Below are positions 1 to 31,735 of a DNA stretch of 31,735 bases, piece after piece; the stretch's first letter is position 1, and every line of letters starts with the position of its first letter. This stretch comes from a virus: positions 1-31,735 of IMG/VR virus record IMGVR_UViG_3300023294_000061; one strand, written 5' to 3'. The position numbers were made by a program, and so were the translations under genes. The notes below the pieces were generated by a model. That model was not told the origin of the DNA. It was given only the letters and a program-made list of their open reading frames with translations, and did not search any database.

Positions 1-753
1 AGAGCTTGATTTGATATCCTCTATTTTATTTAGATTTATAAAATCATTTATTTGTTTTTCGAGTTCTGCCTTTGAGGCAGCACTTCTTTCTTTTTCCTTG
101 TCTGTTTTAGGTTTAGTGTCTTTTGGGGCATATGGTGTAAGATATTTGTCTACTAAATCTTCTAAGGATTTCATAGGCTCGCCTTTCTCCAATGCTTTAT
201 CGTTAACTACAGATACAAAGTCATTTCCAAATTCTTTTCGATATAAATCGTAGTTTTGAGTTACACTATTCCAAGTACGTAATACAATACCTGGGGCTAA
301 ACTACGGTCTTTACCACCTGATTTGTCAAATCGTACATCATTTCTTTCTAATGCTTTTTCCAGTGAAGCAAATACATATACTATTAATATATCGTATCCT
401 AGTTCCTCTAGTTGTTTTTTAAGCTCTAAGGTAGGTTTGGTTGATGCAGCAGTACCATCTAATATAAAATTTTTCTTACCTAATATAATTTCACGAGACA
501 TAGGACGGAATTCAGCATTTGCGGCCGCCATTGCTTTAGCTGCTTTACTTCTATCTTCAGCACTTGCGTTTTTTAAATCTAAAGACACATTTAAGTCCTT
601 TAAATTACGCATGTAATAGTCGTCTACGTTTAATATAAGAGCATCCTTTACTCCCTCTATGAATGAAGACTTGCCGGCCCCTGGGGAACCAGCAAGTATA
701 AGAGCTTTAGGATTAGTGGATTGCTCTAAGATTATGTGTCGTAATTTTATCAC
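1..753 (-). CDS. P-loop kinase, zeta-toxin-like (3' end cut by window edge)
   Basis: The visible part is 251 codons and runs off the left edge with no stop. A Walker A motif, GSPGAGKS, lies at residues 22-29 and is followed by an acidic pair, NVDDYY, near residue 44. A later stretch, ERNDVRFDKSGGKDRS, looks like a basic lid. This arrangement is typical of the zeta-toxin/polynucleotide-kinase group of small P-loop kinases, which phosphorylate nucleotides, nucleotide sugars or nucleic acid ends. The C-terminal part visible here is lysine- and glutamate-rich and probably helical. I chose the GTG at 751-753 as the start because an in-frame TAA lies directly upstream and the next Met is deep in the domain. 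It follows the nuclease gene by about 35 bases, which hold a TATTTATA motif. As a phage gene it is more likely a nucleic-acid repair or nucleotide kinase than a toxin. The substrate cannot be told from sequence. Confidence 0.8.
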   Translation of the reverse strand, partial: MIKLRHIILEQSTNPKALILAGSPGAGKSSFIEGVKDALILNVDDYYMRNLKDLNVSLDLKNASAEDRSKAAKAMAAANAEFRPMSREIILGKKNFILDGTAASTKPTLELKKQLEELGYDILIVYVFASLEKALERNDVRFDKSGGKDRSLAPGIVLRTWNSVTQNYDLYRKEFGNDFVSVVNDKALEKGEPMKSLEDLVDKYLTPYAPKDTKPKTDKEKERSAASKAELEKQINDFINLNKIEDIKSSS

Positions 754-767
754 TTATATGTTTTACA

Positions 768-775
768 TATAAATA
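768..775 (-). promoter_or_regulatory. Candidate late promoter upstream of the P-loop kinase
   Basis: The sense strand reads TATTTATA here, inside the longer AT run TATATTTATAT, 14 bases before the GTG start at 753. The same run precedes two structural genes at similar distance (10015-10022 and 24630-24637). No TTTGG-like box is present 19 bases upstream, unlike the early-type promoters. Assignment to the late sigma factor is inference. Confidence 0.35.
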
Positions 776-788
776 TACGAAAAGTAAG

Positions 789-1562
789 TTAGGAAGACAC
801 TCCCATTTTGGCTACTGTGCGATACTTATGTGATAAAGGTTTCAATACAGGATTTTCTAAATCAAATAGGGCACGTACGTGAGAATATATCTCTAAATTT
901 TCATCTATTGTACGAGAAGATTCGTATACTTCCCAATTTTTCCCCTTCATTTTTTTACCTGTCTTATCTTCACCTCGTGATTTTGACTTAAGCCATAATA
1001 CACCTACACGGTCTACTTTTTGCTCGTAACATTCTTCAAAACATCTTGAGTAGATGGCTGTTTGTAAATCGTATGTGGTTTGTAAATGGTTAGATGTTTT
1101 TAAATCCAATACCCATAACTCTCCATCAATTTTACATACTATATCACAAGTACCTGCTATTTTAAGTGTCTCTGAATATAGGAATATTTCTGTTTCAAGT
1201 AATTCAGCTCCACTAGTTTCCCAGAAGTCTACAAAGAGTAGAAACATTTTCCATATACTTAAATCATATATGGGTCTACCATCTTTCATTAATTTGATTT
1301 CGTCACCTAGTAGATAACGTTCAGCCATATTGTGTACTTCTGTACCTTCGGAGGCTGCCTTTTTTACAATGTAATCTGCGGAATAGCCTACTTTTTTAAG
1401 CCACTCTTCAAAATACTTTCCTTTAGGGTAGTACGATAAAACGTAAGTTACTGATGGGTACGTTATGTCTCCATCCTCGTAGAAACGAGAATCATTTGTG
1501 GTAATTTGGGTGAAATTCTTGTTATATTCCTGTTTTGGGAATATTGCTTTTCTTAATATCAT
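789..1562 (-). CDS. PD-(D/E)XK nuclease, RecB/Cas4-like
   Basis: This is a 257-residue protein with the full RecB-type nuclease pattern. His77 sits in a GTEVH motif, Asp140 in GTCD, the core Asp153-x-Lys155 in LDLKTS, and a QxxxY motif at Gln167-Tyr171. These residues bind metal and cut DNA in RecB, Cas4 and phage exonucleases. Its start overlaps the stop of the primase gene by four bases (ATGA), so the two are probably translated together and work in the same process. Likely jobs are processing DNA ends during replication or recombination, or degrading host DNA. No helicase domain is present, and Cas4's Fe-S cysteine cluster is not evident, so it is a stand-alone nuclease rather than a true Cas4. 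No CRISPR locus is present. Family assignment is firm; its role in the phage is inferred. Confidence 0.88.
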   Translation of the reverse strand: MILRKAIFPKQEYNKNFTQITTNDSRFYEDGDITYPSVTYVLSYYPKGKYFEEWLKKVGYSADYIVKKAASEGTEVHNMAERYLLGDEIKLMKDGRPIYDLSIWKMFLLFVDFWETSGAELLETEIFLYSETLKIAGTCDIVCKIDGELWVLDLKTSNHLQTTYDLQTAIYSRCFEECYEQKVDRVGVLWLKSKSRGEDKTGKKMKGKNWEVYESSRTIDENLEIYSHVRALFDLENPVLKPLSHKYRTVAKMGVSS

Positions 1563-2488
1563 AAAGATAATTTGAGTTTAAACAGGTCAGGGAATGTGAA
1601 TTCTGTAGCCCCTTGTACTCTGTTTGTAAATTGGACAAATCCCATATCGGCCGGGTCTTTGTCCTCTAATTCAATTACAAATAGTTTTTTCCCTGCCTTG
1701 AGGAGCTTTTCAGCTATTTTGTAAGTCGCTTTGATAGCGTCTTGATCTAAGGCAAGGTAGACTTTGTCTACACTAGTTGTAACTATTTTTTTCATTAATT
1801 TTTCTGAAATGTTTTTACCAAATAGTGGGATAGCATTTCGTTTTATTGCAATTGCATCGAAGGCTCCCTCACATAATATTACAGGAACATTCCAGTTTAT
1901 CATATTTTCGAAGCCAATTATATTCTTATCTGAGACAGGTGCATCGTATTTTCTTGATGGTTCTTTGTCAAATGCACGGGCTATAAAATAATCTAACTTA
2001 CTCTCAGAATTATATGTAGGTATAATCACCTTGTTAGCAAATCGACCTGTTTCACAGTAGCCAATTTGGTATTTGAGTATATCTAGCGGTGTTAAACCGC
2101 GGTTCTTCAAGTATACCAACGCATGACGCGCTATTAAATCGGATTTTGTTATACTATGTAAAGGCTTATATTCTTTAGGTAATTCAACTTTGACATTTTC
2201 AAGTAAACTTTCATACTTTACTGTTGTCCCTAGAACATCGTTCAGTTGAGCGTACTTTTCAGGAACAACTTTCAGTCGTTTAAATAAAGTGTGTAACGTT
2301 TTTCCCTTAGTATCGCAAACCCAGCAGTGCCAAGGGTTCTCGTTTTTCTTATTTGGTATAAGGTTAACCTCGAGTTTGGGATTTTTATGGTTACAGAAAG
2401 GACAGTGGTAGGAGTGGTTGCCCCTTGCGGTAGCAGAACCTCTCCCCAGTATTGAATTAACCAGCCCTAATAAAACATTGTTTACCAT
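1559..2488 (-). CDS. DNA primase (DnaG/gp61 type)
   Basis: This 309-residue protein makes RNA primers for lagging-strand synthesis. An N-terminal zinc ribbon is visible as Cys29-x2-Cys32 and Cys55-x2-Cys58 (the second in HCWVC). A TOPRIM catalytic core follows, with Glu207 in the CEGAFDA motif and the Asp248-x-Asp250 pair in LALDQD, the metal-binding residues of DnaG-type primases. It is shorter than bacterial DnaG (about 580 residues) and close to T4 gp61 (about 340), lacking a C-terminal helicase-binding domain of DnaG type. No helicase motifs are fused to it, so the replicative helicase must be elsewhere. It lies between the GIY-YIG nuclease gene and the RecB-like nuclease gene and overlaps the latter by four bases. 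Its start is 26 bases from the preceding gene's stop. Confidence 0.9.
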   Translation of the reverse strand: MVNNVLLGLVNSILGRGSATARGNHSYHCPFCNHKNPKLEVNLIPNKKNENPWHCWVCDTKGKTLHTLFKRLKVVPEKYAQLNDVLGTTVKYESLLENVKVELPKEYKPLHSITKSDLIARHALVYLKNRGLTPLDILKYQIGYCETGRFANKVIIPTYNSESKLDYFIARAFDKEPSRKYDAPVSDKNIIGFENMINWNVPVILCEGAFDAIAIKRNAIPLFGKNISEKLMKKIVTTSVDKVYLALDQDAIKATYKIAEKLLKAGKKLFVIELEDKDPADMGFVQFTNRVQGATEFTFPDLFKLKLSL

Positions 2489-2494
2489 AATTGG

Positions 2495-2502
2495 TAAATA
2501 TA
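2495..2502 (-). promoter_or_regulatory. Weak promoter-like -7 box before primase
   Basis: TATATTTA on the sense strand, with CGTGG exactly 19 bases upstream (2522-2526) where the good promoters have TTTGG. It ends only 6 bases before the primase ATG, so transcription from it would give an almost leaderless message. This is a weak match and may be chance in AT-rich DNA. Confidence 0.2.
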
Positions 2503-2513
2503 TGAACCCTTAT

Positions 2514-2966
2514 TTAATATACCACGTCTTTTCGGTAAAATTTACCTAAGACATTATCGTTATAGCTTTCAACTAGGAGGACATCCTCTTTAAGTTGATG
2601 GGCTATTTCCCAATATGTTAACTCTTTTTTAGTTAGACACTCTTTTAGTATCTTTCTTTCAAAACCTTCACCGGTTTGTTTTTTAAAATCGGCTATTAAG
2701 TCTTTAGATGAACCCCAATAATCCATCCAGTCGCTTTCCAATTGTACTACTTTAGTAGTTGGCTTACGTCCTGGGGATGTAATTTCGGCTAGTTCTTTCT
2801 TGGTTAGTTTTTTCTTTCTATTGAAATATAGTACTTTTTTTCCTATATATATTTTACCATTGGATGTATTTTTTACTTTATATACAAAGCCAAAGGTACC
2901 TTCCGGGAAATCGGATATTTCGTTATAAACTTTCCCGGACAAGTCTGTCCAGTAATTATTGATCAT
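2514..2966 (-). CDS. GIY-YIG family endonuclease-like protein
   Basis: This is a 150-residue protein whose N-terminal half carries the GIY-YIG pattern: GFVYKV at about residues 26-31 and KIYIGKK at 38-44. Downstream are ESDWMDYWGSS (about 77-87), Glu120 in the YWE motif as a candidate metal ligand, and an SYND motif near 134-137. GIY-YIG enzymes cut DNA with one metal ion. T4-like phages use them as homing enzymes or, as with T4 endonuclease II, for host DNA degradation. This form, with a long basic insertion (NRKKKLTKKEL) after the YIG strand, resembles a stand-alone phage protein rather than an intron-borne homing enzyme; no intron boundaries are seen. Its start overlaps the stop of the preceding structural gene by 11 bases. 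Its position between fibre and replication genes would also fit a mobile nuclease gene. Confidence 0.75.
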   Translation of the reverse strand: MINNYWTDLSGKVYNEISDFPEGTFGFVYKVKNTSNGKIYIGKKVLYFNRKKKLTKKELAEITSPGRKPTTKVVQLESDWMDYWGSSKDLIADFKKQTGEGFERKILKECLTKKELTYWEIAHQLKEDVLLVESYNDNVLGKFYRKDVVY

Positions 2967-3255
2967 ATCGTATTACGAATGTTGTGTCTGTTACATCAGA
3001 CATTGGTAGTGGTTGAGCAAATTTGCCCACTAGCAGTAGTTCGTTGTTATCATTATATAACCCTACTGTAGTAACGTAAGGTTTAAAGTTAGAACCCGTA
3101 GCGAAATCGCGTAGTGAACCCGAACTATCTGTTGAGATAGTTGGATTTTGTGTCATATTAAATTCATTCTCCGATACAGTGCATATGATTTCATTTTCAT
3201 ATACAGTATATTTGTTTTTGAATGATATTTTATTTGGGCCTACTTCTATCGCCAT
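2956..3255 (-). CDS. Small virion protein, paralogue of a larger structural protein's C-terminus
   Basis: This 99-residue protein has no catalytic motif. From about residue 27 to the end it resembles the last 85 residues of the 348-residue protein at 8280-9326. Both share an E/N-x-F-N start, a TNP/QNP turn, the motif TTVGLYND followed by NELL, and a KPL/QPL turn near the C-terminus. The family is probably a beta-rich module of tail or fibre proteins that occurs alone here and as a domain there. It follows the 574-residue fibre-like gene by 10 bases and overlaps the GIY-YIG gene. It may cap or attach to the neighbouring fibre proteins. That role is inferred from position and paralogy only. Confidence 0.7.
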   Translation of the reverse strand: MAIEVGPNKISFKNKYTVYENEIICTVSENEFNMTQNPTISTDSSGSLRDFATGSNFKPYVTTVGLYNDNNELLLVGKFAQPLPMSDVTDTTFVIRYDQ

Positions 3256-3265
3256 AATTTATTTT

Positions 3266-4990
3266 TTAACAAGGGTTAGCAGTTCCAGTTACTTGACCTC
3301 GATCAAAACTTACAAAAGATCCGTCTGTGGTTTTATACCATCTATTAAAGGTTAAAGGTACATATTTGTACTTTCCTCCTTTATAATTAAACCCGTAATA
3401 GACTGTTCCTGATGGACCTATGGAGTATGTTTCAGTTCCGCTAAAATTACAAATATAGTTTAAAAGTCTAGGGCTTATAGTAGAAGGGTTATTTAAATCA
3501 TAAGAAGAAGCAAATCCAGTTGAACTATAAGTTACGTCAGTTAATTCAGTTCCACACGTTTCATATGCAACTACTCTTCCTCCACTTACTATAGCGTTTT
3601 TACCACCTCTTTCATTTACACCTTCATATATAGGAAATCTACCAGATACTCTAATTTTACCTATTTCATAAGTAGTATTTCCACCATTTACTTTTTGTCT
3701 AGCACAGGCTTCTTCTTGAGTAGCATAAGCACCTCTAAATGTTGATAGTGTTATAGAAGGTCTTCTACACGCTCCTGTATTTTGTAGTCTACCATCTTTA
3801 TTAACTACATAGTAAGTTCCATCACCATATAATATATAGTTTTCAGTATTTGGGAATGTACCTCTAGTACTAGATAAAGCATCAGTTCTATTTAAATATA
3901 AGACATTGCCAAATTGATAGTAAGTTTGAGCTCTATAATTTTCATTAAAATTAGTACATGCTGCTTCCTCACTATCAAATATAGCTGAACCAAACTTAAT
4001 TGTTGGTTGAGGTACATATACAGGTGGTGGTCCACTAGGTCCTGGTGGTGGTGGGGGTGGGATTGGTGGAGGTGGTGGTGGTACTGTTAGTAATGTAAAA
4101 GTGGTTGTTGTTGTAGTACCATTTTTAGGTAATACTAATTGTCTTATAGTAAAACCTAATCCTTTATCAGCGGCAAATGTTGAACTATTTTCATTTCTAT
4201 TACTAGGACTATTAAACCCTCCTCCAGTTGTATATGTTTCTTTTTCTACACCATTAGTTACTCTTTGAACATAATTTCCATAAGCGCTTCTAGCTCCTCC
4301 TTTTATAGTAATATTTAAATCTTCTGAACGACCTGTTGCTGTCCAAGCACCAGGGTCAGGTGATGTACTATAATCATAAGTTACGGATTGTCCAGGACTG
4401 ATTCTATAAGTAGCGTTTCCTCTAGTGCTACGAAGTAAAACTTCCATAGTAGAAGAGTAGTTGTTTTTAAATACAACATTTACACTACCCGCCTCTAAAG
4501 GAGGGGGTAAAAGGTCATATGTAAAAGATAAAGGATCTGAGTTTGGAGATGGATCTGGTCCACTACAAGACATAAATGCTCTAAAATATATAGTTCCACT
4601 TACAAATGAAGAAGAAACAGGAATAGGTCCACTACCTGTGGCAGCATAAAATGATTCACTAACTGAAAAGTCAGGGGTGTTAGATACCGACGCTGTTATG
4701 TTAATAGGAAAATTAAAAGAAGATTGTGTTACGTAATTTATAGCAAATCTTCCCCTACGAGATCCTGTTGTTAAACTAGTTAATAAAGGTACAACACAAG
4801 TTTCAAATCCGGGTTCACATAAATCTGGTTCGTATGCCCTATTATAGTAATCGGTATCTTCTAAACTTGCTGAAAATGGTGATACAGTTAAATCTACATC
4901 AGATCCCGTCGCTACAGCACTACCTGAGTCAGGTCCTGTAGAAAAGAATTGTCTTACTGTATTATTTATTATGAAGCCTGTATTAGCCAT
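3266..4990 (-). CDS. Fibre-like virion protein with proline-rich hinge and three Cys-containing C-terminal repeats
   Basis: The 574 residues fall into three parts. Residues 1-300 are beta-rich, Ser/Gly/Thr-rich and Ig-like in composition, with a few cysteines. Residues about 303-330 are a proline run with two blocks of six prolines, a likely stiff or extended hinge. Residues about 335-574 hold three diverged repeats of roughly 75 residues. The first two open with S/TxEEAC, and all contain a Tyr-rich strand, a short Gly turn and a G-G-K/R or DGTYY-like loop. This composition fits a tail fibre or receptor-binding protein, with the C-terminal repeats as tip domains. The start codon overlaps the stop of the 1097-residue gene by 8 bases. 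I do not recognise a named family. The repeats resemble Cys-containing surface repeats common in Bacteroidetes proteins, which is a loose comparison. Confidence 0.72.
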   Translation of the reverse strand: MANTGFIINNTVRQFFSTGPDSGSAVATGSDVDLTVSPFSASLEDTDYYNRAYEPDLCEPGFETCVVPLLTSLTTGSRRGRFAINYVTQSSFNFPINITASVSNTPDFSVSESFYAATGSGPIPVSSSFVSGTIYFRAFMSCSGPDPSPNSDPLSFTYDLLPPPLEAGSVNVVFKNNYSSTMEVLLRSTRGNATYRISPGQSVTYDYSTSPDPGAWTATGRSEDLNITIKGGARSAYGNYVQRVTNGVEKETYTTGGGFNSPSNRNENSSTFAADKGLGFTIRQLVLPKNGTTTTTTFTLLTVPPPPPPIPPPPPPGPSGPPPVYVPQPTIKFGSAIFDSEEAACTNFNENYRAQTYYQFGNVLYLNRTDALSSTRGTFPNTENYILYGDGTYYVVNKDGRLQNTGACRRPSITLSTFRGAYATQEEACARQKVNGGNTTYEIGKIRVSGRFPIYEGVNERGGKNAIVSGGRVVAYETCGTELTDVTYSSTGFASSYDLNNPSTISPRLLNYICNFSGTETYSIGPSGTVYYGFNYKGGKYKYVPLTFNRWYKTTDGSFVSFDRGQVTGTANPC

Positions 4991-7900
4991 ATATTACATT
5001 ATCTATAAAGTATTGTCCTACTGCTATTGCTCTACTATCTAATTCAGCCTGTGAATCTGAAGATCCTATTGGTGACATGAATAAATAATAGATACGGTTA
5101 ACATCTTTTAAGTTTTCAAGTTTTCTATTAAATATTTCTCCCCCACCTAATCCTGCAGGTAAAGGCATTTCTGCAAACTCATCCTCATGTATAATTCCTA
5201 TATACATAAGATCATTTTCCATTCTTTGAGAACCTGCAAATATTTTATATTCCCTATGAGTATAAGTAGTATTTGTTCTAGTTCCTATAGGATCATTAGT
5301 ATATTGATCTGCATCAGTATATGAATAAGCTTCAAAGAATCCAATATTATCTACATCTGCTGTTAAAAGCCATATTTTATCCGTACGTTGAGTAAAATAT
5401 TGTGCATTTTCTCCACCAAATATACTTGCAGAAACTGATCCACTCCATATGGATCCACTAGTATATTCTACGCTTGATCCTGATATTGTGTTTATGATAT
5501 TACCAAAAGCATAGTCTTCTCTAAAGAGTAATTTATTGGGCCCTATATAACTTCCAGTATTACCATATTCTATATCTATAAATTCGTCGTTACGAGCTAT
5601 AAAATTTGAACCACTTCCATCACTACCTGTTAATATTAAGTTTGAAGCACTACCTGTAAAATTATCTCTAATTTTAGATAGTGGTATTTGTTTATCAAAC
5701 TTAAAGTTAATGTTTGTAGTTAAGTTTTCGGTATTTGCTTTACTAGCAGTTAAATGTAATGATTTAATTCCATAATCCGGTCCGAATGCTAGAGAAACAT
5801 CTAAGTTTTCCTCAAAGTGTACCATATTTGCATTACCTACTATTATAGTAGAAGATGTAATTTCACTACCGGTTATACTAGCAGGTCCTGTTTCTTCCCA
5901 ATTTGAGCCGCTAAATTCCCTTCTTAAATAGAAATTATCATTCGACCCTGTGTATATGTCTATATATAAAGTATCATTGTAACTCCATGTTAAACTACCA
6001 GTTAAACTGCTTGATGTAGCTAGTTCTATTGGTGATTCACTACCTGAGCGGATCGTTACAGTAACCCATTCTGACCCTGTTTCTTCATTTGTATAGAAGT
6101 TTAAGGTACGTTGTCCAACTTGTTCCCCAATTAAACTACCCGTTCCATCTTCACAATTTGAGCCTGTTAATTCCCAAGTTCTTCCAAATATTTCTACACT
6201 TGAAGTAACCGAACTACAGACCAGTGAATCTATTAAAGAAACACTACATGAACCTGCATTTAATTCATCGGCTATTAAGGGAATTGAGAATGTACCGCTT
6301 TCTGTAACTTCTAAAAAATAATTTGAAAGTAAGGTAGAAGCAGTAACACTATAAGGGGCTATACCTCCGGTTAAATTAGATATAAGTAATGAACTAGTGT
6401 AAGCACTTGAAATATAATCTATACTAGCTGTATATAATATTTGTTCAGAAGAAGTTAAATCAAACGTAAACCCATAAAAACACCCATCAGCATCTTCTAT
6501 ATTTAATAGGTATGTGCCAGAAGGAACATTTATAATATCTTGTGAAGTGGTTATAAAACTATTTGGTCCTGTCCATTCATAAGTAAAGGGCTCTGTACCT
6601 CCTGTTAAGTATAATTCTTGGTCTCTTTCCTCTAAGCTTTCACTATTAATTTGGTATAAATAAATTTGACCTGTTGAGCCTCCAAAACAATCTATATGTT
6701 CAGAAACATAACTAGCTGTTACAGGAATAGTTTTAGTTATTTCAATTTGTGAAGTTGTAGTACAATTGTTAGCATCTTTAAAGTATACAGTATAAGTACC
6801 TACCTCTAAATTACTCATTGTATTTGGTAGTTCAACACCACCGTTAAATGAGGCGCTTAAAGACGCAGTAATAGGTAAGTCGCCACTTGCGCTCGCTATA
6901 ATATATCCATCGCTTGTACCGCAGAATGATACGTCATTTTGCCATAATTTACCATCTATAGGTAAGAAAGCAGTATTAAGGGATTGTGTTACAATAGTAC
7001 CATCTATGTCTCTTATTGATAGAACAACAGAGCGTGATGGAAATATTGAAGCCGATACTATTGGTTGGAATAGATCGGTTATAGGGGTATAATTTGTATT
7101 GTCTATTGACCAACTATAAGGTGGAACACCTTGATCTACCGAGAATGTTACTGAAGCAGATATATCTCCTGTATTTTGATAACAAGATTCTGTTAAAGAT
7201 AAGATATTAGAAGTTAATGGCTCAGATGTTAATCTTAATACTACTGAACCTGTGTTGCTTGTTAGCCCAAAATTGTTTTCTACGTTATAATATAGTTGGT
7301 ATTCCCCAGGTACAACACTTGTTTCGTTAGGAGTAATAATTAAATCACCACTAGAGCTAACCGTGTAGTCAGGGAAGGTAAAACCAGGGTTAGCAAATGT
7401 ATTTATTGAACCCGTTAATATAAACCCACAATCATCAAAATCATCTTCTAACGTTAAAATAGTTTTATCTAATTGGGTATTTAATATTTCAATATAATTG
7501 TTTCTAGCTACAGGGTTTCCTTCTATAAAGCAAATATAATCTACATTTGTAATTACAGCTATACCCTGATTATAAAATACATTTCCTACAGGAATTAAAA
7601 GTGAATTATCTCCTGAATACCCATAGGCATCTCCTGAGTATACTTGTTCTGAATAGTTAGATATTACAGGAGCATAGTCAAATAAGTTTCCTTGACCATC
7701 ATCTTTGATAAGAAAGTTGTCTCCAGCTAGTTCAAAAGTAGAGGGTTGTACTCCATTCCCATATATGTCTTTAGGAATAGAAATTACTCTAATTTTAGCA
7801 GCATTTTCTATAAAGTATATAGCAGTACCATATAATGAAGAAGATACATTATCAAATCTATATTCTATACTTTCAAAATAAGGAAAACTTCTATGGTTCT

Positions 7901-8276
7901 GGTTAAAATTCCCAGACACCATTGTGTTTTGTAGAAAGTTATCATATGAAGATGAGTGCCAAAACTGACCTACATTCTTAGGGTATATTAAATCTTCGGA
8001 TTCTGTTTCTTGATCTAAGGAAGATTTTGTAACGTAGTTTTGGTAATACAAATGACGAATTGATTCATAAATTAGTCGTCTATAATTTCCGTCTGTTGTT
8101 TGGTTATCATTTTGGGGATCAAAAGGATTTGCAGTTGTAATAGGGAAATATTCCCCTATATAAGTCTGTATTCCTTCTGCCTCATATGATGATGATAAGA
8201 ACTCATATTGCTTATTAGCAACATAGGGAACAGACTTTACGTCAGATGGATTTAGTTTTTTGTATGCAAAACTCAT
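4983..8276 (-). CDS. Large tail/fibre protein with SprB-like repeats
   Basis: At 1097 residues this is the second largest protein in the window. Residues 1-350 look like a virion attachment part rich in aromatic residues and NPFDPQN-type turns. Residues about 355-720 hold several beta-sandwich repeats. The clearest is near 525-610: Cys-x-Gly-Gly-Ser-x-Gly, GGTEPFTYEWTG, a VPSGTYLLNI strand and a closing DADGC. That is the pattern of the SprB repeat, known from the gliding adhesin of Flavobacterium and other Bacteroidetes surface proteins. Residues 720-1097 are Ser/Gly/Thr-rich with many TGS motifs and end in a compact region (FNRKLENLKDVNRIYY). It sits 3 bases after the 348-residue structural gene and overlaps the 574-residue gene. 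It is probably a fibre or adhesin on the baseplate that binds the host surface. The SprB similarity is seen in the sequence; host binding is inference. Confidence 0.78.
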   Translation of the reverse strand: MSFAYKKLNPSDVKSVPYVANKQYEFLSSSYEAEGIQTYIGEYFPITTANPFDPQNDNQTTDGNYRRLIYESIRHLYYQNYVTKSSLDQETESEDLIYPKNVGQFWHSSSYDNFLQNTMVSGNFNQNHRSFPYFESIEYRFDNVSSSLYGTAIYFIENAAKIRVISIPKDIYGNGVQPSTFELAGDNFLIKDDGQGNLFDYAPVISNYSEQVYSGDAYGYSGDNSLLIPVGNVFYNQGIAVITNVDYICFIEGNPVARNNYIEILNTQLDKTILTLEDDFDDCGFILTGSINTFANPGFTFPDYTVSSSGDLIITPNETSVVPGEYQLYYNVENNFGLTSNTGSVVLRLTSEPLTSNILSLTESCYQNTGDISASVTFSVDQGVPPYSWSIDNTNYTPITDLFQPIVSASIFPSRSVVLSIRDIDGTIVTQSLNTAFLPIDGKLWQNDVSFCGTSDGYIIASASGDLPITASLSASFNGGVELPNTMSNLEVGTYTVYFKDANNCTTTSQIEITKTIPVTASYVSEHIDCFGGSTGQIYLYQINSESLEERDQELYLTGGTEPFTYEWTGPNSFITTSQDIINVPSGTYLLNIEDADGCFYGFTFDLTSSEQILYTASIDYISSAYTSSLLISNLTGGIAPYSVTASTLLSNYFLEVTESGTFSIPLIADELNAGSCSVSLIDSLVCSSVTSSVEIFGRTWELTGSNCEDGTGSLIGEQVGQRTLNFYTNEETGSEWVTVTIRSGSESPIELATSSSLTGSLTWSYNDTLYIDIYTGSNDNFYLRREFSGSNWEETGPASITGSEITSSTIIVGNANMVHFEENLDVSLAFGPDYGIKSLHLTASKANTENLTTNINFKFDKQIPLSKIRDNFTGSASNLILTGSDGSGSNFIARNDEFIDIEYGNTGSYIGPNKLLFREDYAFGNIINTISGSSVEYTSGSIWSGSVSASIFGGENAQYFTQRTDKIWLLTADVDNIGFFEAYSYTDADQYTNDPIGTRTNTTYTHREYKIFAGSQRMENDLMYIGIIHEDEFAEMPLPAGLGGGEIFNRKLENLKDVNRIYYLFMSPIGSSDSQAELDSRAIAVGQYFIDNVIYG

Positions 8277-8279
8277 TCA

Positions 8280-9326
8280 TTAAAAGTCTAATTTTACACG
8301 TACTAGTGCTTCTTTAGTGAAATCTTTCACTAACGGTTTAGATAATTTAGCTACTGATAGTAACTCATTTGAATCGTTGTATAAACCAACTGTTGTTACA
8401 AATGTTTGTGGGTTGTTGATTAGACTTGAATATACAAACTCTCCACTACCACTTATCATAGAAGGGTTAGTTGAGTAGTTAAAATCAGAGTTGTTAATCC
8501 TTACGAATATATAATCAGATGTTATAGTTTCTTCAGAATTAAGTGAAAATGTTTGTGCTAATTGAATTGATTCAAATAAAGCACTATGGTTAGCTACAGA
8601 GGCATCATTAGTTAAATCTCCATTTATTACTAATCCTGCTCCACCTAATGAAGCAGATAATTGTAATGCTCTTGGGTTAAGTAAGATTAAACCTACATCC
8701 GGTAAAAATTTACCATATGATCCTGAAGGTGTATACCCAGGAGTAACTGTTGAAGCAGATACAGGTGTAGAGTTAGTTGCGCTACCATTTGTACCACTTA
8801 CAATATCAAATACACGACCTGCGTCTGTATAAGTTAATGTAGTTATGTCTTTTGAATTATCTGTTAATTGTAAACGAGATACTTCTGTTCCATCTGATCC
8901 AGATAATACTAAGTTAAAGGTTCCAGGGAATAATTTTTCTTTATATCTTGCTCTGTTAACGTTTAGTACATAAACATCACTTGAATCTGTATTTCCAACT
9001 CCAAAGTTGAAGTTTGTATTTTCGTCTCCGTTAACTAATGTTCTAAATTGACCATATGTTACTCTAGAAGGTGAACTTCCTGTAACTAGGTTATTATAAG
9101 GAGCAGAACCTGACCCTTCTACTTGCCCGTAGGCAATTGAAAATTGTACTTCAGCATCTGATCTTAAAGATCCTGTTTGGTAAACATCTAAGAAAGTATT
9201 AAATGATGATGTTTGTGATGAAGTAAAGAATTGGTTTAAGATCGGGGCACCACCTGTCCACAATGTGGATGTGATAGAGTCCGCACTTACTACAAAATCA
9301 CTTGATTGTAAACTTACAAAGCTCAT
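8280..9326 (-). CDS. Virion structural protein, beta-rich
   Basis: This 348-residue protein is rich in Ser, Thr, Gly and Asn and lacks enzymatic motifs or membrane segments. The N-terminal part (SSDFVVSADSITSTLWTGG) is followed by TGSSPSRVTYGQFRTLV and an SSDVYVLNVNRARYKEKLFPG-like strand region. This looks like a conserved virion module of large tailed phages. The last 85 residues are paralogous to the whole of the 99-residue protein at 2956-3255, sharing TTVGLYND and NELL. The gene lies 11 bases after the 219-residue tail protein gene and 3 bases before the SprB-repeat gene. It therefore belongs to the same fibre/baseplate unit. The exact position in the virion is unknown. Confidence 0.75.
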   Translation of the reverse strand: MSFVSLQSSDFVVSADSITSTLWTGGAPILNQFFTSSQTSSFNTFLDVYQTGSLRSDAEVQFSIAYGQVEGSGSAPYNNLVTGSSPSRVTYGQFRTLVNGDENTNFNFGVGNTDSSDVYVLNVNRARYKEKLFPGTFNLVLSGSDGTEVSRLQLTDNSKDITTLTYTDAGRVFDIVSGTNGSATNSTPVSASTVTPGYTPSGSYGKFLPDVGLILLNPRALQLSASLGGAGLVINGDLTNDASVANHSALFESIQLAQTFSLNSEETITSDYIFVRINNSDFNYSTNPSMISGSGEFVYSSLINNPQTFVTTVGLYNDSNELLSVAKLSKPLVKDFTKEALVRVKLDF

Positions 9327-9337
9327 ATATTATTATC

Positions 9338-9997
9338 TTAAGATGTTACTCTAGTGATATTCAATGGAACAGTTAATCTTGCTCCTGAATCTCTACCAGT
9401 AACGGTTAGAATTGTGTTTAAAGTGTTTGAGGTACCGAATAGTGTATTTACAGTAGTTGCTGTTAAATTAATCGTAGTTCCAATTACGGTACGGGATACG
9501 TTTGTACCAACTGTACTAGTTGAATTTAATTGAGTAGCATTTGCTGTATTTACTCCTACACCTTCGAATTTAGATAAAGTTCTAGAATCCCCAATAGTTG
9601 CTACATAACCACTAGCTTCAAATGTTGAATCTGTACCTAGGTAGTTTAATGTTTGAGCAGTGATAGATAATGAAGCACCTTGTTTTAGAGTGATAGTTGA
9701 ATATCCTAATTCTAATACAGGAAGTTTAGCTGTACCTCTTGGTAAGGTAAGAAGCTTATACTTCATTGTTTGTGTTTCATCAGGGAATGCTTCTAGAATA
9801 GGCATATTTTGAATAGCTTCTCCATAAAATGCTGACCCAGATGGGTGGTTTGGATTGTACAAAGTGTAATCAATCTCATCATCTCCTAATGAAAATTGTG
9901 TAATTCTAAAAGAACCGTCGTTTCTAGCTAATAACTCACGCCCTTTTTTGGTGAGAATTGCATCAACAGTAACGGTAGTGTTATTTAAGTATCCCAT
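9338..9997 (-). CDS. Conserved tail-associated protein (GYLNN family)
   Basis: The 219-residue product starts MGYLNNTTVTVDAILTKKGR and continues with a DGSFRITQFSLGDDEIDYTL region and the motif HPSGSAFYGE. In my recollection this N-terminus is common in structural proteins of T4-like marine and environmental phages, usually beside baseplate wedge genes. The C-terminal 100 residues are Thr/Val-rich repeats of beta type (INLTATTVNTLFGT), consistent with a beta-sandwich or fibre-like tip. No enzyme motif is present. The gene follows the 1777-residue baseplate protein after a 41-base gap that holds a candidate late promoter. It leads the fibre cluster below. Confidence 0.75.
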   Translation of the reverse strand: MGYLNNTTVTVDAILTKKGRELLARNDGSFRITQFSLGDDEIDYTLYNPNHPSGSAFYGEAIQNMPILEAFPDETQTMKYKLLTLPRGTAKLPVLELGYSTITLKQGASLSITAQTLNYLGTDSTFEASGYVATIGDSRTLSKFEGVGVNTANATQLNSTSTVGTNVSRTVIGTTINLTATTVNTLFGTSNTLNTILTVTGRDSGARLTVPLNITRVTS

Positions 9998-10014
9998 AGT
10001 GTATTAATGTTGTA

Positions 10015-10022
10015 TATAAATA
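10015..10022 (-). promoter_or_regulatory. Candidate late promoter before the fibre cluster
   Basis: The sense strand reads TATTTATA within the run TATATTTATAT, 17 bases upstream of the ATG at 9997, in one of the few real gaps in the structural block. The same run lies 16 bases before the start at 24613. No -33 box is present at the spacing used by the early-type promoters. It is the exact reverse complement of the T4 late octamer TATAAATA, so the orientation question is open. Confidence 0.4.
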
Positions 10023-10038
10023 TAGTATTTTTTATTTC

Positions 10039-13000
10039 TTATGATATTAAGTTCTGTGATTTTAGTTCTTTGACGATATTACCCGCCCTTTCTTGTAGGG
10101 ATTTTGGTATATCTGATGGTAAAACAATACCTGTTGATGTTTGTCCAGGTTGTTTTGTAAAGTCTAACACGATGTTGGTTTCATCGGATGTTTTTCTCAA
10201 TATAACAAAATGACCAATTTGTCTAGCATCTTCAGGTGAGGAGACACTTCCATAATCGTCACATGCTCTTGCAGGTATATCTCTATTAAATTCAACTGTT
10301 AAACGTCTTGTATTAGTTACTTCGTCTCTAAATACAGTATTAACACGTTTTACTTGTCTTTCAAATTCTTTAGGGAACTCCCCACTTGCTGAGTCGTAGA
10401 ATCTAAATAAATCGCCTTGTTGAATTACAAATTCCTCATCTACAACAGGATATCCTTCTTGTACAGATGATGTTTGTATAAAGTTTCCATACCAATAAGA
10501 CATTGAAACGGATGCTGTAAGTATATTAAATGATCCTGTGTTGTTCCTTAAAAAGAAAGCATTTCCATTATCCGCATCTCCTCTATCTTCTATACTTGAA
10601 GTTAAAGCTAAGATTGGATCTGAAGGGTAATAATAAGTATATTCAGGTTCTGAATATTTAGCTGATTCTGCTCCTATGTTAATTGAAGCACTTACTATTT
10701 GGGGAGTTGGGAAAATAGTTTCAAAATACCCACCCATGGCAGATGGGGAATCGTCTAATAATGCTTCTGTTGAATTAGTATTTTTAGGTAAAGTAACAGA
10801 ATTAGTTACATGGTAAGTTGCTCTTAATAAAGCAAAATCTCCTAAATCAGTTGAAGATGATATTAAAGGTAAGGCTCCATCAAAGGGGTTCCATGTAATA
10901 CTATCTATTGAAGCTGAGGTGTTTTTAGGAATGTTTAATTCCATTTCAACTTGTCCTTCAATGTTAACTACTAAATCGTTATCCCACCAAATTGTAGATT
11001 GATTAACAGGAGTATTTCTAGTTAATGTAATAGCAGGATATCCACCTACAGATACATTGTTACTACCACTTTGAATATTAATTGTACCTAAAGTAAAGTT
11101 AGATATTTTAACAAATTCTCCACCTAAACTTCCAGGTAATTCCTTTAAGTCTGTTTTTGTAGTTGTAGTTAACGAACCAGATGTGAATTTGTATACTAAA
11201 ACATTACTACCTGTTGGGTTTTGTAAGCATGCTAAGTATCTAAACCCACCTGCTGATATAGGTTTTAAACCATCTAGGTATTTTTGATCTGAATATAGTT
11301 GGTTATTGTCTAATGAAATGTTTGCTTGTTTGTTTGAATTGAATATATTTTGTAATTCAAATAAGCTCTCATTTTTACGAGTTAATTCCGTAACGTTAGA
11401 TCTACCATCAATTAGATACTTTAAGTATACATTTGAACGATCAGGGAATAGTGAGCCTGTTTCTACTATTTCAGAGAAATAAGCAAACTTAAGTGAATTT
11501 AAATCAATGGCAGCAGTTTGACCATATGATTTATCTCCTACAGTATAATCGTTATATTTTGCTGATGTATTTTTACTACCTAAATATCTTGGATTTACGC
11601 TACGCAATAATGTATAGTTACTATCTTGAATAGGAGCATCTAAAAATGGAGTATCCTGTTCTGTAATTTGCCCAAATGATCTACTTGTAATAAATCCTAT
11701 GTTAACAGGAGTGACTATATTTGAAGAATAATCAATATCCATATATTGGGTTGATTTTCTAGCTTCTAACACGTTATTTAAAGTAGGTAAAAATGGAACA
11801 GCAGAATACGATAGTGAAGTACTATATTCGGTTTCTGTGTTAAAGAAACTTTTTTCAGTTACCATACTAGTAGTAGGTTGTGAATAAACTGTTAATTCAC
11901 TTCCACTATATTCTCCGGTAAATGCTTCTACATTATCTGTAAAGTTATAAACTACAAATGAAGCTGTGATTGTATCTCCAGATCCGGATGGTATCGCTAC
12001 GTTTCCTGTATAAGTTGTATCTAAAGGTACTCCCATTGGAGTTGAACCTTCTATACTAACCATATCAATTGATCCTGAATGGTCTATATAGGTAAAAGAT
12101 GGTTCGAATTTTTCTGTTTTGTTTCTTTCTAATAAGTGTGGTTTAATTACTAAACCAGATCTCAGTGATGCTTTAGCAGGAATAAAATCCTTTAACATCT
12201 TAAATAAAGAACTATCGTAATAAGATAATAACTTAATTACATCATATACGTTTTGTGATTTATAATACTTTCTAAAATAAAACTTCTTTAATTCATCTAG
12301 TTTAGGGTATGACCCCGAAGCCGCTAATTTAGGATCTCCTATATATTCATCTATATCAAAAAATCCTAATTGGTTAACTATATCAGTATCTATACTATTT
12401 TGAGGGGATACAGATATTTCAATATTATCCAAATCAGCAGTATATCCATTTTTTAGTTTTTGTTGAACACTAATATAAGGAGATAGGGTAGATCCTGATA
12501 CTATAGGGTTATTTTCTGTTCGTATTTTTGCTTCATTTAATGTAAAAGCTCCAGCATCAGGTCCCTGCATTAAATCTACATTGCTATAAGTTACAAAACT
12601 TTCAGTTGTAAAGTTTGTTATAATTCCATAATTTATAGTAGAAGAACCTGTACCTAAGAATGAGGCTGTTGGAGCAAATGAACCTGTAGATAAAGGATGA
12701 ACAGTATAAATTTTATTATCCCCATCAGAACCTGAAAATTCATTATAGTTTCCTAACGGTAATCTATATATTAAATTATAATATGAAGATGTTATATCAT
12801 TATCTACATAAGATGTAGGATTTAAAACGTGTTGGTCAAATGTAGATTGAGATAAATTTGTAATCCAATATCTAAATTCTTGGAAATACCCATCAAATAT
12901 AACACCATCAGGTGCTATGACGTTGCTACTACTAGCTCCCCCCAAATATCCATGAAGTTGAGTATTACCGGAGGTGAAGGTATAAGTGTTCCAAGCTTCA

Positions 13001-15372
13001 TTGTATGAAGCAGAGGTAGAAGCCGATATTACTAAGCTAGAAGATGATTGATAGTCAATGTAATTATTATTTCCATCGTATTGCCCTGATTTAGCTATTA
13101 ATTCATAAGTAGTATTTAGTGAACCACTACTATTTAAATTTTGGCCTGCTGGACTTCTGTCTAATTTTATATCCCAAAAACTACCTGTAAAGAAAGGTAA
13201 GAAAATAGGATCTGTAGAAGTATATCCTTGGGAACCTGAGAGTATGAATCTTAGTTCACCATAATTATTGAAGGATGTACCTGGTAAGTCCGCTATAGAT
13301 TCTGAAGGATATAATAGTTGCAATCCAAATTGTGAAGAAGAATCACTATTATTTACTTGGAATATAGATTGAGTAAAATGACTAGCAGAAGGTATATCTT
13401 TAGTTTTAAATCTAAACTCAATTGTATCCGGTACTTGATCCTCAGCTAAAATACCGTTCCACCAACCTTCTATATCGTTCCAATCTTTATCTACTTCCTC
13501 CCAAAAATCAGGAACAATAGGCATTAATGTTGGTAACCAAGGTACTTCTAATGAACTAGAACCCCTAGTATCTAATATTCGATTAGATTTTTCAAAGTAT
13601 TGGGTTACTCTTCTTTCATTTTTCTTATTACCCCCAAATTCATTTATTCTTAAAATATCATCAGCTATACCAAAACAATTTAAGAGTGCTCTTAAACCAC
13701 GATATGAACCTTTAGATTTAAGTAGGTAAGGTAAGTTATGGTAGATACGTTTGTATACTTCTTTATTTACATCATCGTAGGATATAACTTCATTTGAAGC
13801 TGATATGTAGTTTTCTACTCTTAAAGATCCTGTATCTGGTACAAGTGACCCTGATGGAGATAGTCCTAAGATAGAGGTGAATATATCTGTGTTTGTTCTG
13901 TTACTTGTATATAATTTGATACCTAAAGAACGAAGCGAATCCGCTACCATATCTTTAGATATACCATAATCAGGTCTGTTATCTGTTATTTGTAAATCAC
14001 CTATTGCTCTAGTGTAAGTCCATATGTAATCAAAGTGTTGTCCTAGCATCGCTACAAGCAATTCTAGGTTTTGATTTTGTGGATCATCTTTTACAAATGA
14101 AGGTAAAGTATTCCAAATATAATCTCTATTTTCTGTATCGTATAAGGAAGCAGATAATACTTGACCACCATAATAATCACTAGATTCATCAGCAGATCCT
14201 AACCAAAACAATGAACCTGTATCGTTTACAGATAAATTATCATAGGGAGGGAATTCGTTTGATTTGGGCCATGATTTTGATCCTGAATTAAAATACAAGT
14301 AATATTCGTAATTATCGAATTTTTCTATTAATGTATCTATGTTGTCTTGTATAGTTGCTTTAGAGGCAGATACAAAACTATCATCTGTTAATTCATCTAT
14401 ACCTTTAAGTGAATTTAAATCGCTTTGGTAATTTTGAATTAAAGTTAATTTATATCTAAAGTTTTCTAATCTCTCAACAGCAGAAGAAAAATGTACAAAG
14501 TTTGAAAAATCCTCGTGATCAATATTAATATTGACACTAGTTTCCTCTAAATAGGATTTTACTTGTTGGTATGAAGAGGTTTGTGTTGTATCAAGTATTT
14601 CGTTTACGTTAAAATACTTAGTTGTAAAGTTAGTTTGTGAGTTTAACTCTATATTTGTATTTGGACCTCTTAAATAATTTTTTTGCTCTGTTTCTTCAGA
14701 TGTAAATTGGATATCTACATTAAAGGATATTGGGTCAGATATTTCTTCTGCAACCCATAAGGTATCTTTTAAGTTATAACCTGCGGGTAATGGTTCATAT
14801 AATTTAATAAATAAACTAGGTTCTGCTTCATTAGATGTATCTAATAAAGAGTTTACTCCTATTACAGTATTGTTATTTCCAAAGTTTAAAAGGAAATCTG
14901 AATAAAAACTTTTTGCTTGTTTTGCTACTAGATAGTTAAAATAAGATGTACCTAAAGCGTTGTATGAAATATCATTAGTAGATATTCTTATTTCAGTTCT
15001 ATCTCCTGAGATTTCTTTAATGAAGAATCTTGTTGAGTTTGAGCTAAGAAATAAGTTTCTGTAGAAGAAATATCCAGTATTAAATTTACCTAAAGTATAC
15101 CCAGCACCCTTTGTATCACGTTCAGGGTCTAAAGATAAAGTATTAGTTAAAGAGCTATTATCTGTTGTAGTTAAAACAGAATAATTCTTAAAATCGTAAT
15201 TAGTGTTTAATAATTGGTTTGAATTTGAAAATATATGAAATTCAATCACATCTTGTTCCGCACCAAATTCTCTACTAAGGGAATACTCATTTAATAAGTT
15301 TATATCCTTTGTAGTGTAGTCTTGGGGGATTAAAGATTCCGGAGAATTATTTGAGACACTAATTTGCTCCAT
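10039..15372 (-). CDS. Giant baseplate protein: gpI-like region plus LamG-like domain
   Basis: The 1777 residues make this the largest gene. Residues about 425-580 contain LVAMLGQHFDYIWTYTRAIGD, a DSLRSLGIKLY stretch and then YHNLPYLLKSKGSYRGLRAL near 540-560. A run of LPYLLKSKG followed by a helical RGLRALLNCFG is the signature shape of phage tail protein I (P2 gpI). In P2-like baseplates gpI follows W (gp25) and J (gp6), the same order as here. Residues about 645-840 look like a LamG/concanavalin-type beta-sandwich: IEFRFKTKDI at the start and FQEFRYWITNLSQ at the end. The remaining 900 residues are Ser/Gly/Thr-rich, with many TGS motifs and probably more beta domains. It is likely the outer baseplate wedge or fibre-attachment protein, comparable in place to T4 gp7. 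Start ATG follows the 115-residue gene's stop by one base (TAATATG). Confidence 0.78.
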   Translation of the reverse strand: MEQISVSNNSPESLIPQDYTTKDINLLNEYSLSREFGAEQDVIEFHIFSNSNQLLNTNYDFKNYSVLTTTDNSSLTNTLSLDPERDTKGAGYTLGKFNTGYFFYRNLFLSSNSTRFFIKEISGDRTEIRISTNDISYNALGTSYFNYLVAKQAKSFYSDFLLNFGNNNTVIGVNSLLDTSNEAEPSLFIKLYEPLPAGYNLKDTLWVAEEISDPISFNVDIQFTSEETEQKNYLRGPNTNIELNSQTNFTTKYFNVNEILDTTQTSSYQQVKSYLEETSVNINIDHEDFSNFVHFSSAVERLENFRYKLTLIQNYQSDLNSLKGIDELTDDSFVSASKATIQDNIDTLIEKFDNYEYYLYFNSGSKSWPKSNEFPPYDNLSVNDTGSLFWLGSADESSDYYGGQVLSASLYDTENRDYIWNTLPSFVKDDPQNQNLELLVAMLGQHFDYIWTYTRAIGDLQITDNRPDYGISKDMVADSLRSLGIKLYTSNRTNTDIFTSILGLSPSGSLVPDTGSLRVENYISASNEVISYDDVNKEVYKRIYHNLPYLLKSKGSYRGLRALLNCFGIADDILRINEFGGNKKNERRVTQYFEKSNRILDTRGSSSLEVPWLPTLMPIVPDFWEEVDKDWNDIEGWWNGILAEDQVPDTIEFRFKTKDIPSASHFTQSIFQVNNSDSSSQFGLQLLYPSESIADLPGTSFNNYGELRFILSGSQGYTSTDPIFLPFFTGSFWDIKLDRSPAGQNLNSSGSLNTTYELIAKSGQYDGNNNYIDYQSSSSLVISASTSASYNEAWNTYTFTSGNTQLHGYLGGASSSNVIAPDGVIFDGYFQEFRYWITNLSQSTFDQHVLNPTSYVDNDITSSYYNLIYRLPLGNYNEFSGSDGDNKIYTVHPLSTGSFAPTASFLGTGSSTINYGIITNFTTESFVTYSNVDLMQGPDAGAFTLNEAKIRTENNPIVSGSTLSPYISVQQKLKNGYTADLDNIEISVSPQNSIDTDIVNQLGFFDIDEYIGDPKLAASGSYPKLDELKKFYFRKYYKSQNVYDVIKLLSYYDSSLFKMLKDFIPAKASLRSGLVIKPHLLERNKTEKFEPSFTYIDHSGSIDMVSIEGSTPMGVPLDTTYTGNVAIPSGSGDTITASFVVYNFTDNVEAFTGEYSGSELTVYSQPTTSMVTEKSFFNTETEYSTSLSYSAVPFLPTLNNVLEARKSTQYMDIDYSSNIVTPVNIGFITSRSFGQITEQDTPFLDAPIQDSNYTLLRSVNPRYLGSKNTSAKYNDYTVGDKSYGQTAAIDLNSLKFAYFSEIVETGSLFPDRSNVYLKYLIDGRSNVTELTRKNESLFELQNIFNSNKQANISLDNNQLYSDQKYLDGLKPISAGGFRYLACLQNPTGSNVLVYKFTSGSLTTTTKTDLKELPGSLGGEFVKISNFTLGTINIQSGSNNVSVGGYPAITLTRNTPVNQSTIWWDNDLVVNIEGQVEMELNIPKNTSASIDSITWNPFDGALPLISSSTDLGDFALLRATYHVTNSVTLPKNTNSTEALLDDSPSAMGGYFETIFPTPQIVSASINIGAESAKYSEPEYTYYYPSDPILALTSSIEDRGDADNGNAFFLRNNTGSFNILTASVSMSYWYGNFIQTSSVQEGYPVVDEEFVIQQGDLFRFYDSASGEFPKEFERQVKRVNTVFRDEVTNTRRLTVEFNRDIPARACDDYGSVSSPEDARQIGHFVILRKTSDETNIVLDFTKQPGQTSTGIVLPSDIPKSLQERAGNIVKELKSQNLIS

Positions 15373-15373
15373 A

Positions 15374-15721
15374 TTATATATCTAAACTAAGATTTATTAC
15401 CTCTTGTTGAGCTGAGAGTAATTGAGCTCTTAAACTGTTTATTTCGTCAAGAAGGGCTTGTGTTTCCTCTGATTGTCCTGTTATACCTAGGTAAGATGAG
15501 CTTCTTTTAACTAGTTCCTCATGTGTTCCGTTAGAACCATTTTGAGGTATATCGAAAAATAATCTATTATATTCGTCAAAGAATTCAGCTACTGATAGGG
15601 GTTCTTCAATAACTAAGGTTTGTTGAGGTTGGACTAGTTGAGAAAAGTTAGTATCTACCACTTTAGGGTAGGATACTTTCCCAAATACTTTCCTTTCTAA
15701 TTTTACTTCTTGGCTAGCCAT
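15374..15721 (-). CDS. Small baseplate-region protein with C-terminal coiled coil
   Basis: This is a 115-residue protein of no family known to me. Residues 1-40 are basic with a VFGKVSYPKVV stretch. The middle has LSVAEFFDEYNRLFFDIP, and residues about 83-113 form a leucine-heptad coiled coil (ALLDEINSLRAQLLSAQQEV). It is wedged between the DNRLRE-type structural gene and the giant baseplate gene, overlapping the former in a TAATG stop/start junction. A small trimerising or bridging protein of the baseplate is the simplest guess, but there is no direct evidence. Confidence 0.6.
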   Translation of the reverse strand: MASQEVKLERKVFGKVSYPKVVDTNFSQLVQPQQTLVIEEPLSVAEFFDEYNRLFFDIPQNGSNGTHEELVKRSSSYLGITGQSEETQALLDEINSLRAQLLSAQQEVINLSLDI

Positions 15722-16779
15722 TATCTTACAACTTTAAAATAATTTGTTTTATCTTCAATAACTAGTGTTTCACCTTCAACTTCAGTTTTAACTACTACTT
15801 GGTAGTATCTTTCAGGTTGTAAACCATCCATGTAAACTGTAAAGTAATTACTATCGTTGTCAGCTGATATTTTGGTGTATGTGGTATCGAAATCTACAAC
15901 CATTTCTCCTGTTTTGATATCTTTTAGACCCCAATATGAAGATGTAGGTAAAGCTTTAGCATCTAAATAAACAGATGATGTTTGAAATGCTCTTGTTGGG
16001 TAAGTATCTCTAGCCTTTAATTTAAATTTATATACACTTGTATCTTCGAATTCAGATTTTAAGTTTGTTACTTTTAAAACAAAATCACTTGATGTTAAGG
16101 CAGATAACGTAGTTGAATATGTTGAATCGTCCCACTTAAATTCTAACTCAGGTGGGTATATTGTATGGGTATCTACGGAGAAAAAATTAGTTTCAACGTA
16201 TGAAGCCGAAAATTCGATATTATCGTCGAGTTTAACTATAAACCCGTTATTGTCAATTGAAGCACTATTCCATAGTTGAACTATAGGAGTAACATCCATT
16301 GAGATATCTTTGTTGCTTGTATAGGTAAATGTTTGTGAACCTGATGTTGTTGTGAGCCAATCTCCACCTTCTGTTGCCCATGCTCCCGAACCTGATTCTT
16401 GTCTCCAAGACCATGATACACCATCGGTTGTTTTAGGGGAATTGCTTACTCTTCCTGTTCCCATATCCCATGACTGTGTCACGGCATATGCTTCGATATT
16501 ATAATCTAAAGGTAAGTTTCCAGCGTTTGCTAGGTATAAATTTAAGTTACTTTGGAATGACGCGTCGCCTATTTTATTTGTAACTACGTTGTTTATATCC
16601 GTTGTATTGAATTGAACTAACGCACGTCTAACGGCAGGTAAATCGCCAGCAGCAGATGATAGTTGGTTTATACCATTTATATTGGAAACCTCTAATACCT
16701 CATCTCTACCTGTGTTTTGTGCAGGGTAGTTAGATAAGATAAAAGCATCTTTTTCAGGAAATATTTTGTATACTGCCAT
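15721..16779 (-). CDS. DNRLRE-domain virion structural protein
   Basis: The 352-residue product opens with a DAFILSNYPAQNTGRDEVLEV motif region and a RRALVQFNT strand. It continues with AYAVTQSWDMGTGR, a SWSWRQESG/GGDW segment and DISMDVTPIVQLW. This succession is the recognisable layout of the DNRLRE domain, a beta-sandwich of about 180 residues seen in secreted and cell-surface proteins. Here it covers roughly residues 1-210. The C-terminal 140 residues appear to be one or two fibronectin-like beta domains (YFTVYMDGLQPERYYQVVVK). It lies 6 bases after gp6, so it belongs to the baseplate wedge operon. It may be a wedge or attachment protein in the position where T4 has gp7/gp8. The domain match is by eye. 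Confidence 0.7.
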   Translation of the reverse strand: MAVYKIFPEKDAFILSNYPAQNTGRDEVLEVSNINGINQLSSAAGDLPAVRRALVQFNTTDINNVVTNKIGDASFQSNLNLYLANAGNLPLDYNIEAYAVTQSWDMGTGRVSNSPKTTDGVSWSWRQESGSGAWATEGGDWLTTTSGSQTFTYTSNKDISMDVTPIVQLWNSASIDNNGFIVKLDDNIEFSASYVETNFFSVDTHTIYPPELEFKWDDSTYSTTLSALTSSDFVLKVTNLKSEFEDTSVYKFKLKARDTYPTRAFQTSSVYLDAKALPTSSYWGLKDIKTGEMVVDFDTTYTKISADNDSNYFTVYMDGLQPERYYQVVVKTEVEGETLVIEDKTNYFKVVR

Positions 16780-16785
16780 TGTTTA

Positions 16786-18663
16786 TTAGTTTGTTACTAC
16801 TCGTCCTTGTATGTCTGTAGTAGGGAATTTTAATTCAAATACGCTTGGATCTAATGATGGGTATAGAACTTCATTTATAGTTGCTCCATTAATGTCATAT
16901 GCAAATTCTGAATAGTTACTGTCAGTTCCAGATTTGTTTACAAGTTCTAGTTTTTTAACAGTTTGAACTCCTTCTATATTGTCAATTACGTTACGAACGT
17001 TGTTAATTAAGATAGGTTGGTTTATTTGCCACTTATCTATATCAAAATATGTTGTTAAAGCGTTTATGATAATATTTAATACTACTCTATTATTAAAGTT
17101 AGGTTGTATTATAACGTCAAAATTAACCCCAATGTTTATAATAAAAGCATCTTTAATAGTAACAGCATCCGTTACCATTCTATATTCACCTAAATAAGTA
17201 GTTAAATTATTCTTTAAGGCAGGATCTGCTATTGTTAGGTTATTATTACTATTTCTTGAAAGAACATATAATGATAAAGCATTAGTATCATATGAACTTT
17301 CAGGAGTAGATACATTAGGTGATATTGAGTTATCTTGAGTAACATATACTTTAGATAAAATACCATATTTTGAAGGTAAAGATAAAGCTCTAATAGCATA
17401 ATCGTCCTTTGTTACAGTACGTAATTGGGTTGGGTATTGAGCTATAGCTTTTCTCCTAATATCTTCGTTTGTATCTCCATCTCCTCCTCCTAAAGCGGGT
17501 TTGGTATTTGTAAATGCTAAAGAATTTCTAACTGTATCCTGTAATATAGAATCTAAATTATCTCCAAAAAATGTTATATTCCCATCTGATAAGATAGTTA
17601 AGGATTGGGCGGTAACATTTGATGTAGCTCCACCTCCTGTTAAATATTCTACTGTTAAAGTAGTATTTGAGGGAGCTAAACCATATGTTCTGGTATATAG
17701 AAAGTTAGCAGGATCCCAAGCGGTTGTAAGTTTGTCTTGACCGTAAGGTAATCCTAAACCTATATTATCTGAATTAGGGGTAATTACTTCATCAGGGTTA
17801 GATGAAACTCCAGGTCCAAATTGTAATTCTAAGGAATTGTTTGTTTTAAATCTTTTTATAAATCTACGTGGTACCTTTTTAATTTTTAAAAGGTAAGGTG
17901 TAGTTTCATTATATTGATATAGTTCGGGATCGTTTTGAGCTATGTTAGTTGTTGGATCAAAAATAGTTTCTTGAGCAAGGTAAGGTACTTCATACCACCT
18001 ATTACCATCACTATCTGTTATTTTAACTATTTCAATAATGTTAGTATCTTCTATTTGTACTGTAGAGAATCTTTCAGGTGTAGTAAAAGTAAAATCTGCT
18101 GTTTTTAAATCACCGGCTGTTGCTCTTGCTTTCTTTTTAAGAAGGTAGAAGTTTGGTTGATTACTTGAATCTAATGAATATACGGAGATATCAGTTGGAT
18201 CTCCACTTCCTGAAATTGTAAAATCTATTTTGGCCTCTATATAAAAAAATACAGAAGTATTGTTTGCAGATTGAATCTGTGCTCCTTCTTCAACTATCAT
18301 AGCATAGTTGAAATCAGGTGTTACTAAACCCCCATCAATAGTAGCGGGTATAGTTTGATATACGTCTACATCAACAGTAGCGGCGTTTGTTACTTGAGGG
18401 AAATACCCATGGTTATAAGCTAAAGCTAATAAACTATCTCGTTGTTTAGCAAACTCTAAAAAGTTTTCTTGAACTTGATTATCACCATAAAAAGATAAAA
18501 CGTCTCCAATATATGAAGCCATTTCAATTAACATTAACCCAGCAGATGTTTCTGAAAAGTCGTTGTAAGTATCTGGGTAGTAAACTTGGGCAAATTCAAG
18601 CAATTTTTGCTTGAATCCATCAAAATCTTTGTTTAGATATTGTATTTGTTTAGACTCTGCCAT
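16786..18663 (-). CDS. gp6: Baseplate wedge protein gp6 (baseplate J-like)
   Basis: This 625-residue protein builds the inner ring of the baseplate wedge, which holds the tail tube and triggers sheath contraction. The start (QIQYLNKDFDGFKQKLLEFA) is the typical N-terminus of phage gp6 homologues. It is followed by DTYNDFSETSAGLMLIEM, a highly conserved stretch of the family. The region DEDIRRKAIAQYPTQLRTVTKDDYA-like at about residues 400-425 is the central motif of baseplate J proteins. Length is close to T4 gp6 (660 residues). The gene directly follows gp25 with a TAATG stop/start overlap, matching the gp25-gp6 order of T4 and the W-J order of P2. Identification is strong. Confidence 0.93.
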   Translation of the reverse strand: MAESKQIQYLNKDFDGFKQKLLEFAQVYYPDTYNDFSETSAGLMLIEMASYIGDVLSFYGDNQVQENFLEFAKQRDSLLALAYNHGYFPQVTNAATVDVDVYQTIPATIDGGLVTPDFNYAMIVEEGAQIQSANNTSVFFYIEAKIDFTISGSGDPTDISVYSLDSSNQPNFYLLKKKARATAGDLKTADFTFTTPERFSTVQIEDTNIIEIVKITDSDGNRWYEVPYLAQETIFDPTTNIAQNDPELYQYNETTPYLLKIKKVPRRFIKRFKTNNSLELQFGPGVSSNPDEVITPNSDNIGLGLPYGQDKLTTAWDPANFLYTRTYGLAPSNTTLTVEYLTGGGATSNVTAQSLTILSDGNITFFGDNLDSILQDTVRNSLAFTNTKPALGGGDGDTNEDIRRKAIAQYPTQLRTVTKDDYAIRALSLPSKYGILSKVYVTQDNSISPNVSTPESSYDTNALSLYVLSRNSNNNLTIADPALKNNLTTYLGEYRMVTDAVTIKDAFIINIGVNFDVIIQPNFNNRVVLNIIINALTTYFDIDKWQINQPILINNVRNVIDNIEGVQTVKKLELVNKSGTDSNYSEFAYDINGATINEVLYPSLDPSVFELKFPTTDIQGRVVTN

Positions 18664-19073
18664 TATGTGTTGAGGTTGATTTGTAATTCATCTTCTATAT
18701 TCGTATTGATTATAGAATAATTAAGATATATTGTTATAGTATTTCTATCAGGTGTTAAATCAACAGTTAAACTTCTAATTTGCACTTGTGGAAAATATTG
18801 TTCAACCCCTCCAAAAATTAAACTTTCTACTTGATCCGTTATATCTTCTGTTATTGGTTCAAATAGTAAATCTCTAACCCCAGAACCAAAGCTAGGATTC
18901 ATTACGCGTTCCTTTTTACCTGTTAAAATAAAATTTAATAGGTTAGATTTAATAGCATCTCTAGTAGTGTAAGTTGTATTGATACCTGTAGGACCATTGA
19001 AGGGTAAGGATATACCTACACCCGTACTAGGATTTAGGTCTAGAATATCAACATTTCTTACTATGTACGCCAT
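18663..19073 (-). CDS. gp25: Baseplate wedge protein gp25 (GPW/gp25 family)
   Basis: The 136-residue product matches the GPW/gp25 family in size and layout, which also includes the TssE sheath-initiator of type VI secretion. The N-terminal part ends in an LNLF-like helix (DAIKSNLLNFILTGKKER). It is followed by the family hallmark VMNPSFGSGVRDLLFEP, an R-x-x-x-P-x-x-G motif variant, and then a beta-rich C-terminus with ITIYLNYSI. The protein sits at the base of the sheath and contacts gp6. It overlaps both neighbours in TAATG junctions: the 155-residue gene upstream and gp6 downstream. Identification is strong. Confidence 0.92.
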   Translation of the reverse strand: MAYIVRNVDILDLNPSTGVGISLPFNGPTGINTTYTTRDAIKSNLLNFILTGKKERVMNPSFGSGVRDLLFEPITEDITDQVESLIFGGVEQYFPQVQIRSLTVDLTPDRNTITIYLNYSIINTNIEDELQINLNT

Positions 19074-19540
19074 TATATTTTACCTGTTTCTTTTAATTTA
19101 CCCATTACACCTGAAAAGTCAGGTACAGCATCAATTGATACTTGGGTAATGTCTGTTGCTCCTTGTTTTCCAGCTAACATTTGATCTACACTATCTACTA
19201 CTTTAGTAGCTCCTCCGGACATACCACCTGCGAATCCAGCAGCATGGGATGAGTTATATCCTCCATTTAGATTTCTCCATTCACCCGCAGCAGCAGTTTC
19301 ATTTAGAATATCTAACATTGGGTTACCGGTTGGGGCAATAGGGGTTTGTGTTTGAGTTTGTTGAACTGTTTCTTCGTTTACCATTTCGGCAAATGAAGGT
19401 TTTGTTGTTTTTTGTTCAACAACTGGTTTTTTAACAGTCTTAGTTTCTGTAATAGGAGTTTGCATAATCAAAGATAATTCTTCTTTAATTACGGATCTTA
19501 CTTCCTCTCTAATAATGGTTCTAAAAGCGTCCAATTTCAT
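19073..19540 (-). CDS. Small baseplate-operon protein with amphipathic N-terminus
   Basis: This is a 155-residue protein of unknown function. The first 25 residues (LDAFRTIIREEVRSVIKEEL) form a strongly charged amphipathic helix, a form seen at the N-termini of several small T4-like phage proteins. Residues 27-70 are Thr/Gln/Lys-rich and likely disordered. The C-terminal half is Gly/Ala-rich with an ILNETAAAGEW motif and a GFAGGMSGG stretch. It sits between the 987-residue protein and gp25, with a TAATG overlap into gp25. A chaperone or connector for baseplate assembly is possible, but nothing in the sequence proves it. Confidence 0.6.
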   Translation of the reverse strand: MKLDAFRTIIREEVRSVIKEELSLIMQTPITETKTVKKPVVEQKTTKPSFAEMVNEETVQQTQTQTPIAPTGNPMLDILNETAAAGEWRNLNGGYNSSHAAGFAGGMSGGATKVVDSVDQMLAGKQGATDITQVSIDAVPDFSGVMGKLKETGKI

Positions 19541-19543
19541 GTC

Positions 19544-19551
19544 TATAAATA
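19544..19551 (-). promoter_or_regulatory. Candidate late-type motif before the 155-residue gene
   Basis: The sense strand reads TATTTATA only 3 bases before the ATG at 19540, inside the run AAATATTTATAG. It is one of four exact copies found in short gaps of the structural and DNA-metabolism block. It lies too close to the start for a normal leader and may not be functional at this gene. Confidence 0.25.
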
Positions 19552-19552
19552 T

Positions 19553-22516
19553 TTATTTTGATTTTCTTTTAATTTCGGTTACGGTTACTTTAGTACCGTC
19601 TATTACGATCTTATAATTTTGCTTTATTTCGTCTTGGGATGTACCTAGTTGGATTTCATTTTCAGTAAATCCTTTTTGAATTAAACCTTGATAGAAAATT
19701 TTGATTTTATCTTTTTCTACTCTTTCGTAATAAGGTAAGAATGGTGGTCTATTTTTTGGATTAACTGTAGCGTATTCAGATTGGTATTGTAATGTAATAA
19801 CACCTTCTAAAGCCTCCAAGAATTTGTCAGTAAGTTTTTTTACTTTTTCTACTTGTTCAGGGTTAGGATCTAAATCATTTAAAATAGATACTTTTAAAGA
19901 AGCTATTAATTGTTCTTCATCTATGTCTTCGGCTCCGGGTTTGCTTAAAATAGCAGCTAGTTGTTTTGGAGATGTTTTAGATAAAATTGAAAAGGTATCT
20001 TGTACTTTCTTTAGTGATGGTGTTTCGTTTATAAAATCGTTTATACCTTTTTTAGCTATACCCGAAACGTCTATGTTTTTATATTGTGTACTTGACTGTG
20101 CTGTTGATGATTGGGCAGGACTACCTTGTGTTGGAGTTTGAGGTACACCTTGAACTGTAGTTGGGGTACCATTTGTTCCGGAGGATGCAAATGGTTGGTT
20201 TCCTATTCTAGCTTCAATATTACTTTCATCAGCAGATATATTTCCTAAAGGTTGTTGTAGAGAAGATTTATTATTAGTTGCTTGTAGGTTATTTAATCCT
20301 AAGGGGTTTGTTCCCAAACTAGCAGCATAGTTTATAGCATCGTCATCTGAGATTTGGTTAGGGTTAGCATCGAATGTGTTTATTCCTATAATTCCTTGGT
20401 CTACAAATACTTTAACTAAAAACTTAATTTCTTGAACTAACCCAGATAGATCATTAGCAAAGGTTAAATCTGTAGAGGCTACTATTTTTTCAGTTGAATC
20501 TAAGGCAATAGCTCTTCGTCTAATAAGTGATTGATCAGTTGAACCTATCGGTTTTTCTTCTTGGATTTTTAAAGTATATCCTAAATATAATTCTTGGAAG
20601 TTTCCAAATACATCATTAGGGTCAGCTATTACCTCATTTGAGGTAAATAGTTTATCTGCGGCTTCAAGAAGGGGTCTTTGTGAATTTTTAAATTTGTTAA
20701 AAGTATAATATTTTAATTTACTTCTAAATTCAGTACCTAAAGTGTCTTCAAAATTTACTCCTGTAGATAAAGAAACTAAATCTCCATAAAATATAAGGTT
20801 CCCAAATTCATCAAACCCATAGACACTATCTCGTAATGGAATTAAAATGCCACCTTCTCCTATAACAAATGTAGTTGTACCCCTAGCTAAAGCATCTTTA
20901 CCCGTATCTGATCTATACCCTACATTTAGTTGTGGGATGGTAGTTAATAAGTTTTGTAATGCTAAAAATGTACTTCTATTTGCTTGGGCTAAAGCTCCTG
21001 CAAATCCAGAATCGTTTAATTGTGGACAACTTTCTAGTGTACCTTGTAGTTTAGCTCCCTCTTTTATAAATTCTAAAAGGTAGAATCTAGTTAATCCTAA
21101 TTGTGCAATTACATCATCTACCCCCCATTGTATTATTTCTAATAAATCTAGGATTTGTTGGATAGCATCTTCTATTCCTCCTACAGCATTAGTACTTGCT
21201 TCTTGAACTCCAACAGTAGTTCCTATAGAGGGGATACCTTTAAATAACTTTTTAAGTACTTTAACTACTACCTTAATTACTTTAAGGATAGTTGTAATTA
21301 CTTTAATTGTAGAAGAGATAATTTTAAGTATACCAATTATAAAGTTAATAACCCCTACTATCATTTTTCCTAATGTAGTGATAAAACCTACCATGGCAGC
21401 TAAAGCCTCGTAAGGTATAGCATCTCTTAAAAAACGATTTATATTATCTATTTCGTCTCCTAAAAAGGATTCTATAGCAAAATTTAAATTTGTATATGGT
21501 CTTATCTTAGCATAAAAATCTCTTAATACTCTAATTCGACTTAAAACCTCACTTGCTGTTAAATTACCTGCTAAAGCATTAGAAGCGGTACCTGTTACTG
21601 TAGCAGCCGCAGCTGCTTGATCCGACACTAAATCTATAATATCGGTTACATCATTTAAGGCTTTTTTTATTTTTCCAACCCCTGGGATAAAGTCTGGGAG
21701 GTTATCTAATTCATTAGCTATGTCTGGTAATCCAATAGATTGAAGTGTTCTAGTAATGCTTTCTAAATCTTGGGCTAACTTAATTATATCAGTAGATATT
21801 TTACTTTCAAATTCAACATTAAAGTTTGAAAATGTTAGTTTAGTTTCACCATTTTCACTTGTAGGTGCATCAGGTGGGAATACAGAATCAATATTGATAT
21901 CTACTATTGAAAAATTCTCACCCTTAACTACAGTAGAAACCCTACCTACCATTTTAGAAGTTATTCTAGTGTCTTCAGTTTGGGTTAAGGTTATAGAGGC
22001 TCCGGGGTTTATAGTGTCTTGGGTTTGAATATTTAAAGATACCCTACCATCGGCAAAGGGTATTCTTACTGTTCCAAAAGTAGTAGATGTTGGTATAGTA
22101 TTACCTGTAGAATTAACTACTGTAGCCTTAGCTTGTTTTACTCCATCTACTAAACTAAAAGATTCAAACGAAGAAGTAATATCATTTAATTTACTTTGAA
22201 TACCTCCAAATACGTTTGCTACTCCACTTCCAGGAGGGAATGCTTGACTAACAGCAAACATAAGTGGGTTACATAAATCAAAACTATTTAAATTTTGTAA
22301 TATAAAAACGGCGTTTACTAAACTTGGATCTTGTCTAAAGGATTTTATATTACTTGTAAAATTCCTTCTTTCTATAGGATCACTAAAATTAATAATAGCC
22401 GGTACTCGAGCTTTGCCATATATAATTTTAGTATTTACCTCCTTTACTTTTTTTACTACTTTATTAGTAGTATTATAAGTTTTTATAACGGATGCTTTTA
22501 AATCAGTTTTAGCCAT
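19553..22516 (-). CDS. Large tail/baseplate protein with hydrophobic middle
   Basis: The 987 residues have three parts. Residues 1-230 are beta-rich and include FNFSDPIERRNF-like and FDLCNPLMFAVSQAFPPG stretches. Residues about 375-425 are strongly hydrophobic and helical, running IIGILKIISSTIKVITTILK into KVVVKVLKKLFKG. Residues 760-880 are Gln/Ser/Thr-rich and low in complexity, and the C-terminus is lysine-rich. The hydrophobic span preceded by a long helical region recalls tape-measure proteins, which contain segments that insert into the membrane during DNA entry. The position between a spike-like gene and gp25 argues instead for a central baseplate hub component. The start overlaps the stop of the spike-like gene (TAATG). 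I cannot decide between the two roles. Confidence 0.65.
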   Translation of the reverse strand: MAKTDLKASVIKTYNTTNKVVKKVKEVNTKIIYGKARVPAIINFSDPIERRNFTSNIKSFRQDPSLVNAVFILQNLNSFDLCNPLMFAVSQAFPPGSGVANVFGGIQSKLNDITSSFESFSLVDGVKQAKATVVNSTGNTIPTSTTFGTVRIPFADGRVSLNIQTQDTINPGASITLTQTEDTRITSKMVGRVSTVVKGENFSIVDINIDSVFPPDAPTSENGETKLTFSNFNVEFESKISTDIIKLAQDLESITRTLQSIGLPDIANELDNLPDFIPGVGKIKKALNDVTDIIDLVSDQAAAAATVTGTASNALAGNLTASEVLSRIRVLRDFYAKIRPYTNLNFAIESFLGDEIDNINRFLRDAIPYEALAAMVGFITTLGKMIVGVINFIIGILKIISSTIKVITTILKVIKVVVKVLKKLFKGIPSIGTTVGVQEASTNAVGGIEDAIQQILDLLEIIQWGVDDVIAQLGLTRFYLLEFIKEGAKLQGTLESCPQLNDSGFAGALAQANRSTFLALQNLLTTIPQLNVGYRSDTGKDALARGTTTFVIGEGGILIPLRDSVYGFDEFGNLIFYGDLVSLSTGVNFEDTLGTEFRSKLKYYTFNKFKNSQRPLLEAADKLFTSNEVIADPNDVFGNFQELYLGYTLKIQEEKPIGSTDQSLIRRRAIALDSTEKIVASTDLTFANDLSGLVQEIKFLVKVFVDQGIIGINTFDANPNQISDDDAINYAASLGTNPLGLNNLQATNNKSSLQQPLGNISADESNIEARIGNQPFASSGTNGTPTTVQGVPQTPTQGSPAQSSTAQSSTQYKNIDVSGIAKKGINDFINETPSLKKVQDTFSILSKTSPKQLAAILSKPGAEDIDEEQLIASLKVSILNDLDPNPEQVEKVKKLTDKFLEALEGVITLQYQSEYATVNPKNRPPFLPYYERVEKDKIKIFYQGLIQKGFTENEIQLGTSQDEIKQNYKIVIDGTKVTVTEIKRKSK

Positions 22517-22944
22517 TATAAAGTAAAGGTTTTGTTTGAATTCATAGTTTTAATAGCCTTTGATAACTGGTTGGCAGCTATTAGTAATGTACCTCCAGCG
22601 GATTGGACTTGGGCAATATCAGCACCATTGGAATCTACTGATCCTGTTAGGTTTGAGGCTGCCTCTCCTAATGTAACCGCTAAGTTATTTAATAATTGGG
22701 ATAGTTTATTTCCAAGAACTAATGGTTCGTGATCTGTGTCTTCGGTTTTTAACCCAAAATATATTTTAGGAGAATTTAATAAAAAATCTCCATTACTATC
22801 TATATTAACAGTACCACCAGATGATATACTTACAGCCTGTCTTCCTAAAACAAAGGTAGTATCATCCTTAGAGTTTAAAGTAACTCTACCTGAATCTATT
22901 ATTATTTGTCTTCCTTCATAAGGAAATTGAGGTTGATAAGCCAT
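22516..22944 (-). CDS. Spike-like beta protein (gp5 C-terminal/gpV type)
   Basis: The 142-residue product begins with a run of short beta strands and regular Gly/Asp/Asn turns (SGRVTLNSKDDTTFVLG, SGGTVNIDSNGDFLLNSP). This is the pattern of the triple-stranded beta-helix that forms the membrane-piercing spike in T4 gp5 and P2 gpV. The C-terminal half is helical, with LGNKLSQLLNNLAVTLGEA and a TLLIAANQLSKAIKTM helix. In T4 the spike helix is fused to the OB-fold hub; here the hub-like gene is separate and immediately upstream, ending 3 bases before this start. It probably trimerises at the tail tip. There is no lysozyme domain. Confidence 0.65.
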   Translation of the reverse strand: MAYQPQFPYEGRQIIIDSGRVTLNSKDDTTFVLGRQAVSISSGGTVNIDSNGDFLLNSPKIYFGLKTEDTDHEPLVLGNKLSQLLNNLAVTLGEAASNLTGSVDSNGADIAQVQSAGGTLLIAANQLSKAIKTMNSNKTFTL

Positions 22945-22947
22945 ATT

Positions 22948-24252
22948 TTATCCTTGTATTGGTACGTCTTTAAATGCTAAAAAGTCTAATTCTTTTCCTT
23001 CACTAGCCTTTACTAGCTCCGCTGCTAAATCAGCATATAATTGTTCTGGGTCTAAACTTTCACCTGATAAACTAGTTAAACCTTCCCCACTTAAATATAC
23101 TCTATAAGAACCATCGAATTTCTTTAATATAAGAGCTTCTACTTTAATTTTAGGAGTTATTTTCTTTAAACCTGATGTTTTAGGATTTAAATTAGGGGTA
23201 GGTATTTTTTCATTTGATACACTACCTGGTAGAATGCTACCTTGTAGAGTTGTTGTTTCTTCTTTTGTAGCCAATTTTGGTTGGGTTTCTATAGAATCCG
23301 AAATACTACCTGTTGAATCTGCTTCTTTATTTGATTTGTTAGGATTTTCTAAAGGAACATCTTGTAATAATTGTGTGGTATTTGTACCCGAAAGTGCATC
23401 TATCCCAAAAGTAGCAAAGTTAGTTGAAGCTAACTCAAATTCTATGCGTTGTTTTGAAGTCATATAAATAGATGAATCGTCTGTTGAAACATCTTCATAT
23501 ATAGGATACCAATTATTTATAGGTAAATCTACAGATGATTGACCATTTCGCAAAATTGTTATAGGATCCCCATCATTGCCTACATCACTCCATGGGTTTT
23601 TATATATACTACCCGAAGGTGCTTTAGCTGTTGAGCTAAATCTAAGTGAATTACCCCACCTACCCTCTAATATAACGTCTCCCTCAACGGGCCATAAATT
23701 CTTAATATTGTTTTTTTCAACAAATGTTCTCCCAGGTTTAGGTTCAGTTAATTTATTATCACTACTATTTTCTAACCCCTTATCTACATCGGTGTTCTTT
23801 ATTGTATTACTATTTGAAGAATAGTTAGCGTTAGGGGAAGGAAATAAATTTAAGTGACTTCTACCCCATATATTAGTAGCGTTTAAATAATAAAAATCTA
23901 TAGCATCAGAATTACCTTCAGTAAGTTGTCTTACAGAAGGACCCGAAGTAACAAATACTACCTCTCCTATTAAAGGTAGTTTTTTAAAATTGTTATCTAA
24001 GGGGTAAGCTATGTTTCCTTGAGGGAATTCTTCGGGTTGGGAGCCTTTAGTTAATAATTCAAACCTTATAGCCCCTATCCCCGCCCATTTTTTAGTTATT
24101 TGAAATAAAGATTTACCATTAGTGTTTTCAGATAAAGAGATATCTATTACCCTAACAGGAAATATACCACTACCACCTACAGAGGGGGCAGTAGTAGGTC
24201 CTCCCCCTAGAGCAGAATTACCTAATGTAGGAGCTGTATTGTTAATTGGCAT
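22948..24252 (-). CDS. Baseplate hub-like protein, gp5 OB-fold type
   Basis: This is a 434-residue protein. After a Gly/Pro/Ala-rich N-terminus (residues 1-28), residues about 30-135 form a likely OB-fold: IFPVRVIDISLSE, a RFELLTKG turn, and LPLIGEVVFV. Residues about 195-210 carry EGRWGNSLRFSSTA, and about 262-271 MTSKQRIEFE, both of which occur in gp5-like hub proteins of environmental T4-like phages. The C-terminal 150 residues include a low-complexity linker and a compact KKFDGSYRVYLSG domain. No lysozyme residues of T4 gp5 are visible, so this is a non-enzymatic hub. It is followed at once by the spike-like gene and overlaps the preceding gene by 11 bases. Confidence 0.7.
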   Translation of the reverse strand: MPINNTAPTLGNSALGGGPTTAPSVGGSGIFPVRVIDISLSENTNGKSLFQITKKWAGIGAIRFELLTKGSQPEEFPQGNIAYPLDNNFKKLPLIGEVVFVTSGPSVRQLTEGNSDAIDFYYLNATNIWGRSHLNLFPSPNANYSSNSNTIKNTDVDKGLENSSDNKLTEPKPGRTFVEKNNIKNLWPVEGDVILEGRWGNSLRFSSTAKAPSGSIYKNPWSDVGNDGDPITILRNGQSSVDLPINNWYPIYEDVSTDDSSIYMTSKQRIEFELASTNFATFGIDALSGTNTTQLLQDVPLENPNKSNKEADSTGSISDSIETQPKLATKEETTTLQGSILPGSVSNEKIPTPNLNPKTSGLKKITPKIKVEALILKKFDGSYRVYLSGEGLTSLSGESLDPEQLYADLAAELVKASEGKELDFLAFKDVPIQG

Positions 24253-24613
24253 CCTTTACTTCCTCTACTTTCATTTCTACAACTTTCGTATCTAATTCCT
24301 GAAGTGATGAGAATAACATTTCCTTATCTTCTTCAGATAATAGTTCATCGCTATCAGCCATTTTAGTATTCATGGCACGTTGTATAATACCCGCCATTTT
24401 AATTAAAGCGTCATCGTTTTTTATAGCGAGTTCCATGTATTCCTTAATTAGAGGAACCATTATAACTGCATCTCCAGCAGAAGTAACCATAGGCTTAAGA
24501 CCTTCAATTAACGAACGTAATTGAACTTCTTTATCCTTTTGGTTAGTGTGAATTTCTTTTAATAGATCCGCGTAAGTTTTCTTACCGAATAAAGTTACTT
24601 GTGTAAAATCCAT
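24242..24613 (-). CDS. Small helical protein at the head of the baseplate operon
   Basis: The 123 residues are predicted to be nearly all helical, with no motif that I recognise. It starts FTQVTLFGKKTYADLLKEIH, has a hydrophobic helix near residues 50-70 (AVIMVPLIKEYMELAIKND), and ends in an acidic tail (SEEDKEMLFSSLQELDTKVVE). It could be a tail-assembly chaperone or a baseplate protein, judged only by its place before the hub gene, whose start lies inside its last 11 bases. A candidate late promoter stands 16 bases before its ATG, making it the first gene of the late block. Confidence 0.6.
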   Translation of the reverse strand: MDFTQVTLFGKKTYADLLKEIHTNQKDKEVQLRSLIEGLKPMVTSAGDAVIMVPLIKEYMELAIKNDDALIKMAGIIQRAMNTKMADSDELLSEEDKEMLFSSLQELDTKVVEMKVEEVKDAN

Positions 24614-24629
24614 AATATTATGATATGGA

Positions 24630-24637
24630 TATAAATA
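24630..24637 (-). promoter_or_regulatory. Candidate late promoter at the head of the baseplate operon
   Basis: The sense strand reads TATTTATA within TATATTTATAT, 16 bases upstream of the ATG at 24613, in the 40-base gap that separates the late sigma gene from the first structural gene. No TTTGG is found at the -33 position. A late sigma factor without a region 4 would not need one. Placement is the best of the four copies. Confidence 0.42.
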
Positions 24638-24653
24638 TAATTGTAGGAAAGAA

Positions 24654-25457
24654 TTATAATCTCATACTAACATACCCACTATCAACATATTGGGACATTA
24701 GTTTGACATATGTCTTTTTCATTTTCTTAATTACCTTGGTAATCTGTGGAGTAGATTGGTCTGTAATCTCTCTAATATATATGTATATTCCTTTTTTGTT
24801 AAACAAATCTAAATTTTCCCTCTTACGGAATAATTCAACTATAGCGTCTGCTGTTTTAGCATCTTGTGGTTTTGGAAACAAAGTAAATAAATGAATGTCC
24901 ATATATTTAACTAAGTAATCTAAAAACGCTACTTGTTCGTTCTCTAAAGGCTGGGTTGAATTGTTAGATAAATCAATGGTAATTGTTTGATCCTCATCTA
25001 CAGCCATCACATCGGCTTTTAATTTTAGTTTCTTGTAATTGGTGTTGTTGTATAAAATAAGGTAACGTTTAGCGATTGTGCCAAAATAAGAATAGGCTTT
25101 ACCTTTATCTTGTTGGTATAGGTGGAGTTTTTCTAATAGAAAAGTAGTAACCTCGTGTTGTAATTCTCCTATTGTCTCTACTTCAGTATAGTAAAATTTA
25201 AAGGTATGAATTATATTTTCAGTTAACTTAAAAAAAGCATATTTAATACGATCATTATATAATATATTACGTTGTAAACCATCCTCCATAGCCAAATACT
25301 CTATAATAGCATCTTCGGTATCTTGAGTAAAGTACATTTTTTTCGTCTTAGGGCGACGTTTACGTAAAGTTCCTTTTTTAGTATATTGGGGTCCTTCATC
25401 ATTTTGAGGAACAGATAGAATTTTCCCACCAATGGTTTCAGTTAATTCTTCAGACAT
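24654..25457 (-). CDS. gp55: Late transcription sigma factor, gp55-like
   Basis: This 267-residue protein resembles the phage late sigma factor gp55, which binds host RNA polymerase and directs it to late promoters. The best stretch is about residues 105-145: a helix EVTTFLLEKLHLYQQDKGKA followed by YSYFGTIAKRYLI, the equivalent of the AFSYI/F region of gp55 and of sigma region 2. A basic N-terminus (KKGTLRKRRPKTKK) precedes it. The C-terminal part, with ITDQSTPQITKVIKKMKKTY at about 230-250, may contact DNA or the co-activator. T4 gp55 has 185 residues, so this one is longer. Its stop lies 40 bases before the first baseplate gene. Similarity is by pattern, so moderate to good confidence. Confidence 0.75.
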   Translation of the reverse strand: MSEELTETIGGKILSVPQNDEGPQYTKKGTLRKRRPKTKKMYFTQDTEDAIIEYLAMEDGLQRNILYNDRIKYAFFKLTENIIHTFKFYYTEVETIGELQHEVTTFLLEKLHLYQQDKGKAYSYFGTIAKRYLILYNNTNYKKLKLKADVMAVDEDQTITIDLSNNSTQPLENEQVAFLDYLVKYMDIHLFTLFPKPQDAKTADAIVELFRKRENLDLFNKKGIYIYIREITDQSTPQITKVIKKMKKTYVKLMSQYVDSGYVSMRL

Positions 25458-25458
25458 A

Positions 25459-25746
25459 TTACTTGTTGATATTGTAATCGTTGATTAGTGATTGGATTTC
25501 TTTAATCCCTGTAAAAAACCAACCTATTTCGTCATCGGATTGGAAGATTTGCTTAGAATCAATTTCTTTGATCTTCTTATCAGATTCAGACATAATAGTA
25601 GAGATATTTTGGATATAGTTATCCCTATCTTCAATCATAGCCTCTAACTTTTCATTTTTTCGTAGTAAATTTATAATAACAAAGACGATAACCCCAAATA
25701 TGAGAATGCCGCCGTTAATCAGTATAATTAATGTTGTTGTACCCAT
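25459..25746 (-). CDS. Small membrane-anchored coiled-coil protein
   Basis: The 95-residue protein begins with one transmembrane helix at residues 4-27 (LIILINGGILIFGVIVFVII). A charged coiled coil follows (about residues 30-60), then a C-terminal motif FQSDDEIGWFFTGIKEIQ. Similar small proteins ending in a DDE-G-FF motif occur in other T4-like phages in my recollection, but their function is not known. It is linked to the HD gene upstream and the sigma gene downstream by stop/start spacings of one base (TAATATG both times). A role at the cell membrane during infection is plausible. Confidence 0.65.
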   Translation of the reverse strand: MGTTTLIILINGGILIFGVIVFVIINLLRKNEKLEAMIEDRDNYIQNISTIMSESDKKIKEIDSKQIFQSDDEIGWFFTGIKEIQSLINDYNINK

Positions 25747-25747
25747 A

Positions 25748-26503
25748 TTATAATCCTTTAACCAGATCCATCAATGCAGTATTTCCTGCGCTAGTTTTGA
25801 CTAGATTTGCGTTGACTCTATCTTGTTTAGTTACTTTAGATATTTCTTGTTTTTTCCCAAATGTGTGTAACCAATCACGCTCCCACTCAACACGAGCAGC
25901 CATTAAATCAGCCTGATGTAATACAAACGGCAAAGATGTTCTAGGTTTGGTTTCGTTCATGAAACCTTTAAGATAAGCTTCATTTGCTTTATCATATAAA
26001 CCATCATGTGTTTTAATCGCAATCCATTCGTTAGTAGATAATTGAATACCTGCTTCTTGGAGTAAAAATAAAGAACGGTCTGGGACTGTCATATATCCTA
26101 TAGCTGTATTGAAAGAATACATTTCTCCTAAGTTCTTTTTTCTCCATTCGTCGGTAGATGGATAGACGGATGTTTCTTCTGCTGAACCGATTTTACCTAG
26201 ATCATGATTTAAAGCGGCTACAAATAGTTCTTCCATAGTATAGGTTTCAACCATCCCCATCTCTACCCAAACCTTATGAACCTTGAAGGCCGCTTTAATC
26301 ACTCTCAAAACATGGTCTGCGTACCCGCCTGGAAAACAGTTATGATACGCAGTCTTATGAGATGCTGGGAGTAGGGCTATACGTTCATCAAATTTATTAT
26401 AAAAATCAATGAATTGTTTTTGACGATCACCCTCAACATATTTTTCAATGCCACGAATAATCATATCAAAATTCCCCTTTATTTCCTCAGCTCTCAATTC
26501 CAT
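25748..26503 (-). CDS. HD-domain phosphohydrolase
   Basis: The 251-residue protein shows the metal-binding residues of the HD superfamily: His64 in GGYADHVLRV, His100-Asp101 in NHDLGK, His166-Asp167 in KTHDG, and Asp199 in HQADLMAAR. These enzymes hydrolyse phosphate esters, often of nucleotides (dNTPases, nucleotidases, cyclic dinucleotide phosphodiesterases). The pattern with an HQAD motif late in the domain resembles single-domain nucleotidase-like members of phages. The substrate is unknown: it could be nucleotide-pool control or removal of a host signalling nucleotide. It starts next to the stop of the 57-residue gene with no gap and precedes the small membrane protein. An internal promoter at 26720-26751 may drive this unit. 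Confidence 0.85.
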   Translation of the reverse strand: MELRAEEIKGNFDMIIRGIEKYVEGDRQKQFIDFYNKFDERIALLPASHKTAYHNCFPGGYADHVLRVIKAAFKVHKVWVEMGMVETYTMEELFVAALNHDLGKIGSAEETSVYPSTDEWRKKNLGEMYSFNTAIGYMTVPDRSLFLLQEAGIQLSTNEWIAIKTHDGLYDKANEAYLKGFMNETKPRTSLPFVLHQADLMAARVEWERDWLHTFGKKQEISKVTKQDRVNANLVKTSAGNTALMDLVKGL

Positions 26504-26677
26504 CTAATCTTGGTGTTCGTTATTTAATAGTGTTAAAATTTCTTCAACACGTTCCTTTCCTGCCTCAATTAACTCTCTTGTTTGTCTCATATCGCCTCTA
26601 CTTGTAGCAGAATGAATACCGGTTAATTGATTTAGTAGTTGTTGACATTTCTGTTCAACTAATCCTTTATATCTCAT
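26504..26677 (-). CDS. Short helical protein, 57 residues
   Basis: This short reading frame fills an otherwise empty gap between glutaredoxin and the HD gene. It starts with ATG at 26675-26677, overlapping the glutaredoxin stop by 11 bases, the same overlap length seen at two other junctions. It ends with TAG immediately before the HD start. The product begins MRYKGLVEQKCQQLLNQLTG and ends LTLLNNEHQD. It is almost all helix with heptad-like leucines (LVEQ..LLNQL..TRELIEAG..VEEILTLL) and is probably a coiled coil. No known family. The exact fit into the gap and the promoter 42 bases upstream favour a real gene. Confidence 0.68.
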   Translation of the reverse strand: MRYKGLVEQKCQQLLNQLTGIHSATSRGDMRQTRELIEAGKERVEEILTLLNNEHQD

Positions 26678-27002
26678 AATAATAATTTAATAGAATGTTT
26701 AGTGCTTCATCTATTGTCGTAAATATACGAATAGTGCTTAGCGACTCCAAATTTGTTTGTGATAATATATAAACGTATTCTCCGGGTTGTCTTTCGTAGT
26801 AAATGATAGGATAGGATTCGGTTTGAAGGTTCTCTTCTAACCAATCCCCCATCGTTGATTTTTCTTCTACATTTACATCTTGGAAAGGAATTTCTAACTG
26901 AGAGAGAGCCTCCTTTAATGTTTGACAATGTTTACAATATGGTAAAGTGTAAATTGTTATTTTCCCTTTCCCCTCTTTTTTCCTAACCGTTTTGTTTTTC
27001 AT
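26667..27002 (-). CDS. Glutaredoxin-like thiol-disulfide oxidoreductase
   Basis: The 111-residue product has a thioredoxin fold signature. An N-terminal strand (KITIYTLP) leads to the active-site Cys23-Lys-His-Cys26, and Pro65 in ESYPIIYY is the cis-proline that faces the active site. Phage glutaredoxins, like T4 NrdC, reduce ribonucleotide reductase and so help supply deoxynucleotides; no reductase gene is in this window. The C-terminal stretch EYVYILSQTNLE and a final helix complete the fold. The first 13 residues are lysine-rich and lie outside the domain. The 3' half carries an embedded promoter-like element (26720-26751), and the end overlaps the 57-residue gene by 11 bases. Confidence 0.85.
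   Translation of the reverse strand: MKNKTVRKKEGKGKITIYTLPYCKHCQTLKEALSQLEIPFQDVNVEEKSTMGDWLEENLQTESYPIIYYERQPGEYVYILSQTNLESLSTIRIFTTIDEALNILLNYYYEI
26720..26751 (-). promoter_or_regulatory. Internal host-type promoter inside the glutaredoxin gene
   Basis: The sense strand has TTTGG (26747-26751), exactly 19 bases, then TATATTTA (26720-26727), followed by CG. This is the same spacing and the same TTCGTATATTTACG core as the promoters at 28506-28537 and 28877-28908, although here it is inside coding sequence. It would start a message about 35 bases before the 57-residue gene and could drive the HD, membrane protein and late sigma genes. It matches the Bacteroidetes -33 TTTG / -7 TAnnTTTG layout. 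Confidence 0.6.
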
Positions 27003-27054
27003 TTTGTTTTTTTCTTGTCAACCAACGTATCCTGAAGGTAATATAAGTAATTCG

Positions 27055-27345
27055 CTAAACCAAGCTTTCTTGAAGAAGTGTTTTCCATTTGTTTACTTTA
27101 TTCAACCCTTCTTGGTAGCCAAATTCATTAAATAGGGGTACTAATTCTTCATCCATAGAATCTATTGTATCTTGGATATCTTTTTTTTCCATACTTTCAT
27201 ATAAGGCTTTCCCATCTGTTCCTTTTTCAAAAAGAAAAGTAAAGGAATTTAATGAGCCTTCCATAATTGGATTTTTTAGGCTAGACAAGCTTTTAGCTAA
27301 GTCCTCTAATTGGTTAATTTGGTTTTCTAAATCATTTATATTCAT
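27055..27345 (-). CDS. Unknown 96-residue helical protein
   Basis: No family recognised. The N-terminus (INDLENQINQLEDLAKSL) is a clear coiled coil with leucine/isoleucine heptads. The remainder is mixed, with NSFTFLFEKGTDGKALYES and an acidic middle (IDSMDEELVPLFNEFG). Its start overlaps the stop of the T5orf172-domain gene by four bases (ATGA), so the two are likely co-translated. A 52-base gap separates it from glutaredoxin. A partner or regulator of the upstream gene's product is possible but unproven. Confidence 0.6.
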   Translation of the reverse strand: MNINDLENQINQLEDLAKSLSSLKNPIMEGSLNSFTFLFEKGTDGKALYESMEKKDIQDTIDSMDEELVPLFNEFGYQEGLNKVNKWKTLLQESLV

Positions 27346-27809
27346 GACGTATATCGTTTTCCTAGTTCAGTTACTGTTTTTTTAGCTTCCTCTAAAGTTA
27401 TGTGGAAGAATTCTCTATTATTATTAACGCGGTATTTTTTTAACATGCGGTGCGTTTCGCCTTCTAATTGTTCACCGTTAAAACACTTGAAAGCCCACTC
27501 TACTTTGTAAGGTAATGGCACACCCGTAGCACGAGATATTTGTGCGGCTCTAGTATCGGGATCAAGTTTTGTATAGCCTATTTTAAGTAAATTAGGTAGG
27601 GTAGGATTTGATAAGACATAAACCCATTGATCACCTTCACCTTTATCGGAAAAAATATTTTTAGATCGAGAAGTATAATATTTAACAGCCTCCCAACCAT
27701 CTTCAAGTTTTTCTAAAGTAAAGTAAGAAGCATCTCTAACTCCCAAATTTGTAAAATCTTCATCTAAGGGTATAAACTCCTCAGCTTCTTTTAAACTAAT
27801 TCTTTCCAT
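27342..27809 (-). CDS. T5orf172-domain protein (GIY-YIG related)
   Basis: The 155-residue product carries a T5orf172-type domain over about residues 60-150. It has the strand WVYVLSNPTLPNLLKIGYT, an R-AAQISRATGVPLPY motif, a GEQLEGETHRML helix with the conserved Glu/His, and YRVNNNREFFHI. This domain, found in phages, giant viruses and some bacterial and fungal proteins, is related to GIY-YIG nucleases: YVL and KIGYT occupy the GIY and YIG strands. Nuclease activity is plausible but is not shown for most members. The N-terminal 55 residues are acidic and unique. It starts after a 100-base gap of mixed sequence and overlaps the next gene by four bases. Confidence 0.8.
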   Translation of the reverse strand: MERISLKEAEEFIPLDEDFTNLGVRDASYFTLEKLEDGWEAVKYYTSRSKNIFSDKGEGDQWVYVLSNPTLPNLLKIGYTKLDPDTRAAQISRATGVPLPYKVEWAFKCFNGEQLEGETHRMLKKYRVNNNREFFHITLEEAKKTVTELGKRYTS

Positions 27810-27836
27810 AAATAAAATGTAACCATTAATATAATT

Positions 27837-27865
27837 GACTCCAGACTCGAGACTCCTTAACTCGA
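27837..27865. repeat. Short heptamer repeat in an intergenic gap
   Basis: Plus strand: GACTCCA, GACTCGA, GACTCCT and TAACTCG in a row, four near-copies of a 7-base unit, which also create short inverted repeats (TCGAG/CTCGA). It lies in the 100-base gap between the T5orf172 gene and the lipoprotein gene. It may be an operator or a chance pattern. No terminator T-run follows. Confidence 0.4.
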
Positions 27866-27911
27866 AAGCTTACTTACTATTTGTGTCTATACCAATACGT
27901 ATATACCCCTA

Positions 27912-28481
27912 CTATCTTGCGTGCAAAACAATAGCAATCGAATCGCTAACGTGATAATCCCCATCAAACGATACATTCATCGAAATTTTAATAGTATCGT
28001 TGTTTACCACTGCTTTTTTCGGAATAGGTCCCACCATTTGTTTGGTCCAAAGGGGAAGGGAAGAGGGCTTATATTCAGAAATTTGGCTATACTGTATAAA
28101 ACGAACAGCAGTAGGATAAGTATAATAAACAGGATAATCAACGATAATACCATTATTGAGCAACCAATGAGAATCAGTGGAGAAACGAGCATGTATATTG
28201 CTTTCTCCGTTATATTTCTGGCTTTCAGCCATGTCCGTGCTTTCAGCATAAATTTGAGTATAAGTAAATGATTGTAAGGTATCTAGGTAAACATGCTGGA
28301 TATATGATTGGTCACCATTAATGGTAGGGAATGCTATACCCTCCTCAACACGTAAAGGTTCGGGGTATATATCTATATCTTCGTTTGGTGAACATGACGT
28401 GAACCATACCGCTAGCATTATTGTTAGTAACCAAATTAAAATAAATGTGAAGTGTCTTATTCCATCTTTAAATCGTTCCAT
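27912..28481 (-). CDS. Probable phage-encoded lipoprotein
   Basis: The 189-residue product begins with a positively charged N-terminus and a hydrophobic stretch (HFTFILIWLLTIMLAVW) that ends in Phe-Thr-Ser-Cys30, a lipobox-like site. Signal peptidase II would cut before Cys30. The next residues are SPNEDID, an acidic run of the kind that follows the cysteine in surface-exposed Bacteroidetes lipoproteins. The mature part (about 160 residues) is rich in Tyr, Ser and Ile and looks beta-stranded, with IVDYPVYYTYPTAVRFIQY. It has no family that I recognise. Phage lipoproteins often act in superinfection exclusion by blocking receptors or DNA entry, so this is the natural guess. The gene has its own host-type promoter and an AAAGGTTATG leader. 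Confidence 0.72.
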   Translation of the reverse strand: MERFKDGIRHFTFILIWLLTIMLAVWFTSCSPNEDIDIYPEPLRVEEGIAFPTINGDQSYIQHVYLDTLQSFTYTQIYAESTDMAESQKYNGESNIHARFSTDSHWLLNNGIIVDYPVYYTYPTAVRFIQYSQISEYKPSSLPLWTKQMVGPIPKKAVVNNDTIKISMNVSFDGDYHVSDSIAIVLHAR

Positions 28482-28505
28482 AACCTTTATTTTTAATTGA
28501 ACCCC

Positions 28506-28537
28506 TAAATATACGAAGGCTACCTGTGGCAGCCAAA
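28506..28537 (-). promoter_or_regulatory. Host-type early promoter before the lipoprotein gene
   Basis: Sense strand: TTTGG (28533-28537), 19 bases, TATATTTA (28506-28513), 24 bases before the ATG. The 33 bases from the -7 box to just beyond the -33 box match those at 28877-28909 at all but one position. The leader ends AATAAAGGTTATG, shared with three other early genes. The layout is that of Bacteroidetes primary-sigma promoters (TTTG ... TAnnTTTG). Confidence 0.7.
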
Positions 28538-28541
28538 TATT

Positions 28542-28859
28542 TTACCCTCTACTTGCAGACACTTCACGTAGTTTTTCCATTTGAGAACTACTAATGATTG
28601 TTTGGGTGTCTTTATATTCTACTCGTTTGTTGGTCCCCCAAAAGTATACGGGACCTTCATATAAAGTGGTTATCATGGGAAAGTTAACCCGACCTTGTGT
28701 TACTTGTTCGGGAGCGATTGTACGACGAGGCCCATCGAATGATCTGAAATCACGTGATGTTACTCTATACCAACCTAATGTTTTGTGTTTAATTTCAAGC
28801 GCGTTAGCTTGATCGAAATCGAATTTGAGTTTCTCCGTTTCACCTCTTTTTTCTGCCAT
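28542..28859 (-). CDS. Unknown 105-residue early protein
   Basis: No family recognised. The product is basic and beta-rich, with a helix-poor core: LKFDFDQANALEIKHKTLGW, YRVTSRDFRSFDGPRR, GPVYFWGTNKRVEY. It ends in a helix with SSSQMEKLREV. The IKHKTLGWYRVTSRDFRSFDG region could form a small beta-barrel that binds nucleic acid or a host protein, but this is a guess. It stands alone behind a strong host-type promoter 17 bases upstream and is followed by another such promoter, so it is likely expressed early and abundantly. Confidence 0.65.
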   Translation of the reverse strand: MAEKRGETEKLKFDFDQANALEIKHKTLGWYRVTSRDFRSFDGPRRTIAPEQVTQGRVNFPMITTLYEGPVYFWGTNKRVEYKDTQTIISSSQMEKLREVSASRG

Positions 28860-28876
28860 AACCTTTATTTAATACG

Positions 28877-28908
28877 TAAATATACGAAGGCTACCTGTGG
28901 CAACCAAA
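28877..28908 (-). promoter_or_regulatory. Host-type early promoter before the 105-residue gene
   Basis: Sense strand: TTTGG (28904-28908), 19 bases, TATATTTA (28877-28884), then CG and the AATAAAGGTTATG leader, 17 bases to the ATG. It is a near-identical copy of the element at 28506-28537, so the promoter was duplicated or is kept by selection. Confidence 0.72.
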
Positions 28909-28935
28909 TTATTCTATATATACTCTTGCCGATGC

Positions 28936-28960
28936 AAAAAATCTTTTTAAAAAAGAAGAT
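28936..28960 (-). terminator. AT-rich stem with T-tract, possible terminator
   Basis: On the sense strand an imperfect stem, ATCTT(C)TTT paired with AAAAAGAT, is followed by a run of five more Ts. It lies 8 bases after the stop of the 38-residue gene and upstream of the next promoter, which is where a terminator would be expected. The stem has few G-C pairs, so it would be weak. Confidence 0.4.
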
Positions 28961-28967
28961 CAATACT

Positions 28968-29084
28968 CTAATCCTCGTGGTCAGAAGGGTCTATACGGGC
29001 TTCGCGACGATCTTTTCTCGAATATTTCTTACGGTTAGCGTAGACATTAGGTCGACTGGCGTCCCATATATCTTGCATACCCAT
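28968..29084 (-). CDS. Short basic protein, 38 residues
   Basis: The reading frame starts with ATG at 29082-29084, one base after the stop of the 43-residue gene (TAAAATG), and ends with TAG. It begins MGMQDIWDASRPNVYANRKK. The C-terminal half is highly charged (KKYSRKDRREARIDPSDHED) and contains many Arg and Lys residues, with an acidic end. It could bind nucleic acid or a host protein. The tight coupling with the gene in front and the following stem-loop support it. No known family. Confidence 0.55.
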   Translation of the reverse strand: MGMQDIWDASRPNVYANRKKYSRKDRREARIDPSDHED

Positions 29085-29085
29085 T

Positions 29086-29217
29086 TTATTGTGGGTAAGT
29101 TTGTTTATTTTCTTGTTTTGTTTTTCCACATTCACATTTTTCTAAGTAAGCAGCGTTGAGTGAGCCACACCCACACCACCATACATTATCTACAAAGTAA
29201 CCGGGCTTGTATTTCAT
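29086..29217 (-). CDS. Short zinc-ribbon-like protein, 43 residues
   Basis: The product has two Cys-x-Cys pairs, Cys15-Gly-Cys17 and Cys28-Glu-Cys30, separated by ten residues (GSLNAAYLEK). That is the spacing of a miniature zinc ribbon. It starts MKYKPGYFVDNVWW. Small zinc proteins of this kind are common early phage products that bind host proteins. The gene follows the GC-rich island by an AT-rich stretch and is coupled to the 38-residue gene. A strong promoter was not found; the AT-rich stretch 29218-29290 may contain one. Confidence 0.6.
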   Translation of the reverse strand: MKYKPGYFVDNVWWCGCGSLNAAYLEKCECGKTKQENKQTYPQ

Positions 29218-29262
29218 ATTATTTACAACAGTCTTTTTTAAAGAATGATAATATATAGTTTA

Positions 29263-29288
29263 ATATTCGTATCATAATATATTCGTAT
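29263..29288. repeat. AT-rich direct repeat ATATTCGTAT, two copies
   Basis: Plus strand copies at 29263-29272 and 29279-29288, 16 bases apart, within an AT-rich stretch of about 70 bases between the zinc-ribbon gene and the GC-rich island. They may be binding sites or a melting region next to the repeats in 29292-29424. Confidence 0.5.
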
Positions 29289-29291
29289 ATA

Positions 29292-29424
29292 CGCATCGAT
29301 GCGGGAATCCGTTAAGTATCTCTTAATCCGTCAACACTTTTGCCTGCGATACCGCACCATCGATGGACCGCGGCGATCGTGGGAGCGATCCGCTATTAGG
29401 CCGCGATAGGCCCGCTAACGGGCC
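29292..29424. repeat. GC-rich island with palindromes and short repeats, possible origin or operator cluster
   Basis: This 130-base stretch is unusually GC-rich for the window. It contains the perfect palindromes CGCATCGATGCG (29292-29303) and CCATCGATGG (29357-29366), which share the core CATCGATG 64 bases apart. It also holds four same-strand GCGATA/GCGATC words at 29346, 29373, 29385 and 29403, and a perfect hairpin GGCCCG-CTAA-CGGGCC at 29409-29424, one base after the stop of the acidic gene. Neighbouring AT-rich DNA lies at 29218-29290. The arrangement resembles an iteron/DNA-unwinding layout of a replication origin or a dense operator region. No coding frame of convincing length is seen in it. 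Function is inferred. Confidence 0.5.
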
Positions 29425-29425
29425 G

Positions 29426-29671
29426 CTAGTAATCTTCTTCTTCTAAATCTCCGTCCTCTTCGTTCTCTTCGTCTCCTACATAAGCTCCGGCGTGGATGTC
29501 ATCAATTAGCGCTTCCATGCGATAAAGCAATTCATCCATGGGAAACACACCGGCACTGTCAATTTCGGCGGATAATGATTGGTTTTGCTCATAGTCGCGT
29601 GCATCGGTTAATCTATCATATAATACTGATATTTCGTCGTATATGGATGTTAATTCGGTTATCGTGCTCAT
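29426..29671 (-). CDS. Small acidic protein, 81 residues
   Basis: No known family. The protein is helical (ITELTSIYDEISVLYDRL, DELLYRMEALIDDIHAG) and ends in a very acidic tail of about 17 residues (YVGDEENEEDGDLEEEDY). Acidic small phage proteins sometimes mimic DNA or bind host nucleic-acid proteins, which is possible here but not shown. It is followed after one base by a strong hairpin in the GC-rich island. Its upstream gap holds an AATATTTA box and the G-run hairpin at 29719-29735. Confidence 0.62.
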   Translation of the reverse strand: MSTITELTSIYDEISVLYDRLTDARDYEQNQSLSAEIDSAGVFPMDELLYRMEALIDDIHAGAYVGDEENEEDGDLEEEDY

Positions 29672-29718
29672 AATGTTATATTTTTGACACTAAATATTGT
29701 AATTAAATGGAAGGCGTA

Positions 29719-29735
29719 CCCCCCAGGACGGGGGG
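29719..29735. other. Perfect G6/C6 hairpin
   Basis: CCCCCC (29719-29724), a five-base loop AGGAC, and GGGGGG (29730-29735) form a 6-bp all-GC stem in a 122-base gap. It lies after the stop of the small membrane protein gene and upstream of the acidic gene. No T-tract follows, so it is not a standard terminator. It could block exonucleases or pause polymerase. Confidence 0.55.
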
Positions 29736-29793
29736 CGTGGTAATTGCTATAACCTAATAGTGAATTATTGAAACGGAAAACATAACGGCTAAT

Positions 29794-29997
29794 TTACTCC
29801 CAATCCCACCTTAACGCCAGCCAAATAAAATGTAATTTGAACGTATTGTATTCGTTCTCTTCGTCCGCCGACCACATTTCAAATCCGACGACCGCCTTAA
29901 TCTTTGGGTGGGTTAATTCGAGGGTAAGTGAAGCACCAAGTGCCACCCACATAAAAAAACAAATTAATATAACTATACCCCCGATTAACCAACCCAT
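29794..29997 (-). CDS. Small membrane protein, 67 residues
   Basis: The product starts MGWLIGGIVILICFFMWVAL, a single transmembrane helix over about residues 3-25. A short soluble part with charged and aromatic residues follows (SADEENEYNTFKLHFIWLAL). Topology and function are unknown; single-pass small proteins of this kind in phages may act in lysis control or superinfection exclusion. It starts 5 bases after the stop of the HREDGPA-repeat gene. No lysis partner is seen nearby. Confidence 0.6.
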   Translation of the reverse strand: MGWLIGGIVILICFFMWVALGASLTLELTHPKIKAVVGFEMWSADEENEYNTFKLHFIWLALRWDWE

Positions 29998-30002
29998 AAT
30001 CT

Positions 30003-30299
30003 CTATACCTTAGTTAGTTTGTATTTTACTCCTTCAATTTCTACAATCTTATTTTCACAAGATTTGTTTCTGTTATTGAATTCTTCTTTGGTTATCTGTA
30101 TATCCTTAATGTAGTAATATTTATTTCCATTTTCATACTCCGTAGCAGGCCCATCTTCTCTATGAAGTTTACCATTGAGGTAGTACGCCTTATATCCGTC
30201 TGCATATTCTACAGCAGGTCCATCTTCTCTGTGGCGTTGACCTTCCAAGTTATACCAGTCTGTTCTGTCATTATGTACTTTTACTTTGTATTCTTTCAT
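30003..30299 (-). CDS. HREDGPA-repeat (MORN-like) protein, short paralogue
   Basis: A 98-residue protein with two copies of a 23-residue repeat whose core is HREDGPA followed by E-Y/W-x-x-G-x-K-x-Y-Y. Similar repeats are known from many phages and giant viruses and are often annotated as MORN-variant repeats. They form a beta-meander; a precise function is not established. The C-terminus (EFNNRNKSCENKIVEIEGVK) matches the longer paralogue at 30833-31198 closely, as does the MK-x-YKV start. The two genes are clearly copies of one ancestor, with a different gene (160 residues) inserted between them. The leader ends AAAAGATTATG, close to the shared early leader. Confidence 0.8.
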   Translation of the reverse strand: MKEYKVKVHNDRTDWYNLEGQRHREDGPAVEYADGYKAYYLNGKLHREDGPATEYENGNKYYYIKDIQITKEEFNNRNKSCENKIVEIEGVKYKLTKV

Positions 30300-30312
30300 A
30301 ATCTTTTATTTA

Positions 30313-30795
30313 TTAATCCCACCATGACTGTATATTATGTTCTATATATTTCCAAAGAATGCGATGGGCTTTCTTTTGTTTTGTATTTGATTCGTGAAAA
30401 AGGAATTGATTTAATTCTCTGATTTCATCTGCATTGTTCCAATATTCGTATTTATGCTTTAAATATCCTGAATCATCTCCTTTACCGGTATCTTCAAATT
30501 CAAAATCATATACATCTTCACCGTAAATTTTTTCTATTTTAGATTGATATTCACACCCATAAAAATCATCGTAGACCTTATCTAATAGTCTAATTGTGGT
30601 TCTTATGCGTTGGGCTTTTAAAAGAGAATCTAAACCATATGCGGTTTCGCCTTCTAAGGTAGTTGCTAACCTTCCAAGTTGATGTTTGAATAAATCTATT
30701 GCGGACATATAATCCCTGTCATATCCTTTCCAAATAATTGGGAGGAATGATAGGGTTCTTTTTATTTGTGTATATTTTCTTTTAAACCAGTACAT
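30313..30795 (-). CDS. Conserved phage protein of unknown function, 160 residues
   Basis: This Trp/Tyr-rich protein begins with a basic segment (FKRKYTQIKRTLSFLPIIWK). Next is a YDRDYMSAIDLFKHQLGRLA stretch and an AQRIRTTIRLLDKVYDDFYG helix. It ends in a charged helix (NTKQKKAHRILWKYIEHNI). Small proteins with this WKxxxWDxxY...LL..L....R...I..M..VI.LL layout recur in many tailed phages in my recollection, and no function is established. It sits between the two HREDGPA paralogues. TATAAATA on the sense strand lies directly before its ATG (30796-30803), too close for a normal promoter. Confidence 0.65.
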   Translation of the reverse strand: MYWFKRKYTQIKRTLSFLPIIWKGYDRDYMSAIDLFKHQLGRLATTLEGETAYGLDSLLKAQRIRTTIRLLDKVYDDFYGCEYQSKIEKIYGEDVYDFEFEDTGKGDDSGYLKHKYEYWNNADEIRELNQFLFHESNTKQKKAHRILWKYIEHNIQSWWD

Positions 30796-30832
30796 TATTT
30801 ATATAAATTTAATGTTTTTGAATTTCATAACT

Positions 30833-31198
30833 CTATACTTTAGATAGTTTATACTTTACTCCTTCAATTTCTACTACCTTACCTTCGCAAGTTTTAGTTC
30901 TACTATTAAATTCTTTTTCAGTTAAATGTTTATCATTAATGTAATAAGATTTATCTCCATTTGCCCACTCTACAGCAGGTCCGTCCTCTCTATGAAGTTT
31001 ATCATTAATGTAATAAGATTTATCTCCATTTGAACACTCTACAGCAGGTCCATCTTCTCTATGACGCTTATCATTAATGAGGTAATATTTATCTCCATTC
31101 GCCCACTCTATAGCAGGACCATCTTCTCTATGAAGCAGGTTAGACTCGTTGTACCATCTAGTGCTGTATTCCGTTACTTCTACTTTGTATTTTTTCAT
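30833..31198 (-). CDS. HREDGPA-repeat (MORN-like) protein, long paralogue
   Basis: A 121-residue protein with three 23-residue repeats of HREDGPA-type core, one more than the copy at 30003-30299. The repeats are also near-identical as DNA, with a 69-base unit. It has the same MKKYKV start and the same KVVEIEGVKYKLSKV end as its paralogue. The nucleotide-level repeat means the gene can gain or lose units by recombination. Its leader ends AATAAAGGTTATG, and a TAGATTTA box lies 23 bases upstream of the ATG. Upstream is the structured element at 31247-31355. Possible roles include binding a host or virion protein; nothing more can be read from the sequence. Confidence 0.82.
   Translation of the reverse strand: MKKYKVEVTEYSTRWYNESNLLHREDGPAIEWANGDKYYLINDKRHREDGPAVECSNGDKSYYINDKLHREDGPAVEWANGDKSYYINDKHLTEKEFNSRTKTCEGKVVEIEGVKYKLSKV
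30931..31137 (-). repeat. 69-base tandem repeat coding the HREDGPA units
   Basis: Three copies begin at 30931, 31000 and 31069 (plus-strand TATCATTAAT landmark), exactly 69 bases (23 codons) apart and mostly identical. They encode the three HREDGPA units of the long paralogue. Recent expansion by slippage or recombination is likely, since third-codon positions are also conserved. Confidence 0.85.
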
Positions 31199-31221
31199 AA
31201 CCTTTATTTATTTTAAATTTT

Positions 31222-31229
31222 TAAATCTA
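31222..31229 (-). promoter_or_regulatory. Weak -7-like box before the long HREDGPA gene
   Basis: TAGATTTA on the sense strand fits TAnnTTT, 23 bases before the ATG at 31198. The -33 position 19 bases upstream falls in the GGGGC arm of the structured element and has no TTTGG, so this may be weak or need the element. Confidence 0.25.
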
Positions 31230-31246
31230 CACTCAATTAATATTAT

Positions 31247-31355
31247 TGGCCCCATCGCTCCCTCGTCAGGGAATGCTTGAGCGGATTAGGTGATCAAACC
31301 CATATCACTAGGGGTGGACGCATTAACTCCACCCTATTAACTCCACCCGGGGCCA
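31247..31355 (-). ncRNA. Putative structured RNA element with four-way junction
   Basis: A 109-base GC-rich stretch folds, on inspection of the sense strand, into a closing 7-bp helix TGGCCCC (31349-31355) with GGGGCCA (31247-31253). Inside are three hairpins. P2 is GGGTGGA/TCCACCC (31328-31334 with 31312-31318), extendable to about nine pairs with one bulge. P3 has TGAT/ATCA at its core (31290-31308). P4 has CGCT/AGCG with an inner CCCT-GACG-AGGG hairpin (31256-31283). A second GGGTGGA copy at 31342-31348 can replace the first P2 arm, giving an alternative fold. It lies between the 59-residue gene and the long HREDGPA gene, with no T-tract, so it is not a simple terminator. It is not a tRNA: there is no TTCRA T-loop. 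Function unknown. Confidence 0.4.
31322..31348. repeat. 13-base direct repeat ATTAACTCCACCC, two copies
   Basis: Plus-strand copies at 31322-31334 and 31336-31348, 14 bases apart. Each supplies a pairing arm for the GGGTGGA segment at 31312-31318, so two mutually exclusive hairpins are possible. Confidence 0.8.
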
Positions 31356-31373
31356 TGCTTTTAATATTGTTAT

Positions 31374-31433
31374 CTAATCTCTTAGGCCTGTAACCATCGC
31401 AGCGATGAGTACTATTATTAGTATGTATTCCAC
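31374..31433 (-). CDS. Possible tiny membrane peptide, 19 residues
   Basis: A GTG start overlaps the stop of the 59-residue gene by one base (TAGTG), and the frame ends in TAG after 19 residues. The product is M-EYILIIVLIAAMVTGLRD, almost entirely hydrophobic with a charged end, like a one-helix membrane peptide. The evidence is only the overlap and the composition; it may be chance. Confidence 0.3.
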   Translation of the reverse strand: MEYILIIVLIAAMVTGLRD

Positions 31434-31612
31434 TATGCAGTCATTTTCAGAAATATATTTAGGAACTTACCACGAGTTAAACCACTCGCATCAACAGCTT
31501 TATTTAACTCACTTTGAAAGCGTATATTAAATTCTGCCATCGTAATACTTTTAGATATAACTTCTTGATTTAACTGTTTTTGTAACAACTTTAATATTTC
31601 AGCCTCTTTCAT
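31433..31612 (-). CDS. Short helical protein, 59 residues
   Basis: The frame starts ATG at 31610-31612 and ends TAG. The product begins MKEAEILKLLQKQLNQEVIS and continues SKSITMAEFNIRFQSELNKA to LTRGKFLNIFLKMTA. It is fully helical and basic toward the end. The pattern of a short helix, a turn (VDASGLTRGKF) and another helix could be a small DNA-binding or host-binding fold, but no family is recognised. It is preceded by the AATAAAGGTTATG leader and, 23 bases upstream, a host-type promoter, which supports expression. Confidence 0.68.
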   Translation of the reverse strand: MKEAEILKLLQKQLNQEVISKSITMAEFNIRFQSELNKAVDASGLTRGKFLNIFLKMTA

Positions 31613-31635
31613 AACCTTTATTTTAATTTATACCG

Positions 31636-31667
31636 TAAATATACGCTGAATATCTCAGGTAGCCTAA
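31636..31667 (-). promoter_or_regulatory. Host-type early promoter before the 59-residue gene
   Basis: Sense strand: TTAGG (31663-31667), 19 bases, TATATTTA (31636-31643), then CGG, 23 bases before the ATG at 31612. The spacer differs from those at 28.5 and 28.9 kb while both boxes and the spacing are kept, so the boxes are likely what matters. The -33 box overlaps the stop codon of the partial gene at the right edge. Confidence 0.6.
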
Positions 31668-31735
31668 TTATTCAGTTCCTGCTTGTGAAGCATTGTTCAT
31701 ATTGTTTAAGTATTCAGTTGATCTACGATGTTTTT
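31668..31735 (-). CDS. C-terminal end of an unknown gene (cut by window edge)
   Basis: Only the last 21 codons and the TAA stop (31668-31670) are inside the window. The visible end reads KHRRSTEYLNNMNNASQAGT plus a final Glu. It is too short to assign. The open frame, the correct strand and the promoter that starts right at its stop codon suggest that it is the end of the preceding early gene. Confidence 0.45.
   Translation of the reverse strand, partial: KHRRSTEYLNNMNNASQAGTE

Follow-up and report, generated by a model that had tools for sequence, protein, structure and literature searches.

On balance, some Immutovirus-like phages of marine Bacteroidetes probably carry a small structured noncoding RNA, encoded in the viral DNA analysed here (the window; 31,735 bases, a complete IMG/VR record) by the minus strand of positions 31239–31368. 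A homologous element was identified in a second phage, with two helices (P2 and P4) preserved by paired mutations and with invariant loops and joining sequences. In both phages the element lies between genes, on the coding strand and at the same accessory locus, and it is missing from that locus in others. It matches no Rfam model and, with a homolog in another Immutovirus-like phage differing by six two-sided changes, the original prediction of an undescribed phage RNA is supported.

The baseplate wedge protein and primase of the window find their closest match in Flavobacterium phage immuto (46% and 45% identity, respectively), and on these sequence similarities the window is assigned to an Immutovirus-like myophage, of which it is a fragment. 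The group has many relatives in IMG/VR. The main genes of the window are all on the minus strand. The element occupies part of a 234-nt intergenic gap on this strand (31199–31432), between a 59-aa ORF, for which no relatives were found, and a repeat-protein gene, for which no promoter motif of its own was seen (Table 1). A CAGCGTATATTT form of the promoter motif precedes the upstream small ORF both in the window and in L175, a contig of the second phage. The predicted placement between genes without a terminator was confirmed, as no terminator-like site (a GC-rich stem followed by a T run) was found in 30750–31735.

As originally described, positions 31247–31355 form a GC-rich element of 109 bases (54% GC versus 33% for the genome; only one other 100-nt stretch of the window is richer in GC) in which the 7-bp closing helix TGGCCCC/GGGGCCA and internal hairpins are present. 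The plus-strand reading was abandoned in favour of the minus strand, since both flanking genes and the phage promoter motif lie on it. The minus strand also folds better, with −48.2 kcal/mol (z −3.57, 1/200 shuffles) compared to −38.9 kcal/mol (z −2.08, 4/200 shuffles) for the plus strand. Comparison with the related phage led us to widen the element from 31247–31355 to 31239–31368.

Table 1. Coordinates of the structured element, its parts and its neighbours in the window.
Feature	Position	Strand	Remarks
Whole structured RNA element	31239..31368	minus	conserved limits AATATT...AATATT; ~110–130 bases
P0 outer closing helix, 5' strand AATATT	31363..31368	minus	invariant in both sequences
P0 outer closing helix, 3' strand AATATT	31239..31244	minus	complementary to 31363..31368
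P1 (7-bp closing helix), 5' strand TGGCCCC	31349..31355	minus	window fold; L175 has CTATGCT
P1, 3' strand GGGGCCA	31247..31253	minus	window fold; not kept in L175
Copy 1 of 14-nt duplication, GGGTGGAGTTAATA	31335..31348	minus	absent in L175
P2, 5' strand GGGTGGA (copy 2)	31328..31334	minus	compensatory changes vs L175
P2 loop GTTAATGCG	31319..31327	minus	with next base, invariant TTAATGCGT
P2, 3' strand TCCACCC	31312..31318	minus	all pairs kept vs L175
P3 hairpin TGGGT TTGATC ACCTA	31287..31302	minus	L175: GGGGT TCATT ACCCC
Conserved block CAAGCATTCCCTGACGAGGGAG with hairpin P4 (TCCCT GACG AGGGA)	31258..31279	minus	20/22 bases identical in L175
59-aa ORF	31433..31612	minus	immediately upstream of RNA element
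Phage promoter-like motif CAGCGTATATTTACGG	31633..31648	minus	upstream of 59-aa ORF; putative role
Repeat protein gene (HREDGPA repeats)	30833..31198	minus	downstream of RNA

Several observations were made on the surrounding genes. A promoter-like motif, TTCGTATATTTACG(TATAATAA), precedes many small genes, often right after a GC-rich hairpin without a T run; it is found at 28493–28538, 28864–28909 and 31633–31648 of the window and at many places in L150–L190. Repeat-protein genes occur in tandem (window 30003–30299 and 30833–31198; L003 and L004), with HREDGPA repeats that are DUF6745-like at a sub-threshold score. The array, strongly enlarged in G001 and G002, surrounds a 160-aa gene; this gene is 96–98% identical between otherwise divergent phages, which points to recent exchange. 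A possible 19-residue hydrophobic peptide, VEYILIIVLIAAMVTGLRD, lies at 31374–31466 of the window (minus), with a GTG start overlapping the stop of the 59-aa ORF; it might be a small membrane peptide or a product of chance.

Contigs with the same accessory region were gathered through a conserved GC-rich element (29335–29425) located 2 kb from the RNA. A covariance model (R1) derived solely from the window element matched L175 at 10654–10759 on the minus strand with 16.9 bits (E 0.2 over 48 sources, 0.0048 in L175 alone). By itself this score is marginal, since the two-sequence model (R2) reached 28 bits by chance among 400 genomes, inside an ABC-ATPase gene; R2 gives 119.4 bits for the window element, from which it was itself built. 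Direct local alignment of the window with L175 gave a score of 40; when the L175 stretch was dinucleotide-shuffled 3000 times, no score exceeded 36. Once one 14-nt copy is omitted, the alignment is nearly gap-free from the 5' end through P2, and three conserved blocks, AATATTAAA(A)GCA, TTAATGCGT and CAAGCATTCCC-GACG-GGGAG, keep their order. With its full limits the homolog spans 10643–10766 of L175 (minus), and the same sequence is found at 14282–14405 (plus) of the 44-kb contig G072; L175 and G072 are two contigs of one related phage.

The homolog belongs to the same phage group and sits at the same accessory locus, about 0.8 kb upstream of a gene cassette and of a second GC-rich element (element 2), both of which come after the RNA element in the window as well. 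Downstream of the homolog there is a gene homologous to 29794, another occupying the position of 29426, and element 2. The ORFs upstream of the RNA differ (59 aa in the window, 43 aa in L175, no match), the genes downstream of it do not match between window and L175, and in L175 the gene next after it has its own promoter motif. A further contig, L190, has the same upstream ORF at 95% identity; the next promoter comes immediately after it, and no such element lies between.

Element 2 is intergenic and on the minus strand (window 29272–29441, core 29335–29425). It contains iteron-like TAGCGG repeats, GCTCCCAC and CCGCGGTCCATCGATGG, then GTATATAC, and has also been listed with GCTCCCACG and the palindrome CCATCGATGG before GTATATAC. 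It is conserved in 16 distinct phage sequences with 0 covarying pairs. Judging by these sequences it is probably a DNA element, either a regulatory or protein-binding array or a replication origin, and separate from the RNA. A long, conserved-looking noncoding stretch, TTGGGGCTGGTAAAC...AACACGCTGGTATTCATGGTATAACAACGC..., was also seen upstream of accessory genes (L153 about 4240–4740, L203 about 1040–1700, L184 about 1–600, also L175); it had no match in Rfam.

Model searches of 60 phage records, 1.16 Mb of loci and 400 bacterial genomes of the Kordia family returned no third member, and the known family consists of only two distinct sequences. Among the R2 matches in the Kordia-family genomes, L225 was rejected as lying within an ABC-ATPase reading frame and L226 is weak. 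The element is absent from Flavobacterium phage immuto, the cultured relative of the lineage, and from G001 and G002, the relatives of the 160-aa and repeat genes. Searching phages and plasmids with the element by blastn gave nothing or AT-rich chance matches only. The patterns GTGGAGTTAATGCNTCCAC and CCCTGACGAGGGAGCGA had five chance matches in IMG/VR, none of them extendable, while for TTAATGCGTN{28,58}AAGCATTN{3,6}GACG the matches in IMG/VR were real only in L175 and G072, and all 15 in bacterial genomes were chance-like.

Between the window and L175, all seven P2 pairs are kept although five of them differ on both sides (G-C/A-U in four, U-A/C-G in one), and one further pair changes from A-U to G-U, a combination able to pair only when the minus strand is read. 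This altered stem is topped by the invariant TTAATGCGT loop. P4 keeps its five pairs with one two-sided change (U-A/A-U), which accounts for the only differences in a 22-base block; the consensus over both phages is CAAGCATTCCC[T/A]GACG[A/T]GGGAG. Six pairs (five in P2, one in P4) thus show the two-sided compensation by which structured noncoding RNAs are recognised, in a small sample of two sequences. A lack of covariation in homologous regions had been fixed beforehand as a ground for giving up the original prediction, which passes this test with its six changes in two helices. Paired cells amount to 96% for the structure versus 43–58% for slid controls, and shuffled controls match the observed covariation in 6–9 of 500 trials (about 1–2%). 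P3 was seen by eye in both sequences (TGGGT/ACCTA and GGGGT/ACCCC); P3, like the outer part of P4, fits only in part.

The whole L175 fold is only slightly better than its shuffles (z −1.3) and is likewise a closed junction, with the outer AAUAUU/AAUAUU and not GGCCCC/GGGGCC as the closing helix. The 7-bp helix is not a conserved part of the structure: only about three of its seven pairs are possible in L175. The bases of P0 are invariant in the window and L175 and so carry no covariation support. In the P2 loop, AATGC (31320–31324) is complementary to GCATT (31272–31276), both being invariant. A pseudoknot between this AAUGC and the GCAUU before P4 is possible from the complementarity; because these bases never vary, the comparison is silent for or against it.

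The arm ATTAACTCCACCC occurs twice in the window element, as a 14-nt tandem duplication, and had been proposed to permit switching between two competing hairpins. In the predicted fold GGGTGGA of copy 1 pairs with TCCGCTC (31279–31285) at a mean probability of 0.98, and the shared-arm pairing is made by copy 2 (mean probability 0.81) and not by copy 1 (0.0). Two hairpins can be drawn on paper, but one fold dominates and the alternative is 4.7 kcal/mol worse. Since the duplication lacks a counterpart in L175 and one fold is dominant, a conserved switch is unsupported; mutually exclusive folds kept among relatives, as in riboswitches and other two-state RNAs, were not found. Copy 1, being absent in L175, was probably derived in the window lineage, and the duplication is best seen as recent, lineage-specific slippage and not as a regulatory device.

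The most likely identity of the element is a small structured phage RNA, produced along with the small-ORF transcript and untied to one downstream gene. Transcription would start from the phage-type promoter upstream of the preceding small ORF. The RNA would fold as a closed junction of outer helix, P2, P3 and P4, with the AAUGC of the P2 loop pairing to the GCAUU before P4, and might then stand alone, either set free from the small-ORF transcript or persisting stably as its 3' portion. We have moderate confidence that its invariant loops would act on a protein or another RNA. That it switches a single downstream gene is less likely because the genes there differ; these differing neighbours, together with L190 lacking the element, fit an accessory RNA gene better than a one-gene leader. 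Accessory-gene-like behaviour is seen in its presence in some phages of the lineage and its absence at the same locus in others, and such a compact RNA, whose loops are invariant and whose stems covary, could act on the host. More tentatively, it may represent a new family of phage RNA that contains a pseudoknot and acts in trans, an accessory gene in some Immutovirus-like marine Bacteroidetes phages with a possible role, for example, in binding a host or phage protein during infection. To our knowledge, noncoding RNAs of Bacteroidetes phages have hardly been described.

A different explanation is a cis-acting intergenic mRNA element of the small-ORF transcript that serves processing, stability or translation of the neighbours, such as an RNase III- or RNase P-type processing site or a 3'-UTR stabiliser. 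The adjoining genes are indeed co-oriented, and intergenic GC-rich hairpins are common in this region of these phages. With no separate promoter motif for the downstream gene of the window, a single mRNA would contain the element. However, the neighbours on both sides differ between the phages, the next gene in L175 has its own promoter motif, and the invariant loop and joining sequences exceed the needs of a plain processing hairpin. We regard this explanation as rather unlikely.

Compensatory changes are equally expected from a hairpin-forming DNA site, for protein binding, recombination or replication. Folded single-stranded DNA also fits the compensations (DNA fold −20.2, z −2.7), and the nearby conserved element at 29335–29425 looks like such a site. 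Against this, the G-U change allows pairing only on the minus strand, which is also the better-folding one, and the element lies inside a likely transcription unit and is present in few relatives only, all of which render a DNA site improbable. A chance or relic hairpin cluster without function, accidentally resembling L175, is the most improbable of all: the two members and the shuffled covariation control, reached in about 1–2% of trials, would allow it, but the conserved blocks share order and locus, the alignment score is above 3000/3000 shuffles, and six two-sided compensations accompany invariant loops.

As anticipated, no tRNA or known RNA family was recognised. Rfam 15 (4227 models) gave no match to the window at the gathering score and none to 31180–31440 at E up to 5, the homolog had chance-level Rfam matches only, and neither ARAGORN nor the Rfam tRNA model RF00005 called a tRNA. 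A hammerhead ribozyme, prompted by CUGACGA, was dismissed as the GAAA core is missing. A coding reading was also rejected: just one small ORF with an ATG start crosses the element; it is 20 codons long, and the 14-nt duplication shifts it.

Among known systems, the 7-bp closing helix, three arms and CCA end of the window element are tRNA-like, but at 109 nt and without a T-loop consensus it is unlike a tRNA. The packaging RNA (pRNA) of phi29 is a phage-encoded junction RNA of similar size; the element differs from it in having no Rfam match (pRNA included) and no tie to packaging genes. RNA C and RNA D of T4 are small stable myophage RNAs of unknown role which, compared through Rfam only, are unlike the window element in lying within a tRNA cluster. 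The structured RNAs manA (RF01745) and wcaG from marine phage genomes were recognised by covariation and sit in potential 5' UTRs of metabolic genes in cyanobacterial phages (PMC2864571). Unlike these, the window element has no conserved downstream genes and no Rfam model match; like them, it is a structured RNA candidate of a marine phage with covariation.
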